64,000 nt of DNA from Candidatus Kapaibacterium sp. (GTDB lineage: Bacteria > Bacteroidota > Ignavibacteria > Kapaibacteriales > JAEUSM01). The stretch covers positions 1-64,000 of the forward strand of contig JAEUSM010000016.1 in the NCBI GenBank assembly GCA_016788785.1, read 5' to 3'. The notes under the pieces were generated by a model. It saw nothing but the letters and a program-made list of their open reading frames with translations, ran no database searches and was not told where the DNA came from. The translations under genes and the position numbers were made by a program. This document shows, piece by piece, positions 1 through 64,000 of the stretch; the stretch's first letter is position 1; every line of letters starts with the position of its first letter.

Positions 1-2170
1 AAAGTTGTACAGAATCACCCTCACAAATGGTTGGTGCTGTTGCAATATTTATAGTTGGTGAAGGCAATGCTTGAATGTTCACTGTATCATATCCAATACA
101 ACCATTGACATCAGTTACACGAAGGATATAGGTTGTATTCGCAGTTGGAGTTGCAATTGGACGCTCAATTTTGTCGTTAGAAAGTCCAGTTGCTGGCGTC
201 CACAAAAAGCTGTAATTCGGTGTTCCACCAGTTGTTTGTCGCCCTATTTGCACCCCATTCCCACCACACGACACCGTATCAGGTCCCGCATTAGCGATTG
301 GTTGACGATAGGCTCTGACGGTAACGGTATCTCTGGTTTCACAGCCAAAAGAATCATAGCCACGAACTATATAGGTTACTTCATCTTGTATTACTGTGAC
401 TGTCGGTTGCCCAATGGTGGTGTCTGACAATCCAATTGCAGGTGACCAGCGGTACGTAACTCCAGGTAATTGACTAATGCCAAGTGTTGCTGTTTGATTG
501 TTGCACAGTAAAATGGTCGGTTTTGTTCCAGCTTTTACGACAGGCGATGCTCGAACGGTGATTAGACGTCTTGTGGTGTCGTAAGCACAAAAGGCTCCTC
601 GGAAAATGATTAAACGTAAAAAGTAATTACCTGCATTTTTGTATACGTGCGATACGGTTCTGCCGGTATCGCTTGTACCATCGCCATATTCCCATTTGTA
701 GGAGGTCGCTGATGGGTCAACTAATGCTCGCAAATTCGCTACTTCGCCTTTGCAGAAGGTGGTTTTTCCGTAGATTCCTGCGGTATCCAAACCACCAACA
801 ATCGTTTGCGAAAAGTCACCACCTGCTGTCATCGTGAAGGATTGCCCTTCAACTGTTCCGTAAATGGAGGCAGTAAATCCGCTCAAATCATTATAAATTC
901 GCAGGACATTATTTATTGCTAATTGTAGTTGATAGGTGGCGTAAATCGGATTGCCCGGTAAAATTCGCCATTTGCTTGGGTCAACAGGACTTCCATTGAT
1001 TCGCGTTACGCCTCGTTCTGCATATTTGACGACGATGTTGACAGTGGAGGAGTCTGTATGAAAGAATAGATTCCCAGCTGGTGCATAAATGCTTGCAAAC
1101 CGTTGTAATTGCGATACAGCACTGAGAATAGTCATGGTTGGTGGTGCGATTGTTGGTGTTACACACCCTCCACCTTTGGTGAAATGTGCGAGCATAAATG
1201 GTCTATTGCCATTGACATATGAAAACGAATCGGTCTCCATTTCAACAAATTGACCTACATTCAATGGTTGACCAATGTTATGTCCGTCCATTCGAATTTG
1301 TGTCCCGTTGTGCACAGCTAATGCACGAATGATAGAGCCATAGGTTTTTGGGTATTTTGGGATAACATACCCACTTCCCACAACTGCATCTGGGGGAATT
1401 TGTTCCCACAAAAAATTATTTGGAGGGCATTCTCCAACACTGGTTTGTGGCGAGGATGTGAAAACTGCGATTGGGAAACAGTTTTTTTCCCCAATGGCTC
1501 GAACCCTACTTCCCGTCAAATCTCCATTGCTACGTACCAAATAGGTTTGACCGCGTTGTAAGGTAATGGTGAAGGGAATATTGGGTAATTTTCCATATTC
1601 AGTAGTGGCAGTTGGAGTTATTTCTATTCGTGTGGAATCGTAGGGTGCAACTATCAAAAACTGTGTTTTAGCTAAACCTTGTTTTCGAGTAACAATATAA
1701 TATTCTCGTCCTAATGCTGAGTTCGGAAAAACTATGGTGGCATCCAATCTGAAAGAATCTGACATTGATGTGGCATATACATTAATACTATCGTCTGAAT
1801 ACACATACACACTTTGTTTTTGTGCAAATTCAGAAATTTTCACTTCCTTTTCAATGACCAGAGCTTCACCAAAAAAGTAATTATTGGTATCATTTAATCG
1901 AAAATTTATTCTTTTAGTTTTTCCATTATCTAAATATTCATAATAGCCATTTGTTGGTTTTGTACTAAAAACATAGATATTACAATTCGTAAAATTTTCA
2001 TCACCAAAACTATTTAATCGACTATCATCGTAGGGCCATGAAATCCAAAATTCCTTTCCTCGTGTTGAACGAGGTGGCGTTTGAGAATATACCGATTCAA
2101 CAATTGTGATAATACTTATGAAACATAGCAAACTGAAAAGTATTGGGATATTTCGTAAATAATTTTTCAT
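1..2170 (-). CDS. Large secreted IgGFc-binding/PKD-like adhesin (3' end outside window)
   Basis: An open minus-strand frame runs from an ATG at 2170 to the left edge with no stop, so the C-terminus is missing. Residues 1-30 form a signal peptide ending near VYSQ. After it comes a GKEFWISWP motif and a long beta-rich region that resembles IgGFc-binding N-terminal domains (GxDFWxxFP start, YNRRKxxG-like sandwich); this family assignment is by eye. Further on, around residues 480-550, is a PKD-like domain with YKWEYGDGTSDTGRTVSHVY, followed by repeated 'CxGDSVQL/NAGPDTVSCGG' gliding-motility-type segments with paired cysteines. Such proteins are usually exported by T9SS, whose sorting domain would lie in the missing part. 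The next gene upstream ends only 7 bases away, so the two are probably co-transcribed. Function is likely surface adhesion; the substrate is unknown. Confidence 0.75.
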   Translation of the reverse strand, partial: MKNYLRNIPILFSLLCFISIITIVESVYSQTPPRSTRGKEFWISWPYDDSRLNSFGDENFTNCNIYVFSTKPTNGYYEYLDNGKTKRINFRLNDTNNYFFGEALVIEKEVKISEFAQKQSVYVYSDDSINVYATSMSDSFRLDATIVFPNSALGREYYIVTRKQGLAKTQFLIVAPYDSTRIEITPTATTEYGKLPNIPFTITLQRGQTYLVRSNGDLTGSRVRAIGEKNCFPIAVFTSSPQTSVGECPPNNFLWEQIPPDAVVGSGYVIPKYPKTYGSIIRALAVHNGTQIRMDGHNIGQPLNVGQFVEMETDSFSYVNGNRPFMLAHFTKGGGCVTPTIAPPTMTILSAVSQLQRFASIYAPAGNLFFHTDSSTVNIVVKYAERGVTRINGSPVDPSKWRILPGNPIYATYQLQLAINNVLRIYNDLSGFTASIYGTVEGQSFTMTAGGDFSQTIVGGLDTAGIYGKTTFCKGEVANLRALVDPSATSYKWEYGDGTSDTGRTVSHVYKNAGNYFLRLIIFRGAFCAYDTTRRLITVRASPVVKAGTKPTILLCNNQTATLGISQLPGVTYRWSPAIGLSDTTIGQPTVTVIQDEVTYIVRGYDSFGCETRDTVTVRAYRQPIANAGPDTVSCGGNGVQIGRQTTGGTPNYSFLWTPATGLSNDKIERPIATPTANTTYILRVTDVNGCIGYDTVNIQALPSPTINIATAPTICEGDSVQL

Positions 2171-2176
2171 ATTCTT

Positions 2177-4231
2177 TTATCTCAATAGTTGAAATGGATA
2201 AGCGAATGACTTTTTGGAGGTTGTTATTTCCAGAAAATACATTCCTTGTGGTAATCCGTTTGTATTGAGAGTAAATTCTTTCTCATTATTCATTGGGAAT
2301 ATCATTACTGATAAGCCCAATAAATTTCGGACAACGACTGAATACAGCTGTTCGTTTTCTTTGGTATGTATCCGTATTTTCGAAACGCTAGTAACAGGAT
2401 TTGGAATAATTTCAACACCAACATTTTCGCTTTCATTTACTGAAGTTAGTGAATTTGTTGTAAATACTCTTACTTCAGACCATTGACCGAGATTTTTGTT
2501 GGAATTTGATTTAACTTGCCAAAAGTATTTTGTTTCTTTTTCTAAGGATTTGTACTCAAAAGTATTTTGTGTGATATTTTCTTCATTAACTACAGTTGTA
2601 GAAAATGTACTATCTTTGGAAAGCTTCAATTCATAACTTTCTGCACCATTTATTGGTTGCCATGTGAAATTCACTGAAGTTGGTGCGATTTCAGTCTCAT
2701 TTATTGGCTGAATTAAATTAGGTTTTGCGAGAATCGTGAGAAAATCCCACGTATCCGACCATACGCCAAATTCACCGTCTTTGCGTGTACGTGTCTGCCA
2801 ATAGTAACGGCGATTATGCTCCAAATTTTTGATGTCTGTTTGCAATACGCTTTGCACGGGTGTTCGTTCTAAAACTGTTGTTGCAAAGGTAGGAACAGTT
2901 GAAACCCTGACTGTATAGCCGTCAACGTCAGTTGCTGGGTTCCAATGGAGCAAGGTATCGACTGGTACGCCGATTGCATTCGAATCTGGGTACCGTTGAG
3001 CAACCATCGGCAACCCCGGAAGACGAAATGTCCACGTATCTGACCAAGCCGTTGTGTCATCACTGACCAATTGTTTCACTCGCCAGTGGTATGTAGTATT
3101 TTGTTTGAGCGTATTCGTTCCGTCGTAAAAATAGGTAGTGTCTAATATACCTACTACGTCTTCAATGAGCGTTGAAAAATCTGCTTTGTCGGAAAGTTGT
3201 AGGAACGAACTCGCATTGAGTTGACCTTGCCGACGCCATTTGAAATTGATAAGTTTTGGTGCATCAGCCAATTTATTGGGTGGTTCGACCAATAGTGGTT
3301 TCGTTTGTGTAGTAAATCTCCATACATTTGAGGGAACATTTCCAATGTCAGTATTGGAAGAAACCGTCCAATAGTATATCTTGTTTTTCTCAAGTTTTGG
3401 AACGTACAATAACGTGTCCAAAACCGTCGAAGAATCAACTATAGTAGTAAAAAATAGTGGCGAGGTGGAAAGCTTAACTGTATAATTATTGGTGCCTTCC
3501 AATTTGTTCCATCGAAGGGTTATTGCTGTATCCATCACCGAAGTAGCAGAATCTGGATACACCTTTTTGAGTGTCGTATCCAACACCAAAATAGATCTAG
3601 TTTCAGACCAGATATGACTTATCGGTCCATAAGTAGCTTGAACTCGCCAATAGTATTGTTTGTTTTTAATTAACCAATCCGTATGATAAATTGAATCTGG
3701 ATAATTATATTCCTGTACCACAAAATTTGAAGTGAAGTTAGGATTCTTTGCGATTTGAAGATTATAGGTAATTTCACCACCAATTTTATTCCAATTTAAA
3801 GAAATAGGCTTTAATGATGTTATTAACTGATCTTCAGGTAAGTACAAAGATATGATTGGATTACATGTTCTGAATTTTCTTCGCTTATAAACACCAATAT
3901 ATTCTAATTCAAATGTACTTCCAACCCCCCACTCATATTCAGTATCAAAATTCAATAAGACTTCATATTTATGAGTAGTATCAACTAACCATTTAGAAAT
4001 ATAATTAGTACCACCAACTCTGTAAACTTTATCAGCAAAACTTTTCCATTTGCAATTTGGTTGCAGAGTATATATTATTTCACCATCTTTTGGTTCGATA
4101 AGAGTGTCATCAGAAGAAGTTTCGATGTAATTTTCTATGTTTCTTTTGTTTTCAAAATAACAATTTGAAGAAAACACATATGAATTCGTATACAGTAGAA
4201 ATAGAATTATTGCAATAGTTAGTGATTTCAT
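2177..4231 (-). CDS. Fibronectin type III repeat protein with T9SS sorting domain
   Basis: A 684-residue secreted protein. The ATG at 4231 gives a good signal peptide (MKSLTIAIILFLLYTNSYVFSS); the longer reading would need a TTG at 4246. The body contains at least five FnIII-like repeats of about 95 residues, each with the pattern 'L..P.......I.F.W', 'Y.l.ls....F.t.v' and 'Y.W.v......W.S..W.F.T'. The last 70 residues form a type A T9SS sorting domain: 'IIPNPVTSVSKIRI', a VVVRNLLG strand and 'GLPQGMYFLEI', ending in a short basic tail. The protein should be exported across the outer membrane and attached or released by the Por system. It lies 7 bases upstream of the PKD adhesin gene and follows a strong terminator at 4261-4292. 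No catalytic domain is visible; an adhesive or scaffolding role is inferred. Confidence 0.85.
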   Translation of the reverse strand: MKSLTIAIILFLLYTNSYVFSSNCYFENKRNIENYIETSSDDTLIEPKDGEIIYTLQPNCKWKSFADKVYRVGGTNYISKWLVDTTHKYEVLLNFDTEYEWGVGSTFELEYIGVYKRRKFRTCNPIISLYLPEDQLITSLKPISLNWNKIGGEITYNLQIAKNPNFTSNFVVQEYNYPDSIYHTDWLIKNKQYYWRVQATYGPISHIWSETRSILVLDTTLKKVYPDSATSVMDTAITLRWNKLEGTNNYTVKLSTSPLFFTTIVDSSTVLDTLLYVPKLEKNKIYYWTVSSNTDIGNVPSNVWRFTTQTKPLLVEPPNKLADAPKLINFKWRRQGQLNASSFLQLSDKADFSTLIEDVVGILDTTYFYDGTNTLKQNTTYHWRVKQLVSDDTTAWSDTWTFRLPGLPMVAQRYPDSNAIGVPVDTLLHWNPATDVDGYTVRVSTVPTFATTVLERTPVQSVLQTDIKNLEHNRRYYWQTRTRKDGEFGVWSDTWDFLTILAKPNLIQPINETEIAPTSVNFTWQPINGAESYELKLSKDSTFSTTVVNEENITQNTFEYKSLEKETKYFWQVKSNSNKNLGQWSEVRVFTTNSLTSVNESENVGVEIIPNPVTSVSKIRIHTKENEQLYSVVVRNLLGLSVMIFPMNNEKEFTLNTNGLPQGMYFLEITTSKKSFAYPFQLLR

Positions 4232-4260
4232 TACAATTTCTTTCAATGTTGTAAATTATG

Positions 4261-4292
4261 AAAAATTCAGGGAGGAAGTACTTCCTCCCTGA
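4261..4292 (-). terminator. Perfect 13-bp hairpin terminator
   Basis: A perfect dyad occupies 4267-4292 (arms TCAGGGAGGAAGT and ACTTCCTCCCTGA). On the minus strand it is followed by ATTTTT. It separates the small EF-hand/T9SS gene from the FnIII gene and should end transcription of the former. Confidence 0.8.
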
Positions 4293-4305
4293 TAACACAT
4301 GATTT

Positions 4306-4665
4306 TTATTTTGAAATAATTATTGGTTTGGTTATTACACCATCCTTAGATTCAATTACAAGTAAATATAAACCATTTTGCAACGACTGTAATGAAATTG
4401 GCAATATATCATTTCCAATTTTATTTCTCATTTTCAATAACTCAACTCCATTAATGGAAACTATTTTCACAGAAAGAATTTCTTCTGATACTTTAACAAT
4501 AACTTCGTTAGCCCTTGATTCCAAAAGTACATCATTTGAAAGAGATTTAATAAATTTGTCAGAAAAATACGGCATTTCGTTCTTATTAATGAGTCCGTTT
4601 TTATCCTTATCTAAATTTTCAAGAATGAAAGAATGATACGAAATTAATGAACTATATGTAATCAT
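4306..4665 (-). CDS. Small protein with EF-hand loop and T9SS-type C-terminal domain
   Basis: A 119-residue ORF from an ATG at 4665. It has no signal peptide. Residues 18-31 contain a textbook EF-hand/dockerin calcium loop (DKDKNGLINKNE: D1, D3, N5, G6, I8, E12). Residues 45-119 look like a T9SS sorting domain (VKIVSINGVELLKM, then LQSLQNGLYLLVIESKDG and a short tail). Without a signal peptide it cannot reach T9SS, so it may be the surviving 3' end of a larger secreted gene, or the true start may lie elsewhere. No upstream in-frame remnant was recognised in 4666-4750. It ends at a strong terminator. The ORF is probably real sequence of T9SS cargo, but whether it is expressed is uncertain. Confidence 0.55.
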   Translation of the reverse strand: MITYSSLISYHSFILENLDKDKNGLINKNEMPYFSDKFIKSLSNDVLLESRANEVIVKVSEEILSVKIVSINGVELLKMRNKIGNDILPISLQSLQNGLYLLVIESKDGVITKPIIISK

Positions 4666-4845
4666 ATACTACCTCACTTTAAATATTCTAACTATAATAC
4701 TTATACTGTATTTTGACTGAAAAGGTTCCCACTTTTTTTACAAATTACGAAAATAAATTTTCTTGGCAATGGAAAAATGGGTATTTTTTGGAATACTTTA
4801 GGAATATTTGGTTAACGTAGGGCTTACACCATAAGCTATAATAGG

Positions 4846-4865
4846 AAGCCCTTTCAGGGCTTTTT
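4846..4865. repeat. AGCCCT-TTC-AGGGCT palindrome
   Basis: A 6-bp stem with T-run; it could act as a terminator on the plus strand. It lies just after a block GGGCTTACACC...AAGCTATAATA that resembles another dispersed-repeat type, of which this is the only copy seen here. Confidence 0.5.
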
Positions 4866-4882
4866 GAGGGAAGTGTGAGAGT

Positions 4883-4908
4883 GAGACGCCCATATAGGGC
4901 GTCTCTAC
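4883..4908 (-). repeat. GTAG-type REP-like hairpin, copy 1
   Basis: On the minus strand it reads GTA-GAGACGCCC-TATAT-GGGCGTCTC: a GTAG tetranucleotide directly followed by a 9-bp GC-rich stem. The GTAG plus hairpin layout is that of REP elements processed by RAYT transposases. The stem sequence differs from the GGGGCGTATT subtype but shares the outer GTAG-R-G-R-C. Confidence 0.65.
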
Positions 4909-4950
4909 GAATGGGGAGTGGGAGATGTGTTGGTAGGTGGAATGTGTTTC

Positions 4951-4986
4951 TATAAATATGTGACCACTCCGTGGTCAGAAGAGCAA
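4951..4986. repeat. TGACCAC/GTGGTCA dispersed repeat, copy 1
   Basis: About 36 bases starting TATAAATATGTGACCACTCC. They match 33840-33875 with two or three differences. The core is a 7-bp perfect palindrome with a 3-base loop (4961-4977). Both copies lie in non-coding REP-like islands. Confidence 0.7.
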
Positions 4987-5033
4987 CCCCGCTACTGCGT
5001 GACGCCACTCCAAGTGAGGAGAATTATTTTTAT

Positions 5034-5053
5034 AGGGGCGTATTGCATACACC
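5034..5053 (+). repeat. GTAG-type REP-like element, degenerate copy
   Basis: AGGGGCGTATTGCATACACC belongs to the GGGGCGTATT subtype found at 15669, 15736 and 33951. The 5' G-T-A-G is A-T-A-G here and the right arm has ACACC in place of ACGCC, so it is probably a decayed copy. Confidence 0.6.
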
Positions 5054-5070
5054 CATTTGTGCAGAATGCC

Positions 5071-5107
5071 CCCTCACCCCAACCCTCTCCCTCGTGGGGG
5101 AGAAGGA
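5071..5107. repeat. CCCTCTCCC-type palindromic repeat, copy 1
   Basis: It reads CCCTCACCCCAACCCTCTCC, then a short loop and GGGGGAGAAGG. Related copies lie at 32117-32161, 33778-33816 and 56377-56418. Confidence 0.6.
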
Positions 5108-5209
5108 GTTGTTTTATTGGAGTAGATTACACCCCAACACACTAAGAGAGCCTCAATGTACACAGATACCTCTCAAAAGGTTAGAATAGAATATTTGAGT
5201 TAGTAATTC

Positions 5210-6112
5210 TTACTTTTTAGGAAGTGGGGGGATGATTGCTTGGGCAGATTGCAGGATGATGTTTGGGAATTTGATGAGCAATGCTTTATTGGCAGCGATT
5301 TGCTCTGCTTCTTTTTTGGATTTACCAGTTCCTTCAGCGATGAGCTCTTCGTTTATGTAAACTCCGATGGTGAATACTGTTGAATGTGCAGGACCTTCAG
5401 AATGCAAAACTCTATATTTTGGGGAAGTTTTATAATGTGATTGAACTTCTTCCAATAGCATTGATTTGTAGTTTTTTTCTTCTAATGTGGTTGAAGATGC
5501 TATGATTGGCAATAGTGTGTTCAGGAAAAATTTGGTTACGACCTTCAATCCAGAATCTAAATAGATTGCGGCTATGATTGCTTCGATTGCATCTGCGAGA
5601 ATGCTACTATTACTAAACGATAGGGTTTGGCGTGCACTGTAGGACAAAATGACATATTGCTCCAAATGTAGAACCGATGCACAATGGGCTAATGTTTTGC
5701 CGTTGACAATGAGCGATCGCATTTTGGTTAGTTCGCCTTCTGGTACATTGGTATGCAAAGAAAATAGATATTCAGCAACTATCATATCCAAAATAGCATC
5801 ACCCAGAAATTCTAATCGTTCATTTGATGGTAGGGTTGAGTACTCAGGTACTTGTAAAGCCGAACGGTGGATGAGTGCTAATTCAAAATAAAGAGATTCT
5901 TTGATGGAAATCCCTAAAATTCCTTCTAACTCTTTTACCTTATTTGAAGGTAAGATTTTCGCTTTTTTGACTTTAAGTGCTAAAACTTTGTCCTCAGTCA
6001 TGTTCTGAGGTTTAAAGGAATATATTTTCGTAAAGAAGGATTGAAAAATTTCTTTGACAACTTCTCCAGAGGAACGATGTTCTTGTATCGTTTTTTCGGT
6101 ACTATCCTTCAT
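5210..6112 (-). CDS. rnc: Ribonuclease III
   Basis: Double-strand-specific endoribonuclease that processes rRNA precursors and structured mRNAs. The ATG at 6112 gives 300 residues; the frame stays open further upstream, but that extension lies wholly inside fabF and is not credible. The RNase III signature NERLEFLGDAILD (about residues 97-109) carries the acidic catalytic residues, with the second acidic pair in LADAIEAIIAAIYLDSG. The C-terminal 70 residues form a double-stranded RNA-binding domain (KSMLLEEVQSHY..., GTGKSKKEAEQIAANKAL). The N-terminus is about 50 residues longer than in E. coli. It overlaps the end of fabF by 11 bases and is the last gene of the fatty-acid operon, an arrangement common in Bacteroidota and relatives. 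Confidence 0.95.
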   Translation of the reverse strand: MKDSTEKTIQEHRSSGEVVKEIFQSFFTKIYSFKPQNMTEDKVLALKVKKAKILPSNKVKELEGILGISIKESLYFELALIHRSALQVPEYSTLPSNERLEFLGDAILDMIVAEYLFSLHTNVPEGELTKMRSLIVNGKTLAHCASVLHLEQYVILSYSARQTLSFSNSSILADAIEAIIAAIYLDSGLKVVTKFFLNTLLPIIASSTTLEEKNYKSMLLEEVQSHYKTSPKYRVLHSEGPAHSTVFTIGVYINEELIAEGTGKSKKEAEQIAANKALLIKFPNIILQSAQAIIPPLPKK

Positions 6113-7361
6113 ACCGAACGAAACACAAAGTAGCGTTATGACCACCAAAACCAAATGTATTGCTGAGAGCAGCATTGATAGTTTTTTCTACTGGCTTATT
6201 TGGTACGTAGAACAAATCACACGCAGGGTCAGGAGTTTGATAATTGATAGTTGGAGGAAGTTTTGAATTTTTAATAGCCAACACAGTAGCAACTGCCTCT
6301 ACTGCACCAGCTGCACCAAGCAGATGTCCAGTCATAGATTTAGTAGAACTAACAGCTAATTTGTAGGCATGTTCGCCAAAAACTTTTTTGATTGCTTCTG
6401 TTTCAGATCGGTCGTTGAGTGGGGTTGATGTTCCATGAGCATTGATGTAATCAACATCATTGATGGAGATTCCGGCATCTTTCAATGCCAAAGTCATCGA
6501 ACGTACTGCTCCTTCGCCACCTGGAGCAGGAGCTGTAATGTGATATGCATCATCAGTATTTCCAAAACCAGCAAACTCTGCATAAATTTTTGCACCGCGA
6601 TTAAGGGCGTGTTCTTCCGTTTCTAACACCAAGATACCACCACCTTCGCCAAGCACAAATCCATCGCGAGTAGCGTCGAATGGACGAGATGCAGTTGCTG
6701 GAGAGTCGTTACGAGTTGACATCGCCTTCATATTGGTGAATCCGCCAACAGACATTGGGCAAATAACTGCCTCAGAACCACCAGCAAGCATAATATCTGC
6801 ATCACCACGTTGCATAATCATCAAGGCATCTGCTAATGAATGCGATGAAGTAGCACATGCCGAAACAGTTGCATAATTTGGTCCTTTTAATCCATATCGC
6901 ATGGCAATATGACCACCAGCGATATTGGAAATAAGCATAGGAATGAAGAAAGGAGATATCCTATCAGGATTTCCATTTCGTTCAAAGAGCGTATTTTGTT
7001 GATGGTGATATGTCCACATACCACCAATTCCAGATCCAAAAATGACACCAAAACGTTCCTTGTCAATAGTTTCAAGATTCAAACCAGAATCGTCCATAGC
7101 TTGAACTGCAGCAGCCATTGCAAATTGTGCGAACAAATCCACACGTTGAACTTCTTTTTTAGTGAAGTACAGCAGTGGATCAAATTGTTTCAATTCACAT
7201 GCAAATTTTGCGTCAAATAATGACGCATCAAATTGAGTGATGGGAGCTGCACCGCTTTTACCGGACATCATACCGTCCCAGAATTCAGCGACGGTATTTC
7301 CTATTGGTGTTACAGCACCAAGACCAGTAACGACAACTTTCGGTAAGTTTTTACGTGCCAT
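6102..7361 (-). CDS. fabF: 3-oxoacyl-[ACP] synthase II
   Basis: Condensing enzyme of type II fatty-acid synthesis; it extends acyl-ACP with malonyl-ACP in the cytosol. The 419 residues are full length. The nucleophile is C169 in SACATSSHS, and the catalytic histidines sit in NAHGTSTPLND (about 310) and KSMTGHLLGAAG (about 345). GFGGHNATLCF near the C-terminus closes the active site. It follows acpP by 23 bases and overlaps rnc, so it is part of the operon running 12175 to 5210. Confidence 0.97.
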   Translation of the reverse strand: MARKNLPKVVVTGLGAVTPIGNTVAEFWDGMMSGKSGAAPITQFDASLFDAKFACELKQFDPLLYFTKKEVQRVDLFAQFAMAAAVQAMDDSGLNLETIDKERFGVIFGSGIGGMWTYHHQQNTLFERNGNPDRISPFFIPMLISNIAGGHIAMRYGLKGPNYATVSACATSSHSLADALMIMQRGDADIMLAGGSEAVICPMSVGGFTNMKAMSTRNDSPATASRPFDATRDGFVLGEGGGILVLETEEHALNRGAKIYAEFAGFGNTDDAYHITAPAPGGEGAVRSMTLALKDAGISINDVDYINAHGTSTPLNDRSETEAIKKVFGEHAYKLAVSSTKSMTGHLLGAAGAVEAVATVLAIKNSKLPPTINYQTPDPACDLFYVPNKPVEKTINAALSNTFGFGGHNATLCFVRYEG

Positions 7362-7384
7362 TTTTGTTTCTAAAATTTGTAAAA

Positions 7385-7618
7385 TTATTGTTTTGATTCA
7401 ATATACGAAACTGCATCGCCAACTGTAAGAATTTTCTCAGCATCTGCATCTTCGATTGTTAAATTGAACTCACGTTCAAATTCCATAATCAATTCAACAT
7501 TATCTAAAGAATCAGCTCCAAGATCATTGGTAAATGATGCTGCATTCGTCACTTGCGATTCTTCAACGCCAAGTTTGTTGACAATAATTTCGATAACTTT
7601 TTGAGCTACTTGACTCAT
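7385..7618 (-). CDS. acpP: Acyl carrier protein
   Basis: A 77-residue acidic carrier protein. S37 in [15 protein letters not shown] is the 4'-phosphopantetheine attachment site. It shuttles acyl chains between FabD, FabH, FabG and FabF, all encoded beside it. Length and the four-helix pattern are typical. The 73-base gap to fabG is among the longest in this operon and may allow an extra promoter or RNA processing, as ACP is needed in excess. Confidence 0.97.
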
Positions 7619-7691
7619 TGGTTTTCCTTTGTTAATAGAGTATATAGTAATAAATTAATTTAAAGTTGATTACAAATTTCGTAAAAATTTG

Positions 7692-8435
7692 CTACATTGC
7701 CAAACCGCCGTCCACGAAAATGTTTTGTCCCGTTACATACGATGAATCTTCTGAGGCAAAAAACAAACAAACTTTAGCGACTTCTTCAGCAGAAGCACCA
7801 CGCTTTAATGGGATATTTCCGGTAAAAGAAGCTCGTTGTTCGTCAGTGAGTTTTTCAGTCATATCAGTAATTACATAACCTGGAGATACACAATTGACCA
7901 AAATATTTCTTGAGGCAAATTCTTTTGCCAAAGATTTCGTAAGACCAATCAATCCAGCTTTTGAAGCTGCGTAATTTGCCTGTCCAGCATTTCCAGTAGA
8001 CCCAACAATAGAACCAATATTGATAATTCTTCCTTTACGTTGAGACATCATCGGACGTGAGAATGCTTTTGATAGTAAAAACACACTTTTCAAATTCGTA
8101 TCAAGTACCAAGTCCCAATCATCCTCAGTCATTCGCATCAACAAATTGTCTTTTGTCATACCAGCATTATTCACCAATACATCAACACGTTGTGTTTCTG
8201 CATTGATAAAATCAACAAATGCTTTGATAGATTCAGAAGAAGATGTATTGAGTTGTGAAAAGTGAACATGAGCTTCACCTAATTCAGCAACCAATTGATT
8301 TGCTTTTTCAACACTTCCATTGTACGTTGCAAATACTTTTGCACCTTCAGCAACAAAGGCACGAACAATTGCTTCGCCGATGCCTCTGGTTCCTCCAGTA
8401 ACAATACACACTTTTCCTGTTAATCGTTGTTCCAT
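7692..8435 (-). CDS. fabG: 3-oxoacyl-[ACP] reductase
   Basis: NADPH-dependent reductase of the fatty-acid cycle, SDR family, 247 residues. The cofactor motif is TGGTRGIG (residues 13-20), NNAG is at 89-92, and the catalytic triad is S142, Y155 and K159 (YAASK). The C-terminus GQNIFVDGGLAM is typical of FabG. It lies 9 bases downstream of fabD in the operon. Confidence 0.95.
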   Translation of the reverse strand: MEQRLTGKVCIVTGGTRGIGEAIVRAFVAEGAKVFATYNGSVEKANQLVAELGEAHVHFSQLNTSSSESIKAFVDFINAETQRVDVLVNNAGMTKDNLLMRMTEDDWDLVLDTNLKSVFLLSKAFSRPMMSQRKGRIINIGSIVGSTGNAGQANYAASKAGLIGLTKSLAKEFASRNILVNCVSPGYVITDMTEKLTDEQRASFTGNIPLKRGASAEEVAKVCLFFASEDSSYVTGQNIFVDGGLAM

Positions 8436-8444
8436 GTAATTTTT

Positions 8445-9359
8445 TTAGTTATAGTTTGTACAATCGGCAAAAGTATCTATTCCTGTGAAATTGACACCTT
8501 TTAATGTGCGTTTCACTAAACCTTGCAACACTTTACCGGGACCAATTTCAATAAATGTATCCACACCGTCTTGTTGCATTTGTTCTAAAGTTTGTGCCCA
8601 TCGAACCGGTGAAGTAAGTTGTTGAATACACAATGCTTTAAGTTCGTCTACATTTGTTGTTTTAGTAGCTGTTACATTTGGATAAATTGGACATTTGGGA
8701 GAAGAAAATTTCGTTGAATGGATTTTTTCAGCCAACGCTTCTTTTGCAAATTCCATTAATGGAGAATGAAAAGCACCAGATACTACTAATTTTTTTACCA
8801 TTGATGCACCAGCTGACTTGAATAATTCCATCGAGTCGTCAACATCAGCATCATTCCCTGAAACAACAATTTGACCGGGAGAGTTGTAATTAGCAGGTAC
8901 AACCACTTTACCTTTTTGGGTTAAGTCCGAGCAAATGGATTCGACAATAGAATTTTCCAGTCCTAAAACAGCAAGCATTCCACCTTTTTGTTTCGTTCCT
9001 GCTTCGAACATCAAAGAACCGCGAAGAGCAATAATAGAAAGTGCATCTTCAAACGACAAAACACCTGCTGCAAAATAGGCAGAAAATTCTCCTAAGGAAT
9101 GTCCTGCAACAACATCAGGAATCAGTTTATTTCCCAATGTAGTAATTATTGCAGCTTCATGCAAAAACAACGCTGGTTGGGTATAACGAGTTTCTTTGAG
9201 TGTTTCATCAGGTCCATCAAACATAATGGAAGAAAGATTAAAACCCAGGAGTAAATTCGCTTGTTCGAATAATTCGCGAACTTGTTCAACTTCATTATAA
9301 AGAGAAGAAGCCATACCAACTACTTGTGAACCTTGCCCATTAAATAGCAATGCTTTCAT
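8445..9359 (-). CDS. fabD: Malonyl-CoA:ACP transacylase
   Basis: Loads malonate from CoA onto ACP. The ATG at 9359 gives 304 residues and overlaps the fabH stop by one base (TGATG), so the two are translationally coupled; a TTG one codon earlier is possible but less likely. S88 in the GHSLGEF elbow is the nucleophile, the conserved histidine is in GAFHSPLM, and GQGSQ near the N-terminus forms the oxyanion region. Confidence 0.95.
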   Translation of the reverse strand: MKALLFNGQGSQVVGMASSLYNEVEQVRELFEQANLLLGFNLSSIMFDGPDETLKETRYTQPALFLHEAAIITTLGNKLIPDVVAGHSLGEFSAYFAAGVLSFEDALSIIALRGSLMFEAGTKQKGGMLAVLGLENSIVESICSDLTQKGKVVVPANYNSPGQIVVSGNDADVDDSMELFKSAGASMVKKLVVSGAFHSPLMEFAKEALAEKIHSTKFSSPKCPIYPNVTATKTTNVDELKALCIQQLTSPVRWAQTLEQMQQDGVDTFIEIGPGKVLQGLVKRTLKGVNFTGIDTFADCTNYN

Positions 9360-10345
9360 CAATCAATTCCCCAAATGAGATAAATGCTACCCCAAGTAAA
9401 TCCTGCTCCAAATGAAGCCAAGATGAGTTTATCACCTTTTTTCAATTTTTTGTCATAATACCATTCCGATAAACAAATTGGAATGGTACCAGCAGTTGTA
9501 TTGCCATATTTTTGAATATTAATCATAACTTTATCATAGTCAATACCCATACGTTGACGAGTAGCATCAATAATACGTAAATTTGCTTGATGAGGAACCA
9601 AATATGCTATTTCAGAAGGAGAAATGTTATTACGCTCCATTATTCTAACCGCAACTTCTGCCATACCAACAACAGCATGCTTGTAGACATTCTTTCCATC
9701 TTGGTAGACAAAATGTTCTCTATTTTCTACAGTTTCTAATGACGCAGGTTTTGAAGAACCACCAGCTATTTGGTAAAGAAATTTTCCACCTTCACCATCC
9801 ATATGAAGTATAGTATCTTTAATTCCTATTGACTCATCATCTGTATGCTCTATTAGAACACATCCAGCTCCGTCACCAAATAAAATACACGTATTTCTAT
9901 CGGTAAAATCAAGGATAGAACTCATTTTATCTGCACCAATGACTAATGCTTTTTTCACAACACCGGCATTCACCATGCTTGTTGCAGTAGCTAAAGCATA
10001 CATAAATCCAGAACATGCGGCTGATATGTCATAGCCCCAAGCATTTTTTGCCCCAATTTTACGTTGGACAGTTGCTGCACAGGAAGGGAAATTGTTGTCT
10101 GCAGTAATTGTTGCAACTAAAATCAAATCAATTTCTTCTGCAGTAATTCCTCGTTTTTCTAAACATTGTTGCACAGCAGGAACAATCAAGTCAGAAGTTG
10201 CCCCAGAAGTTGCAAAACGACGCTCGATTATACCGGTACGCTCACGAATCCATTCGTCAGAAGTATCTATTTTATCTTCAAAATATTTATTATCAAAAAC
10301 TTCAGGCGGAACGTAATGTCCAACAGAACTAATATATGCAGGCAT
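9359..10345 (-). CDS. fabH: 3-oxoacyl-[ACP] synthase III
   Basis: Initiates fatty-acid synthesis by condensing an acyl-CoA with malonyl-ACP. It has 328 residues, full length. The triad is visible: C111 in SAACSGF, H in PHQANLRI (about 253) and N in YGNTTAGTIP (about 281). WIRERTGI near the N-terminus is typical of the family. It follows plsX by 5 bases and is coupled to fabD. Confidence 0.96.
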   Translation of the reverse strand: MPAYISSVGHYVPPEVFDNKYFEDKIDTSDEWIRERTGIIERRFATSGATSDLIVPAVQQCLEKRGITAEEIDLILVATITADNNFPSCAATVQRKIGAKNAWGYDISAACSGFMYALATATSMVNAGVVKKALVIGADKMSSILDFTDRNTCILFGDGAGCVLIEHTDDESIGIKDTILHMDGEGGKFLYQIAGGSSKPASLETVENREHFVYQDGKNVYKHAVVGMAEVAVRIMERNNISPSEIAYLVPHQANLRIIDATRQRMGIDYDKVMINIQKYGNTTAGTIPICLSEWYYDKKLKKGDKLILASFGAGFTWGSIYLIWGID

Positions 10346-10350
10346 TGATG

Positions 10351-11403
10351 TTAGGATACAGGTGTAGGAATTGACGAATTGTACTCTTGAATAGAAGTAC
10401 GAATTGAGTCGTTGATATTTTTTTGTTTTGATTCTACTGCACGTAAAATCATATTTTGAATTGCCAATGGTGTTGATTTCCCATGACCAATAATTACAAC
10501 ACCATTTACTCCCAATAAGGGAACTCCACCGTATTCTTGATAATCATACGATTTGAGTACTTTTTTCATAATTGGTGCTACTATCAAACCAACCATTAAT
10601 TTGTTCCAAATACTTTTTTGAGCAAATTGTTTAAACGCTACCTTGAGAGTCCCCAAAAAGCTTTCTGCAAATTTTAGAACGATATTTCCTGTAAAACCAT
10701 CTGTTACTATCAAATGTGCTGTACCTTGAAAGATGTCTCTTCCTTCAACATTACCAATAAAATTCAGTGGAGATTCTTTGAGCAATGCTAAGGTTTCAAT
10801 TGCAACTTCATTGCCTTTACTTTCTTCTTCACCAATATTCAACAAACCAACTTTGGGATTTTTAATTCCTAAAATTTCTTGAATATAAATAGAGCCCATA
10901 ATACAAAACTCAACAAGATGTTTTGGTTTTGAATCTACATTGGCACCAACATCAAGAAGTAAGCATGGATCTTTTTGTTGAGTTGGGAAAAAGGCACCAA
11001 TTGTTGGACGAGATACACCGTTGATTCTACCTAAAATCACTGTTGCAGCTGACATAACAGCACCTGTATTTCCTGCAGAAATAAACGCATCAACATGAGC
11101 GTCTTTGTGTGCATTGATACCGACAATCATAGAAGAATTACGTTTTTTTCGTAAAACGACCGTTGGGTCATCTTCCATAGTTATTACTTCATCGGTGTGG
11201 ATGATGGAATATCGGAAACTTGGTGGGAGTGTTTGTTTGGCAAGAGCAGAACGAATTTCCTGCTCTTTACCAAAAAAAACTATTTCAATAGGGGTTGTTT
11301 CACTAAGTAGCGTTGAAGCCATTATTGCACCCTGAATCTCATTCATTGGAGCAAAATCGCCTCCCATTGCATCGACAGCTATTTTGAGTAGCGGGTTTGA
11401 CAT
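10351..11403 (-). CDS. plsX: Phosphate acyltransferase PlsX
   Basis: Converts acyl-ACP to acyl-phosphate for PlsY, linking fatty-acid to phospholipid synthesis. It has 350 residues, full length. The start IAVDAMGGDFAP, FISAGNTGA and the VTDGFTGNIVLK motif are diagnostic. It lies between rpmF and fabH, the classic order. Confidence 0.96.
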   Translation of the reverse strand: MSNPLLKIAVDAMGGDFAPMNEIQGAIMASTLLSETTPIEIVFFGKEQEIRSALAKQTLPPSFRYSIIHTDEVITMEDDPTVVLRKKRNSSMIVGINAHKDAHVDAFISAGNTGAVMSAATVILGRINGVSRPTIGAFFPTQQKDPCLLLDVGANVDSKPKHLVEFCIMGSIYIQEILGIKNPKVGLLNIGEEESKGNEVAIETLALLKESPLNFIGNVEGRDIFQGTAHLIVTDGFTGNIVLKFAESFLGTLKVAFKQFAQKSIWNKLMVGLIVAPIMKKVLKSYDYQEYGGVPLLGVNGVVIIGHGKSTPLAIQNMILRAVESKQKNINDSIRTSIQEYNSSIPTPVS

Positions 11404-11456
11404 TGGTACTTAATCGTATAGAGTGGTTAACTGAAATTACTTCAGTGGTAAATTCT

Positions 11457-11636
11457 CTACGCTACGTTTGTTAAAATTTTGCGACCATTATAATAACCGC
11501 ACTCTGAACAAGCAGAATGAGGCAATTTCAAAGCATTACACTCTGGACAGTTAGTATGTCCAACGATAGTTGCTTTGTAATGTGTACGACGTTTGTCCCT
11601 GCGTGATTTCGAATGTCTACGTTTAGGATGTGGCAT
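11457..11636 (-). CDS. rpmF: 50S ribosomal protein L32
   Basis: A 59-residue protein read directly from the sequence: ATG at 11636, TAG at 11457-11459. It starts MPHPKRRHSKSRRDKRR and contains two CxxC pairs (NCPEC and ACSEC), so this is the zinc-ribbon form of L32. It sits between the DUF177 gene and plsX, the conserved neighbourhood in most bacteria. The basic N-terminus and the G-Y-Y-N-G-R ending are typical. Confidence 0.95.
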   Translation of the reverse strand: MPHPKRRHSKSRRDKRRTHYKATIVGHTNCPECNALKLPHSACSECGYYNGRKILTNVA

Positions 11637-11653
11637 GGATTAAACCTGTGTAT

Positions 11654-12175
11654 TTATGATTTAGAATGTTTCAATGATTGTAATACTGCCCAACGGTCAT
11701 CAATGTCCGCGTCAGTTTTGGGTTGTTCTTTTGCTATCAAATGAGGATATAATTCCTCAAATTCTTTTTCTTTGTAGTTCGGACTAACTCGTTTTAATGG
11801 AAGTGCTACTCCCATTTCATCTCGAATCAACTGCGTTATATCGATAACTTTGTCTTCATCTCTCATCACAATCGACGAATCTGATGTTACTTCTTCAGAT
11901 TTTGTACGTAACAACGTACTATCAGCGATAAACGTTGCGACAATTGGTGCTTCAATAGATTCAACAAACTGTTCCCCTGAACGATCGCACACCAAATCGG
12001 CGGTAGCTGAACACAATAAAGAAATAGTATAACGATTTCCTAATTTTTTTAGCGTTCCTTCTATAGAAATAGTGCCAATATATTCAGGAAATAAATCCTC
12101 TACAGCCGATACTTCCTCTTGCATAGACACAGAATGGGTACCGTCTTGTAATCCTTGTATAAAGATAGTAACCAT
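11654..12175 (-). CDS. DUF177/YceD family protein
   Basis: A 173-residue protein from the ATG at 12175; a TTG five codons upstream is less likely, because the promoter at 12207-12236 predicts a transcript starting near 12202. It shows the YceD pattern: an N-terminal beta domain, CSATADLVCDRSGEQF in the middle, and a D-I-T-Q-L-I-R-D-E-M-G-V-ALPLK helix. The family is linked to 23S rRNA accumulation and is nearly always encoded next to rpmF, as here. First gene of the lipid operon. Confidence 0.88.
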   Translation of the reverse strand: MVTIFIQGLQDGTHSVSMQEEVSAVEDLFPEYIGTISIEGTLKKLGNRYTISLLCSATADLVCDRSGEQFVESIEAPIVATFIADSTLLRTKSEEVTSDSSIVMRDEDKVIDITQLIRDEMGVALPLKRVSPNYKEKEFEELYPHLIAKEQPKTDADIDDRWAVLQSLKHSKS

Positions 12176-12206
12176 AAAATTCCATTGCAAATTGAACCAA
12201 AGAACG

Positions 12207-12236
12207 CAAATATACGAATTTTCTACGAATTAACAA
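12207..12236 (-). promoter_or_regulatory. Bacteroidota-type promoter of the DUF177-rpmF-fab-rnc operon
   Basis: On the minus strand, TTG (12236-12234), a 19-base spacer and TATATTTG (12214-12207) match the TTG-N17-23-TAnnTTTG consensus exactly. The expected transcript start is about 12202, giving a leader of about 27 bases before the ATG at 12175. Confidence 0.75.
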
Positions 12237-12259
12237 TAAAAAGGAGGGAGTTAAATTAG

Positions 12260-15200
12260 TTAACTACGGTATTTTTTGAAATTCTCTGCTTGCTCAAATA
12301 TCTCCATATAAACCTCATCTCGAGTTACTGGAGGATAATTATATTTATCCAAAATGATAATTATATCCACTTTTAATCTTGCTTTTATGTCATCTCTTTT
12401 ATTCCAATCTGGATAATTTGCTTGAGAATCGACAATCTTTTTAATTTCTTTTGCCAATTCTATCATTTTATCATCTGGGTAAGTGAAATTATACTTTACA
12501 CACAATGCAAACAAAATATCGTAAAATGCTTTTTCTTCTAGATCAATTCCAAGTGAAAGTCCAGCTGTAAACTCATTTTGCACTTGGAGAATTAAATCTG
12601 TCAAAGATTCTGCAATTTCATCATATACTTCACTTCTAAAAATATCATTTTTATCTCGAGTATTGTATTTTTCAACTATCCTCTGCATTTTCTCGCTAAA
12701 GTTCACTCCTTGAACTTTGTTGATTTGTTTGATTTGAGTAATTGCTTGGCGAAGGAGTTTTTGTAAAATTTCTATTTTAGTATTTGGCAACTTCAATTTG
12801 TTTAATAATTGCAAATACTCTTCATCAAACAAATCCTGTTCTTTTTGTTTTTCTTCTCCGATTTTTAATATCTCCTCTACTCCACTACTATTCAATGCGT
12901 TGTTTACCATTTCTCGTACTCGAGCATTCATTTGGGCAACATCTGGCGCATCACCTTTAGTAATTTTATAGATAATTGTTCTAACTGCAAAAAAGAAATG
13001 AGAAAGGTCTCGCTCATGTTGTGTTAATAATTCGCTTCCTGAACATATATCATATGCAGCTTTCAGTCGTTTTACGTGACCCATAAAGTTGCTTTTTCTT
13101 TCTTCAGATTGTAAAACAAAATCTGATGCTGTATTCAGTGTAGATAATTGTTCAGATGGAGCTCCTGTAAAATATGGTGAGTAATCACATATTTTGACAA
13201 AAATATTATCTAATAAATCTAATTGATTTTTGACGACTTTAACCGATTGTTCTATTTCTTCGAATTTTTGCTCTTGACCTTTGCTATATTTTTGCAAAGC
13301 AAAGTCCATTTGATTTTTTATTCCAATGTAATCAACAACTAATCCCTTTTCTTTTTCTTTGTATTTTCTGTTTACACGGGATATTGTTTGAATTAAATTA
13401 TGTTGTTGAATTGGTTTATCAATATAGATACTATCTAAAAATGGAACATCAAATCCTGTCAACCACATATCGACAACTATAGCAATTTTGAAATTCGAAT
13501 CTGCTTCTTTGAATTGTCGTGCTAATTCTGATTTTTCTTCTTTTGTTCCCAAGAGTTCATACAATTCCTTCGGGTCATCTTGACTTCTTGTCATTACCAA
13601 TTTCACTCGTTCTATTGGTTTGACTTTCTTCTTGTCAGCACTTACTCCTTCTAATTCCTTGATTTCATTCCATTCTGGCCGTAATGCTATAATCCGTTTA
13701 TAAAATTCATATCCGATTTCTCGGGAACTACTTACAAACATTGCTTTCCCTACAACGGAAGAGCCTTCATTTACTCTTTGTTCGTAATGTTGAATAAAAT
13801 CATTGGCAAGTACATCCAATCGTTCTGGATTTCCTAATACTGCATACACCGTTGAACTTTGTTCTTTGCTTTTGTCTATCTGATATTCATTTGCTCCAGC
13901 TTCTGCAGCCTCTCGATAGTATTGTTCAATTTTTTCTAATTCACTATTTTGCAAATTTACCTTAGCTGCTCTACCTTCATACACAATTCGCACTGTTATT
14001 TCATCGAGTACTGATTGTGTCATTGTATACGCATCTGCAACTTCTCCAAATACATCAATTGTTGCATCGATTGGCGTTCCTGTGAAGCCCACATACGTTG
14101 CATTTGGCAATGAATCGTGCAAATATTTTGCAAAACCGTAGGTTTTACGAACTCCTGTTTCGGTCATGATAATTTTTTGATCCAAATTCGTTTGTGAACG
14201 ATGTGCTTCATCGGAAATACAAATCACATTTGTTCTGTCGGTGAGTAATTCAATATCTTCTGTGAATTTATGGATAGTTGTTAAAAACACTCCTCCACTT
14301 TTACGATTCTGCAATTTAGTTCGCAAATCCGCTCTACTTTCTACTGATACGACTGTATCATCTCCAATGAATTTCTTTGCTTCCACAAATTGTTCTGACA
14401 ATTGACCATCTAAATCTGTCCTATCAGTAATGAGGACAATGGTAGGGCTTGCAAAAAACTCACTTTTCATCAATACTCTTGTTAAGTATAGCATTGTAAA
14501 GCTTTTTCCGCATCCTGTTGCTCCAAAGTACGTACCACCCTTTCCATCTCCTTCAGGTCGTTGAGCTAATTTTATCCGTTCAAATAATGCTCTCGTTGCA
14601 TAAAATTGGGGATAGCGACAAATATATTTTTCTTCCTTTGTGGAAGAATCTGGAAAATAAATGAAGTTTTTGATTATATCTCGTAACCGAATTGTATGGA
14701 ACATTCCATGAATCAATGTAAACATGCTGTTAAATCCGTCTACATCCATATTCATTCCTGCAATGCGACGCCAAGCATAATAAAATTCGTACGGAGCAAA
14801 GAAAGAACCTGCTTTGGAATTAACACCATCGCTGATGACACAAAAAGCATTGTATTTGAAGAGTTCTGGAATATCCCGTTTGTATCGTTGAGTGATTTGG
14901 ATATATGCATCGTGGATTGTTGCTTCTTCGCGTATGGCACTTTTGAATTCAAAAACAACCAATGGCAAACCATTGATATAGACTATTCCATCTGGTATGC
15001 GAAGATGTTGTCCTTGAATTTCTAATTGTGTGACAAATCGGTAAATATTGCCGTCAGGTCCGTAATTGCTTATTGATTCAGAAACAACTGTTTGCAATTG
15101 ATTTTTGGGTGGCAATATCGAAGGCCCAATATCTCGGTAATCAATCAATTGAATATACTCATCTTGTTTTGATCTATCTTCACGATTGAAAATAAATCCA

Positions 15201-15463
15201 TTTGCAATCATATCCCAGATTTGTTTATTCGTTTCATACAAATCAAATACAGATTTTTGTTTCAGCTCTCGAATAATAGAATCAATTTCCCTATCGGTAA
15301 TGCCAATGGAAGCATAACGGATTCGCAAAAACGTCCGCAAATCATCTTCGATTAGCACTTCCTCATTAGTTCGAATCAATGAAGAACCCAAAGAATGATC
15401 ATATCCTTCTTGTTCCATTAATTCTATAAATGTCTTTTCTAATTGGTTCTCGTTAAAACTCAT
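12260..15463 (-). CDS. hsdR: Type I restriction enzyme, R subunit
   Basis: Motor and nuclease subunit of the HsdRMS complex; it translocates DNA using ATP and cleaves it remotely. It has 1067 residues. The N-terminal PD-(D/E)xK nuclease has D158 (RIPDGIVYING), E172 and K174 (VVFEFKS). The SF2 motor has Walker A GATGCGKS (K320) and DEAH at 418-421 (CISDEAHRSQ), then the GFTGTPI motif, and motif VI-like QTISRVNRKYK in the second RecA fold. The C-terminal third is helical and should contact HsdM. The ATG overlaps the stop of the RAYT gene (ATGA), so translation is coupled to it. No terminator is visible after the stop at 12260; the fab-operon promoter starts 30 bases downstream. Confidence 0.96.
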   Translation of the reverse strand: MSFNENQLEKTFIELMEQEGYDHSLGSSLIRTNEEVLIEDDLRTFLRIRYASIGITDREIDSIIRELKQKSVFDLYETNKQIWDMIANGFIFNREDRSKQDEYIQLIDYRDIGPSILPPKNQLQTVVSESISNYGPDGNIYRFVTQLEIQGQHLRIPDGIVYINGLPLVVFEFKSAIREEATIHDAYIQITQRYKRDIPELFKYNAFCVISDGVNSKAGSFFAPYEFYYAWRRIAGMNMDVDGFNSMFTLIHGMFHTIRLRDIIKNFIYFPDSSTKEEKYICRYPQFYATRALFERIKLAQRPEGDGKGGTYFGATGCGKSFTMLYLTRVLMKSEFFASPTIVLITDRTDLDGQLSEQFVEAKKFIGDDTVVSVESRADLRTKLQNRKSGGVFLTTIHKFTEDIELLTDRTNVICISDEAHRSQTNLDQKIIMTETGVRKTYGFAKYLHDSLPNATYVGFTGTPIDATIDVFGEVADAYTMTQSVLDEITVRIVYEGRAAKVNLQNSELEKIEQYYREAAEAGANEYQIDKSKEQSSTVYAVLGNPERLDVLANDFIQHYEQRVNEGSSVVGKAMFVSSSREIGYEFYKRIIALRPEWNEIKELEGVSADKKKVKPIERVKLVMTRSQDDPKELYELLGTKEEKSELARQFKEADSNFKIAIVVDMWLTGFDVPFLDSIYIDKPIQQHNLIQTISRVNRKYKEKEKGLVVDYIGIKNQMDFALQKYSKGQEQKFEEIEQSVKVVKNQLDLLDNIFVKICDYSPYFTGAPSEQLSTLNTASDFVLQSEERKSNFMGHVKRLKAAYDICSGSELLTQHERDLSHFFFAVRTIIYKITKGDAPDVAQMNARVREMVNNALNSSGVEEILKIGEEKQKEQDLFDEEYLQLLNKLKLPNTKIEILQKLLRQAITQIKQINKVQGVNFSEKMQRIVEKYNTRDKNDIFRSEVYDEIAESLTDLILQVQNEFTAGLSLGIDLEEKAFYDILFALCVKYNFTYPDDKMIELAKEIKKIVDSQANYPDWNKRDDIKARLKVDIIIILDKYNYPPVTRDEVYMEIFEQAENFKKYRS

Positions 15464-16038
15464 AGTCTGTATAGTGTATCATATTCCCATTGTGCGGGAT
15501 TATTAAAAATATATTCTGAAATTCGCTGGTATGAATATTCATTTCGAATAACGTGTTCGTAGTAATTTCGTTGCCACAGTTTGCCTGAAACACCTATCTG
15601 AAGAGATTTTTTTGTAACCGCAGATTTATACCCTCGAACAATAGAACCTAACTTTTGTTTTGGAGACTGTAGGGGCGTATTGAATACGCCCTCATTATCT
15701 TTAACGTCCAGATGTTCAGAATCATTCTCTAAGTTGGGCGTATGCAATACGCCCCTACCATTGATATGTATTATTCCATGCATGTGGTTAGGCATAATTA
15801 CAAACGCACCCAAGTCAATATTTTCGCGAATTAACGGTGTCATTTCCCAACATTCTTTTGCAATCCTACCACATTCATTCAATACTATCTTCCCACCCAC
15901 AACTGAACCAAATCGGCACACCATATCCTGACAACATATCGTCACAAAATACATCCCCACTTGCGAATAATCATATTCCGGTAAACGGATTGATCGTCGG
16001 TGATGCAAAGCTGAATTATATTCTGTTTCGGTGGGCAT
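15460..16038 (-). CDS. REP-associated tyrosine transposase (RAYT, HUH family)
   Basis: A single-strand DNA endonuclease/transferase of the IS200-like Y1 family that moves or processes REP elements. The ATG at 16038 gives 192 residues; the frame continues upstream to a GTG at 16095, overlapping the Shedu gene, but the family's usual N-terminus starts near RRSIRLPEYDYS. YFVTICCQD is the first strand, H85-M86-H87 in IMPNHMHGII is the HUH metal site, and Y159 or Y160 in WQRNYYEHVIRNE is the likely nucleophile. SEYIFNNPAQW ends the domain. Between HUH and LGSIVRGYKSAV lies a roughly 35-residue insert (about 94-128), encoded largely by two inverted REP-like elements. The gene sits inside an hsd operon and overlaps hsdR by 4 bases. 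Confidence 0.9.
   Translation of the reverse strand: MPTETEYNSALHHRRSIRLPEYDYSQVGMYFVTICCQDMVCRFGSVVGGKIVLNECGRIAKECWEMTPLIRENIDLGAFVIMPNHMHGIIHINGRGVLHTPNLENDSEHLDVKDNEGVFNTPLQSPKQKLGSIVRGYKSAVTKKSLQIGVSGKLWQRNYYEHVIRNEYSYQRISEYIFNNPAQWEYDTLYRL
15669..15692 (+). repeat. GTAG-type REP-like element inside the RAYT gene, left copy
   Basis: GTAGGGGCGTATTGAATACG followed by CCCT: GTAG plus a hairpin (GGGCGTATT/AATACGCCC). On the coding strand it specifies the EGVFNTPL segment. It is inverted relative to 15736-15758 and differs from it at one core base. Confidence 0.85.
15736..15758 (-). repeat. GTAG-type REP-like element inside the RAYT gene, right copy
   Basis: On the minus strand it reads GTAGGGGCGTATTGCATACG then CCC. 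Together with 15669-15692 it forms an inverted pair separated by 43 bases, like a BIME, wholly inside the coding sequence. It encodes the RGVLHTPN segment. Confidence 0.85.
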
Positions 16039-16075
16039 AGGAGGTGTTAAGTTTATTCTGAAATGTTTGCAGAAT

Positions 16076-17209
16076 TTATTTATTTTTTGGTTCACTACCT
16101 TTTACTATAAATTCTGCTCTCTGATACAACTCGTCATAGGTTATTATTTCTACATTTCTACTGTCTCGTCGAAACAATTCAAATGTTTTTTTCATTATTG
16201 ATTTTTCTCGGTCTGTTTTATCATCAATTTGCTTCCAACTACCAATTATCAGTATAACCTTAGAATCAAAAGCCTTTTGATGTATCTTTTCATCTCTATC
16301 TGTAAATTGTTCTGTTTCAAATTTTATGATACCAGAAGATTTTTGTTCAAGTATTTGTGAAACTGATTCAAAAAATTCTGTTGATAGTTTCCATGAATTT
16401 GCTCTATTTTGATTTTTTGCAAACAAATTTGTTGAAGGTTTTTTCAATTCTACAAACGTAACAAAGTTGTTATCTCCTAATAAGAAATCTGTAATTACTG
16501 TATTCGATCCATCAATATGTGTGTGTGAAATACTTGCTTCTTTTTGCAAAACCTCATTAAATCTATAATCTAAGCCATATCCGAAAATCCATTGATTAAG
16601 ATTAAAAAAATGTTGCCAAACCTTTTCTTCATGTGCGCCAGAAACACTTATATCTTGTGCATACTCTTTCCAGTAATTAGGCTCATCTAGAAGCTTTTTA
16701 AATGTATCTAAACTATTTTTTCTGAATCCAATATTTACAACATCTTTAGAAGTAATACCACCTTCATTTAAGATGGTTTCTAACAATTCTTCTCCATCAT
16801 TAGACATTAAAAACTGTTTTATTTTTTCTACAGAGTCAGCGTCTATTTTTCTATGGATTGGTACTTTCTTTTCTGTATGATTTGCAAAATCAATATTTGA
16901 AAGAATTTCTGTAAATTCAATTAAGTGATGTAAAGTAAACATTGAAAAGTTGATTCGTTCAACTACTGAATTGCTTTTAATTCTTGTAATTTCTAATCCT
17001 TTTAGATCATCATGGTCTTTTACATAAGTTACTTTAATTTGAGTTTTTGCTGAGATATTTAATTCTAATTCTATTTTATCATCAAAAACAACGCTAAAGA
17101 ATTTTATTTTCTTTTGATCATTACAGTATAATTGATCTGTCAGAGAATTTAAAATTATCTCTTGTGTAGTAGGTTTAGATTCAGGTATTTCTTGATTAAA
17201 AGCTCCCAT
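16076..17209 (-). CDS. sduA: Shedu (SduA, DUF4263) anti-phage nuclease
   Basis: A 377-residue protein whose C-terminal half matches the Shedu/DUF4263 nuclease. Visible elements are EEKVWQHFFNLNQWIFG (194-210), a PD-(D/E)xK core with D241 (TDFLLGDNN) and E254-x-K256 (VELKKPS), a VILIIG strand and the closing VEIITYDELYQRAE. The first 190 residues have no recognised fold but are beta-rich followed by helices, as in Shedu N-terminal sensor regions. Shedu is known as a one-gene defence system that cuts nucleic acid. Here it sits between hsdS and the RAYT gene, 7 bases from hsdS, so it is expressed with the restriction system. The family call rests on motif order, not on a search. Confidence 0.85.
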   Translation of the reverse strand: MGAFNQEIPESKPTTQEIILNSLTDQLYCNDQKKIKFFSVVFDDKIELELNISAKTQIKVTYVKDHDDLKGLEITRIKSNSVVERINFSMFTLHHLIEFTEILSNIDFANHTEKKVPIHRKIDADSVEKIKQFLMSNDGEELLETILNEGGITSKDVVNIGFRKNSLDTFKKLLDEPNYWKEYAQDISVSGAHEEKVWQHFFNLNQWIFGYGLDYRFNEVLQKEASISHTHIDGSNTVITDFLLGDNNFVTFVELKKPSTNLFAKNQNRANSWKLSTEFFESVSQILEQKSSGIIKFETEQFTDRDEKIHQKAFDSKVILIIGSWKQIDDKTDREKSIMKKTFELFRRDSRNVEIITYDELYQRAEFIVKGSEPKNK

Positions 17210-17216
17210 CTCTTTC

Positions 17217-18419
17217 CTACCCTTCTACTGTTGCTAATTTTGATAATAATAGATTCTTCAGTTCTGTGAGTTTTTGGTTTTGTAACTTAATTTCAATAAT
17301 ATGTTCAATCAATGGGTCCATTAATGAATTCATCGTTTTTAAAGAATTGGGACATAGTACTTTTGCTTCATTTAAATGTTCTCTATTTATATGTCCTAGT
17401 GACGTTGCTTTTCCTTCTGCAATTCTAATAAATACATCTAAGTAAAATTTTGTCCATAAATAATAAAACCATTTTGAATATATGTTAGAATAAACTTTGA
17501 ATAAATGTTGATTCAATGCTCCAGTACCTCCACACCAGATTTTTACTTTTAAAGTTCCAGACCAAGAAAATATTACATCTCCATTTGTTACTATATATTC
17601 AAGTGGTATTTTTGAACTTCCTTTATTTGAATTTACATCAAAAAATCCTTGGCTTAATTCTCGAATTTTTATAATTTGCAAACATTCATTTTCATTTTCA
17701 ATTGGGTATTTTTGCATAGCTAATCCATTAAGAAAGTCCGCTATCTCTCCCAAGCTTTTGACTTCCCAGCCTTTGGGGATTTCTTTGGAGAGTTCTTCGT
17801 TCCAAACCATTTCGCCACCATTGGATTTGTATGGTAGACCGTTTTCGTTTGGAAATTCGAATTCCACAAACCACCGTTTGTAAATAGTTTGGGCGGTGTC
17901 TTCGAGTTTTTGGATGAGTTGATCGTTCAGCTCTATTCGGCGTTGGATGGCATTATATTCGGCTACTATCTCCCGTTGCTTTTCTATTGATGGAACCGGT
18001 AATTCCATATCACAAAAATCTTCCCATTCTAAACTACCACGAACACCTCCAACTGCATGAAAACAAGCTTCACGGTCAAATTCTGCACGAGTGAACCATA
18101 ACATAAGATATTCAGGGATCAATTCATTTCTATTCGATACTTCAAATATTTGATATGCTTGAGAAACAATTGACGGCTCAGAATCAATATACAAAGCTAC
18201 AGGCATTTTTTTATCTCTTCGAACCTGCATTGTACTACATGCAAATTGGTTAAAGGAAATTATTTTGTATATTTCTAAATCAGTTCCAATAATATTTGCA
18301 ACAGAAGGAATAAATTCCTTTGTAACACTTAGACCTATAAGTTTTTGAACCTTTAAACCTGAATTCCTAATGTCAATCTCCCGTATATAATCACCAATTC
18401 TTCTATAATTTGATTTCAT
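17217..18419 (-). CDS. hsdS: Type I restriction-modification specificity subunit
   Basis: A 400-residue DNA-recognition subunit. The ATG at 18419 overlaps the end of hsdM by 17 bases; an ATG-preceded frame further upstream (from 18473) would lie deep inside hsdM. There are two target recognition domains: residues 1-160, followed by the coiled-coil spacer LPVPSIEKQREIVAEYNAIQ...NDQLIQKLEDTAQTIYKRWF, and a second one starting at PKGWEVKSLGEIADF and ending in a second helical spacer EHIIEIKLQNQKLTELKNLLLSKL. The paired spacers set the gap in a bipartite target site. The recognition sequence cannot be read from the protein. Confidence 0.93.
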   Translation of the reverse strand: MKSNYRRIGDYIREIDIRNSGLKVQKLIGLSVTKEFIPSVANIIGTDLEIYKIISFNQFACSTMQVRRDKKMPVALYIDSEPSIVSQAYQIFEVSNRNELIPEYLMLWFTRAEFDREACFHAVGGVRGSLEWEDFCDMELPVPSIEKQREIVAEYNAIQRRIELNDQLIQKLEDTAQTIYKRWFVEFEFPNENGLPYKSNGGEMVWNEELSKEIPKGWEVKSLGEIADFLNGLAMQKYPIENENECLQIIKIRELSQGFFDVNSNKGSSKIPLEYIVTNGDVIFSWSGTLKVKIWCGGTGALNQHLFKVYSNIYSKWFYYLWTKFYLDVFIRIAEGKATSLGHINREHLNEAKVLCPNSLKTMNSLMDPLIEHIIEIKLQNQKLTELKNLLLSKLATVEG

Positions 18420-19965
18420 AACCCAATTCTTTGAAGACAGTGAGTAAATCTTGTTTGCTTTGCTCTTCTTCACGAAGCAATTGCGAAATTTCTACTTGCA
18501 AGGTAGCCATTTTCACATCAAAATCAATTTGTTCATCTCGATTGATAAATTCGATATATTTACTTGGCACTAAGGAGTATTCCTTTTTTCTGATTTCTTC
18601 TATCGATGCAGAGTAGCAAAATTCTGGTACATTTTCGATTGGGGCAACTTGCCATTGGTGATAGGTAGAAACAATCTTTTGAATATCGTCTGTAGAAAAT
18701 TGAATGAATTTTTTTTCAAATGGCTCTCCCATTTGTCGCAAATCCATAAAAAGTATCTCTTCTTCTCTGTGTCGATACTGACGCGTTGTAGATCCAATCG
18801 TTCTGGTAATTGCCTTTTTATTTTTATTTAATATCCACAAAGTAACAGAAATATTGGTTGTGTAAAACATATTTTGAGGTAACACCAAAATCGCCTCCAC
18901 AAGATTATTTTCGATAAGGGATTTACGAATTTTGTATTCTTCTCCACCACCGCTCAAAGCACCATTGGCCAAAATAAACCCTGCAATACCATTGGCAGAA
19001 AGCTTTGACACTATATTCAATATCCACGCATAATTTGCATTGGACTTTGGAGGAACGTCATATCCCTTCCACCGTGGATCATCGAGCAATTCATTTTCCT
19101 TCCGCCAATCTTTTTGGTTAAACGGAGGATTTGCCATGACAAAATCCGCTTTCAAATCCTTATGTTGGTCATCGGAAAAAGTGTCAGTCGCTTTCAATCC
19201 CATATTGGCACTGATTCCACGAATTGCCAAATTCATTTTCGCCAATTTGTAGGTTGTGGAAGTATATTCTTGCCCATAAATGGAAACATCCATTTTGTTA
19301 CCTTGGTGAGCTTCAATAAATTTGATAGATTGCACAAACATACCACCAGTCCCACAAGCAGGGTCATAAATCAATCCACGATATGGCTCTATCATCTCCG
19401 CAATCAGATTGACAATGCTTTTAGGTGTATAAAATTCACCTTTACCTTTACCCTCAGCCAATGCAAATTTGGAAAGGAAATACTCATACACCTTACCTAC
19501 AACATCCAAGGACGAATCTTTTTGCGTATCAAACCCATTAATGGTATCAAGCAAAGACGCTAATTTACTTTCGTCAAGTTCCAACCGTGAGAAGTAATTA
19601 TCTGGCAATGCACCACGAAGAACGGGATTGTTTTTTTCAATCGTATGCAAAGCAGTATCAATAATTATTGCTATTTCCTTTTGTTTTGCTTTTCCGATAA
19701 TATAGTTCCATCGTGAAATTTCTTCCAAAAAGAATATATTATCCATTTGATAGAACTCAGGTCTTTCGATATACTGTTCTTGACCTTCTTCGATTAATTT
19801 GGCACGTTTTAGTTCAAATTTATCACTTGTAACCTTCAAAAAAATGAGTGAAAGCACGATATGTTTATATTCGGAAGGTTCGACATTACCACGAAGAGCA
19901 ATCGCAGTATCCCATAAAAGGGCTTCAAAAGGTTTTTCTTTTTTTATTTTCGTCGTTTTTGCCAT
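18403..19965 (-). CDS. hsdM: Type I restriction-modification DNA methyltransferase subunit
   Basis: N6-adenine methyltransferase subunit, 520 residues. It has an N-terminal helical HsdM_N domain, the SAM-binding motif DPACGTGGMF (about 199-208) and the catalytic NPPF (about 277-280). An ESG-type GxGEFYTPKSIV motif sits in between. First gene of the operon; the promoter candidate at 19998-20031 is 30 bases upstream. Confidence 0.96.
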   Translation of the reverse strand: MAKTTKIKKEKPFEALLWDTAIALRGNVEPSEYKHIVLSLIFLKVTSDKFELKRAKLIEEGQEQYIERPEFYQMDNIFFLEEISRWNYIIGKAKQKEIAIIIDTALHTIEKNNPVLRGALPDNYFSRLELDESKLASLLDTINGFDTQKDSSLDVVGKVYEYFLSKFALAEGKGKGEFYTPKSIVNLIAEMIEPYRGLIYDPACGTGGMFVQSIKFIEAHQGNKMDVSIYGQEYTSTTYKLAKMNLAIRGISANMGLKATDTFSDDQHKDLKADFVMANPPFNQKDWRKENELLDDPRWKGYDVPPKSNANYAWILNIVSKLSANGIAGFILANGALSGGGEEYKIRKSLIENNLVEAILVLPQNMFYTTNISVTLWILNKNKKAITRTIGSTTRQYRHREEEILFMDLRQMGEPFEKKFIQFSTDDIQKIVSTYHQWQVAPIENVPEFCYSASIEEIRKKEYSLVPSKYIEFINRDEQIDFDVKMATLQVEISQLLREEEQSKQDLLTVFKELGYEIKL

Positions 19966-19997
19966 AGTAAATTTATGTTATAACAATCAATAATCTA

Positions 19998-20031
19998 CAA
20001 AGATACAAAACTAATTGTCAGATTATAACAA
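19998..20031 (-). promoter_or_regulatory. Promoter candidate of the hsdM-hsdS-Shedu-RAYT-hsdR operon
   Basis: TTG (20031-20029), a 23-base spacer and TATCTTTG (20005-19998) on the minus strand fit TTG-N17-23-TAnnTTTG at the long end of the spacer range. The predicted start near 19993 leaves a leader of about 28 bases. The TTG overlaps the T-run of the adjacent terminator. Confidence 0.55.
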
Positions 20032-20032
20032 A

Positions 20033-20059
20033 AAAAGGTCAGACAGTGTCTGACCTTTT
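20033..20059 (-). terminator. Hairpin terminator after the DUF4249 gene
   Basis: A perfect GGTCAGACA/TGTCTGACC stem flanked by A and T runs; on the minus strand the stem is followed by TTTTTTT. It ends the TonB receptor-lipoprotein operon before the hsd promoter. Confidence 0.8.
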
Positions 20060-20080
20060 GGAATTTTAAAATTCACGTAT

Positions 20081-20947
20081 TTACCGAATCACAATCTCGC
20101 GCCTTGTGGTATGGACTATGCCCAAATATCCTAATGGTGGTTTAGATGGGTTGGTGACGTTCACAACATTCGAGCGAAGTGGTGCTGGAGGTGGGTTGTT
20201 TCCACCAGGTCTATTCACAACAAATGCAGTGAAGTAATAATCATACATTCGTTGAGAGAGGGATTGAACTTCTACGCGTGATGTATCACCTGGTTCAAAA
20301 ACAACATCGTTATTGACGATAAGTCCACGCAATGTCGCACCGTTGAAAAAGTCATCATTTTGAAGTAAACGAAATTGGTTTGCAGGTTGAGCAGAAAGTG
20401 TATTTACTCCATTTTTGAAGAGTACCAATTGGTAAAAATTCTTCGTTTCGGCAGGATCAGTATAATCGATAACAGAAACTATTCCACCTTTGTTGAAGAC
20501 TGTTTCTTTTTGTTCTTGCTGATACAATGTATCGATATTTCCACCAATAATGACAGAGTCGGTGACGGTATAGGTATCTCCCCGCCAAATTATCGTCGTT
20601 GTATACCCTACATTTGGTCGAAGTGATAATCTATTTGTCACATAACCGGAGTCGGTAACGCTAAATGTCAATGTTTCTTCTTGCAAACCATCTGTAGAAC
20701 GAACAATAACTGTAGCATCTGGAACTAAGGTTGGTCTATCAGCTGAATAAAAATCAATATTAAAAGTAATCTTGATTTTTTGAAAAGCTGAATCAGGCAA
20801 ATTTGGTTTGTACTGCAAATTACCGTCGAATACTATGCGGTTCAAATCTTGATTCAAATCAACTACAATTGGGTCTTGGCAAGAAACTACAAAAATCGAA
20901 AGCAAAGTAAATAAGAAAATATGTATGTTTTTCATTGCTGTGTTCAT
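20081..20947 (-). CDS. DUF4249-type outer-membrane lipoprotein
   Basis: A 288-residue lipoprotein. The ATG at 20947 is two bases after the receptor's stop; the ATG at 20935 (MKNIHIFLF) is also possible. The lipobox is FVVSC (cysteine about 23). The mature part begins DPIVVDLNQ and is beta-rich, with VYDYYFTAF-like segments and PLRSNVVNVTNPSKPPLGYLGI near the end, the pattern seen in DUF4249 proteins partnered with TonB receptors. It probably caps the receptor or helps substrate capture at the surface. The substrate is unknown. Confidence 0.8.
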   Translation of the reverse strand: MNTAMKNIHIFLFTLLSIFVVSCQDPIVVDLNQDLNRIVFDGNLQYKPNLPDSAFQKIKITFNIDFYSADRPTLVPDATVIVRSTDGLQEETLTFSVTDSGYVTNRLSLRPNVGYTTTIIWRGDTYTVTDSVIIGGNIDTLYQQEQKETVFNKGGIVSVIDYTDPAETKNFYQLVLFKNGVNTLSAQPANQFRLLQNDDFFNGATLRGLIVNNDVVFEPGDTSRVEVQSLSQRMYDYYFTAFVVNRPGGNNPPPAPLRSNVVNVTNPSKPPLGYLGIVHTTRREIVIR

Positions 20948-20948
20948 A

Positions 20949-23372
20949 TTAAAATTGAAACTCCCACCCAAATGATGGCACAATTCCAAATAGTGCTAAA
21001 CGAATAGATTCACTTTGATATTGATCTTGGTTTTGACGGAATACTATTGAAGTCGCATTCATTCTGTTATAGACATTATATATACCAAAAACCCATGCAG
21101 AGCGGAATCCTTCAGTTGCTGGAGATTCCCAACGTGCAGAAACATCAAAACGGTGATAATCTGGTAACTGCTGTGCATTACGTGTACCATCATATTGCGG
21201 AATAATCAGTCCATTGAAATCATATCGACCTGATGGAAAGGTTGCTGGAATACCAGAATTAAACACAAAATTCGCTGAAATTGTCCATGTTGGGCTAAGT
21301 TTGTACGTTCCAACAACATTCAGAACATGTGGTCGGTTGTAGGGTGATGAATACCATTCTCCGTTATTAACTCCAGGTCCTCCATTGAATTCCGAGATTT
21401 TTCGTTGCGATTGTGAGTAGGAATAACTAATCCAACCAGTCAAATCACCCGCAACTTTTTCTAAAAACAATTCTACTCCATACGCACGACCAATTCCAGT
21501 TAAAATATCGGTTTCGATGAAGTTATTTCCAAATAAGTTGGCTCCATCAACAAAATCTACGATATCATTAAAATCTTTGTAATAGGTTTCAACAGAAATT
21601 TTATACTCATTGTCCATCATGGAAGAAAAATAACCAATGGAATACTGATCTGCAGTTTGTGGTTTTACGAATGGTCCTGCTGGTTGCCATAAATCTAATG
21701 GAGTTGGAGAGGCAGTATTGGAAATCAACGCCAAATTTTGACGAGTACGATTGTAGGATGCCTTGATGGAGGCTTCTTCATTCAGTAAATAACGGGCAGA
21801 AACCCTTGGTTCAAATCCTGAATAACTTGAAATCACATCTCCTGAAGCAAATTGAGTCGTTCCAGTCACAATACCATCTTCGTATTGACCGGTATTTTGA
21901 TTAAATCGAACTGGTAAATTATCCTGATATTGTCGAATTGGTTCATCACCTATTCGCCAAAACATATTATAACGAAGACCGACATCTACTGAAAGTAAGG
22001 GGCTAATTTCCCAATCATCTTTGAAATAAACAGATGCTTCATATGCATACTTATTATCCAAACTACGTTGATTGATGTTCGATTCATTGATAGGTCGAAC
22101 ATTTCCAGGAATGAAATTATAATACAATCCTTCGCCTCCAAATTCTAATTTATGGTCTTCAGAAGCACGGTAGAAGAAATCTGCTTTTGCATTGTAACTT
22201 ATAATGTTTGATTGAATGGCGAATGAAGTTCCAGGAGCTAAAATTTGAAATTCATAATCATAGTTATTATAAATCATCGAAATATTAGAGAACAAATCAG
22301 TATTATAAATGTGATTCCATCGAAGATTCAAAGTTGTATTACCGTAAATATTACCAATAGTAGAGGCAACTTCAAATCTATCACGACCAAAATATCCAGA
22401 AAGGAATAAACGATCATTTTCACCCAATTCGTAATTTGCTTTTGCATTCAAATCGTAAAAGTATGCGATATTATTACGAATAGCCTCGTCAGGGGCAAAT
22501 GCCAGAAATACATCGGCATACGTTCTACGACCAGCTACCATAAACGACCCTTTGTCTTTAACAATGGGACCTTCAACGAGGAGTTTTGAACTCAAAAGTC
22601 CAATGCCACCCATAACACCGTATTCTTTGTTATTACCTTCTTTTTGTCGAACATCTAATACAGAAGACAATCGACCACCATAATTCGCAGGAATTCCGGC
22701 TTTATACAACGTAAAGTCTTTTATCGCATCGGGATTAAACACAGAAAAGAAACCAAGAATGTGGGAGGCATTATAGAGAGTTGCTTCATCGAGAAGAACC
22801 AAATTTTGGTCTGCTCCACCACCACGAACATTAAACCCACCACTTGCCTCAGAAGCAACAGAAACACCCGGAAGCAATTGTATGGCTTTTAATACATCGG
22901 TTTCACCAAGAATAACAGGAAGTTTTTTCACATCTGCCATTTGAAGTTGCACAGTTCCAACTTCAGTTGATTGCACATTTTCATTTTTTCGTTGAGCAGT
23001 CACCACGACATCTTCGGTTGTTTTACCTTGTGGAGACAATGCAATATTGAACGTCAAAGCACCTTTGACCTCAATGGTATCTTGAAATTGTTGATACCCA
23101 ATTCTTTTGGCAGTTATAACATATTTCCCAGAAGGAATTGCCATAGAATAAAATCCATATTTATTGGAAACTGCTCCTTTTTTTATTGAAGGAATTTGAA
23201 CAGTTGCACCAATAATATCTTCACCGGTTTCTTTGTCTTTAACTGTCCCAGAAACTGAATATGTCTCTGGAGCAGAATATAAAAAAGTAGTTGAAGAAAA
23301 GCTGGAAAGTAAAAGGAAGAAAATAACAAATGTAGATTGCCTACATTGAAAGAACACTTTCGGAAGATTCAT
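20949..23372 (-). CDS. TonB-dependent receptor with carboxypeptidase-like regulatory domain
   Basis: An 807-residue outer-membrane transporter. The ATG at 23372 begins a basic/hydrophobic signal peptide; the open frame upstream of it has no conserved content. Residues about 40-125 are a CarboxypepD_reg beta-sandwich (SGTVKDKETGEDIIGATVQ ... FNIALSPQGKTTEDVVVTA). The plug follows (LPVILGETDVLKAIQLLPGV, FNVRGGGADQNLVLLDEATLYN), then a 22-strand barrel ending in an aromatic FGWEFQF. It pairs with the DUF4249 lipoprotein downstream. The ligand cannot be read from sequence. Confidence 0.92.
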   Translation of the reverse strand: MNLPKVFFQCRQSTFVIFFLLLSSFSSTTFLYSAPETYSVSGTVKDKETGEDIIGATVQIPSIKKGAVSNKYGFYSMAIPSGKYVITAKRIGYQQFQDTIEVKGALTFNIALSPQGKTTEDVVVTAQRKNENVQSTEVGTVQLQMADVKKLPVILGETDVLKAIQLLPGVSVASEASGGFNVRGGGADQNLVLLDEATLYNASHILGFFSVFNPDAIKDFTLYKAGIPANYGGRLSSVLDVRQKEGNNKEYGVMGGIGLLSSKLLVEGPIVKDKGSFMVAGRRTYADVFLAFAPDEAIRNNIAYFYDLNAKANYELGENDRLFLSGYFGRDRFEVASTIGNIYGNTTLNLRWNHIYNTDLFSNISMIYNNYDYEFQILAPGTSFAIQSNIISYNAKADFFYRASEDHKLEFGGEGLYYNFIPGNVRPINESNINQRSLDNKYAYEASVYFKDDWEISPLLSVDVGLRYNMFWRIGDEPIRQYQDNLPVRFNQNTGQYEDGIVTGTTQFASGDVISSYSGFEPRVSARYLLNEEASIKASYNRTRQNLALISNTASPTPLDLWQPAGPFVKPQTADQYSIGYFSSMMDNEYKISVETYYKDFNDIVDFVDGANLFGNNFIETDILTGIGRAYGVELFLEKVAGDLTGWISYSYSQSQRKISEFNGGPGVNNGEWYSSPYNRPHVLNVVGTYKLSPTWTISANFVFNSGIPATFPSGRYDFNGLIIPQYDGTRNAQQLPDYHRFDVSARWESPATEGFRSAWVFGIYNVYNRMNATSIVFRQNQDQYQSESIRLALFGIVPSFGWEFQF

Positions 23373-23630
23373 CACTAATAAAAGTATGGTAAAAAAATCA
23401 TTTGCCGTAACGGTACTACCTTGACAATATTTGATTGAAAGTATAGTTTTCACGACGTTTTGCATAAAACAAATCAAAAACAGAATTAGTTTCAATTCGA
23501 AAACAACCCTTAGAGAAATTCCTAGTTAAAAAGGTTTAATCAAAATCATAAACCTATTTAGAGTGTAATTAATATAAGGGCTGATAAATTTCTATATTTA
23601 ACATTCGATAATAATATAAATTAAACACAC

Positions 23631-23638
23631 TATATTTG
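23631..23638 (+). promoter_or_regulatory. TATATTTG -7 element abutting the cytochrome b-like gene
   Basis: TATATTTG matches TAnnTTTG and lies 6 bases before the ATG at 23644. If used, transcription would start almost at the ATG, giving a leaderless or near-leaderless mRNA. No clear TTG at -33 is visible. Confidence 0.4.
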
Positions 23639-23643
23639 TGGAT

Positions 23644-24447
23644 ATGGAAAGAAATTCGATACTGTCGATTGTGTATTGTGTGATGATGACTCTTTTAGTG
23701 TTGCAAGGGGTCGGAGGAGCTTTACTTTCACTGAATTATATTCCCGTTATGGAAGAACTTCAGGCACTGAAAAGTGTCCAATCAATTGGTGCTACTGTCA
23801 AATTTGGTTGGTTTTTTCAAACATTACATAAACAATGTGTTCATTCGATTGTAATAGTTTCTATTCTTTTGATGATACTGAACATACGTAAAGAAGAAAT
23901 TACTGTTACTACAATTGCGAAATGGTGGGGTTCTGTTCTAACGGTTCTGATAATATTATTTGCAGTGTACTCTGGGAACATATTAGTGGGCGATGGGTAT
24001 GCTTCGCAAAGCTATCAAATAGGTGGTAATATTGTGAATGAAATTCCTCTTATTGGTGTAATGTTACATTTTCTACTATTTTCTTCGAACCAACAAGAAT
24101 TACAAACATTTTCGTTGGTTCGAATGTATGTAAATCATATTCTTTTTCTTCCAATACTTTTGGGAACAGTCTTATATTTACAAAAACCGAGAGAATTACG
24201 AGAAAATTTGACACCTATTGAAACTATAATTACAATTCTTTCGGTAATTTTAGTACAAATTACATTTGCTTTTTTACTGCCTTTGAATGCAAAAACTATA
24301 CCGTATCAACCGGATTGGTTTTTCCTCCCAATTCACTATTTACAACAACACATACCCTCAATTATTACAGGGCTAATAATTGGTAGTTTATTACTATCAG
24401 TGTTATTTCTGCCAATTATTTATCGAAAGAAAAGAGAAGGTTTATAA
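23644..24447 (+). CDS. Compact cytochrome b/b6-like membrane protein with PDWF motif
   Basis: A 267-residue membrane protein with about six helices; the ATG at 23644 is preferred to the GTG at 23638. It lines up by eye with cytochrome b6 fused to subunit IV: helix A (10-30), 'SVQSIGATVKFGWFFQTLH' before helix B, 'GNILVGDGYASQSYQIGGNIVNEIPLIG' matching the GYSLPWDQ..YW...IP..G stretch, and 'SLVRMYVNHILFLPILL' matching helix D. H62 and H165 sit where one haem-ligand pair is expected. The second pair, 14 and 15 residues further on, is L76 and Q180. P223-D224-W225-F226 matches the Qo-site PEWY motif. No Rieske or c-type cytochrome gene is nearby. The role is unknown; it may be a one-haem quinone-binding protein. 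Confidence 0.65.
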   Translation: MERNSILSIVYCVMMTLLVLQGVGGALLSLNYIPVMEELQALKSVQSIGATVKFGWFFQTLHKQCVHSIVIVSILLMILNIRKEEITVTTIAKWWGSVLTVLIILFAVYSGNILVGDGYASQSYQIGGNIVNEIPLIGVMLHFLLFSSNQQELQTFSLVRMYVNHILFLPILLGTVLYLQKPRELRENLTPIETIITILSVILVQITFAFLLPLNAKTIPYQPDWFFLPIHYLQQHIPSIITGLIIGSLLLSVLFLPIIYRKKREGL

Positions 24448-25182
24448 GGAAAGCTTTTTAAATATTGCTTCAGGAATAGATTTGATAATCATCATAATGT
24501 ATTTCCAAAAGAAAGGTACATAGACAACATTCTTCCCTGATTTCATAGCATGTGCAATGCTCACTCCTACCTCTTCGGCAGTTGCAAAGAGTGGATTTTT
24601 TGGTACATCCTTTGTCATCGGAGTATCCACAAAACCAGGTTTAATCGTTACAACTTTGACTCCAGATTTGAAAAGCGAATTTCGTAAACCTTGTGAAAAT
24701 AAGGACACTGCACCTTTTGCTGAACCATATAGATAATTACTTCCACGACCTCGATCTCCAGCAACAGAGGAGATAACTGCAATTGTTCCACTTCCAACTT
24801 TTCGCATTTCTTCACCAAATAGCATCATTAATGAAATGACTGAAGTCCCATTGGTAGTAAATTCCTGAATTGCATAGTTACTATCACTTTCGCATCGTTT
24901 TTGCTCTGGTAATGTTCCATAGGCAATGAGAACAGCTTCAGGCACACTTCCAAAAAAATCGTTGCTATTTGTAACAATTTGTTGATGGTCTTGAATATTA
25001 GACAAATCACAGGTATCTGTTCCTACTTGTGCAGCACCACGAACTAACAAATCATTTGCTGCAGCCATAACCTTGTCGTGATTTCGTGCAATTAGAAACA
25101 ACTTGGCACCTTCTTTTGCAAAGTATTTTGCTGTTTCAATTGCAATAGCAGATGTTGCTCCAATTATTACGATGTTTTTCAT
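24442..25182 (-). CDS. Short-chain dehydrogenase, DprE2-like
   Basis: A 246-residue NAD(P)-dependent SDR. Cofactor motif GATSAIA (residues 8-14), active-site S in VISSVAGDRGRGSN and Y-G-S-A-K. The GATSAIA start, ISSVAGDRGR and KPGFVDTPMT are features of decaprenylphospho-2-keto-arabinose reductase-like SDRs, which act on polyprenyl-linked sugars. No DprE1-like oxidase is nearby, so the substrate is open. Its 3' end overlaps the convergent cytochrome b-like gene by 6 bases. Confidence 0.85.
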   Translation of the reverse strand: MKNIVIIGATSAIAIETAKYFAKEGAKLFLIARNHDKVMAAANDLLVRGAAQVGTDTCDLSNIQDHQQIVTNSNDFFGSVPEAVLIAYGTLPEQKRCESDSNYAIQEFTTNGTSVISLMMLFGEEMRKVGSGTIAVISSVAGDRGRGSNYLYGSAKGAVSLFSQGLRNSLFKSGVKVVTIKPGFVDTPMTKDVPKNPLFATAEEVGVSIAHAMKSGKNVVYVPFFWKYIMMIIKSIPEAIFKKLSL

Positions 25183-25191
25183 GATTTTTAT

Positions 25192-25232
25192 AAAAAAACC
25201 ATCAGCCTACTAAAAAAAAGTAAAGCTGATGG
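25192..25232 (-). terminator. Rho-independent terminator after the GCS2-like gene
   Basis: Stem CCATCAGC (25199-25206) and GCTGATGG (25225-25232) with an AT-rich loop; on the minus strand it is followed by TTTTTTT. Confidence 0.85.
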
Positions 25233-25250
25233 GTATTATTGATAGAGTAA

Positions 25251-26507
25251 TTAACGAATAGATTTTGATGCGTCTAACGAAGACTGTTTTTCTTTTAATG
25301 ATTCTTCAGAAGGAGTAGAAATATCATCAAGATATGGTGTGATATCGACAGTAGTTCCCATAATAGATTCTTTATGAATATACTTGACTACTTCTTCCAA
25401 TGAACCAGTTTCTTTGAATACTTTCAACTGACGGTCAGCACCAGTACCCATTTCGAGAATTTGATAGATATACTCAATTTCTTTACGTGAACCCAAATCA
25501 TCTACAACATCATCAACAAAATCTAAAAGTTCACGGACTAATTCACGAGCTGGGACTTCGCGTTCTTTACCAAAATCAATCATCTTTCCGTCAAGTCCAT
25601 ATCGAACAGCTCGCCATTTATTTTCCATTAAAAGTGAACGTCGATAATTTCTGAATGTTAGATTTTTTTCGAATAAAGAATAAAGCTTAACACAAATTGC
25701 TTGACAAAGAGCTGCAATTGCAACTGTTTCCTCAATACGCATTGGAATATCACAAATACGTATTTCTAACGTTGGGAAAATCGGATGAGGACGAATATCC
25801 CACCAAATTTTCTTCGCATTGTCAATCGAGCCAGTACGAACTAACAAGTCAACATAGGATTCATACTCTTTCCAACTCACAAACGAATCTGGGAGATTTG
25901 TTCGAGGAAATTGTTCAAATATTTTTGAACGATAGGATTTGAGTCCTGTATTCATTCCAGCCCAAAATGGGGAATTAGTTGATATCGCAAGAATATGTGG
26001 TAAAAAATAGCGTATAATATTCATTATCTGAATTTGAGTTTCTCTATTTTCTATACCAATATGAATATGCATCCCAAAAATCAGAAGTGAACGTGCAAGA
26101 AGTTGCATATCCTCAATAAGCAAACGATACCGTTCGTCAGGGAAAATTTCTTGTTCTTGCCATTGTGCAAATGGGTGTGTTGAAGCAGCACCAAAACTCA
26201 GACCATTTTGATTTGCCAAATGATTGACAATCGAACGCATTTTGGTTAATTCAAACCGAGCTTCTTTGACATTCTTACAAACTTTTGTTCCAATTTCGAG
26301 CATCGAACCATGCATTTCAGGTTTGATGTGTTCATGTAATAAGAGTTTCCCTTTTGACAATAATTCCAAATCAATATGTGATTTCAAATTATGACTAATG
26401 GGATCACACATCATATATTCTTCTTCAATGCCAAGCGTAAAAGCTGGACGAATGCGAGAACTGGGTGTATCTAAAACGACGCTTTTTTCTAATCCTGAAG
26501 CAATCAT
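25251..26507 (-). CDS. Glutamate-cysteine ligase family 2 (YbdK-like) carboxylate-amine ligase
   Basis: A 418-residue ATP-dependent ligase of the GCS2 family. TLGIEEEYMMCD (25-36) carries the metal-binding glutamates, GMHIHIGI and SNSPFWAGMNTGLKSYRS-type motifs (STNSPFWAG) are diagnostic, and the FEIRICD-like LEIRICDIPM is present. It joins glutamate to an amine or to cysteine; the actual acceptor differs among members. It is about 45 residues longer than E. coli YbdK, with a charged C-terminal tail. It is separated from neighbours by terminators and is probably monocistronic. Confidence 0.88.
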   Translation of the reverse strand: MIASGLEKSVVLDTPSSRIRPAFTLGIEEEYMMCDPISHNLKSHIDLELLSKGKLLLHEHIKPEMHGSMLEIGTKVCKNVKEARFELTKMRSIVNHLANQNGLSFGAASTHPFAQWQEQEIFPDERYRLLIEDMQLLARSLLIFGMHIHIGIENRETQIQIMNIIRYFLPHILAISTNSPFWAGMNTGLKSYRSKIFEQFPRTNLPDSFVSWKEYESYVDLLVRTGSIDNAKKIWWDIRPHPIFPTLEIRICDIPMRIEETVAIAALCQAICVKLYSLFEKNLTFRNYRRSLLMENKWRAVRYGLDGKMIDFGKEREVPARELVRELLDFVDDVVDDLGSRKEIEYIYQILEMGTGADRQLKVFKETGSLEEVVKYIHKESIMGTTVDITPYLDDISTPSEESLKEKQSSLDASKSIR

Positions 26508-26547
26508 AGTTTTTATTGATTTACTGAAAAAATATCAAAATTATAGG

Positions 26548-29154
26548 TTAAAACGATGTAGTTTGAACATAATAAAAGAATGAAACAAACCCATATTCAT
26601 ACGAATAATACATCATTATTAATGCCAAAGAAAGTACTATTGAACCTCCACCAATAGCATAAATTTTAAACGAATCTACATCAAATACAACTGCAGATGC
26701 ACGTAAAATTCTATAGAACAACCAAACAAATAATGCTACAAGCAAGATTGTAATAATCATTAGTGAAAAAGTTGAGGTGACAATTTTCACCAAAACTGCT
26801 GCCAATGGTAGAATGAATAACAACGGTAAACATGACCAGACAATAATAATATACGTATCATAAAACAAGACACGTTTTGCAAATAGAATTGCGACTAATC
26901 GTAAAAACACTGCAAATGCATAAAACAATACCATTGTTATGATAGAAATTGAAATAATGGAAATTGTCGAATTCCATATCAAATTATCTACAAATTCTTT
27001 GACTTCATTCCAAGGGATAATTAAAGAAAAGAGAAAATCAACATCATTATTTGTTCGTGCAAAATATAAAAATGCAGAAAGAATAAGACCTACTGTCAAA
27101 GATATAAAGATTCCCAAAACGACTGTTTGTGAAAGTGATAAAATCCTTTGGTCTCTAATATCTGCATAAAAATTATACGGTCGCAATAATGCTCTAACGA
27201 CATATTCTCTGAATCTACGTAATCGGGAAATCATAAAAAGAAATGCAAACGTCGCAACCAACCCTAAAACAACAAATCCAATTGGCATTGACTCGCTGTA
27301 GGTACCTGCACGAAGTAATGGATCTCGTTCTTCATTGAATAACGCTTGTATCATTGAATAGGACAGTCTAGCATTTCTGAATACATCTACAAGTCCAGAC
27401 GTGGCGATTTTTGAAGCATCTGGTGAATTGGTTGTGAAAATTGGACGGCGAATAGAATAATCGTTATAAGACCAAACAACTAACCCAGCATAGGTTCCTG
27501 ACTTAATCAGTTTATAAAAATCTCGTAAGTATTTTGCCTGAGCTTCTGCAGAAAGTGGGTCGCTATAACCATTTTTATTATTCGTTTGAACCAATTTCCC
27601 AAAAAGAAATATCAATGGTTTTCCATCGAATGATTTTTCAATTCGTTTTACTTCTTTTATTTCACGATCAATATTGTCAGAAACTTGACGAGTTGAACGG
27701 AAAATGTAAAAGTCTAATCGTGAATTCTCGCTATTAGGTGCATTTGCACCAAATCGAATGGTTCTGTAAAGTAATTTTGAAGAACGTTGCTTAACGAAAG
27801 CACTAAAATCCTTTGTATATTTCCCAGTCGATGTTGAAGATTCTTCCAGTCCTTCACCAATACCCCATGCAACAATAGATGGATTACGTTCGTAAGCTGT
27901 AATGTATCGTTCAATGCTATTTTGCATTTCTATTTGCATTTCTGATGATGATACGATTGAACTTGGCATATCAAAAACATCCAAATCCACAAAAATCAGG
28001 ATACCATATTTATCACATAGATGAATCAGGTATGGATTAGGTGCTTTACCTTGGAGTTTGATTGCATTTGCCCCTAAAAGCTTGAGGTTTTTAACATCTT
28101 GTTCCAAAAGATTAGGCGAAACGGTAATCCCAGTTTTCAACCCATACTCCTCAAAATACGTCAAGCCCTTTATAAATAGAGGTTTACCATTCATAAAGAG
28201 TTGTTTTTTGTCAGGACCTACTTTTAATTCACGTAAACCCAACGGATACGAAAGCTCATCAATTGTTACGGAATTTTGGACAATTTTTACCGTTACCGTA
28301 TATAAATTTGGAGATTCTACTGACCACAATAGGGGATTGGCAAGTTGAAATGAAATTGGAATTGACAGTGTTCTTTCTGGCAGAATTTCTAATAGTTGGG
28401 GAGAAACGATATTCGTTAATATTTGACCATCAGGATGTTTGATTTCTATTTGTACAGATGCAGACATTTTATCAAAAACTGCAGATGCCTTTTTAGTAGA
28501 ATCAGAACGTAATCTGCCAAGTTTTTCTAAGGTAGCAGAACTAATGGAAATATTCGCGTTAATGGAAGCATTAGCGTAATTGTTACTAAAGCTTTGAGTT
28601 GATTTAAAGCCACTAATCCATAATGATGGAGTTCCTATCAAGACTGGATCTCGTGGTAAACCACAATAGGTAGAAGGACTAAATTCGTATTGTTGTTTGA
28701 ATTTGTAATATCCTTGTGAAGGTTTTGAAACAACTATTTCTAATAAATTCTTACCGGATTTCAGCATCTTATCTGGCAATTGAATGTAGAATGGTGACAT
28801 CCCGCCGATATATTGCCGAACATAAATTTGATTAATAGAAACTTCTATTTCTTCTTCAGCACCGAGAAAGAGTATTTGCCATGAGTTATTTTGACGTTCT
28901 TGATCAGTTAGCTCAAAAGTTCTACGATAATACAATTTTTTTGCATCTTTAATTGCATTTGGAACGGAAGTTTTGTACCATATTTTCCCGTCATAACTAA
29001 CTTCCCATATTCCTGCTAATGAAGAGACAAGTCGTGATGAAGAAGAATGTAAAGATTGTAATTGCCAATCTTGAAGTCCCCCGAATGATTTTTCTTGTGA
29101 CAAGGAAATTTGTACACAAAAAACAAGAAGTAACAATTGGAATATATACTGCAT
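26548..29154 (-). CDS. GH2-fold protein with C-terminal multispanning membrane domain
   Basis: An 868-residue protein from the ATG at 29154 with a signal peptide ending near ISLSQ. Residues 45-185 resemble the GH2 sugar-binding jelly roll, 185-310 the immunoglobulin-like domain, and 318-610 a TIM barrel starting LFMNGKPLFIKGLTYFEEYG. At the acid/base site, GH2 'W.LGNE' reads WGIGEG (430-435), so the glutamate is shifted or lost; at the nucleophile, 'KP.I.SEYG' reads KPLIFLFG (512-519), with Leu for Glu. A helix at about 623-642 anchors the domain, followed by RRFREYVVRALLRPYNFY and five or more helices resembling a Yip1-like membrane domain. It is probably a non-catalytic sugar-binding surface protein; this is inference. 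Confidence 0.75.
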   Translation of the reverse strand: MQYIFQLLLLVFCVQISLSQEKSFGGLQDWQLQSLHSSSSRLVSSLAGIWEVSYDGKIWYKTSVPNAIKDAKKLYYRRTFELTDQERQNNSWQILFLGAEEEIEVSINQIYVRQYIGGMSPFYIQLPDKMLKSGKNLLEIVVSKPSQGYYKFKQQYEFSPSTYCGLPRDPVLIGTPSLWISGFKSTQSFSNNYANASINANISISSATLEKLGRLRSDSTKKASAVFDKMSASVQIEIKHPDGQILTNIVSPQLLEILPERTLSIPISFQLANPLLWSVESPNLYTVTVKIVQNSVTIDELSYPLGLRELKVGPDKKQLFMNGKPLFIKGLTYFEEYGLKTGITVSPNLLEQDVKNLKLLGANAIKLQGKAPNPYLIHLCDKYGILIFVDLDVFDMPSSIVSSSEMQIEMQNSIERYITAYERNPSIVAWGIGEGLEESSTSTGKYTKDFSAFVKQRSSKLLYRTIRFGANAPNSENSRLDFYIFRSTRQVSDNIDREIKEVKRIEKSFDGKPLIFLFGKLVQTNNKNGYSDPLSAEAQAKYLRDFYKLIKSGTYAGLVVWSYNDYSIRRPIFTTNSPDASKIATSGLVDVFRNARLSYSMIQALFNEERDPLLRAGTYSESMPIGFVVLGLVATFAFLFMISRLRRFREYVVRALLRPYNFYADIRDQRILSLSQTVVLGIFISLTVGLILSAFLYFARTNNDVDFLFSLIIPWNEVKEFVDNLIWNSTISIISISIITMVLFYAFAVFLRLVAILFAKRVLFYDTYIIIVWSCLPLLFILPLAAVLVKIVTSTFSLMIITILLVALFVWLFYRILRASAVVFDVDSFKIYAIGGGSIVLSLALIMMYYSYEYGFVSFFYYVQTTSF

Positions 29155-29334
29155 ATCGTAAACTTTGAAATAAAATCTCTTCAAAAATAGGAAAAAAATC
29201 GACGTAAACAATCTCTAAGATAAAATGTTTTGTTGTTCTGTGGCTTGGAATAGGTGTTTTGTTCGTTTTTTTGTAAATTACCATATATTCTTGCGACTTT
29301 TTACCGTTAATTTCTCATTATTGGAATTTCATTT

Positions 29335-29904
29335 GTGAAAATTTCTTTTATTCTTTTTATCAGTTTCTTTATTGTTTTACTTCCATTTAGTGGATGTGTT
29401 ACTCCTGAGAAAATAAAACCTGTTGTACGGTATCAAATGAAAAAAATTCCTACGGATACTGTCAAAAAGAATACAGAAGTAGTTGAAAATGTTCTTCCTT
29501 CAACACCAACACCATCTACTCCACCAGTAAAAAGTCCTTTGGAAGAACGATTTTTATTAGCACAACAAGAATTTGAACGAAGTGCAAATGTTTGTCCAGA
29601 ATTTGTAGAAATCTTAAAACTCTCCAACACATCAGAACCATTGTATTGGGAAGTGCTCTTTATGATATGTGAATGCTATATCATTCGTGAAAATTATGAG
29701 CAAGCCCGTAAACGGTTAGAAAGTGTTTTGGTCAATTCGGGAACGAATAAGGGCTTACGTCAAAAAGCGTTAGTTCGCTTAGGTCAAGTTTACTGTGTAA
29801 CAAACCAAACTGAAGATGCCCAACGATATTTTACGCAATTAAAGAAAGAATTTCCTACTTCACTCTATTTGCCATTAGCAAATTGTGATGTTATCAAACA
29901 ATAG
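29335..29904 (+). CDS. Lipoprotein with tetratricopeptide-like region
   Basis: A 189-residue protein starting at a GTG (29335), directly followed by the signal sequence KISFILFISFFIVLLPFSGC; the cysteine at about 21 is the lipid site. A proline/threonine-rich linker (STPTPSTPPVKSP) leads to two TPR-like helix pairs (LYWEVLFMICECYIIRENYEQARKRLESVL and LRQKALVRLGQVYCVTNQTEDAQRYFTQLKKEFP). It resembles small BamD/YbgF-like periplasmic TPR lipoproteins, but I cannot assign a specific role. It is divergent from the GH2-fold gene. Confidence 0.75.
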   Translation: MKISFILFISFFIVLLPFSGCVTPEKIKPVVRYQMKKIPTDTVKKNTEVVENVLPSTPTPSTPPVKSPLEERFLLAQQEFERSANVCPEFVEILKLSNTSEPLYWEVLFMICECYIIRENYEQARKRLESVLVNSGTNKGLRQKALVRLGQVYCVTNQTEDAQRYFTQLKKEFPTSLYLPLANCDVIKQ

Positions 29905-29905
29905 G

Positions 29906-30793
29906 TTATTTTCGTTGTTCTTTGAGTCTTGTCTCATCACGTTCCATCCTGTCTAATTCTGCATACATTCGTTTGTACGCTCCTTCATTCCCCTTCATTT
30001 CTAAGGCTTTTCGAAGATTGGTTCTTGCATTTGCAAAGTCATAAGTATACAGATATGCTATGCCCAAATTGTAATAAGCATAATGTATTAAAGGGTTTGA
30101 CGATGCTTTTGCTTCTTTTGAAAAATGAGAAATAGCCAAGTCCCAAAAACCATTTTCAGCTGCTTCAATTCCTTTTTTCAAATTTGGCATTGATTCGTCA
30201 TTTTTGAGCTCAACACTTACTCGTTCTTCATAGGGAATTATAGAACGTAAAAACTCGTTGACTGAATTACGAACATTCTCTAAAACTAATTCATCAACGT
30301 TTATGCTTGCAGGAGCTTTATCTGTCTCTGTGGTCGATTTTTCGTCCTCACCCTGTGTAGATTTTTCACCTGCAATCACTCCATTCACCGTTGTAAGTCT
30401 ATACTGAACAGAAAGAGTATGCTTCCCATTCCGTCGATGATCTCGATGTGGTTTTCCGTTTTTATCTTTATATTCATCACCTACCGTAACATCTTCATTA
30501 TAGGTAGAAGTGAGAATATTGGAATTGATCACTAACAAATCATTTCCTGTTGGAATACCCATTCTGGTATCAATTATTTGAAAATAGTTTTTCTTTTGTA
30601 ATTCTGAAGTTAATATAGTACGCAATTTATCAACTTCACCATAGCGAGAATTATTCGCAAAAACATTTCCAATTGCTGCTTTTTTGTATTGTGCAGTAGA
30701 AATCTCTGCAGGTCTCATCACCTTAACAGAAACATAGTTTCCACAACTATTTAATACTAACAACAGTACTAAGATCAAACAAAACTTTTTCAT
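29906..30793 (-). CDS. TPR-containing lipoprotein
   Basis: A 295-residue lipoprotein from the ATG at 30793; the open frame upstream of it overlaps the GNAT gene and has no signal peptide. The lipobox is VLNSC. The body holds a conserved-looking domain (AAIGNVFANNSRYGEVDKLRTILTSELQKKNYFQIIDTR) of the kind found in predicted outer-membrane lipoproteins that sense or assemble polymers (CsgG-like topology by pattern only), then two TPR units near the C-terminus. Function unknown. It abuts the convergent TPR lipoprotein gene by one base. Confidence 0.75.
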   Translation of the reverse strand: MKKFCLILVLLLVLNSCGNYVSVKVMRPAEISTAQYKKAAIGNVFANNSRYGEVDKLRTILTSELQKKNYFQIIDTRMGIPTGNDLLVINSNILTSTYNEDVTVGDEYKDKNGKPHRDHRRNGKHTLSVQYRLTTVNGVIAGEKSTQGEDEKSTTETDKAPASINVDELVLENVRNSVNEFLRSIIPYEERVSVELKNDESMPNLKKGIEAAENGFWDLAISHFSKEAKASSNPLIHYAYYNLGIAYLYTYDFANARTNLRKALEMKGNEGAYKRMYAELDRMERDETRLKEQRK

Positions 30794-30824
30794 TGAATTG
30801 TAGGCAAAAATTGAAAAAAAGATA

Positions 30825-31328
30825 TCAAATGTAGTCAATTTTCTTTTCCATTACAAAATCTTCCATCAAATATCCATTTCCAATATCAATATCTTCTGAT
30901 TTGGTAATTTCAAAACCCTTAGAGAGATAATGCTGAATAGTCTTATTAAATCTATTGACATTTAAAGTAATAATTTCGATGTTTTGCGATGTAGCAATTG
31001 ATTCCACATATTTCAGTAATGCACTTCCAACACCGTTTCCTTGCATCGTTGGTAGGACATAATACTTATGAATTTTCAGTGCGTTTCGATTATTATAGGC
31101 TACTTCATACGACAGAAAACCAACAATCTCTTCATTAGACATTGCTACTAAAAAGGTCTGCGAATTGTTCATTTGATGATACAAGGAATCAAAAGAATAC
31201 ATCATATTTAGCATGTATTCTTGTTGCTCATCAGAAAGTATCTCTTTGTATGCGTCTGCCCAAGTGTTAATAGCAATTTGTGAAATATTGGAAATATCCT
31301 CGATTGTTGCTTTACGAATTTGTATCAT
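30825..31328 (-). CDS. GNAT family N-acetyltransferase
   Basis: A 167-residue acetyl-CoA-dependent acetyltransferase. It shows the IRKATIEDISNISQIA start, a YYVLPTMQGNGVGSALLKYVE motif A (Q/R-x-x-G-x-G/A pyrophosphate loop) and LNVNRFNKTIQHYLSKGFEI motif B. Its start overlaps the end of the DinB-like gene by 17 bases, so the pair is co-transcribed. The substrate is unknown. Confidence 0.88.
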   Translation of the reverse strand: MIQIRKATIEDISNISQIAINTWADAYKEILSDEQQEYMLNMMYSFDSLYHQMNNSQTFLVAMSNEEIVGFLSYEVAYNNRNALKIHKYYVLPTMQGNGVGSALLKYVESIATSQNIEIITLNVNRFNKTIQHYLSKGFEITKSEDIDIGNGYLMEDFVMEKKIDYI

Positions 31329-31839
31329 TACTTTTCTTCTTTGGTGTTGAATAAGGAGTTTCGTATCGACTCCAATCCCATATATTCCATTTCAAATTGT
31401 CTGGAATTTTGTATCCTTGCAGTTTTAATGTGAGCAAAATATTGCCTCTGTGATGGGCTTCATGGGCTATCATTCTTGTAAGTTTATGGATAACTCCGCC
31501 ATCACCTTTTCGTTTCATCATCAAATTATTATCAATTCCACGTTGAAAAAACGTTGCAATTTGGACAGCAGATTGCAACAATAACCACCGAATATTGGAT
31601 TTTTCTACTGGTGTTTCTACCTTTATCGATGTTTCATTTGGAAGTAACAAATCCTTTGCTGATGCTTCTAATGTCCAAAATCGTACATTATGAATATGCG
31701 TAAATTGGTAACCAATTGTTCCACCCCCACGCTTAGACGTTGTCCACGTCAGTGCCTCATCGGGAATTGTCTCAAGTATCTCCAAATTCACACCATTATT
31801 CTCATACCACGACGAAAGAACCTGCTCTTGAATAGTCAT
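31312..31839 (-). CDS. DinB-like metal-dependent protein
   Basis: A 175-residue four-helix-bundle protein from the ATG at 31839; the longer frame reads into the repeat island and is not credible. The three metal-binding histidines fit the DinB fold: FTHIHNVRFW (about 50) and AHEAHHRGNIL (about 140-150). Members are often thiol-transferases or stress proteins; no specific function can be given. A TATATTTG element at 31860-31867 lies just upstream. Confidence 0.85.
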   Translation of the reverse strand: MTIQEQVLSSWYENNGVNLEILETIPDEALTWTTSKRGGGTIGYQFTHIHNVRFWTLEASAKDLLLPNETSIKVETPVEKSNIRWLLLQSAVQIATFFQRGIDNNLMMKRKGDGGVIHKLTRMIAHEAHHRGNILLTLKLQGYKIPDNLKWNIWDWSRYETPYSTPKKKSNDTNS

Positions 31840-31890
31840 AATTTTGATATAATTGAAAACAAATATAGGAAAATTTTCGTTTTTAGATGT

Positions 31891-31946
31891 TCCCCTCTTG
31901 AGGGGTGGCACTGGTCACTGAGCGTAGTCGAAGTTTGGTGGGGTGG
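31891..31946 (+). repeat. CCCCTC-GAGGGGTGGC-GGGGTGG repeat, copy 1
   Basis: Starts TTCCCCTCTTGAGGGGTGGC and ends GGTGGGGTGG. It shares its head with the element at 56432-56470 (reverse strand) and its layout with 32014-32056 and 33878-33917. Confidence 0.65.
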
Positions 31947-31960
31947 TATGTTTTACATGG

Positions 31961-32000
31961 ACCCCTCAGTCCTTCGGACAGCTCCCCTTGAAGGGGAGCA
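31961..32000. repeat. CAGTCCTTCGGACAG / CTCCCCTTGAAGGGGAG double palindrome
   Basis: Two adjacent hairpins (TCC-TTC-GGA and CTCCCCTT/AAGGGGAG). Single copy in this window, between two elements of the GGGGTGG family. Confidence 0.55.
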
Positions 32001-32013
32001 ATCTTTTTCTGAA

Positions 32014-32056
32014 TTCCCCTCCCATGGAGGGGTGGCATGAAATGCCGGGGTGGCTT
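32014..32056 (+). repeat. CCCCTC-GAGGGGTGGC-GGGGTGG repeat, copy 2
   Basis: Starts TTCCCCTCCCATGGAGGGGT and continues through GGCATGAAATGCC to GGGGTGGC. The ATGAAAT core is shared with the copy at 56432-56470. Confidence 0.65.
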
Positions 32057-32072
32057 CATATTCTAGCAGAAG

Positions 32073-32095
32073 GACAGGGCATGCCCTGTCTCAAC
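32073..32095 (-). repeat. GAGACAGGGC hairpin repeat, copy 1
   Basis: GACAGGGC-AT-GCCCTGTC, with GTTG in place of GTAG on the minus strand. Related to 56339-56363, and both are followed about 25 bases later by a CCCTCTCC-type element, so this looks like a composite unit. Confidence 0.6.
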
Positions 32096-32116
32096 AGAAT
32101 ACATATTTGAATGAAA

Positions 32117-32161
32117 ATCTCCCTCTCCACTTGAGCGGAAGAGGCGAATTGGGTGAGAGGT
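32117..32161. repeat. CCCTCTCC-type palindromic repeat, copy 2
   Basis: ATCTCCCTCTCCACTTGAGC to GGGTGAGAGG; diverged copy of the family at 5071, 33778 and 56377. Confidence 0.55.
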
Positions 32162-32171
32162 AAATTCTGAA

Positions 32172-32200
32172 ACCAAAAAAGCCCCAAATTGGGGTTTTTT
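32172..32200 (-). terminator. CCCCAA-TTGGGG terminator of the 32201 gene
   Basis: A GCCCCAAATTGGGG stem between A and T runs directly after the stop of the T9SS gene; probably bidirectional. Nearly the same hairpin ends the tRNA gene at 56595-56619. Confidence 0.8.
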
Positions 32201-33685
32201 TTATCGTACTATTGATAACATTTTCGAATATCGATTCGAACCTCTACGAATTATAACATGATATAATCCTATTGGTAAATGACCTGTCGATAGAGTAATG
32301 TTAGACGTAATTTGTTGCTTTTCAAGTACAGTTCTTCCAATATAATCAAGTATAGAGATGTCGTAATGATTGTTGAAAGGAGAATTCCATTGAATCGAGA
32401 CAGTTCCATTTGCTGGATTTGGATGTAAGGAAATACTATGAGTAAATTGTTGCTCTGCAACGTTTGTAAAAGAATGCAAATCCAATTGGGCAACGTAAAC
32501 GCTATTCCCACTCCAACCTGTTACCACAACTGCATTTGCATTCTTTGCACGAGTTATATCGCGAAGAGCATTTTCAGTACTGTCACCCCAAGTTTTATCG
32601 GTTACAAATTCTAATCTGTCATTGTAAACGCCAACATAATGTTGTTGAGTCTCAGAACCTAACTTCTTATTTCCTGCCAAAACAAGAAATCCCTTTTCAC
32701 TAAATCGCACTTGATTGCAATGGATAGTTTCATCAAGTATTTGCACAGAACGAATCTTTCCTTCATAATCTATAACAAATACAAATTCTTGTTTTTCACC
32801 ATTTGCTTTATACCAATTTCCACTAATTGCAATGAAGTCTTGATTCCAATCCATAGAAGTTGCCTCTATCATATCCGTAGTCGGTATACCCAATTGAGAT
32901 TTTGAAATATCCACAACAACTTCATTGTGCCAACGTTGCTCCAAAAACCGTACGGAAAATCCGAGTGGTGTATAAGCAGATTCTTTTGTCGGTGACATCA
33001 CATACACAAAATTAGAATCCTTCACGCGTTGAAAAATTACTGGTTCAATTTTGACGTTTGGAGTGGTGGTAATGGGAGTAAATTCTTTGGAGGCATAAGG
33101 ATAACCATCAATACTTATACAAAGTTCAATATAAGGATTAATTAATATTGAATCGTCTAAAATTTGATATTTTGAATTAGCAATATAAAATGCACTTCCA
33201 GAAAACAAATGAACAGATGAGACATTCTTAAAGCTTGGAGGATATGTACTTAAATTTGATCTGACAGGAATATAACCTTCTTTTGTCAAAGACATAATCA
33301 TGGTTCTTTTTATAGATCTTTTTTTGTCAACCCATACATTATGAATATAATATGTTTCAGTACCTTCCCCAATATCTAATTTATTGACATTATTATGCTC
33401 TAAGTAGTTATGTAAATGTTCAGAAGATAAATAACTCCAGTCAATATCTTTATGTACTTCATAACCACCATCATTATTGAGAATCAAAAAGAAAGGATAG
33501 GTAGTTTGAGATTCACATGAAACAAAGATTCTATCATCTAAGGTCGTTTTAATTTTAGAACCCTTCAAATACTCTATCCGTGGTACATCAAAATTCGTAA
33601 ACTCCCAATCTAATTGAAGAGATTGAGCTATAGAAATTAGTGGAATGAAATGAAAGATTAAAAATGAAGTAAATAGAGTTTTCAA
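32201..33685 (-). CDS. Secreted T9SS protein of unknown function
   Basis: A 494-residue protein. The only start that keeps the signal peptide (KTLFTSFLIFHFIPLISIAQS) is a TTG at 33685, and the TATATTTG element at 33715-33722 predicts a transcript start about 25 bases upstream, which supports it. The middle is beta-rich, with repeats such as 'SMDWNQDFIAISGNWYKANGEKQEFVFVIDYEG' suggesting a beta-propeller. The last 80 residues are a T9SS type A sorting domain (SISLHPNPANGTVSIQW, ISILDYIGRTVL, LPIGLYHVIIRRG). Expected on the cell surface or released. No enzyme motif seen. Confidence 0.8.
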   Translation of the reverse strand: MKTLFTSFLIFHFIPLISIAQSLQLDWEFTNFDVPRIEYLKGSKIKTTLDDRIFVSCESQTTYPFFLILNNDGGYEVHKDIDWSYLSSEHLHNYLEHNNVNKLDIGEGTETYYIHNVWVDKKRSIKRTMIMSLTKEGYIPVRSNLSTYPPSFKNVSSVHLFSGSAFYIANSKYQILDDSILINPYIELCISIDGYPYASKEFTPITTTPNVKIEPVIFQRVKDSNFVYVMSPTKESAYTPLGFSVRFLEQRWHNEVVVDISKSQLGIPTTDMIEATSMDWNQDFIAISGNWYKANGEKQEFVFVIDYEGKIRSVQILDETIHCNQVRFSEKGFLVLAGNKKLGSETQQHYVGVYNDRLEFVTDKTWGDSTENALRDITRAKNANAVVVTGWSGNSVYVAQLDLHSFTNVAEQQFTHSISLHPNPANGTVSIQWNSPFNNHYDISILDYIGRTVLEKQQITSNITLSTGHLPIGLYHVIIRRGSNRYSKMLSIVR

Positions 33686-33714
33686 AATAATTCAAGTTAG
33701 GTAAATGTATGTTG

Positions 33715-33722
33715 CAAATATA
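33715..33722 (-). promoter_or_regulatory. TATATTTG -7 element of the 32201 gene
   Basis: Exact TAnnTTTG match; TTG-like -33 elements upstream are too close (13 bases). It supports the TTG start at 33685. Confidence 0.45.
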
Positions 33723-33777
33723 CAAAAAAACAATACAATGAATCTAAATTGAAACAGATTAATATTTAGTTAGTTTG

Positions 33778-33816
33778 CCCCCCTCTCCCTGACCCTCTCC
33801 CCAATGGGGAGAGGAG
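33778..33816. repeat. CCCTCTCCC-type palindromic repeat, copy 3
   Basis: CCCCTCTCCCTGACCCTCTC, then CCCAATGGGGAGAGGAG: a clean hairpin (CTCTCCCC/GGGGAGAG). Confidence 0.65.
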
Positions 33817-33839
33817 ATTGTTTGTTAGATGTTCTTTTT

Positions 33840-33875
33840 TATAAATATGTGACCACTCTGTGGTCAGAAAAGCAA
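33840..33875. repeat. TGACCAC/GTGGTCA dispersed repeat, copy 2
   Basis: Matches 4951-4986 with two or three differences over 36 bases; the palindromic arms are identical and the loop is TCT in place of TCC. Confidence 0.75.
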
Positions 33876-33877
33876 AA

Positions 33878-33917
33878 GCCACCCCGTCGAAGACGACACC
33901 CTCCAATGGAGGGGAAT
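33878..33917 (-). repeat. CCCCTC-GAGGG-GGGGTGGC repeat, copy 3
   Basis: On the minus strand it reads TTCCCCTCCATTGGAGGGTG to CGACGGGGTGGC; diverged middle. Confidence 0.6.
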
Positions 33918-33950
33918 AGATTGAACTAACAAATTTTTAGCAAAAAAAAA

Positions 33951-33974
33951 GGGGCGTATTCAATACGCCCCTAC
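33951..33974 (-). repeat. GTAG-type REP-like element, intergenic full copy
   Basis: On the minus strand it reads GTAGGGGCGTATTGAATACG then CCCC. This is identical over 23 bases to the left copy inside the RAYT gene (15669-15692). It lies between the T9SS gene and terC. Confidence 0.85.
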
Positions 33975-33996
33975 GTTATCAGAAGTTTCAGAACAA

Positions 33997-34980
33997 CTAT
34001 TCGTTATTCTCTTTTGCTAATTTTTCTGCTTTTGCTTCTTTTTTATTTGCAATAATGGAGACAACAACTGAAAGTAATAGTATTACTCCTACGACTATTA
34101 AAGCTGTTGGTGTTGGGATTTTGTACGGTGTATGTGCTAAACACATTTTGACACCAACAAAAACCAAAATGAAGGATAGTCCAATTTTGAGATATTTGAA
34201 CATTTCCCAAAGTCCTGCTAAGGCGAAAAAGAGTGACCGCAAACCTAAAATTGCAAATACATTCGTTGAATAGACGATAAAGGTATCGCTAGAAACGGCT
34301 AAAATTGCGGGAATGGAGTCTAATGCAAAGATTAAATCGGTTACTTCAACTGCAATTAATGCTAAAAATAACGGGGTTGCAACCCTTTTTACACCGTCTT
34401 TGATGAAGAATTTTCCTTCGTGGTATTCATCAGTTGTAGGAAAAAACCGTTTGAATAATCGTACAATGATATTTTTACTTGGGTCAACTTCATCATCTTC
34501 TTTGTCAAAAAATATTTTGAGACCAGTTATGATAAGAAATGCACCAAAAATATAGATAATCCAATTATATTGTTGTATTAACTCAGTTCCAAGGAATATT
34601 AACAATCCACGTAATACTAATGCTCCAACAATACCCCAAAATAGCACTTTGTGCTGGTATTTAGATGGAACTTTGAAGTATGTAAAAATAAGCAGTATAA
34701 CGAATAGATTATCGACACTGAGTGACTTTTCGATGAGATAGCCAGTCAAAAACTCCATCGCCAAAACAGGTCCACGCCAAAAATAGACTAAGGCATTAAA
34801 AGCAAAGGAGAGTATAATCCAAAATGCACTCCAAAGCAGTGCTTCTTTAACAGAAATAGTATGGGATTTTTTGTGAAAGACTCCCAAATCCAATGCGAGC
34901 ATCCCCAAAATAAAAAGATTAAATCCTGCCCAAATTGTAAAATTATACCCTAACGAATTCCAAAGTTGGTCAATAAACAT
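33997..34980 (-). CDS. TerC/Alx family membrane protein
   Basis: A 327-residue protein from the ATG at 34980 (a TTG one codon upstream is less likely). It has about nine helices. The conserved acidic motifs SLSVDNLFV (about 88-96) and EVTDLIFALDSIPA (about 208-221) form the intramembrane metal site. Family members export Mn2+ (Alx, MeeF/MeeY) or protect exported metalloenzymes. It is divergent from a DtxR-family regulator across a 125-base gap, which supports a role in metal homeostasis. No yybP-ykoY riboswitch could be seen in the leader. Confidence 0.9.
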   Translation of the reverse strand: MFIDQLWNSLGYNFTIWAGFNLFILGMLALDLGVFHKKSHTISVKEALLWSAFWIILSFAFNALVYFWRGPVLAMEFLTGYLIEKSLSVDNLFVILLIFTYFKVPSKYQHKVLFWGIVGALVLRGLLIFLGTELIQQYNWIIYIFGAFLIITGLKIFFDKEDDEVDPSKNIIVRLFKRFFPTTDEYHEGKFFIKDGVKRVATPLFLALIAVEVTDLIFALDSIPAILAVSSDTFIVYSTNVFAILGLRSLFFALAGLWEMFKYLKIGLSFILVFVGVKMCLAHTPYKIPTPTALIVVGVILLLSVVVSIIANKKEAKAEKLAKENNE

Positions 34981-35070
34981 CAATGAGGTAAATGAAATAT
35001 AAAATTTATATCTAAAATACTATAGCAAAATTACCGTTAAGACTGAAAGTATTTTTGTTTCTTAAAAAAA

Positions 35071-35078
35071 CAAATATA
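35071..35078 (-). promoter_or_regulatory. TATATTTG -7 element of terC
   Basis: TATATTTG on the minus strand, inside the near-repeat CATATTTGTATATTTG (35071-35086); predicted leader about 88 bases. No good TTG element. Confidence 0.4.
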
Positions 35079-35105
35079 CAAATATGTGTATGATTCTAAA
35101 GAAAA

Positions 35106-35762
35106 ATGTTACCGAAAAGTCATTCAATCCAAGATTATTTAAAAGCTATTTACAAGATAGGCTCTGACTCGCCAGTTCTGACGAATGATATTGCCCGATT
35201 TTTGGGAGTAAAAGCTCCATCGGTATCAAATATGGTCAAAAAGCTTTCTTCTATGAATTTGGTAGAATATAATTCTCACCATGGGGTAGTTTTGACCGAT
35301 AGTGGAAGAAAAATAGCTTTGGAAGTTTTGCGACATCACCGACTTTTGGAAACGTATTTAAAGGTAGCTTTGGGTTATCCTTTGGAACGACTTCACGAAG
35401 AAGCGGAAAAATTGGAACATGTCATCTCTGAAGAATTTGAAGACAGAATTGATGCAATAATGGGGCATCCTCAATTTGATCCACATGGAGACCCAATCCC
35501 CTCAAAAGAAGGGGTTATGCCATTTTATGAGGATATTCCTCTATCTTCTATTGCAGTTAATACTCCATTTTTGTTATCACGTATTTCTGCAAAAGACAAA
35601 AATAATCTAAGATTTTTCGAAACAAATCAATTACTTCCCGGTCAAATCCTTACAGTAGAATCAATGAACTCTCTCACTGTATCAATCAAGTTATCTTCAC
35701 AACAACTACTTTTGGATAGACAATTAGCTGACTTGCTTCACGGCACAATAATTCCTTCGTAA
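35106..35762 (+). CDS. DtxR-family metal-dependent transcriptional regulator
   Basis: A 218-residue regulator. Residues 1-65 form a winged helix (SIQDYLKAIYKI...VKAPSVSNMVKKLSSMNLVEYNSHHGVVLTDSGRKIA). Residues 70-145 are the metal-binding and dimerisation domain, with HHRLLETYL, EEAEKLEHVISEEFEDRIDAIMGHPQFDPHGDPIP, the canonical order of ligands. An FeoA-like SH3 domain closes the protein (LLPGQILTVESMNSLTVSI). Neighbours (terC, ahpC, ahpD, TroA-like and TroB-like genes) suggest a Mn2+-responsive MntR/TroR type. A dyad at 35769-35788 directly after the gene is a candidate operator. Confidence 0.92.
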   Translation: MLPKSHSIQDYLKAIYKIGSDSPVLTNDIARFLGVKAPSVSNMVKKLSSMNLVEYNSHHGVVLTDSGRKIALEVLRHHRLLETYLKVALGYPLERLHEEAEKLEHVISEEFEDRIDAIMGHPQFDPHGDPIPSKEGVMPFYEDIPLSSIAVNTPFLLSRISAKDKNNLRFFETNQLLPGQILTVESMNSLTVSIKLSSQQLLLDRQLADLLHGTIIPS

Positions 35763-35768
35763 AAAATT

Positions 35769-35788
35769 TATTTAGTCGCAACTAAATA
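35769..35788. promoter_or_regulatory. TATTTAGT-CGCA-ACTAAATA dyad, candidate metalloregulator operator
   Basis: A perfect 8-bp inverted repeat with a 4-base spacer, 66 bases before ahpC. Its size and symmetry suit a dimeric winged-helix regulator such as the DtxR protein just upstream. An alternative is a weak terminator of the regulator gene, but the stem is AT-rich and the T-run is short. Confidence 0.45.
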
Positions 35789-35853
35789 TTTTCATCTATC
35801 CATCGTTTACCATCTCAAAATTTATTTTATAAAACTGTTTTTGGAGTTTTTCC

Positions 35854-36405
35854 ATGGCTCGTATTCTTTCTATCGGATCAGAATTTCCGACATTTGACAA
35901 AAAGGCTGTAGTTTCCTTAGAAAAAGGAAAAGAATTTTCTCAAGTGACTAATGAAGATCACAAAAAATTGGGTAAATGGATGGTTATGTTCTGGTGGCCA
36001 AAAGATTTTACCTTTGTTTGTCCAACGGAGATTGCAGAATTCAACAATGCTTATGAAGAGTTTGTTGACCGTGATACTATGTTGGTAGGTGCATCAACTG
36101 ACAATGAGTTTGTTCATGCTGCTTGGAGACGCGATCACAATGATTTACGTAATTTAAAATTCCCTATGTTAGCTGATACTTCAAAGTCGTTAGCAGAAGA
36201 ATTAGGGATTTTAGAAGAAAATGAAAAAATCGCTTATCGTGTAACCTATATCGTTGACCCACAAGGAATCATTCGTTGGGTAAGTGCAAACGATTTGAAT
36301 GTAGGTCGTAATACTAAAGAAGTCATCAGAGTTCTTGATGGTCTTCAAACTGATGAGTTGTGTCCATGTAATTGGGAAAAAGGTCAAGAAACACTTAGTG
36401 CTTAA
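35854..36405 (+). CDS. ahpC: Alkyl hydroperoxide reductase AhpC, peroxiredoxin
   Basis: A 183-residue thiol peroxidase that reduces H2O2 and organic peroxides. The peroxidatic cysteine is C56 in FVCPTE. C170 and C172 in DELCPCNW near the C-terminus match the three-cysteine actinobacterial-type AhpC that is reduced by AhpD. ahpD follows after a terminator-like hairpin, which fits that pairing. Confidence 0.95.
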   Translation: MARILSIGSEFPTFDKKAVVSLEKGKEFSQVTNEDHKKLGKWMVMFWWPKDFTFVCPTEIAEFNNAYEEFVDRDTMLVGASTDNEFVHAAWRRDHNDLRNLKFPMLADTSKSLAEELGILEENEKIAYRVTYIVDPQGIIRWVSANDLNVGRNTKEVIRVLDGLQTDELCPCNWEKGQETLSA

Positions 36406-36423
36406 GTGTTGCCTTAAATCAAA

Positions 36424-36457
36424 AGCGGATTACAATGTAATCCGCTTCTTTTTTTTT
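36424..36457 (+). terminator. Terminator/attenuator between ahpC and ahpD
   Basis: A 10-bp perfect stem (AGCGGATTAC/GTAATCCGCT) with a T-run of ten or more. It lies between two genes that should work together, so partial read-through would give more ahpC than ahpD transcript. Confidence 0.85.
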
Positions 36458-36476
36458 CAATTCAAATTTACATACT

Positions 36477-37073
36477 ATGGATTTACAACAAGATATTTTA
36501 GATGCCTATACGGATTTACTTGGATATATTGGCGTATCTGAAGAAGAAATTCGTTCTGGAGCATTAAAGGCATTGGTTGCAGGTACATCTAAATACATTC
36601 GAGATACAAAATACAATCTTCGAACGTTATTAGAAAACGATGTATTGACCAAAAAAGAAAGTGCATTAGTTGCTTTGTCAATTGCAATTAATGAAAAAAA
36701 CGATTTGTTGATCAAAGCATTTACGCAAAAAGCACGTGCTGAAGAAGCGACAGATGCTGAAATAGGTGAAGTGTATGCATGTACTTCGCTTTTGGGAATC
36801 AATAATGTCTTTTATCGATTTCGTCATTTCAGTGCGAATAAAGAGTATGACTCTATGCCGGCAAAACTCAAAATGAATATTATGATGAGTCCTGTTTTAG
36901 GAAAGGAGTTTTTCGAAATCCTTTCATTAGCAGTCTCAGCAGTCAATGGATGTGAAGTTTGTGTTGCCTCTCACGAGCAATCTGTTCGCAATCATGGAGG
37001 AACTCAAGAGAGAATCTTCACTGCAATTCGAATTAGTGCTGTTGTTAAAGGTTTATCACCAATTCTATACTAA
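36477..37073 (+). CDS. ahpD: AhpD-like alkylhydroperoxidase
   Basis: A 198-residue carboxymuconolactone decarboxylase-fold protein. The redox motif is E/C-x-x-C: NGCEVCVASHE with C159, C162 and H166, as in mycobacterial AhpD. It recharges AhpC from lipoamide-type reductants. A second CMD half at the N-terminus (ETRSGALKALVAGTSKYIR) gives the usual length. It starts 72 bases after ahpC. Confidence 0.92.
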   Translation: MDLQQDILDAYTDLLGYIGVSEEEIRSGALKALVAGTSKYIRDTKYNLRTLLENDVLTKKESALVALSIAINEKNDLLIKAFTQKARAEEATDAEIGEVYACTSLLGINNVFYRFRHFSANKEYDSMPAKLKMNIMMSPVLGKEFFEILSLAVSAVNGCEVCVASHEQSVRNHGGTQERIFTAIRISAVVKGLSPILY

Positions 37074-37084
37074 TTTCTACTGTA

Positions 37085-37996
37085 ATGAAGATTGTTTGTG
37101 TAGCATTGCTGTTTATCTTCTTGTTAATGGGGTGTTCTCAAAAGAACACTCCATTAACAGTTTCTAACAACAAACTAAATGTCGTTGCTACGACTTCAAT
37201 AGTTGCTGATTTGGTTTCAGTCATAGGTGATACAGCCATAACTGTTTCTTCACTAATGGGTGCTGGAGTAGACCCACATTTATATAAAGCCTCTTCTGGT
37301 GATTTGACGCTTCTCCGTGAAGCAGATGTCATTTTTTATAATGGTCTTCATTTAGAAGGGAAAATGATAGATGTATTTCAAAAACTATCCAATTCAAAAT
37401 CTGTAACACCTATTGCAAAAGAATCTCTTCAGGGACTTCGCAAAATTTCGGAAAATTTTTATGACCCTCATATTTGGTTTTCTGTTCCTTTATGGAAACA
37501 AGCAGCACTCACAGTAAAAAACCAATTAACACAAAGTTCACCTAATCATAAAGCGTACTTTGAAAAAAATTACTCAAATTATCTCCATTCTTTAGATTCT
37601 TTAGACCAGTGGATACGACGTACTATTGCTACTATATCTAATGAAAAACGGATATTAGTTACTGCTCACGATGCCTTTGCGTATTTTGGTGCAGAATATG
37701 GAGTAAGAATACATTCGTTGCAAGGAATTTCAACGATGGCAGAATTTGGTATTAATGATATCATTTCTTTAGTGAATACTATTGATTCTGCAAATATACC
37801 AGCTATTTTTGTCGAATCAAGTGTACCACCAAAATCTATTGAAGCAGTTATCAATGCTCTAAAAACACGGAAAAAAACTATCAAATTGGGTGGGATACTC
37901 TTTTCTGATGCTTTAGGGGAAAAGAATTCAATTGCAGGAACATATATCGGCATGGTAAGAACAAATGTTTCCACAATAGTCAATGCATTACAATGA
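37085..37996 (+). CDS. TroA-like metal-binding lipoprotein of an ABC importer
   Basis: A 303-residue cluster A-I solute-binding protein with lipobox LLMGC (C17). The metal ligands can be read: H65 (GVDPHLY), H129 (YDPHIWF), H195 (TAHDAFAYFG) and D275 (LFSDALG). The His3-Asp set resembles TroA (Zn/Mn) rather than the His2-Glu-Asp Mn-specific set of MntC/PsaA. It follows ahpD by 11 bases and overlaps the ATPase gene by 4 bases. With the DtxR regulator and AhpCD it suggests import of Mn or Zn under oxidative stress. Confidence 0.9.
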   Translation: MKIVCVALLFIFLLMGCSQKNTPLTVSNNKLNVVATTSIVADLVSVIGDTAITVSSLMGAGVDPHLYKASSGDLTLLREADVIFYNGLHLEGKMIDVFQKLSNSKSVTPIAKESLQGLRKISENFYDPHIWFSVPLWKQAALTVKNQLTQSSPNHKAYFEKNYSNYLHSLDSLDQWIRRTIATISNEKRILVTAHDAFAYFGAEYGVRIHSLQGISTMAEFGINDIISLVNTIDSANIPAIFVESSVPPKSIEAVINALKTRKKTIKLGGILFSDALGEKNSIAGTYIGMVRTNVSTIVNALQ

Positions 37997-38769
37997 ACGT
38001 TGGAATTGAAATTCATGATTTGAGTACCACTTACAACCATAGACCAGTTTTATGGGGGGTTGATGCGAATATTCCGTCGAATTCACTTACTGCAATTGTT
38101 GGGCCCAACGGTGCTGGAAAATCAACATTACTGAAGTCCATGATGGGATTGATTCCGATCTCTAATGGATTTGTTCATTTTTTAGGAAAACCAATCGATG
38201 AAGTTCGCAATTTAATTTCTTATATGCCACAACGTGAAGCTGTGGATTGGGATTTTCCGATAAATGTATATGATGTAGTGTTAATGGGAACCTATGGGAA
38301 ATTGGGACTATTCAAAAGACCAAGAGCTGCCGAGAAGGAAACTGTACAACAAGCATTAGAATTGGTTGGAATGCAAGATTTTGCAAAACGACAAATTTCG
38401 GAACTTTCTGGTGGTCAACAGCAACGGGTGTTTTTTGCTCGAGCATTGGCTCAAAAAGCAACTATATATCTTATGGATGAACCATTTGCTGGAATAGATG
38501 CAACGACTGAAGAAATGTTACTTTCGTTATTGATTTCGATGAAAAACGATGGAAAAACAATTGTTGTCGTGCATCATGATGTACAATCTGTCATTCAAAA
38601 ATTTGATTATACTCTGCTTTTGAATTTACGTCTAATTGCTTCAGGGCATCCTAAAGAAATACTTACTGATGAGATGTTGCATAGCACCTATAGTGGAAGG
38701 TTGAGTATATTAAGTGAAGTTTCTGAATTAATAAAGCAACAAGAAATCGCTATTCGAATAGACAAATAA
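37993..38769 (+). CDS. Metal ABC transporter ATP-binding protein (TroB/ZnuC-like)
   Basis: A 258-residue ATPase. Walker A GPNGAGKST, Q-loop YMPQREAVDWDFP (the VDWxFP segment is typical of the Mn/Zn/Fe family), signature LSGGQQQR, Walker B IYLMDEP and the H-loop VVHHD. The ATGA overlap couples it to the binding protein. No permease gene follows: the next gene is on the opposite strand 9 bases away, so the membrane subunit must be encoded elsewhere. Confidence 0.93.
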   Translation: MNVGIEIHDLSTTYNHRPVLWGVDANIPSNSLTAIVGPNGAGKSTLLKSMMGLIPISNGFVHFLGKPIDEVRNLISYMPQREAVDWDFPINVYDVVLMGTYGKLGLFKRPRAAEKETVQQALELVGMQDFAKRQISELSGGQQQRVFFARALAQKATIYLMDEPFAGIDATTEEMLLSLLISMKNDGKTIVVVHHDVQSVIQKFDYTLLLNLRLIASGHPKEILTDEMLHSTYSGRLSILSEVSELIKQQEIAIRIDK

Positions 38770-38778
38770 CTGCGTTAA

Positions 38779-39402
38779 TTATTCAGAAACTCGTTCATAT
38801 CCTAAACGGTCTATTTCTTTCACAGAATGATATCCTTCCAAACCACTCACCACGACAGAATCGACTTTTTCATAAGAGATATATCCTTTAGTATCAATCA
38901 ACGTTTCATCTATGAAAACGTCTTGAACCTTTCCGACTACAATTCTTGATTCGTTTTCACTAACGGAAAAATGTTCATGATAGACAACTGAAAATCTAAT
39001 GGGAGATTCAACGACAAATGGTGCTAACAATTGAGCTTCAAATTTTGGCGACAATCCAACTTCATCAAATTCAGAAATACCGTCACGAAAATTTGCCGAA
39101 CATCGGTGTGCTTTTTTATAGAATTGTTCCGTTATTACATTCACAGTAAACTGTTTCGTTGATAGAATATTATCAAATGTATGAGTATTGGCAACTGGAG
39201 GGCGAAAACATATTCCCATCATGGGTGGGTTTGCCCCAAGGTGAAAAACTGAAGATATAATGGACAGATTTGGAACATTGTTTTGATTCACTGTTCCAAC
39301 TAAATGAACACTTTTTAGTCCCCAAAGACAATTGATAAATGTTCTTCGATACTCTCTTTCCATCTGAAGAATTTCTTTTAAAGAAATATGTTTCATTGAC
39401 AT
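38779..39402 (-). CDS. Flavin reductase-like domain protein
   Basis: A 207-residue FMN-binding split-barrel protein. VHLVGTVNQNNVPNLSIISSVFHLGANPPMMGICFRPP is the flavin-binding motif, and HTFDNILSTKQFTVNVI follows as usual. It may reduce flavin for a partner monooxygenase or act alone; no partner is nearby. Confidence 0.85.
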   Translation of the reverse strand: MSMKHISLKEILQMEREYRRTFINCLWGLKSVHLVGTVNQNNVPNLSIISSVFHLGANPPMMGICFRPPVANTHTFDNILSTKQFTVNVITEQFYKKAHRCSANFRDGISEFDEVGLSPKFEAQLLAPFVVESPIRFSVVYHEHFSVSENESRIVVGKVQDVFIDETLIDTKGYISYEKVDSVVVSGLEGYHSVKEIDRLGYERVSE

Positions 39403-39462
39403 AGATTTGTAAAAGTTGAAAATAGATTTTAATGAAACGTGATTTTCAAATTGATAGTTCCA

Positions 39463-39978
39463 TTAACGAGGAGCTACCATGTACATTCTTGTGTTATCTT
39501 TGATAAAATCTACCCAAATAAATGTATTGCTAAATGAATATTCGAATGTAATATCAGAACCATTGGAAACAACATTTGTTTGTTGTTTATAAGTCTCATC
39601 TAATTTTTTCAGCAATTTTGTACGGTGTTTTAACTCAAAAGTATATCTGTAGGTATGCACCTTTTGAACTTCACAAATAATTTCAATTTCTTTGATTGGA
39701 ATTGTTAGAAATCGAAGATTTTTGGTATTTCGTATCGTATACTTTTCAAGTCCACTTTTAATGATTTTTTTCTCAAAACGAATTCCCTTTTTTTGAAACG
39801 ATTGTTCAAGCGTACTATTGGACTCATCAATCCAAGCAAAGACGGAATTTTTTTTAGGAAATTCTCTTGAAAGACCAGTAAAAGAAGAACATAAAATTAA
39901 AAACACTACAATCAGAAAGGTCTGAATTGTAGTGCTTTTTGAAAATTGTAGAGAAAGAAATCGATACAACTGTATCAT
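39463..39978 (-). CDS. Hypothetical exported protein
   Basis: A 171-residue protein with one hydrophobic N-terminal segment (TTIQTFLIVVFLILCSSFTGL), which is a signal anchor or an uncleaved signal. The rest is beta-rich and basic. Its ATG overlaps the stop of the DUF1573 gene (TAATG), so the two are coupled. No family recognised. Confidence 0.7.
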   Translation of the reverse strand: MIQLYRFLSLQFSKSTTIQTFLIVVFLILCSSFTGLSREFPKKNSVFAWIDESNSTLEQSFQKKGIRFEKKIIKSGLEKYTIRNTKNLRFLTIPIKEIEIICEVQKVHTYRYTFELKHRTKLLKKLDETYKQQTNVVSNGSDITFEYSFSNTFIWVDFIKDNTRMYMVAPR

Positions 39979-40658
39979 TATTTTGCTTGACCGTAAACCA
40001 TTAAGTCAATTTTTTTCTTCTCAGGATAGGTTGTAGTCATACTAATTGTTGAAGTAAAATATCCTGCTTTGTTTGGAGTAGCTTTTGCTTGTAATTTGAA
40101 TTTTTGTCCGTTTTTGATAACAGTCTTTTTATTGACATTCGTCACAATTGCTCCGTTTGTAATGGAAACATCTGTAATTTTAATATCTTTACCACTATTG
40201 TTTTCCATAGTAATTTCACCTATAGACTCTTTTCCAACTTTTAGATCAGAAAGAAGAATATACGACTGAGACATCTTAAATGGATCCAAAACATTTGCAT
40301 GTAGTTTCAAAACCTTAGTAGGTGCTTTAGAATCATTGGAAGCAATGGTAATTGTTTTTGTTGTTTCACCATTGATTCCTTGAATATTCAACGACACTTC
40401 TAAAGTAGAAGTTTTACCTGGCTCAATAGTTTTATTGTCTAAAATTGTTCCTGTACAACCACATCCGACCTTTACATCAGAAACAGTTAACGTTTGATTT
40501 CCAGAGTTTTTCAATTTAATCTTGGTTTTCAAAGGAACTGAAGTAGGTTTTACTTTCCCCCAGCTATATGTATCTCCACCAACAATTTCTAATTTGGGCT
40601 GTGCAAAGACCGATATAACCGATAATATTGCAACAGCAACGATGATTGTAAATTTCAT
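39978..40658 (-). CDS. DUF1573 periplasmic/surface protein
   Basis: A 226-residue protein with a signal peptide (ending SVFAQ). Residues 22-125 are a DUF1573 Ig-like domain with the hallmark GCGCT after DVKV, followed by IEPGKTSTLEVSLNIQG and NDSKAPTKVLKLHANV. A second Ig-like unit with DITITDV-like strands follows. A GGAG ribosome-binding site lies 11 bases before the ATG. Common in Bacteroidota; function unknown. Confidence 0.88.
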   Translation of the reverse strand: MKFTIIVAVAILSVISVFAQPKLEIVGGDTYSWGKVKPTSVPLKTKIKLKNSGNQTLTVSDVKVGCGCTGTILDNKTIEPGKTSTLEVSLNIQGINGETTKTITIASNDSKAPTKVLKLHANVLDPFKMSQSYILLSDLKVGKESIGEITMENNSGKDIKITDVSITNGAIVTNVNKKTVIKNGQKFKLQAKATPNKAGYFTSTISMTTTYPEKKKIDLMVYGQAK

Positions 40659-40757
40659 TCTAAATTCTCCAATTGGAATTGTAATAACTATAGTATATAT
40701 AACGAAATGAACACGTACAAAATTGTACAGTAATTTATTAGATGTTAGTAGATTTCG

Positions 40758-42815
40758 TTATTTAAACAAATCTGGGTCAAATCGCTGAATATAATCTATT
40801 TCTGTTTGAGCATTCAACGTATCTTTCACAGACATATAATACTGAAACAATGCATATCTTGCCATTACTTCATGAGGATTCAACTCTATTGCCTTTTTGT
40901 TTGATTCAACAGCTTTTTCTGGTTGTTTCAATTTGTTATAAATTTCTGCTTGAAGATGATAAATCCCAGCAAAATCCGACGGACCTCTTTTTAGGACCTT
41001 ATCAACATGTTCTAATGCTCCCAAAAGTGTTTTCTCATCTGGACCGCGTGAGGCATTGAATGCGTTGTTATAATCATGTACAAATGCAGGAGTATAGTTA
41101 GGATTTTTACCTTTTGGTGGCATCATCATCGCCAATTCAATATCAGATTTTCTTTTGTACAATGCATCTCCAAAATTCAAACTTGACACTTGGAAATAAT
41201 ATCCATAATATCGACGACGAAATTCTTCTGAAGTGAATAATGCTCGTTCTGCATACGCACTTGGTTTTAACCCTGTAGAAAAGTATACAAAATCTGGTTT
41301 ACGAGATAAAACATAATCAACATTATAATTTCGTTCTTTCCAACCAGTGCGATTGTATTGAGATACTTCAGGAATTATTTTTGGATTATGGGCAATTTCC
41401 GCATCTGTCAAACCAATCATATCTATAACGACAACTTCAGAGTAATAACTTAACGCTCCTATAGTTGTTGCAGCCAACACTAACGGTCTACCCATTTCAG
41501 CTTGTTTTGCTTTCAACCACAAGCCAGTCAATTTCATTTTTTCTACGAGACCCTTTTCCAACGAAACCTTACGTTCGTATTCAGCTCTACCTTCATGGTA
41601 ATTTGCATGGCCCATATAGGCTGTTGCAATTAAACAAAGTACTATTGCAACAGGAATACCCACAGATATATTTTTTTCACGTAATCGTTCACCTATTTCG
41701 AAAATAGCTCCAATAAGCAACACAAGCGATATTGGTAGTACCGGTAAAAAGAAACGATACATTGCCAATACATCACCACCTACGTAAATGATATATGCTG
41801 AATACAAAACGACAAAAGCAACTAACAATGCAGCACTTCGAAATGACACATTGTTATCTTCTTTTTTCATTCGCAATAATGGAATTATACCAACGGCTGT
41901 AGCAACTCCGTAAAGCATATATGAGACTTGAAAACCGCGGAAATAATCCCAACCTGCAAGTAGGTATTCCATGGAAAATCCAGTTTTTGCATAGTAAGTA
42001 TTTGGAAATGGATAGCCATAGTAACTAAATCGAAATCCTATATAGAGTAACATTGGTAACACATAGACCAATGTTCCAATAAGTTTTTCTTTTTGAAATA
42101 ACGTTGAAAATGTGGCACCAATATTTCTTTCTGAAGAAAAGAATGTATCAAGAAAATTATATGCATACAACATAGCAAATACATACATTCCCTCTGGTCG
42201 AGTTAATGAAGCAAGTAATGCAGTACATTGCCAAGAAAAAGGAAAAAGTTGCTCTTTACGTAAAAACAACCAAAAGGTCGTAACAACTAAAGTAACAAAT
42301 AATGATGTCTCCATTCCTGAAACAGCCCAGAAATGATAAGAATTATTCATTGCAAGTACAAACGATGGAAACGTAGAAACTATTCCAATGACAATGGGAT
42401 TTTTCAAAAGTGAATCGCCGAACACAGAACTTTGTCGTGATAAAAATTCTTTAGTAAGGTGAAAGGTTGCAAACAAAGAAGTTACACCAAAAAGTAATGA
42501 CAATGTTTGAACACCTGTCTCTAAATTCATTCCAAAAAATTTGGACATAGTTGCCAATAGCATTACCCAAAGAAAACAAGTATATCCTTCAACTTTTTCT
42601 CCAATGTTATATACAAGACCATCTCCATTGAGGAAATTTTTCACGTATCTCATAGTGATATAGGTATCATCTTGGAGAAAACTTTGTTCTTTACAAATAG
42701 AATAAAATGATATTGAAATGATGGTTATTATGACATAACCAAGAAGAATTGGTATCCAAGGATTGGAAGATTTTTGAGGAGTTACTTTCGATTTTTTCGT
42801 TTGTTTCGTAGCCAT
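40758..42815 (-). CDS. Polytopic GT-C glycosyltransferase with C-terminal TPR
   Basis: A 685-residue membrane protein with about ten helices. The first external loop has the GT-C aspartate pair D49-D50 in LQDDTYITMRYVKNFLNGDG, then YNIGEKVEGYTCFLWV, a motif set shared with AftB-like and related lipid-linked-sugar transferases. After the last helix comes a periplasmic domain and, at residues 600-685, two TPR units (SDFAGIYHLQAEIYNKLKQPEKAVESNKKAIELNP). It probably transfers a sugar from a polyprenyl phosphate to an envelope glycan or protein. Confidence 0.82.
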   Translation of the reverse strand: MATKQTKKSKVTPQKSSNPWIPILLGYVIITIISISFYSICKEQSFLQDDTYITMRYVKNFLNGDGLVYNIGEKVEGYTCFLWVMLLATMSKFFGMNLETGVQTLSLLFGVTSLFATFHLTKEFLSRQSSVFGDSLLKNPIVIGIVSTFPSFVLAMNNSYHFWAVSGMETSLFVTLVVTTFWLFLRKEQLFPFSWQCTALLASLTRPEGMYVFAMLYAYNFLDTFFSSERNIGATFSTLFQKEKLIGTLVYVLPMLLYIGFRFSYYGYPFPNTYYAKTGFSMEYLLAGWDYFRGFQVSYMLYGVATAVGIIPLLRMKKEDNNVSFRSAALLVAFVVLYSAYIIYVGGDVLAMYRFFLPVLPISLVLLIGAIFEIGERLREKNISVGIPVAIVLCLIATAYMGHANYHEGRAEYERKVSLEKGLVEKMKLTGLWLKAKQAEMGRPLVLAATTIGALSYYSEVVVIDMIGLTDAEIAHNPKIIPEVSQYNRTGWKERNYNVDYVLSRKPDFVYFSTGLKPSAYAERALFTSEEFRRRYYGYYFQVSSLNFGDALYKRKSDIELAMMMPPKGKNPNYTPAFVHDYNNAFNASRGPDEKTLLGALEHVDKVLKRGPSDFAGIYHLQAEIYNKLKQPEKAVESNKKAIELNPHEVMARYALFQYYMSVKDTLNAQTEIDYIQRFDPDLFK

Positions 42816-42844
42816 ACTAATGTCAAATTGAATGAAAAGTTGCT

Positions 42845-42875
42845 CAAAATTACATTTTCCATTTTAAAACATCAA
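42845..42875 (-). promoter_or_regulatory. Promoter of the GT-C glycosyltransferase gene
   Basis: TTG (42875-42873), a 20-base spacer and TAATTTTG (42852-42845) on the minus strand; predicted leader about 25 bases. Confidence 0.6.
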
Positions 42876-42992
42876 ATTTATTTACTTTTTTTATCAAATT
42901 AGTTTTGACTTTCTCACTTTCATAATAACAATAGTTACTACTTTTTGACGTTAAATGAACACAATAATGCTTACTTATATCACCTATTTGAA

Positions 42993-44477
42993 ATGAAATT
43001 TTCCCTACTTTTCTTTCTTTGTTTTTTATTTTCCTTATCAGTTCAATCACAATTAACTGAATTAGAGTCTTTTTATCCTCTTTACAAGATAACAGTTCCC
43101 GGGAAAGAACCTCAGATACTCCCAAAAACATTGGCAATCAATGATCAAATGTATACTTTTGCTTCAGTTACAGGTTCATTGGAATATTTTAAAGGACCAA
43201 ATTGGGAAAAAATCCCAAAAAATCAATTTTCTATTATATCATTTCAGTCAAATTTAGACAAAAGAATTATTTCTAAACCTTATGGTCTTTTTCGAGGTGC
43301 AGTTGTAAATTCTACTCTTGATTCAGCGGGAAAATTGTATTTGACAACGACTGCAAAATTGCATACTACCCTTCCAAAGAAAAAAACATTTGAAAAACAA
43401 TTAGATTCTGATTCGATTTATGTGACTTGCGTTCTTCCTTCAACTTCAGTTCAGTGGTCTCGTTCATTTGGATTTACAAACGCATCGAATATCCAATTTC
43501 ATACAATCAATTTTACAAAAGAATTAGCAAAAGTTTATTTTCAAGCCAAAGATACATTGTATCAATTTGATGTGGACACACAAGGCTCAATAGTTTCTCA
43601 AAAGCGTTATGCAATTCCTAAAACACATAAGGTTTCATTTCTCGCAACTAATTTGGTTGATGAGTTAATAGTACTAACTACCAAAACGTGGGGACAGTAT
43701 GAAATATCTTACGAAGAACAACATCTGCTAATAACCTATAATGTATTGCAAACTATCAAATGGCAAGAATATATCAGCGGTACAAGATTTGAAGTGTTTA
43801 TCAAATCCTTACTTGTTGATTCAAAAGGAACTATTTATGTTATTGGAAATTTTTTAAAAGAAATCACCTCAGATTTTACGACTGTTAAATCTAAAGGTCA
43901 ACAAGACATTTTCATCATCAAGGTATCGGCTCAAGGTAAAACTGTTTTAGTTAATGGTATTGGTAGTGAAGATGGAGACAACATTTCTGCAGTACTTATG
44001 ACAAGTTCTAATGAACTTATTTTGTCAGGACAAATGTATTCATCTGGCACAATTCTCAATGAAAAATTAGAATTTTTCAATCAACCGTTCACATTTGTAG
44101 CGAAAATATCTGCTGATAACCGTATAATATTTGCAAAAGTTTTTGGAGGTTATAGCGTACTTTACCCAAAAATTACTGAAGACCATTACAAAAGAATTTT
44201 GCTAATTGGCTCTTACAAAGATTCATTACTCGTTCGTGATGGAAGAAAATTGGTGTCTAAAGGTGGGAACGATTTCTATTTGGCAACCTACGATGAGTAT
44301 GGCAATTTAGAAGCATACGAACCATTTGGTACCACAGATGATGAATCATTGATTTTAGATTGTGTCTTTATACCAAATAACAGATTTACGTTAATTACCT
44401 ACAATTCTAAATCAATTCCTGAAACGAAACAAAAAGAATATTCACAAGTACTTTGGCGATACCGATATCAACGGTAA
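42993..44477 (+). CDS. Secreted beta-propeller-like protein
   Basis: A 494-residue protein from the ATG at 42993, with signal peptide MKFSLLFFLCFLFSLSVQSQ; the frame is open further upstream but lacks a signal. Repeats such as VDSKGTIYVIGNFLKEI, DIFIIKVSAQGKTVL and DFYLATYDEYGNLEAYEPFG are typical of SBBP-like beta-propeller blades. No T9SS tail is seen at the C-terminus. Twelve bases separate it from hpnC. Confidence 0.72.
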   Translation: MKFSLLFFLCFLFSLSVQSQLTELESFYPLYKITVPGKEPQILPKTLAINDQMYTFASVTGSLEYFKGPNWEKIPKNQFSIISFQSNLDKRIISKPYGLFRGAVVNSTLDSAGKLYLTTTAKLHTTLPKKKTFEKQLDSDSIYVTCVLPSTSVQWSRSFGFTNASNIQFHTINFTKELAKVYFQAKDTLYQFDVDTQGSIVSQKRYAIPKTHKVSFLATNLVDELIVLTTKTWGQYEISYEEQHLLITYNVLQTIKWQEYISGTRFEVFIKSLLVDSKGTIYVIGNFLKEITSDFTTVKSKGQQDIFIIKVSAQGKTVLVNGIGSEDGDNISAVLMTSSNELILSGQMYSSGTILNEKLEFFNQPFTFVAKISADNRIIFAKVFGGYSVLYPKITEDHYKRILLIGSYKDSLLVRDGRKLVSKGGNDFYLATYDEYGNLEAYEPFGTTDDESLILDCVFIPNNRFTLITYNSKSIPETKQKEYSQVLWRYRYQR

Positions 44478-44489
44478 CAAACGTGAACA

Positions 44490-45410
44490 ATGGGTAAAAA
44501 ATTTTCAATTGAAGAATTAAAGGATTTGACTACAGTTCGTGGGGGTAAATTTGAAGCAATTACTCTACATGAAGCGTTTCAATTTTGTGAATCACTTTCT
44601 AAACAACATTACGAAAATTTTCCTGTAGGTTCTATTCTCATTCCAAAACCACTTCGACCACATTTTTATAGTATTTATGCATTTTCACGAATTGCAGATG
44701 ATTTGGGTGATGAAACTGCTCTTTATAGCACCGAAAAACGATTGGAAATGCTCAAATCATTCGAACAATTACTGTTTGAAAAAAACTCTACAAACCCTAT
44801 TTTTCGAGCTTTACACAACACCTTAGATACCTATTCCATACCAACAGAGCCATTTATTCGATTGATTGAGGCTTTTCGCAGTGATATTGTATTTAGTGGT
44901 TTTGATAATTTCGAATCGTTATACCAATATTGCCATTGTTCAGCCAACCCTGTTGGAGAACTCTTATTGAGATTATTTGGTGAATGGAACAAAGAAACTT
45001 CTTCTTTTTCTAATGATATTTGCACGGCTTTGCAATTACTCAATTTTTGGCAAGATTTTTCACGGGATTTTCCAAATGGAAGGTGGTATATACCTACTGA
45101 AGTGATGGAAATATACTCACTTTCTAAAGATTCTGATACACTCATAGGAACGGAAAAAGACAAACAACGAGCATTAGACTTCTTATTTCAAACAACGAAT
45201 CAACTTTTCCTACAAGGTATTCGTCTTCTATCGAGTATAAAATCAACAAGATTACGGATGGAATTATCATTAATCTTGGGTAGTGCAAAAACAGTTCAAC
45301 AAATAGCAATGAATTACGGAACTTCCTTGTTCACGAAACGACCAAAATTGCAGTTAACTGACTTTTTGCCTGTCATCCATCGTAGTTTGAAAGTGTATAA
45401 TACCATTTGA
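44490..45410 (+). CDS. hpnC: HpnC-like squalene/phytoene synthase family protein
   Basis: A 306-residue prenyl-diphosphate-condensing enzyme homologue. It has the first aspartate-rich motif FSRIADDLGDE (about 66-75) and the second LNFWQDFSRDFPNGRWYIP (about 187-205). The ending 'FPNGRWYIP' and the paired neighbour point to HpnC, which converts presqualene diphosphate to hydroxysqualene. The hpnE flavoprotein is not in the window. The gene's stop is 12 bases before hpnD. Confidence 0.85.
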   Translation: MGKKFSIEELKDLTTVRGGKFEAITLHEAFQFCESLSKQHYENFPVGSILIPKPLRPHFYSIYAFSRIADDLGDETALYSTEKRLEMLKSFEQLLFEKNSTNPIFRALHNTLDTYSIPTEPFIRLIEAFRSDIVFSGFDNFESLYQYCHCSANPVGELLLRLFGEWNKETSSFSNDICTALQLLNFWQDFSRDFPNGRWYIPTEVMEIYSLSKDSDTLIGTEKDKQRALDFLFQTTNQLFLQGIRLLSSIKSTRLRMELSLILGSAKTVQQIAMNYGTSLFTKRPKLQLTDFLPVIHRSLKVYNTI

Positions 45411-45421
45411 TTCGACTCAAT

Positions 45422-46306
45422 ATGAGTGTCAATTTTGCAACTGATTTTTCTAATGTATCTCATGTAACGAAACAAAGTAAAACGAGTTTTTACTATTCGT
45501 TTTCGTTTTTACCAAAACAAGAAAGAAATGCACTCTATGCAGTGTATGCTTTTTGTCGTGAGATAGATGACATCGTAGATTCACTAAGTTATCCTTTATA
45601 TGAGTCGATTCCAAAAAAGCGTGAAAGACTTATGGTTTGGCGGAATGATTTGGCAAATATTTATGCTAATTCTAACACCAAAAAATCACTTATCCCTTTA
45701 GCAACAGTCATCAAACAATTTGATTTGCCAAAACAATACTTTTTGACGTTGATAGATGGCTGCGAACGAGATTTGTTGCAGCAACGTTATGAGACATTTG
45801 GAGAATTGAAAGAATACTGTTTTTCCGTTGCTTCAATTGTGGGATTACTGTGTATTGAGATTTTCGGTTATCGTCATGAAGATACCAAAGAATATGCAAT
45901 TAATTTAGGTTATGCATTACAATTGACCAATATCTTACGAGATATAAAATCTGACAAAGACAGAGGATATATATATCTTCCTCAAGAAGATTTGGAGCGC
46001 TTCAACTACAGTGAAGAAGATTTATTTGCTGAACGATATACACCAAATTTTGTCGAGCTAATGGAGTTTGAAGCTCGTCGAGCAAGAGAATATTATAGCA
46101 AAGCTCGTGCAGCCTTACGACCTGACGAACGCTCAACGATGGTGACTGCTGAAATAATGGACAGAATATACTTTCGGTTGTTAGAAAAAATTGAACTAAA
46201 CAATTTTCATGTGTTTTCTAAACGAATGTCTGTTACAACAGCTCATAAATTTCTCATTGCATTGAAACATTGGGTTTCTTCAAAAGTTTTATCCCGAAAA
46301 TACTAA
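45422..46306 (+). CDS. hpnD: HpnD-like presqualene diphosphate synthase
   Basis: A 294-residue trans-isoprenyl synthase from the ATG at 45422. First motif AFCREIDDIVD, second LTNILRDIKSDKDRGYIYLPQEDL, both intact. HpnD condenses two farnesyl diphosphates to presqualene diphosphate. Together with hpnC it indicates squalene for hopanoids or related triterpenes; phytoene synthesis is the alternative reading if the genes serve carotenoids. Confidence 0.87.
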   Translation: MSVNFATDFSNVSHVTKQSKTSFYYSFSFLPKQERNALYAVYAFCREIDDIVDSLSYPLYESIPKKRERLMVWRNDLANIYANSNTKKSLIPLATVIKQFDLPKQYFLTLIDGCERDLLQQRYETFGELKEYCFSVASIVGLLCIEIFGYRHEDTKEYAINLGYALQLTNILRDIKSDKDRGYIYLPQEDLERFNYSEEDLFAERYTPNFVELMEFEARRAREYYSKARAALRPDERSTMVTAEIMDRIYFRLLEKIELNNFHVFSKRMSVTTAHKFLIALKHWVSSKVLSRKY

Positions 46307-46311
46307 TTGTA

Positions 46312-46341
46312 TTGGTATGAACCTTATTTTTATTATTTTTG
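46312..46341 (+). promoter_or_regulatory. Promoter upstream of nuoE
   Basis: TTG (46312-46314), a 19-base spacer and TATTTTTG (46334-46341); start predicted near 46346, leader about 33 bases. Confidence 0.6.
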
Positions 46342-46378
46342 TTAATATTCTTAATTAATCCGATCGAAAGTATACTAT

Positions 46379-46849
46379 ATGAACATTCAGTTTACTGAAG
46401 CAGAACTAAAAGAAGTTGAAAGACTTAAAGGCTTATATCCAGATTCAAAGGCAGCAATTATGCCGATTTTGTGGATGGCACAAAAGAAATTTGGTTGGTT
46501 ATCCGAAGATGTAATGAAATACGTTGGAACCTTGCTTTCTTTACCATATTCTCATGTTTTGGGGGTAGCAAGTTTTTACACAATGTATTTCAAAAAGCCT
46601 ATGGGTAAACATCATGTTCAAGTCTGCACAAATGTTTCTTGTATGCTTCGTGGTGGTGAAGAACTCTATGAGTTTGTTAAAACTACCTATGGTATCGGTC
46701 ATAATGAAACTTCTCAGGATGGAAAAATCTCATTAGAAGAAGTCGAATGTATGGGAGCATGTGGTGGAGCACCTATGATTGCCATCAACGAAGACTTTTA
46801 CGAGAATGTTACTATTCGTGATGTTGAAAAACTTCTTCAAACTTTATAA
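46379..46849 (+). CDS. nuoE: NuoE-like [2Fe-2S] subunit
   Basis: A 156-residue thioredoxin-fold ferredoxin. The four ligands are C83, C88, C124 and C128 (VCTNVSC ... ECMGACGGAPM). The helical N-terminus (SKAAIMPILWMAQKKFGWL) is standard. It is the 24-kDa subunit of complex I or of a related NAD-linked hydrogenase or formate dehydrogenase. No nuoF or nuoG follows, so the gene is detached from its complex operon. Confidence 0.9.
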   Translation: MNIQFTEAELKEVERLKGLYPDSKAAIMPILWMAQKKFGWLSEDVMKYVGTLLSLPYSHVLGVASFYTMYFKKPMGKHHVQVCTNVSCMLRGGEELYEFVKTTYGIGHNETSQDGKISLEEVECMGACGGAPMIAINEDFYENVTIRDVEKLLQTL

Positions 46850-46857
46850 ATATATAC

Positions 46858-47736
46858 GTGAAAACGTTTCAATTTTCAACTGTCTCACAACGATTACTTT
46901 TGATAATATCGTTTGGGTATTTGGCACATATTCTTTCAAATGGCGTCAGTACTTCTTGGTTGCAACTACTTCCATCTACGCTATTACAAGAGCCTTGGAG
47001 AATTTTTACTTACCCTCTTGGTGTGAGTAATGGATTTGAAATGTTTTCTTTTGGGTTTACCTTTTATTTTCTTTCTACCTATTTAGAACGAATTTTTACT
47101 TCTAAGAAAATAATCATTCTTTTTAGTTCATTGTTAATTGCTCAAGCGTTAATTCACTATACGTTCTTTCACAATCCAAATATACCATTACATGGTGTAA
47201 CAGTGTTTACCAGTTTTACGTTAGCAATTATATCATTTACGTTTCCAAGAATACCCGTTCCAATTTTTGGTTTCTTTTCTCTACGACTTTTACATCTTTC
47301 TGGCATTTTGTTAGTGATATCGCTTGTACCTAACATACTTTCATTAAGTGCAAATATCAGCTCGTCAGTATTGTTTCAGATTTTGACACAACATGGATTG
47401 TCCTTGCTTTCTGGGGTATTTGTAGCGTTTTATACTTCTTACAAACGATTGGCACTTTCAGTAGTTTCTAATCAACAATACATTCAAGAACAACCCTACA
47501 CTCCTTCGAAATTTCAAGTGTTTCAAGAAACTTCCCAAGAAGAATCTGTTTTTGTTTCGCGGTATCAATTGGCTAATTCTGCAGAACGAACTGCTCATCC
47601 TGAAGAAGTAACCATAGAATTGATGGATGAGGAATCGAGACTAAATCAAATCTTGGATAAAATCTCTATTCAAGGTAAAGATTCACTTTCTGAAGTTGAA
47701 GTAAAATTTTTAGAAGACTATTCTAAAAAGTTATAA
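46858..47736 (+). CDS. Rhomboid-fold membrane protein, probably non-catalytic
   Basis: A 292-residue protein starting at a GTG (46858), 8 bases after nuoE; the next ATG would delete two helices. Six helices follow the rhomboid plan (LLQEPWRIFTYPLG, FYFLSTYLERIF). The usual GxSG catalytic loop reads LHGVTVF, so the serine is missing. A charged linker leads to a C-terminal LNQILDKISIQGKDSLSEVEVKFLEDYSKK helix pair like that of DUF6576, which often ends Bacteroidota rhomboids. Likely a pseudoprotease. Confidence 0.75.
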   Translation: MKTFQFSTVSQRLLLIISFGYLAHILSNGVSTSWLQLLPSTLLQEPWRIFTYPLGVSNGFEMFSFGFTFYFLSTYLERIFTSKKIIILFSSLLIAQALIHYTFFHNPNIPLHGVTVFTSFTLAIISFTFPRIPVPIFGFFSLRLLHLSGILLVISLVPNILSLSANISSSVLFQILTQHGLSLLSGVFVAFYTSYKRLALSVVSNQQYIQEQPYTPSKFQVFQETSQEESVFVSRYQLANSAERTAHPEEVTIELMDEESRLNQILDKISIQGKDSLSEVEVKFLEDYSKKL

Positions 47737-47776
47737 ATCGTTACTTCCTAACTAATAAATCACACTATCTTCACCA

Positions 47777-48262
47777 ATGTCCTTTTCATCTTTCCAATTC
47801 CAATTACAACAATTACAAGTTAACTGTTCAGCACTATTAGCAGGTGAACGTAATTATATCGCCAATGCAGCAAATATAGCTTCCTGTGTGTTTCATTCCT
47901 TGACAGATGTTAATTGGGTAGGCTTTTACTTTATCGATACCTCTTCTTCATCGAAAGAATTAGTATTAGGCCCATTCCAAGGAAAACCTGCTTGTATTCG
48001 CATTCCATTCGGTAAAGGTGTTTGTGGTACGGTCGCTTTGACTGCTCAAACTATTGTAGTAGATGATGTTCATTTATTCGAAGGTCATATTGCTTGTGAT
48101 AGCGATAGTAATTCAGAAATTGTCATACCAATTATCAAAAACAATGTCCTCATCGGTGTTTTTGACATTGATTCTCCAATAAAAAAACGATTTTCTCATG
48201 AAGATGTTCTCTTACTCGAAAAAATCGTTTATTTGTATTGCGAAGCCTCAGAATTTTCTTAA
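47777..48262 (+). CDS. msrC: Free methionine-(R)-sulfoxide reductase (GAF fold)
   Basis: A 161-residue GAF-domain enzyme that repairs free Met-R-sulfoxide. The three conserved cysteines are C73 (GKPACIRI), C83 (GVCGT) and C107 (HIACDS), as in YebR/fRMsr, and ELVLGPFQGKPACIRIPFGKG is nearly diagnostic. It lies 40 bases after the pseudo-rhomboid gene. Confidence 0.92.
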   Translation: MSFSSFQFQLQQLQVNCSALLAGERNYIANAANIASCVFHSLTDVNWVGFYFIDTSSSSKELVLGPFQGKPACIRIPFGKGVCGTVALTAQTIVVDDVHLFEGHIACDSDSNSEIVIPIIKNNVLIGVFDIDSPIKKRFSHEDVLLLEKIVYLYCEASEFS

Positions 48263-48279
48263 AAATTCTTCGTTTTCAC

Positions 48280-49257
48280 TTAATTTGAATTATTCGCTTT
48301 CAACCATTCTTTAGCTACGTCAGAATCCATATCTGCAGCTTTTTTGTAAAAGCCAATCATTTCAGATTTGTAACTTTTTCGTAAATACTCATCATCAATT
48401 CTATAGACGATGTCTTCCAAGGCGAATGCAGCATTTAAATAGAAATCTCTTTCATTTCCTTTGAGAGCAATCGCTGATTTAAAATCTTCAATAGCAGATT
48501 TATTTACCTCAATAGTATGGTCTACATTCGATATAATTTTAGCCATCCCACGATTATTAAACGCAAAATAATTTTTCGAATTTGAAGTAATTGCTGAAGT
48601 ATAGCTATCTATTGATTTTTTTGAATATTCTAAACCTTTACTTTTAGTTTCCTCACTTACAATTGCTTTTGTTGCTAAAGCATAGTAAGCATTTCCTGAG
48701 TAAAAGTGGGGCATTTCAACTCTTTGTTTTGTGCTAATTGCAGAATCAAAATTTGCAATTGCCATTTCATATTGTTCTGTTGATAAATAGATTTGACCAC
48801 GATTAGTGTAAATATCTGTCAATAGATTTTTATGGTCAGAATCAGGTTTGCCCGTAATAAGAGCAATTGCTCGAGAATATTTTTCCAGTGCTTCTTGCTG
48901 ATTATTTGTACGTACTAAGGCTGAGCCAAAATTATACAAAAATCGAGGATCATTCATTATTTCAGAATTTTTTAATTCTTCCACTTTATTAAAATCTCGT
49001 ATGGCATCTTCGAATTTTGATTGAGCCAAATACGCAATTCCCCGAGATGCATAACCAGGAGCATATTTCGAATTGGCTTGTACTGCCTTTGTATATTCTA
49101 CTAATGCTCCAGCAGGATCTCCTGATTTCATTTTTTTATCACCAGCACGATGAGCAATATGTTCTTTTTTGTCATCGGGTGCTTGTGTTTGTTGTGAATA
49201 GGCTGTTACAGTTATCGATAGAAATGTAACGATATAGCCAATTATTAATAACTTCAT
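48280..49257 (-). CDS. Exported TPR-repeat protein
   Basis: A 325-residue protein with a signal peptide ending VTAYSQQ and six or more TPR units (for example PAGALVEYTKAVQANSKYAPGYASRGIAYLAQSKFEDAIRDFNKV). It should act as a periplasmic protein-interaction scaffold. No partner can be inferred from its neighbours. Confidence 0.8.
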   Translation of the reverse strand: MKLLIIGYIVTFLSITVTAYSQQTQAPDDKKEHIAHRAGDKKMKSGDPAGALVEYTKAVQANSKYAPGYASRGIAYLAQSKFEDAIRDFNKVEELKNSEIMNDPRFLYNFGSALVRTNNQQEALEKYSRAIALITGKPDSDHKNLLTDIYTNRGQIYLSTEQYEMAIANFDSAISTKQRVEMPHFYSGNAYYALATKAIVSEETKSKGLEYSKKSIDSYTSAITSNSKNYFAFNNRGMAKIISNVDHTIEVNKSAIEDFKSAIALKGNERDFYLNAAFALEDIVYRIDDEYLRKSYKSEMIGFYKKAADMDSDVAKEWLKANNSN

Positions 49258-49379
49258 TGGTTTTTTGGAATATTGTTTTTATGAAATTTCATTTAAAGAA
49301 TTAAAATGTACACTTTTTAAGGATTGTTAATCTCGATACATTATCAATTTGGGTAAAAATACGTAGGTAAATTCCATTA

Positions 49380-49775
49380 TTATTTTGACAACAAGTCAGG
49401 AACAATCAAATAAAATCTTCCAATTTCAGCTTGAAAAATTGTCCCATCCTTGGTAATAAAAGAAAACGAACCTTCCATTGTCCCCCAATCAGAATCGATT
49501 GGACAATAGCTCGTATAAGAAAAAGAAGTATTTGGCTCTAATTCAGGGAAATACCCCACAACACCTTCGCCCGAAATAACTTCCTTATCACCCTCTGAAT
49601 TAATAATATTCCATTGACGAGAAAGCAACTTTACCCACTGATTCCCTTCATTGGAGATAACTACATGATAGCTAAAGTAATACTGTCCCGAATCCTCAGA
49701 ATCCTTTTTGGGGATATAGGATGGGATGACTCGAACTCGTATGTTATTTGTTACTACATCTGAAGAAGTATTCAT
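49380..49775 (-). CDS. apaG: ApaG/DUF525 domain protein
   Basis: A 131-residue protein of the ApaG fold (FnIII-like). SYHVVISNEGNQWVKLLSRQWNI and GEGVVGYFPELEPNTSFSYTSYCPID are hallmark segments. The function is not settled; in proteobacteria it is linked to Co2+ resistance and Ap4A metabolism. Confidence 0.92.
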   Translation of the reverse strand: MNTSSDVVTNNIRVRVIPSYIPKKDSEDSGQYYFSYHVVISNEGNQWVKLLSRQWNIINSEGDKEVISGEGVVGYFPELEPNTSFSYTSYCPIDSDWGTMEGSFSFITKDGTIFQAEIGRFYLIVPDLLSK

Positions 49776-49834
49776 AGCTTACACCCAAATGCTATACTAT
49801 CAATTATAATTACTCTAATATACCATTTTTTTAC

Positions 49835-50956
49835 TTAGAATTCAAAAATTGGTACTGATAATCCCATAAAAAATAGTTGTTCGTACTCTCCTCGCATATA
49901 TTGATCAGGATTAATAAGTTGATTTCCTGTTAATATTGTTGGAGTATTAACTATGGGTAATTGGACAAAAGATACTCCAGAATACAAATACAACTTATGA
50001 TATAATTTGAAAGTTCCACCTACAAACCAATGGTCAAAATAGGTTGGGAATCGAGTGAATCCCATAGAAGCTTGAAAACCAAATCTTGATAATAAATCAT
50101 GATAGAACCTACGTTCCCAAGGAAATCTACTTGGTTGACGAGGATCATTATCTGGAAAGACTTGCAAAGAAATCATTCCATCGCCTCTAAATTCATTTCT
50201 TGGTTCTCGAGTTGCAGTCGTTGCTAAGGTTTGAGAATTAAATTCAAATGATGTGACAGGTTGGCGAGTCCAAACATAACTAACTCCAACCCCAAAATTG
50301 TTAAAGTGAGGACTATAACCAGGAACTTCTACCACTGTATATTCAATATCTACAGGTGGGTCGTTATAGCGAAAAAATTCAATTCTCGCATAGTAATTTG
50401 GCAATGTAGTTGTTGATGTTTTTGGATGAATAAGATAAGTAAATGCTGGACTTCCATTTGTGTGAACCTGTGTAACATTTGTTAATTGTACCCACGATGT
50501 TCCATTTTTACCACTACTTTTCGATGTTAGTTGAAGATTATATCGTTCATTAGGCGAGTCTTCAAAGACAATTACCGCTAATAAATTTCCTTGTGTAAGT
50601 TGTTGTACTTCTTTTTGAGTAGTTGTATTTATAATAGATGATATATTTTTTTGTGTGGAACCATCAAAAAAAAGCACATATTCGGGTTTTACGTTTTCAC
50701 TTAAAACCGAACCTTGTGTGAGCAAATGATCAATTATTCCTAATTTTGTACAATGTAAAAACAATTGTAATGGTGTTGTTTCATCTTGCAATGCTAATTG
50801 ATGGAGTGCCATAACATCCAATTCTCCTAATTCTTCAATATTTCTTGTTTGTGCAGTTGATAGAGAAGTGGATACGACAAACAACAAAATGAACTTAAAG
50901 ATAGATACTAATCTCAGTTTATATTTACAAAATTTTTCACGAATTGTTTTTTTCAT
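49835..50956 (-). CDS. Hypothetical exported protein, outer-membrane-like C-terminus
   Basis: A 373-residue protein with a signal peptide (FILLFVVSTSLSTAQ). The N-terminal half (residues 35-195) is a predicted beta-sandwich; the C-terminal half has amphipathic strands such as GVGVSYVWTRQPV, GFQASMGFTRF and FVGGTFKLYHKLYLYSGVSFVQL, ending in phenylalanine (SVPIFEF), as in outer-membrane barrels. Divergent from sbcD. Family not recognised. Confidence 0.7.
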   Translation of the reverse strand: MKKTIREKFCKYKLRLVSIFKFILLFVVSTSLSTAQTRNIEELGELDVMALHQLALQDETTPLQLFLHCTKLGIIDHLLTQGSVLSENVKPEYVLFFDGSTQKNISSIINTTTQKEVQQLTQGNLLAVIVFEDSPNERYNLQLTSKSSGKNGTSWVQLTNVTQVHTNGSPAFTYLIHPKTSTTTLPNYYARIEFFRYNDPPVDIEYTVVEVPGYSPHFNNFGVGVSYVWTRQPVTSFEFNSQTLATTATREPRNEFRGDGMISLQVFPDNDPRQPSRFPWERRFYHDLLSRFGFQASMGFTRFPTYFDHWFVGGTFKLYHKLYLYSGVSFVQLPIVNTPTILTGNQLINPDQYMRGEYEQLFFMGLSVPIFEF

Positions 50957-50990
50957 GCTATCTATAGTCAGTTGTTGTCGATATGGATTG

Positions 50991-50998
50991 TATATTTG
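50991..50998 (+). promoter_or_regulatory. TATATTTG -7 element of sbcD
   Basis: Exact TAnnTTTG; a TTG at 50972-50974 gives a slightly short 16-base spacer. Predicted leader about 28 bases. It faces a minus-strand element at 51014-51021. Confidence 0.5.
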
Positions 50999-51013
50999 CT
51001 ATTCATATTATTG

Positions 51014-51021
51014 CAAATATA
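51014..51021 (-). promoter_or_regulatory. TATATTTG -7 element of the 49835 gene
   Basis: Minus-strand TATATTTG, 16 bases from the sbcD element, so the two divergent transcripts overlap their promoters and may compete. No clear -33. Confidence 0.4.
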
Positions 51022-51030
51022 CTGTAAACA

Positions 51031-52266
51031 ATGAAAATTCTTCATACTTCTGATTGGCATCTTGGTCAAACCCTACATTTTCAAAGTAGAGATGAGGAGC
51101 ATTCTCACTTTTTGGATTGGCTTTTCGAAGTTATTCAAAAAGAACAAATAGATTGCCTTCTTCACACCGGTGATGTATTTGACGTTGGAAATCCTACGAA
51201 TAGCTCGAGAGAATTATATTTTACCTTTTTGTCAAAACTTCAAAGGACTAATTGTAAAACGACTATAATTATCGCTGGTAATCACGATTCACCTATGATG
51301 CTGCAACATTCAGCTTCACTATTAGCAAACTTACAAATTTTTGTCATCACTACTGCACAAAAGTTTCAACAACCTATTGAAATAAAAAATTCATTGGGTG
51401 AAACTTGTGCGATTTGTAGTCCTATTCCATACTTACGAGATCAAGATTTGATGTTGTACAAACAAGATGAGAATATTGACGAGACAAAAGAAAGACTTCG
51501 GAATGCTATTGAATCATACTATATAGAAGCATTCCATAAGGCACAACAAAACAATCCAAAGAAAGTTCCAATTATTCTCACAGGTCATTTAGTTGCTCAT
51601 AAAGGTGAAATGACAGAATCTCAATCTGAACGTCCAATCCATCGGCAGAATTTTGGTGAATTGCATACTACGAATCTTCCTTCAGAAATTTCCTATGTTG
51701 CATTGGGGCATTTGCATAAACCTCAACAAATCAATGGTGGCGTTCTCACACGTTACGCCGGTTCACCAATACCACTATCGTTTCAAGAAGTCAATTACCA
51801 TCATTCAATTACCATTGTTGAAATCATTGATAATTCTATTCAAACTACACAAGTTTCTATACCAAGATTTCGAATGTTATTAAGAATTTCCATTCGTAAT
51901 TTTGACGAATTTGAGCAGCAATTACTAACGTCTTTAGATGTTGAAAGCACTTTGTCCCCTACTTGGATAGAATGTGAATGTAAAGATTTCATTGTTACTG
52001 ATTCAATTAAAGTAGAATTGCAAACAATTGCTCAAAACCATAATGCAAGCATATTAAAATTTACCCATATATTTACTGAACCAAACAAACAATTTGCAGA
52101 TGCCATACCAACGAAAGATATCTCTTCATTTACTGAAATGGAAATGTTTGTGATGACTTTAGAACAGTCGAAGACAAACGTAACTGAAGAAGATCAAAAA
52201 GATTTATTAACTACATTTGCAGAAGCATTAGGACAATTTCAAGAATTCAACAAGGAGGGGAAATAA
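51031..52266 (+). CDS. sbcD: Exonuclease SbcCD, D subunit
   Basis: A 411-residue Mre11-like nuclease. Metal-binding motifs are clear: TSDWHLG (7-13), HTGDVFD (about 46-52), AGNHDSP (about 84-90), TGHLVAHKG and ALGHLHKPQ. It works with SbcC on hairpins, DNA ends and protein-DNA adducts. Its stop overlaps the sbcC ATG by one base. Confidence 0.95.
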   Translation: MKILHTSDWHLGQTLHFQSRDEEHSHFLDWLFEVIQKEQIDCLLHTGDVFDVGNPTNSSRELYFTFLSKLQRTNCKTTIIIAGNHDSPMMLQHSASLLANLQIFVITTAQKFQQPIEIKNSLGETCAICSPIPYLRDQDLMLYKQDENIDETKERLRNAIESYYIEAFHKAQQNNPKKVPIILTGHLVAHKGEMTESQSERPIHRQNFGELHTTNLPSEISYVALGHLHKPQQINGGVLTRYAGSPIPLSFQEVNYHHSITIVEIIDNSIQTTQVSIPRFRMLLRISIRNFDEFEQQLLTSLDVESTLSPTWIECECKDFIVTDSIKVELQTIAQNHNASILKFTHIFTEPNKQFADAIPTKDISSFTEMEMFVMTLEQSKTNVTEEDQKDLLTTFAEALGQFQEFNKEGK

Positions 52267-55200
52267 TGAGAATATTACGTCTTTCATTCAAAAATATCGC
52301 CTCATTTCGTTCTGATAAACTATTTACGCTTGACTTTACGACTTCACCATTGTCACAACATAGTTTGTTTCTTATCACAGGAAGTACTGGGGCGGGAAAA
52401 TCTACTCTTTTAGATGCAATCACCGTTGCATTGTACAATAAGTACTCTCGAGAAAAAAGTACCAACAACTTTTTATCCTCATTAGCAAGTAATGCTATTG
52501 TTGAAGTAGAATATGAAAAAGATGGTACCGAATATAGGAATGTATGGAAAATCAACCGATCTCGTGACAAACTCGATGGTGCTTTGCAACAATCTGAAAT
52601 GCAATTATCATTAGTAAAAACCAATGAGATTCTTTCCTCAAAAAAAACTGACGTAATTCAAAAAACTACAGAAATTTTGGGTTTGGATTTTGAACAGTTT
52701 ACTAAAACAATCATATTACCCCAAGGTGATTTCGCAAATTTTCTTCATGCCAAAGATGATGTAAAAATCGAACTATTTGAAAAAATTACCGATACCAAAA
52801 AGTATCGAGAATTTTCGCAATTTGTATTTGAGCGAAATAAGAATGAAGAAAACAAGCTTCGTAAAATTTTTGATGCCATTGGTAACTTTGAACCGATGAA
52901 TCAGGAACATGAGCAGAATCTTCTTGAAGAAATCAATCAACTTTCTACGCTAATTGAACATCAGAAAATAGAAATTGAACGTATAAAAGATAAACAGCAG
53001 CAACTTCGTAGGATATCAGAATTAACTTTAAAAGTACAATCTATTGAGGCTCAACTAAAAGAACTTCTATTGCAAAATGAACATATTGAAATGACCGAAA
53101 TTGCAATTTCTCGTGCTCAAAACGCAAATGAGATTCTCACTATCCTACATAATATCAAGAAACTATCAACTAATTTAGAACTAAAAAAGGGAGAAATACA
53201 AAATAAAGAGCGTGAAAAAATTGAACATGAGATTGAATTAGAACGTTCAAATCAAGAACTTGAAAAAATACGAACTTCGAATTCTGAACTTCAGAAAATG
53301 GTAAAACAATTGTACGATAAATTACCAAATTATCGAGATTTAGTTACTAATATCAACACGTTAACGGAAACTATTCAACGTGAAGAAAAAGAATCCTTAA
53401 AACTTCAAGAAGAATTCACCAATAATGAAAATACTACTTACAATTTAAAGGAAGAAATTTCCAAAAATGTAACAACTTCAAGTGAAATTGAGGAACATTT
53501 ACAACAACAGTTATACTTAGAAACTGCACTTGTACATATTGAACAAATATCCTCCTCACAAAAGCAGATTATACGACTTCATGCGGAACGGATAAGTTTG
53601 CAAGAATCAATTACAAAATTTACTCAAGAAATAAACGAAAACCTATTAGAATCTCAACAAAAAGAGCACACTATTCTCGAGAATGAAAGAAAAAAACTTC
53701 CTCATACAATCTATTCTGACTCCAGTAAGTTCATTTATGAACAATTGAAAGATTTTTGTTCAACGTTTGAAGTATTACAATCGAAGAATACGGCAAAAAT
53801 TGAACTCGAAGATTCATTAATGTTAATAACTGAATCTTTAAAAAAATCTAACGAAGTGTATGAAAAAACAGCACGTGAATTTGATACTACAAATGAGAGA
53901 ATTACGATTGTTGCTAACGAAATTTCTCAACTATCGTTAGAAGTAAAATTACAAGAGTACCGTACACAACTAATAGAAGGTCAACCATGCCCATTATGCG
54001 GTTCTTTAGAGCATTCTTTTGATGATAATCATCTAACAGACGACTCAGTAAACAAACAAATCTCATCACTCAAAATTCAACAATCTGAATTAGAATCATC
54101 AAAATCTTCACTACAAAAACTACTTCATAACGAGGAGCAACTTCAACAACAATACTCAAATTCTATAGAAACAACCAGAAAAGATATTTCATCAATAAAC
54201 GAAGAGATACACAAATCAACAGTAGAACTTCAACAACTCCCATATCCCATTGATAATGATACTTTCGCTACAATTCAAACTGAATTACTTGCCAGAGATA
54301 ATAACAAGTATTTACAATTTCAAATTGATAGTGATTTAGAACAAATCAAAAAAAACACTCTCGAAATTGTAAAATTTCAAGATTTAATTACAGGTAATCA
54401 ATTAGAAATTAAAAGTAAGGATAATGAAATTGAACAAATATCAAATTCAATACAAAGCATAAAACAAATTTACCCGATTTCTAACGAACTATCTACAGAA
54501 GTTTTTATCAAAGAAGTTGAAACAATGTTTGCAAACTACAATTCTCTGAAAAACACCCTTAGCTCAATGCAACAAGCTATTGCAGTGAATACTTCAAAAA
54601 ACAATCTACTTAAAGAAGAAAACACCAAATTAATTCAAAAGATTACAGAATTCCATTCTCAAATTAAGAAGAATAAATCAGCACTTGCTTCTGCTGTAGA
54701 GGAAAAAGCGAAGCTTTTTGGGGAGGAAAATATTGAAAATCAACATCAAGTCGCCCATAAGGAACTACAAACTTCGTTTACGAAATTACAAACTTTTGAA
54801 AAACAACATCAAGTAAAAACAACTGTTCTCAATGACATAAAAAATGCTATTTCCACTATTCAAAAAGATATAACATTCTACATTGTACCTGCAATTGAGG
54901 AATTAACGTCGAAAAAATCGTTATTGGAAAACACTTATAATTTTGTATCTGAAGAGGAGATTTATACTGCAGCAATGGATGATACAACGATTCAAGTCAA
55001 GAAAAATGAAGTTTCGACCTTCAAACAAAGCCTTTCCAATCTTAATCATGAAAAACTTCTAACAACATCAGAATTAGAACAAGCAATACAATCAAAACCA
55101 TCTGAAACTATTGAAGAACTCTCTTCTCAGTTAAGTGAAATAGACACTCAACAAAGCATAGTCACTCAAGAATTAGGGGCAAAAAACCTTTTATTTCAAC

Positions 55201-55793
55201 AAAATGAAGAACGAAAAGTGCACTATGCTCAGTATAAATCTGAATACGAACAGCAAAAGAACGTTACGAATCGATGGAATAAGTTAAACTTGTTTATTGG
55301 CTCAAATGATGGTAAAAAATATCAACGAATAGTTCAAAGAATTACTTTGTCACGTTTATTGGAGTACACCAATCTTCATTTAAAGGAATTTTCGAATAGA
55401 TATTCTGTTTCACTATTTTCATCCGATAATGAGGGTAACAATCAGTCGTTAGATTTGCTTATTCAAGACAATGACAACTTTGGAAAGCTACGTCAAGTAT
55501 CAACATTATCCGGCGGTGAGACTTTTTTAGTATCTTTGTCTATGGCTTTGGGAATTGCAACGATGATTTCAAGCACAACAGAAGTGGAATCGTTGTTTTT
55601 AGATGAAGGATTCGGAACTTTAGATTCGCAAACATTGGAAATGGTAATGCAGACATTAGAAAATTTGCAACAAAAAGGCAGAAAAATTGGTATAATTTCC
55701 CATGTAGAACAATTGAAAGAAAGAATTTCTACACAAATAGTCGTTCAACCCATTGGGAATGGAACATCCACAGTAATCGTACGTACAAATTAA
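52266..55793 (+). CDS. sbcC: Exonuclease SbcCD, C subunit (Rad50-like ATPase)
   Basis: An 1175-residue SMC-like ATPase. Walker A GSTGAGKST (about residues 39-47), long antiparallel coiled coils (about 180-560 and 600-1000), a zinc hook at QPCPLCGS (about 573-580), signature LSGGETFLVSLSMALG and Walker B LFLDEGFGTLD. A strong Shine-Dalgarno AAGGAGGGG lies just before the ATG, unusual in this window, and the TAATG overlap couples it to sbcD. SbcCD cleaves long DNA palindromes, which is relevant in a genome rich in REP-like hairpins. Confidence 0.96.
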   Translation: MRILRLSFKNIASFRSDKLFTLDFTTSPLSQHSLFLITGSTGAGKSTLLDAITVALYNKYSREKSTNNFLSSLASNAIVEVEYEKDGTEYRNVWKINRSRDKLDGALQQSEMQLSLVKTNEILSSKKTDVIQKTTEILGLDFEQFTKTIILPQGDFANFLHAKDDVKIELFEKITDTKKYREFSQFVFERNKNEENKLRKIFDAIGNFEPMNQEHEQNLLEEINQLSTLIEHQKIEIERIKDKQQQLRRISELTLKVQSIEAQLKELLLQNEHIEMTEIAISRAQNANEILTILHNIKKLSTNLELKKGEIQNKEREKIEHEIELERSNQELEKIRTSNSELQKMVKQLYDKLPNYRDLVTNINTLTETIQREEKESLKLQEEFTNNENTTYNLKEEISKNVTTSSEIEEHLQQQLYLETALVHIEQISSSQKQIIRLHAERISLQESITKFTQEINENLLESQQKEHTILENERKKLPHTIYSDSSKFIYEQLKDFCSTFEVLQSKNTAKIELEDSLMLITESLKKSNEVYEKTAREFDTTNERITIVANEISQLSLEVKLQEYRTQLIEGQPCPLCGSLEHSFDDNHLTDDSVNKQISSLKIQQSELESSKSSLQKLLHNEEQLQQQYSNSIETTRKDISSINEEIHKSTVELQQLPYPIDNDTFATIQTELLARDNNKYLQFQIDSDLEQIKKNTLEIVKFQDLITGNQLEIKSKDNEIEQISNSIQSIKQIYPISNELSTEVFIKEVETMFANYNSLKNTLSSMQQAIAVNTSKNNLLKEENTKLIQKITEFHSQIKKNKSALASAVEEKAKLFGEENIENQHQVAHKELQTSFTKLQTFEKQHQVKTTVLNDIKNAISTIQKDITFYIVPAIEELTSKKSLLENTYNFVSEEEIYTAAMDDTTIQVKKNEVSTFKQSLSNLNHEKLLTTSELEQAIQSKPSETIEELSSQLSEIDTQQSIVTQELGAKNLLFQQNEERKVHYAQYKSEYEQQKNVTNRWNKLNLFIGSNDGKKYQRIVQRITLSRLLEYTNLHLKEFSNRYSVSLFSSDNEGNNQSLDLLIQDNDNFGKLRQVSTLSGGETFLVSLSMALGIATMISSTTEVESLFLDEGFGTLDSQTLEMVMQTLENLQQKGRKIGIISHVEQLKERISTQIVVQPIGNGTSTVIVRTN

Positions 55794-55817
55794 TTACTAC
55801 TACTTAGGGGAAACGGA

Positions 55818-56303
55818 ATGAATCAACTTAAAGCGTTAATGTTGAAATATACCAACAAAGAAATTGACAGAACCACTGTTGAAAATGAAATCTGTAGTTC
55901 TATTTGTAGAATTTTGAATGTTACCAGAGCAAGTATATGGAATTTTGAAAATGATTTTAAACAAATTCGATGCGTTAGTTTATATGATACTCGCTCCAAA
56001 GAATTCAGCGAAGGGGCAATAATACAAAGTGCTATCGCTCCAATTTATTTCGAATCAATATTACGTGATGGTTCAATTGTTGCATCCGATGCACGAAACA
56101 ACAATATTACCTCTGTCTTTAATGAATACTATTTTGAACCTTTAGATATTTACTCTCTCTTAGACCATATAGTCTTTAACAATTCTGAAAAGGTAGCAAT
56201 TCTTTGTTGCGAACAATGTGAACAAATTCGCCATTGGGGAACTGAAGAAGAGGGTTTACTCCGAACAATGTCTGCCTTAGTTTCGATATTGTATAAGTTT
56301 TGA
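55818..56303 (+). CDS. Stand-alone GAF domain protein
   Basis: A 161-residue GAF domain with the pattern of bacterial sensor GAFs (RASIWNFENDFKQIRCVSLYD, GAIIQSAIAPIYFESI, DHIVFNNSEKVAILCCEQCEQIRHWGTEEEGLLRTMSALV). No output domain is attached. It follows sbcC by 25 bases and may be co-transcribed. The ligand is unknown; paired cysteines CCEQC could serve redox sensing, which is speculative. Confidence 0.78.
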   Translation: MNQLKALMLKYTNKEIDRTTVENEICSSICRILNVTRASIWNFENDFKQIRCVSLYDTRSKEFSEGAIIQSAIAPIYFESILRDGSIVASDARNNNITSVFNEYYFEPLDIYSLLDHIVFNNSEKVAILCCEQCEQIRHWGTEEEGLLRTMSALVSILYKF

Positions 56304-56338
56304 ATTCAATTATTTCAGGGCTTGACCAATAAACGGTA

Positions 56339-56363
56339 GAGAGATGGCATGCCCTGTCTCTAC
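56339..56363 (-). repeat. GTAGAGACAGGGC hairpin repeat, copy 2
   Basis: On the minus strand it reads GTAGAGACAGGGC-AT-GCCATCTC. It has the GTAG head and a partly mismatched stem; related to 32073-32095. Confidence 0.6.
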
Positions 56364-56376
56364 GAAAAGACAAAAA

Positions 56377-56418
56377 TCTCCCTATCCCACAAGAAAGAGA
56401 GTGCTGGGGTGAGAGGGA
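56377..56418. repeat. CCCTCTCC-type palindromic repeat, copy 4
   Basis: ATCTCCCTATCCCACAAGAA to GGGGTGAGAGGG; diverged. The preceding 25 bases and a GCCCTGTCTC element repeat the arrangement at 32073-32161. Confidence 0.55.
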
Positions 56419-56431
56419 TGATTGACAAAAT

Positions 56432-56470
56432 TCCACCCCGCCATTTCATGGCACCCCTCAAGAGGGGAAC
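56432..56470 (-). repeat. CCCCTC-GAGGGGTG-GGGGTGG repeat, copy 4
   Basis: On the minus strand it reads TTCCCCTCTTGAGGGGTGCC through ATGAAAT to GGCGGGGTGG; its head matches 31891 and its core 32014. Confidence 0.65.
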
Positions 56471-56594
56471 CCAGACTCTCCACACGACAACTAAAGGTTC
56501 CGATAGTGACCATGACAATCCTAACAAGTGGGAAATCCAGAATTAAAATCCAAACTTCGAGCACCAATCTAAAAGAGTAGAACATATAAAACAT

Positions 56595-56619
56595 AAAAAA
56601 AGCCCCAAATTGGGGCTTT
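56595..56619 (-). terminator. Terminator of the tRNA gene
   Basis: AAAGCCCCAA/TTGGGGCTTT stem followed by T-run on the minus strand, 7 bases after the tRNA's CCA. Confidence 0.85.
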
Positions 56620-56625
56620 CGTTTG

Positions 56626-56701
<76 letters not shown>

Positions 56702-56706
56702 AGTGA

Positions 56707-57471
56707 TTAATTAAATAATCCTATAAATATTCCTAATGAACCTGTTAGTGCATTTCCATTAATACCTGAAGGTACTCCTGAAACGACACCAAGCCCATTG
56801 TTTTTGAAATCTTGCAAAAATGTTAGGTTATATCCTGCATTCAAACGAATCATTGAAAATGAAGTGAACGAATATTCAATATTCAAATTCGGTTGAAGAT
56901 ATATTGCTGTTGCACCAATTGTTTGAGCTGAAGAGGTTGACGGTTGGAAATTAGGCCATGTCACATCTTTTGGAGAAGTTCTATGTTGGATGTTTACTGA
57001 ACCCAAACCAACTGCAACTCCTGGTAAAATTGCTAAGCCTTTCGTAGGAACGATTGCATAATCCAATGTAATGCCTGTTGAGCCAACTTGATATTGCATT
57101 TCTGCTGAACCAGAGTCACCACCCAATGTACGGCTTATTGTAGAGGCACCACCATTAGAATAGATTCCTGCACGAAGATTTTCAATAAAACCAACACCAG
57201 AAAAAAATTGAAAGCCATTTACCAATAAAGGCGAAGAAAATTCTTTGGTAAACCCAAACTCACTTGCTTTAGATTGAATATCCGTGTATGTTGGAAACCA
57301 AAAGGAAATTGTATAACCACCACCAATAGCAAAATATGGAGGACGAGTTTCTTTTTCGGGTGCGATTTCTTCGAAATCTAAGTTGTTTAACGTTGTATCT
57401 TCCGATTGTGCAAACAATGAAATGCTTGCAAATCCTAAAAGAACAAAGAAGAAGAATAGTTGTTTTTTCAC
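56707..57471 (-). CDS. Putative outer-membrane beta-barrel protein
   Basis: A 254-residue protein. A GTG at 57471 starts the signal peptide KKQLFFFFVLLGFASISLFAQ; the TATATTTG at 57497-57504 predicts transcription from about 57492, ruling out the longer open frame. The mature part has glycine-rich amphipathic strands (YFAIGGGYTISFWFP, GFQFFSGVGFIENLRAGIYS, SFTSFSMIRLNAGYNLTFL) and ends GIFIGLFN, like small OMPs. Function unknown. Confidence 0.72.
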   Translation of the reverse strand: MKKQLFFFFVLLGFASISLFAQSEDTTLNNLDFEEIAPEKETRPPYFAIGGGYTISFWFPTYTDIQSKASEFGFTKEFSSPLLVNGFQFFSGVGFIENLRAGIYSNGGASTISRTLGGDSGSAEMQYQVGSTGITLDYAIVPTKGLAILPGVAVGLGSVNIQHRTSPKDVTWPNFQPSTSSAQTIGATAIYLQPNLNIEYSFTSFSMIRLNAGYNLTFLQDFKNNGLGVVSGVPSGINGNALTGSLGIFIGLFN

Positions 57472-57496
57472 AGTATTTTTAGTTTTAGTACGATTA

Positions 57497-57504
57497 CAAA
57501 TATA
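57497..57504 (-). promoter_or_regulatory. TATATTTG -7 element of the 56707 gene
   Basis: Exact TAnnTTTG on the minus strand, 26 bases before the GTG; supports the GTG start. Confidence 0.5.
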
Positions 57505-57586
57505 CGCATTTTTCCTGAATAAACGAAAGAATCGTTGTTTTATGTACAATATCATACTAAAATTGTTATTACTTGATGAAGGAATA

Positions 57587-58759
57587 TCAAGCATAGATAG
57601 ATTGTTTCTTCTGTATAGATCCTGTTACAAGAGTTACTATTAGGATATATAGACCTATTTCGAACCCAAAGAGTTCTATTCCCATAACAAAAGAAGCTAT
57701 GGGCAATTTTGTAGCAGCAGAAAAAACACCAACAAAACAAAGTGTTGCCATGAATGATAATGGCAATGGGATGAACAGCAGTAAGAATGTAGCCATGGTT
57801 ACTCCGATAAAGAATAAGGGTGTAACCTCTCCACCTTTGAATCCACTTCCAACAGTTATTGATGTAAAAAGTAGTTTGAGGAAAAAATCTGTATTTCCTT
57901 GTGGTAACGTAAAGCCATTTGTTATGGTTTCAATTCCCAATCCTGCGAATTTCATATCTCCCACTAAATGGTATCCTATCAATAGTACAATTCCTCCGAT
58001 GAATGGATGAAGTGGTTTATAGGTAATTGAGGTAGTTAGTATTGAAGAAATTTGTTTTGTTGAATATACAAAAAGGAAGCCTACCAATAAACAAGCAATT
58101 GCTACAACAACTATATATATTATCGTATGAATGGTTACTGTCGGAATTAAAATAGTTGGTAAAGAAAGATGATGAATTCCTGTTTGTATGCAAACCCAAT
58201 GGGAAACAACGGCACAACAAAAAATGGGTATTAGATACCATCGTTTTGTAATTTTACTGAAACACAATTCTACAGCAAAAACACCACCTGCAAATGGCAA
58301 ACCAAATACACTGGAAAACCCTGCAGCAATTCCGCACATCAGAAACAATGATTTGAAACTATCATCCACATTCAACCATTTTCGAATCTGTTCACCAATC
58401 ACACCACCAACTTGCACTGCAGTTCCTTCACGACCTGCAGATGCTCCCACAAGATGCGAAAGCAATGTACCGAAAAAGACAAACGGTGCCATTCGAAAAG
58501 GAATGATAGTATTTATCTCTCGACTACTGTTTATTATATGATTCGTGCCATAGTTTGCTTCCTTTCCAAATTTGTCATAAATGACACCAACTAACAATCC
58601 AACTATCGGTAAACCCCAAAGTAACAAAGGGTATTTACCAAAGGTAGTTGTCGTATATTCAAGCGTAGAAAGGAACCATGCAGAAAAAAGTCCAATAATT
58701 ACGCTTGAAATACAGAGTGATATAGTTACATACAGTATTTTTCTCATCATAGTTGTCAT
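57587..58759 (-). CDS. CLC-family antiporter, fluoride (CLC-F) type likely
   Basis: A 390-residue CLC protein with 10 or more helices. The gating region is HLVGASAGREGTAVQ with E111; canonical chloride CLCs have GSGIP and GREGP at these places. The GREGT form and GSGFKGGEVTPLFFIG, with its extra glutamate (about residue 310), are features I associate with the F-/H+ antiporters. CLC-F proteins export fluoride. No fluoride riboswitch could be recognised in the 93-base leader region. Divergent from the ADP-ribosylglycohydrolase gene. Confidence 0.75.
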   Translation of the reverse strand: MTTMMRKILYVTISLCISSVIIGLFSAWFLSTLEYTTTTFGKYPLLLWGLPIVGLLVGVIYDKFGKEANYGTNHIINSSREINTIIPFRMAPFVFFGTLLSHLVGASAGREGTAVQVGGVIGEQIRKWLNVDDSFKSLFLMCGIAAGFSSVFGLPFAGGVFAVELCFSKITKRWYLIPIFCCAVVSHWVCIQTGIHHLSLPTILIPTVTIHTIIYIVVVAIACLLVGFLFVYSTKQISSILTTSITYKPLHPFIGGIVLLIGYHLVGDMKFAGLGIETITNGFTLPQGNTDFFLKLLFTSITVGSGFKGGEVTPLFFIGVTMATFLLLFIPLPLSFMATLCFVGVFSAATKLPIASFVMGIELFGFEIGLYILIVTLVTGSIQKKQSIYA

Positions 58760-58818
58760 AATATAACTTTTTTTGATGATTGTGATTCTTCAACGACATA
58801 TTCTGACATAGTTACCAA

Positions 58819-58826
58819 TATATTTG
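58819..58826 (+). promoter_or_regulatory. TATATTTG -7 element of the ADP-ribosylglycohydrolase gene
   Basis: Exact TAnnTTTG; predicted leader about 22 bases. No TTG at -33. Confidence 0.45.
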
Positions 58827-58852
58827 TTCTTTTAAAGCTTTAGGAATAGAAA

Positions 58853-59980
58853 ATGAACGATGAAAACAGAAATAGTAAGATTCGAGGTTGTATTTTTGGT
58901 GGAGCGATTGGAGATGCTTTGGGTGCACCTATCGAATTTGCATCGTATGAATCAATTGTACAAAAATATGGAAAAGATGGAATTGATGGTTATGTAGAGC
59001 ATTCTAATGGTTTTGGTGAATTTACTGATGATACCCAATTGACTTTATTTACAATCGAAGGATTAATACGCTTTATTATTCGAGGAAGATGTAAAGGAAT
59101 TTCTTCCTTAGAATTGGTGATGTACCATGCATACCAACGATGGATGTATACCCAAGGTGAGATTGTCAAGAGCATTTATTATGAGAAAATTTCACCTAAA
59201 AATAATGGTTGGCTTATAAATGAACCCCTTCTTCATAAACGGAGAGCTCCTGGTTTAACTTGTCTTGCATCACTTCGAAGAGATGTACGAATTGACAGAG
59301 AATTAGGCTCATTAGATTACAAAATCAATGATTCAAAAGGTACAGGGGGAATAATGCGTGTAGCACCAGTTGCATTTTTTTCACCAAATCCATTTTCAAC
59401 TGCTATTCAAATTGCAGCACTAACACATACTCATCCTTTAGGATATCTAACTGCCGGATTTTTTGCCGAGATAATTTGGAATTGTTTTGAAGGTGACACA
59501 ATTATAGATAGTGTAATGAAAACTATTTCTTTAGTTCGAAATGAATCAAATTTTGATTGCGAAGAGATTATTGAAATTCTCCAAGAAGCAATTCAATTAG
59601 CAAAGGAATATAAAGATGGGTCAATTTCACTCACTGTTCAAGAATGTATTGAACAATTAGGTGGTGGATGGGTGGCAGAGGAAGCATTGGCAATAACTGT
59701 TTTTGTAAGTTTGGTATATGAAAATAATTTTGAAAATGGAGTTCTTGCTGCTGTAAATCATTCAGGAGATTCGGATACAACAGGCTCTATGGTTGGGCAA
59801 CTTTTGGGAGTTTGGTTAGGAATAAAAACAATTCCTCAAAAATGGATTGACAATCTTATTGGTTCAACAATAATCGAATCAATATCAAAAGATATTATAG
59901 AAAAAACGTATTACCGCTTCAATTCCTATAATAATCCACGTGAATTAGATTCTTATTGGGAACGATACCCTGGGTGGTAA
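58853..59980 (+). CDS. ADP-ribosylglycohydrolase (DraG/ARH family)
   Basis: A 375-residue all-helical hydrolase that removes ADP-ribose from modified targets. Metal ligands are visible: T58-D59-D60 in GEFTDDTQ and NHSGDSDTTGS (about 301-311). GCIFGGAIGDALGAPIEF and KGTGGIMRVAPVAFF are family hallmarks. No ADP-ribosyltransferase is nearby, so the substrate (protein, nucleic acid or free ADP-ribose derivative) is unknown. Confidence 0.93.
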   Translation: MNDENRNSKIRGCIFGGAIGDALGAPIEFASYESIVQKYGKDGIDGYVEHSNGFGEFTDDTQLTLFTIEGLIRFIIRGRCKGISSLELVMYHAYQRWMYTQGEIVKSIYYEKISPKNNGWLINEPLLHKRRAPGLTCLASLRRDVRIDRELGSLDYKINDSKGTGGIMRVAPVAFFSPNPFSTAIQIAALTHTHPLGYLTAGFFAEIIWNCFEGDTIIDSVMKTISLVRNESNFDCEEIIEILQEAIQLAKEYKDGSISLTVQECIEQLGGGWVAEEALAITVFVSLVYENNFENGVLAAVNHSGDSDTTGSMVGQLLGVWLGIKTIPQKWIDNLIGSTIIESISKDIIEKTYYRFNSYNNPRELDSYWERYPGW

Positions 59981-60035
59981 TATGTATAAAATTTTGATTA
60001 AGTGAAAAAAAATAAGACTAATTAGATATTGTTTG

Positions 60036-60043
60036 TATATTTG
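60036..60043 (+). promoter_or_regulatory. TATATTTG -7 element of the first histidine kinase gene
   Basis: Exact TAnnTTTG, about 37 bases before the ATG at 60080; -33 not clear. Confidence 0.45.
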
Positions 60044-60079
60044 TAATGCAGTTATGTTAAAATTTCATTAGTAATCACT

Positions 60080-63000
60080 ATGGTAATGAAGTCTTTTTGT
60101 ATCTCGGAGAATGAAGTTTGCTTTAATCATTTACATGAATTATCCAATGAATTAGAATTTTCTGTAGAATTATGCAGAGATTTTTCTTTCATTGAACATT
60201 CTTCAAACTTACAGTATCCAAAAGTATGTTTTATTGACTCCTCGTTTTTACAGAGTTTTCAAGACATAACTTTATTTGTTCAATTTCAAAAAGAATTTCA
60301 AGTACCTGTTTGTTATATACAAAGAGATATGAATGAAACGATTGATTTTTCTGAATATCCATTTACTATTTGTCAGATACTGTATCTTTTTCAACCGAAA
60401 GAACTAATCCAAAAAACGTTAGAATGTTTCTTCAAAACATCAACCTTTTTGTTTGAATCAACCAAATCCACTTTACGATACAGAGAAATCATCAATGAAG
60501 TAACTAATCTTTTCACATTAATAAACGAAAAATCTGAGTTTATTTATTCTTCACCCTCTATGAAACATCTTCATGGTTATGAAGAAGGTGAACTCAAAGG
60601 TAAGTCATTTATCAATTTCATTCATCCAGATGATTTGCCAATAGTGATGAGTGAATTTCAAAAAACATTGCAATCTTCGACATATAATCCACGAATTGAG
60701 TTTCGTTTGAAAACGAAAATGGGTCATTATGTAACATTAGAAGCTCAAGCAAATAACCAACTTCAAAATCCAGATATTCGAGCAATAATTGTAAATTCAA
60801 AAGATATTACAGAATTCAAATCCGTTGAAAACAATTTGAAATTAGAAGAACAACGAATATCTAAAATGTTCACACTAACTGGATTAGGTATTTGGGATTA
60901 TAATATTATAAAAGACACCGTTGTATTCAATGAACAAATGTACAATCTTTTTAAAATTGTAGATGAGAAAACAGACTATACATTCGAAGAATATTTATCA
61001 TTTTTTGATACTTTTCAACGAGAACAATTCCAAATTGCCATAAAAGAAAGTTATAGTCAAAATGATACATTCTATTTTGAACATCTACTCTATTCAAACG
61101 ATACAAACGAAACTGTTTGGATATTGCATAGAGGAGCTGTTGTAGAACGAAATCTCATTAGCCAACCTACACGTATTATAGGTACCTCTACTGATATTAC
61201 TAAACGAAAAACCTACGAATTGGAATTACGAAAAAGTCACGAAAATCTTAATAAGCTTTCAAATAATATCCCAGGGTTATTGTATCAATTCCATCGAAGT
61301 ATCGATGGAGAATATACATTTCCGTATATGAGTTCATCGGCAAAAGAAATGTTGAATGTAGAATTCTCATCAACTCCTATCAAATTAAAAGATAGTCTCT
61401 CTACAATTCACCCAGAAGATTTACAAAATGTAATTGAAAGTATTAACGAATCTGCAGAAACTCTCTCTATTTGGGAAGAAGAATTTCGAGTAATTATACC
61501 AGATAAAGGAGTGCAATGGCGAAATGGTATTTCTAAACCTGAGGTTTTAGCAGATGGTACAATTTTATGGCATGGTTATCTGAGTGATACTACTGAACGA
61601 AAACAAATCGAAGAGCAATTGACAATTAAAGATACTGTCATAGAAAACTCCATAAATGGAAATGTCATATTTGACCTTGAAGGATTTATAACCTACTCCA
61701 ATACAGCCTTCAAAACCATGTGGGGGTTTGAAGAAAATAATTTGAATAAACGTGTAAATTTGTCAGATTTATTTGTTGAAAGAAAATCTGGATTCGCGAT
61801 TCTTACCCATCTTCTCATTGATGATTCATGGACTGGCGAATTAGATGCTAAGTGTATTAATAATTCAAAAGTGTTTTTTGCTAATATTGTTGCAACCTTA
61901 GTGAAAGCTCCAGATGGTTCACCGTTGTGTATTTATGCATCTGTTGTTGATGTTACAGAGAAAAAGCAAATTGAAGAAGTGTTCTTGCGAAACCAACGTA
62001 TGGAATCGATCGGTACACTTGCTGGTGGGATTGCCCATGATTTAAACAATGTACTTACTCCAATATTACTTAGTATTGAAATTCTCAAACTTCAAACGAA
62101 AGATGATAAGTTTCTACGTCGATTAGAACTAATTGAAAATTCCACCAAACGAGGTGCAGAACTCATCAAACAAGTTCTCCATTTTTCAAGGGGTGTTGAG
62201 GGTGAGCGAACTTCAATTCCATTAACAAAGCTAACTGACGAAATGGTCATGATTATGACATCAACCTTCCCAAAGAACATTCACCATTCTATTATGATTG
62301 AACAAAATATTCCCGATATAGTTGGTGATTATACTCAATTACATCAAGTGTTGCTCAATTTATGTGTGAACGCTCGTGATGCAATGCCTGAAGGTGGATT
62401 GATTTCTATAAGTATAAAGAAAATAACTAATTCTCATGAAGGTAAATTTTCCTATTTGGGACTTCAAGAAGAAGAATATATTCAATTGTCTGTTTCAGAT
62501 ACTGGAACAGGAATGCCAAAAGAAGTTCGTGAAAAAGTCTTCGAACCATTCTTTACCACCAAAGAAATTGGTAGAGGTACAGGTATTGGACTTTCCACAG
62601 TGATGTCAATTGTTAAAAGCCATAAGGCTACAATAGATCTTTCCTCCGAAGAAGGAAAAGGAACGACTTTCGATATTTATTTTCCAATAGTCTCTCATAA
62701 TAATGAAGAACACCATATTGAACAAATACATACTACAGCTAAAACAGATACTGGAATTTTAGTCGTCGATGATGAAGATGCTATTCGTGAATTTTCAACC
62801 CTGGCTTTAGAACCTTTAGGATTTACGGTATTTACAGCATGTGATTTCAACGATGCCTTAAATATCTTTAACCAAAAAAAGAATCAGATTTCTTTGTTAA
62901 TCATTGATATGATTCTTCCTGGGCCTGATGGAAAAGAAATCATTAAAACTATTCGTTCTGAATATCCTACAATTCCATGTTTAGCAGTAAGCGGGGTTTA

Positions 63001-63103
63001 TCATACTTTTGACGAAGATGCTTGTTTTAACAATGTAGTATTTTTACAAAAACCATATACAACTTCTCAATTTATTTCTGCAGTACAAAATCTGCTAAAA
63101 TGA
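60080..63103 (+). CDS. Hybrid PAS sensor histidine kinase with C-terminal receiver
   Basis: A 1007-residue soluble hybrid kinase without membrane helices. Residues 1-130 look like a degenerate receiver (VCFIDSSFLQSF..., VPVCYIQ). At least four PAS units follow (about 140-250, 255-375, 380-510 and 515-635), the first with HGYEEGELKGKSFINFIHPDD. The kinase core has GGIAHDLNNVLTPI (phospho-His about 653), N-box NLCVNARDAMPEGG, G1 DTGTGMP and G2 GRGTGIGLST. The C-terminal receiver has DDED, phospho-acceptor D in LLIIDMILPGPDG (about 942) and K in QKPYT. No DNA-binding regulator is adjacent; phosphate flow from kinase to its own receiver is expected. Confidence 0.92.
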   Translation: MVMKSFCISENEVCFNHLHELSNELEFSVELCRDFSFIEHSSNLQYPKVCFIDSSFLQSFQDITLFVQFQKEFQVPVCYIQRDMNETIDFSEYPFTICQILYLFQPKELIQKTLECFFKTSTFLFESTKSTLRYREIINEVTNLFTLINEKSEFIYSSPSMKHLHGYEEGELKGKSFINFIHPDDLPIVMSEFQKTLQSSTYNPRIEFRLKTKMGHYVTLEAQANNQLQNPDIRAIIVNSKDITEFKSVENNLKLEEQRISKMFTLTGLGIWDYNIIKDTVVFNEQMYNLFKIVDEKTDYTFEEYLSFFDTFQREQFQIAIKESYSQNDTFYFEHLLYSNDTNETVWILHRGAVVERNLISQPTRIIGTSTDITKRKTYELELRKSHENLNKLSNNIPGLLYQFHRSIDGEYTFPYMSSSAKEMLNVEFSSTPIKLKDSLSTIHPEDLQNVIESINESAETLSIWEEEFRVIIPDKGVQWRNGISKPEVLADGTILWHGYLSDTTERKQIEEQLTIKDTVIENSINGNVIFDLEGFITYSNTAFKTMWGFEENNLNKRVNLSDLFVERKSGFAILTHLLIDDSWTGELDAKCINNSKVFFANIVATLVKAPDGSPLCIYASVVDVTEKKQIEEVFLRNQRMESIGTLAGGIAHDLNNVLTPILLSIEILKLQTKDDKFLRRLELIENSTKRGAELIKQVLHFSRGVEGERTSIPLTKLTDEMVMIMTSTFPKNIHHSIMIEQNIPDIVGDYTQLHQVLLNLCVNARDAMPEGGLISISIKKITNSHEGKFSYLGLQEEEYIQLSVSDTGTGMPKEVREKVFEPFFTTKEIGRGTGIGLSTVMSIVKSHKATIDLSSEEGKGTTFDIYFPIVSHNNEEHHIEQIHTTAKTDTGILVVDDEDAIREFSTLALEPLGFTVFTACDFNDALNIFNQKKNQISLLIIDMILPGPDGKEIIKTIRSEYPTIPCLAVSGVYHTFDEDACFNNVVFLQKPYTTSQFISAVQNLLK

Positions 63104-63142
63104 ATTTGAAAATACTACAAGATAAAAATTTACTTAAAAAGT

Positions 63143-63267
63143 ATGAGAAAACTAATTGTATTTGCATTATTACTTTTAATGTGGTAACTTGCATCGATAC
63201 AGAATTAAAAAAAAATATATATTCGGTTTTTGAGTTCGTCTCCTTCAATCAAAAACCATTCTTTTGA
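63143..63267 (+). pseudogene. Possible broken small lipoprotein gene
   Basis: ATG at 63143 opens MRKLIVFALLLLMW then a stop at 63185. In the next frame, at the same place, the reading continues VVTCIDTELKKNIYSVFEFVSF to a stop at 63265. Joining the two would give a lipoprotein signal with lipobox LVVTC, so a one-base frameshift near 63180 is plausible. It may equally be chance in AT-rich DNA. Confidence 0.3.
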
Positions 63268-63277
63268 GAGGTCTAAA

Positions 63278-64000
63278 ATGAAGTTAAATGTTTATTTCAT
63301 TTCTAAGAACGAACAATTTCTTTCGAATTTGCAATTTGAGTTTGTATTACCCAAATTGAACCAAAAAATTGAGTTAAGCTCAAACTCTATCAAATCAATT
63401 TCTGATTTTCCTATTGAAAAACACTTTCCAAACATTGATTCCGTTTTTTTTGAATATCAACAAACTGAAGTTACATCACAAGAAGTAATGGAATTTTGTT
63501 CTAATGTAAATACGCTCAAAATTCCAATCATATTAGTTGTTAGTTCGCCGGAAGATTTATCAATACTGGATACCATACCAGTAAAATTATGGAGAATAAT
63601 CAAAACATACCAATCAAAAAAAGAAATTTTCTTTGACATTTGTTCCGCTATAAATACTTTAGTTGAATATATTCGGATTATAAAGGAAAAAAGAATTTTT
63701 CAAGAAACCTTGCTTGTTTCTTCACACATGTTAACATTAATAAACGAAAAATCCGAATTTGTCTACTCTTCTCCGACTATGAAAAATCTACACGGATATG
63801 AAGAAGGAGAACTACAAGGTAAATCATTCATAAAGTATATTCATCCTGAAGATTTGTATTTTGTATTAGGTGAATTTCAAAAAGTAAAAACTTCCAAAAA
63901 TTACAGTCCAACCTTAGAGTTTAGAATTCTCACAAAAAAAGGTGATTACCTTCGTTTAGAATCTGTTGTCAATAATCAGTTAGATAACCCCATTTTACGT
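63278..64000 (+). CDS. Second PAS histidine kinase paralogue (5' part only)
   Basis: An ATG at 63278 opens a frame of 241 codons that runs off the window. Its N-terminus (MKLNVYFISKNEQFL..., IPIILVVSSPEDL) is again a receiver-like region, and LTLINEKSEFVYSSPTMKNL, HGYEEGELQGKSFIKYIHPEDL and RLESVVNNQLDNP match the first PAS of the kinase at 60080 almost residue by residue. It is therefore a tandem duplicate. Kinase and output domains are outside the window. Confidence 0.88.
   Translation, partial: MKLNVYFISKNEQFLSNLQFEFVLPKLNQKIELSSNSIKSISDFPIEKHFPNIDSVFFEYQQTEVTSQEVMEFCSNVNTLKIPIILVVSSPEDLSILDTIPVKLWRIIKTYQSKKEIFFDICSAINTLVEYIRIIKEKRIFQETLLVSSHMLTLINEKSEFVYSSPTMKNLHGYEEGELQGKSFIKYIHPEDLYFVLGEFQKVKTSKNYSPTLEFRILTKKGDYLRLESVVNNQLDNPILR

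Follow-up and report, generated by a model that had tools for sequence, protein, structure and literature searches.

The window, meaning the whole stretch of 64,000 nucleotides analyzed here, comprises positions 1 to 64,000 of contig JAEUSM010000016.1 of Candidatus Kapaibacterium sp. It contains a same-strand cluster (12260–19965) in the order hsdM, hsdS, a SduA/Shedu protein, a RAYT (TnpA-REP) transposase, and hsdR. Two REP elements lie in inverted orientation inside the coding sequence of the RAYT, and two further sites are found elsewhere in the window. Two inverted REPs that move together as one unit are termed a REPIN. The features are as follows.

5032–5054, plus strand: degenerate REP with two mismatches, found by the window search within a composite repeat (4930–5115)
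12260–15463, minus strand: hsdR of a type I restriction system, whose ATG overlaps the stop codon of the RAYT (ATGA)
15460–16038, minus strand: RAYT/TnpA-REP gene, 192 aa, identified by its open reading frame, its fold, and the motifs NHMH (84–87), WQ (155), and YIFNNP (176)
15669–15691, plus strand: in-gene REP GTAGGGGCGTATTGAATACGCCC, with GTAG on the template strand, encoding GVFNTPL(Q) from residue 117
15736–15758, minus strand: in-gene REP GTAGGGGCGTATTGCATACGCCC, with GTAG on the coding strand, encoding RGVLHTP(N) from residue 95
15669–15758, no strand: the entire inverted pair, REPIN-like with GTAG facing outward, 90 nt or 30 codons, folding into a 22-bp hairpin
16076–17209, minus strand: protein with a SduA (Shedu) C-terminal domain (SduA_C), the upstream neighbor of the RAYT, between it and hsdS
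17217–18473, minus strand: hsdS of the same cluster
18403–19965, minus strand: hsdM of this cluster; the name follows from the sequence and from the place ahead of hsdS rather than from a family-library scan
33952–33974, minus strand: single REP outside the RAYT, identical to the copy at 15669 and covered by no open reading frame of at least 60 aa

The gene at 15460–16038 is a RAYT/TnpA-REP transposase, in agreement with the preliminary description of this DNA, and it is the only RAYT gene of the host genome. Its product carries N84-H-M-H87, W155-Q, and Y176-I-F-N-N-P, that is, a class 2 HUH motif and a Y---NP motif with a tryptophan ahead of it. In an alignment of 69 homologues, H85, H87, W155, Y176, N180, and P181 are among the invariant columns. 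The conserved tyrosine is Y176 and not one of the residues 159/160 that had been put forward, which belong to the stretch WQRNYYEH. The sole NCBIfam match is REP_Tyr_transpos (NF047646), with 54.3 bits under a curated cut-off of 80 bits, and the Pfam match to Y1_Tnp is weak (E = 0.009); both are interrupted by the linker that connects the HUH strand with the tyrosine domain. Motifs and fold were herein weighted above the missed cut-off. The predicted structure has a mean pLDDT of 86, and its closest solved fold is 4er8, the Escherichia coli RAYT with a REP hairpin bound (E = 1.1e-07, TM 0.55/0.63). Both REP-encoded stretches fall into a low-confidence, structureless region of the model between the strand 85–92 and the helix 130–147. 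Judging from this model, the linker is probably disordered.

According to Quentin et al. (2018, PMC6006769), what is unique to TnpA-REP subclass 2.4 is the presence of in-frame REPs, generally located between HuH and Y; this subclass corresponds to RAYT group 4 of Bertels. The subclass is further characterized by WQ, YIxNNP, a median length of 194 aa, a variable insertion between β3 and αC, and a patchy distribution over phyla. The RAYT of the window largely fits this assignment by its motifs, its length, and its in-frame REPs in a variable linker. It differs in reading NHMH, as opposed to the NH[IFV]H form of the subclass, in which M is not listed, and in the small number of REP copies in the genome. 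The in-gene arrangement itself is already published; here, it is confirmed in detail and quantified. A related arrangement is the REPtron, a RAYT flanked by GTAG REPs (PMC3733652, PMC6006769). In both, the RAYT is physically linked to cognate GTAG REPs; unlike in the REPtron, the REPs lie inside the gene, and none occurs within several kilobases outside it. REPs inside other genes have also been described (PMC3733652) and, like the Rickettsia palindromic elements, resemble the present case as palindromic repeats that add in-frame residues. The Rickettsia elements, however, are different repeats spread over many genes and not a transposase with its own repeat.

The two in-gene REPs are inverted GTAG hairpins that differ in one core base, as had been noted before, with GTAG present at the hairpin foot in both. 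They can pair with each other to form one 22-bp hairpin (z = −6.5 as RNA and −6.2 as DNA). With its two inverted REPs and outward-facing GTAG, the pair resembles a REPIN, the difference being that no second copy of the pair as a pair was found in the 2.97-Mb genome. When up to three mismatches were allowed, the window gave six rows, corresponding to four distinct REP sites, as opposed to none in 100 dinucleotide shuffles, which rules out a chance origin. The two sites outside the RAYT, at 33952 and 5032, bear out the recurrences reported earlier.

The whole genome holds only about seven distinct REP sites, two of them inside the RAYT gene. This gene makes up about 0.02% of the genome bases, yet contains two of the roughly seven sites, for which our own arithmetic gives a chance near 1e-6 if random placement is assumed. 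The REP does not form a high-copy dispersed family in this genome. Three of the five outside sites lie within a composite repeat that is at least 186 nt long and whose copies, 94–100% identical, are located at window positions 4930–5115, C11:30–330, and C10:25679–25870. Hence, these three ride in a larger repeat and are not independent REP insertions. The REP at C18:91628 falls in a partial match to the same repeat, and the one at 33952 lies 77 nt away from another of its fragments. Parts of the composite repeat recur at about 40 more positions in the genome. The preliminary description had expected the REP core to be enriched throughout the genome and the RAYT to mobilize these repeats; the excess over shuffled sequence stands for the window, but with so few copies in the genome, mostly inside a larger repeat, spreading of the REP by the RAYT within this genome is weakly supported. 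Of the pattern GTAGGGGCN{8,11}GCCC, applied over the order as a stand-in for copy number, only the own-genome count was used, since it misses the 28-nt double-foot elements with their gap of 12.

For comparison, 108 and later about 125 distinct homologous genes were collected from same-order relatives, 80 loci of named GTDB records, and same-class loci; they were picked by protein similarity and not by repeats, and their loci carry L-numbers. A search of plasmids yielded four distant RAYTs, each with less than 60% identity. A strict GTAG hairpin is present in the HUH-to-tyrosine linker of 80 of the 108 homologues, spread over many phyla and amounting to 158 elements, whereas shuffled linkers gave zero to one gene. 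Outside the linker, such hairpins occur in the N-terminal part of three genes and in the C-terminal part of five, and about a quarter of the 108 lack a strict in-gene hairpin. GTAG faces outward at both ends in 58 of the 80 hairpin-bearing genes, and roughly every second element has it on the template strand. The location of the pair between HUH and tyrosine and its length of 30 codons hold as previously described; a recent landing of the pair at this site is not supported, since most homologues have a REP in this linker as well. A single ancestral insertion is countered by the use of two phases and by the varying positions, but the number of events cannot be read from the poorly resolved tree.

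The reading frames are used selectively. GTAG-forward elements occupy the two TAG-free phases, 0 and 1, with counts of 55 and 26, and the third phase never, and template-strand elements use two phases, with one of 77 in the third. The latter rarity goes beyond what stop codons alone explain, as that phase need not hold a stop. The linkers of L032, L040, L043, and L149 are lengthened by local tandem copies and degenerate half-REPs.

The arms of the stems covary strongly. In double-foot elements, which were located by their feet only, 99.0% of the stem cells are paired, and the covariation of the stems is 0.677, as compared with 0.189 after shuffling (0 of 500 as high). Joint changes of both arms at the same site are seen in the alignable linkers of L026/L028, L015/L024, and L012/L074, and the residue changes behind such compensated changes include C>R, N>S, H>R, L>A, and Q>R. 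Some of these joint changes come by way of amino acid changes, and taken as a whole, the comparison shows that the DNA palindrome rather than the peptide is what persists in the linker. This is the opposite of a conserved protein insert over unrelated DNA, the outcome that the preliminary description had set against its own reading.

In-gene REPs also resemble REPs in their vicinity (up to 10 kb) far more closely than those of other loci: On average, 8.3 of 10 variable bases are shared, and 14 of 27 are exact matches, compared with a permuted mean of 4.2 and a largest permuted value of 5.5. At L107, the same pair of unlike REPs is repeated 2.4 kb away. L042 (Capnocytophaga canis) contains two RAYTs about 7 kb apart (3063–3705 and 9979–10552) whose in-gene REPs differ; immediately outside either gene lies a REP similar to its in-gene one. 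The idea that nearby REPs substitute for missing in-gene ones was dropped, since they are no commoner where the in-gene REP is missing (19/55 versus 8/21). REPs outside RAYTs avoid coding DNA, with 20 of 94 inside open reading frames as compared with 86% of all bases.

The reading that we lean toward, with limited confidence, is that of a subclass 2.4 RAYT whose tolerant linker holds the cognate REPs, arranged as an inverted, REPIN-like pair and kept as a putative substrate inseparable from the gene of the enzyme. Herein, the stretch joining the HUH strand to the tyrosine domain would tolerate inserted REPs, and could hold them since most frames through a GTAG REP are open. The in-gene REP may then serve as a recognition or cleavage substrate of the RAYT, and would persist in the linker because it is bound to the gene of its own enzyme. 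Gene and cognate repeat would thereby travel and coevolve as a unit. Against the REP being a cognate substrate stand its rarity in this genome, mostly within a larger repeat, and the roughly one quarter of homologues without a strict in-gene hairpin, in which nearby REPs are no commoner.

A possible, though rather unlikely, alternative is that the in-gene REP is a functionless passenger. REPs would frequently insert near the RAYT gene and survive in the flexible linker only, with fresh copies replacing decayed ones. The structureless linker of the model, the openness of REPs in most frames, the degenerate remnants and local tandem copies in linkers, and the occasional REPs in other open reading frames are all consistent with it, and so is the covariation, since whole-stem replacement could likewise produce compensated differences, with no selection acting on the in-gene copy. 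Such renewal accounts less readily for a linker REP in about three quarters of the genes over many phyla that is always near-perfectly paired.

Less probable still is autoregulation at the level of the mRNA, in which case the hairpin, possibly with the RAYT bound to it, would limit how much is translated of either the RAYT or the downstream gene coupled to it. The RNA hairpin of the pair is very stable (−44 kcal/mol, z = −6.5) and lies about 200 nt ahead of the start of the coupled hsdR. However, with roughly half of the elements carrying GTAG on the template strand, the tag is often absent from the mRNA, and there is no sign of selection on RNA over DNA in the stems. The raw mismatch counts on the coding strand (24 A·C and 9–10 G·T), considered as a test for such selection, are an artifact of the fixed G's in the tag and of the base that follows single-foot elements; because only four G·T and no A·C mismatches are left in the stem interior, this test was dropped. 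That the linker is a conserved protein insert whose DNA resembles a REP by coding coincidence is highly improbable: Some close homologues do share a peptide (GVFNTPL in L033 and the window), but two frames are in use, the peptides vary (VGA..SPL, RGT..APT, and GVL..TPN), and compensated changes swap residues while the palindrome is kept.

The genes around the RAYT deserve separate consideration. HSDR_N is the commonest Pfam family just downstream of RAYTs (14/110 with the window counted in, as compared with 3 for the next family other than HsdR domains), and Methylase_S is the commonest upstream (10/101). By profile search, hsdR lies directly downstream on the same strand in 14 of 124 other RAYT genes, six of these with the 4-base overlap. 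These loci belong to several phyla: L012, L016, L017, L027, L033, L043, L054, L058, L076, L079, L111, L145, L159, and L162. Altogether, 27 of the 124 genes of the tree adjoin a type I gene. On the gene tree, the type I label requires 23 changes as compared with a shuffled mean of 24.6, meaning that it is scattered, although resolution of this tree is poor and no more than three such changes are forced by its starred branches. A Shedu relative was not found beside any other RAYT of the homologue loci. Further REPs in large open reading frames beside RAYTs occur at loci with type I genes, namely L079 (5481, 5795, 8401, and 11833), L105 (2256), and L112 (6391).

Restriction goes unmentioned in the description of the subclass (PMC6006769), from which the present gene differs in lying within a type I restriction cluster. 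A search of the open-access literature found no report of RAYTs beside type I restriction genes, which is no proof of novelty; the recurrence of these RAYTs in type I restriction operons is apparently unreported. It is conceivable, but quite doubtful, that subclass 2.4 RAYTs have been repeatedly recruited as working parts of such operons, between hsdS and hsdR and sometimes joined by ATGA, with the RAYT and its in-gene REP setting the level or timing of hsdR.

The locus is a real, well-formed case of a known and remarkable arrangement, and the novelty of the finding as first written is low. Across many phyla, a domesticated transposase mostly forms one physical gene with its repeat, and a DNA-level constraint is written through coding sequence. 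A RAYT with an in-gene REP hence represents a compact natural unit of enzyme plus substrate for testing how REPs spread. In addition, the locus points to an unexplained link of these RAYTs with type I restriction operons, which merits a survey of its own.
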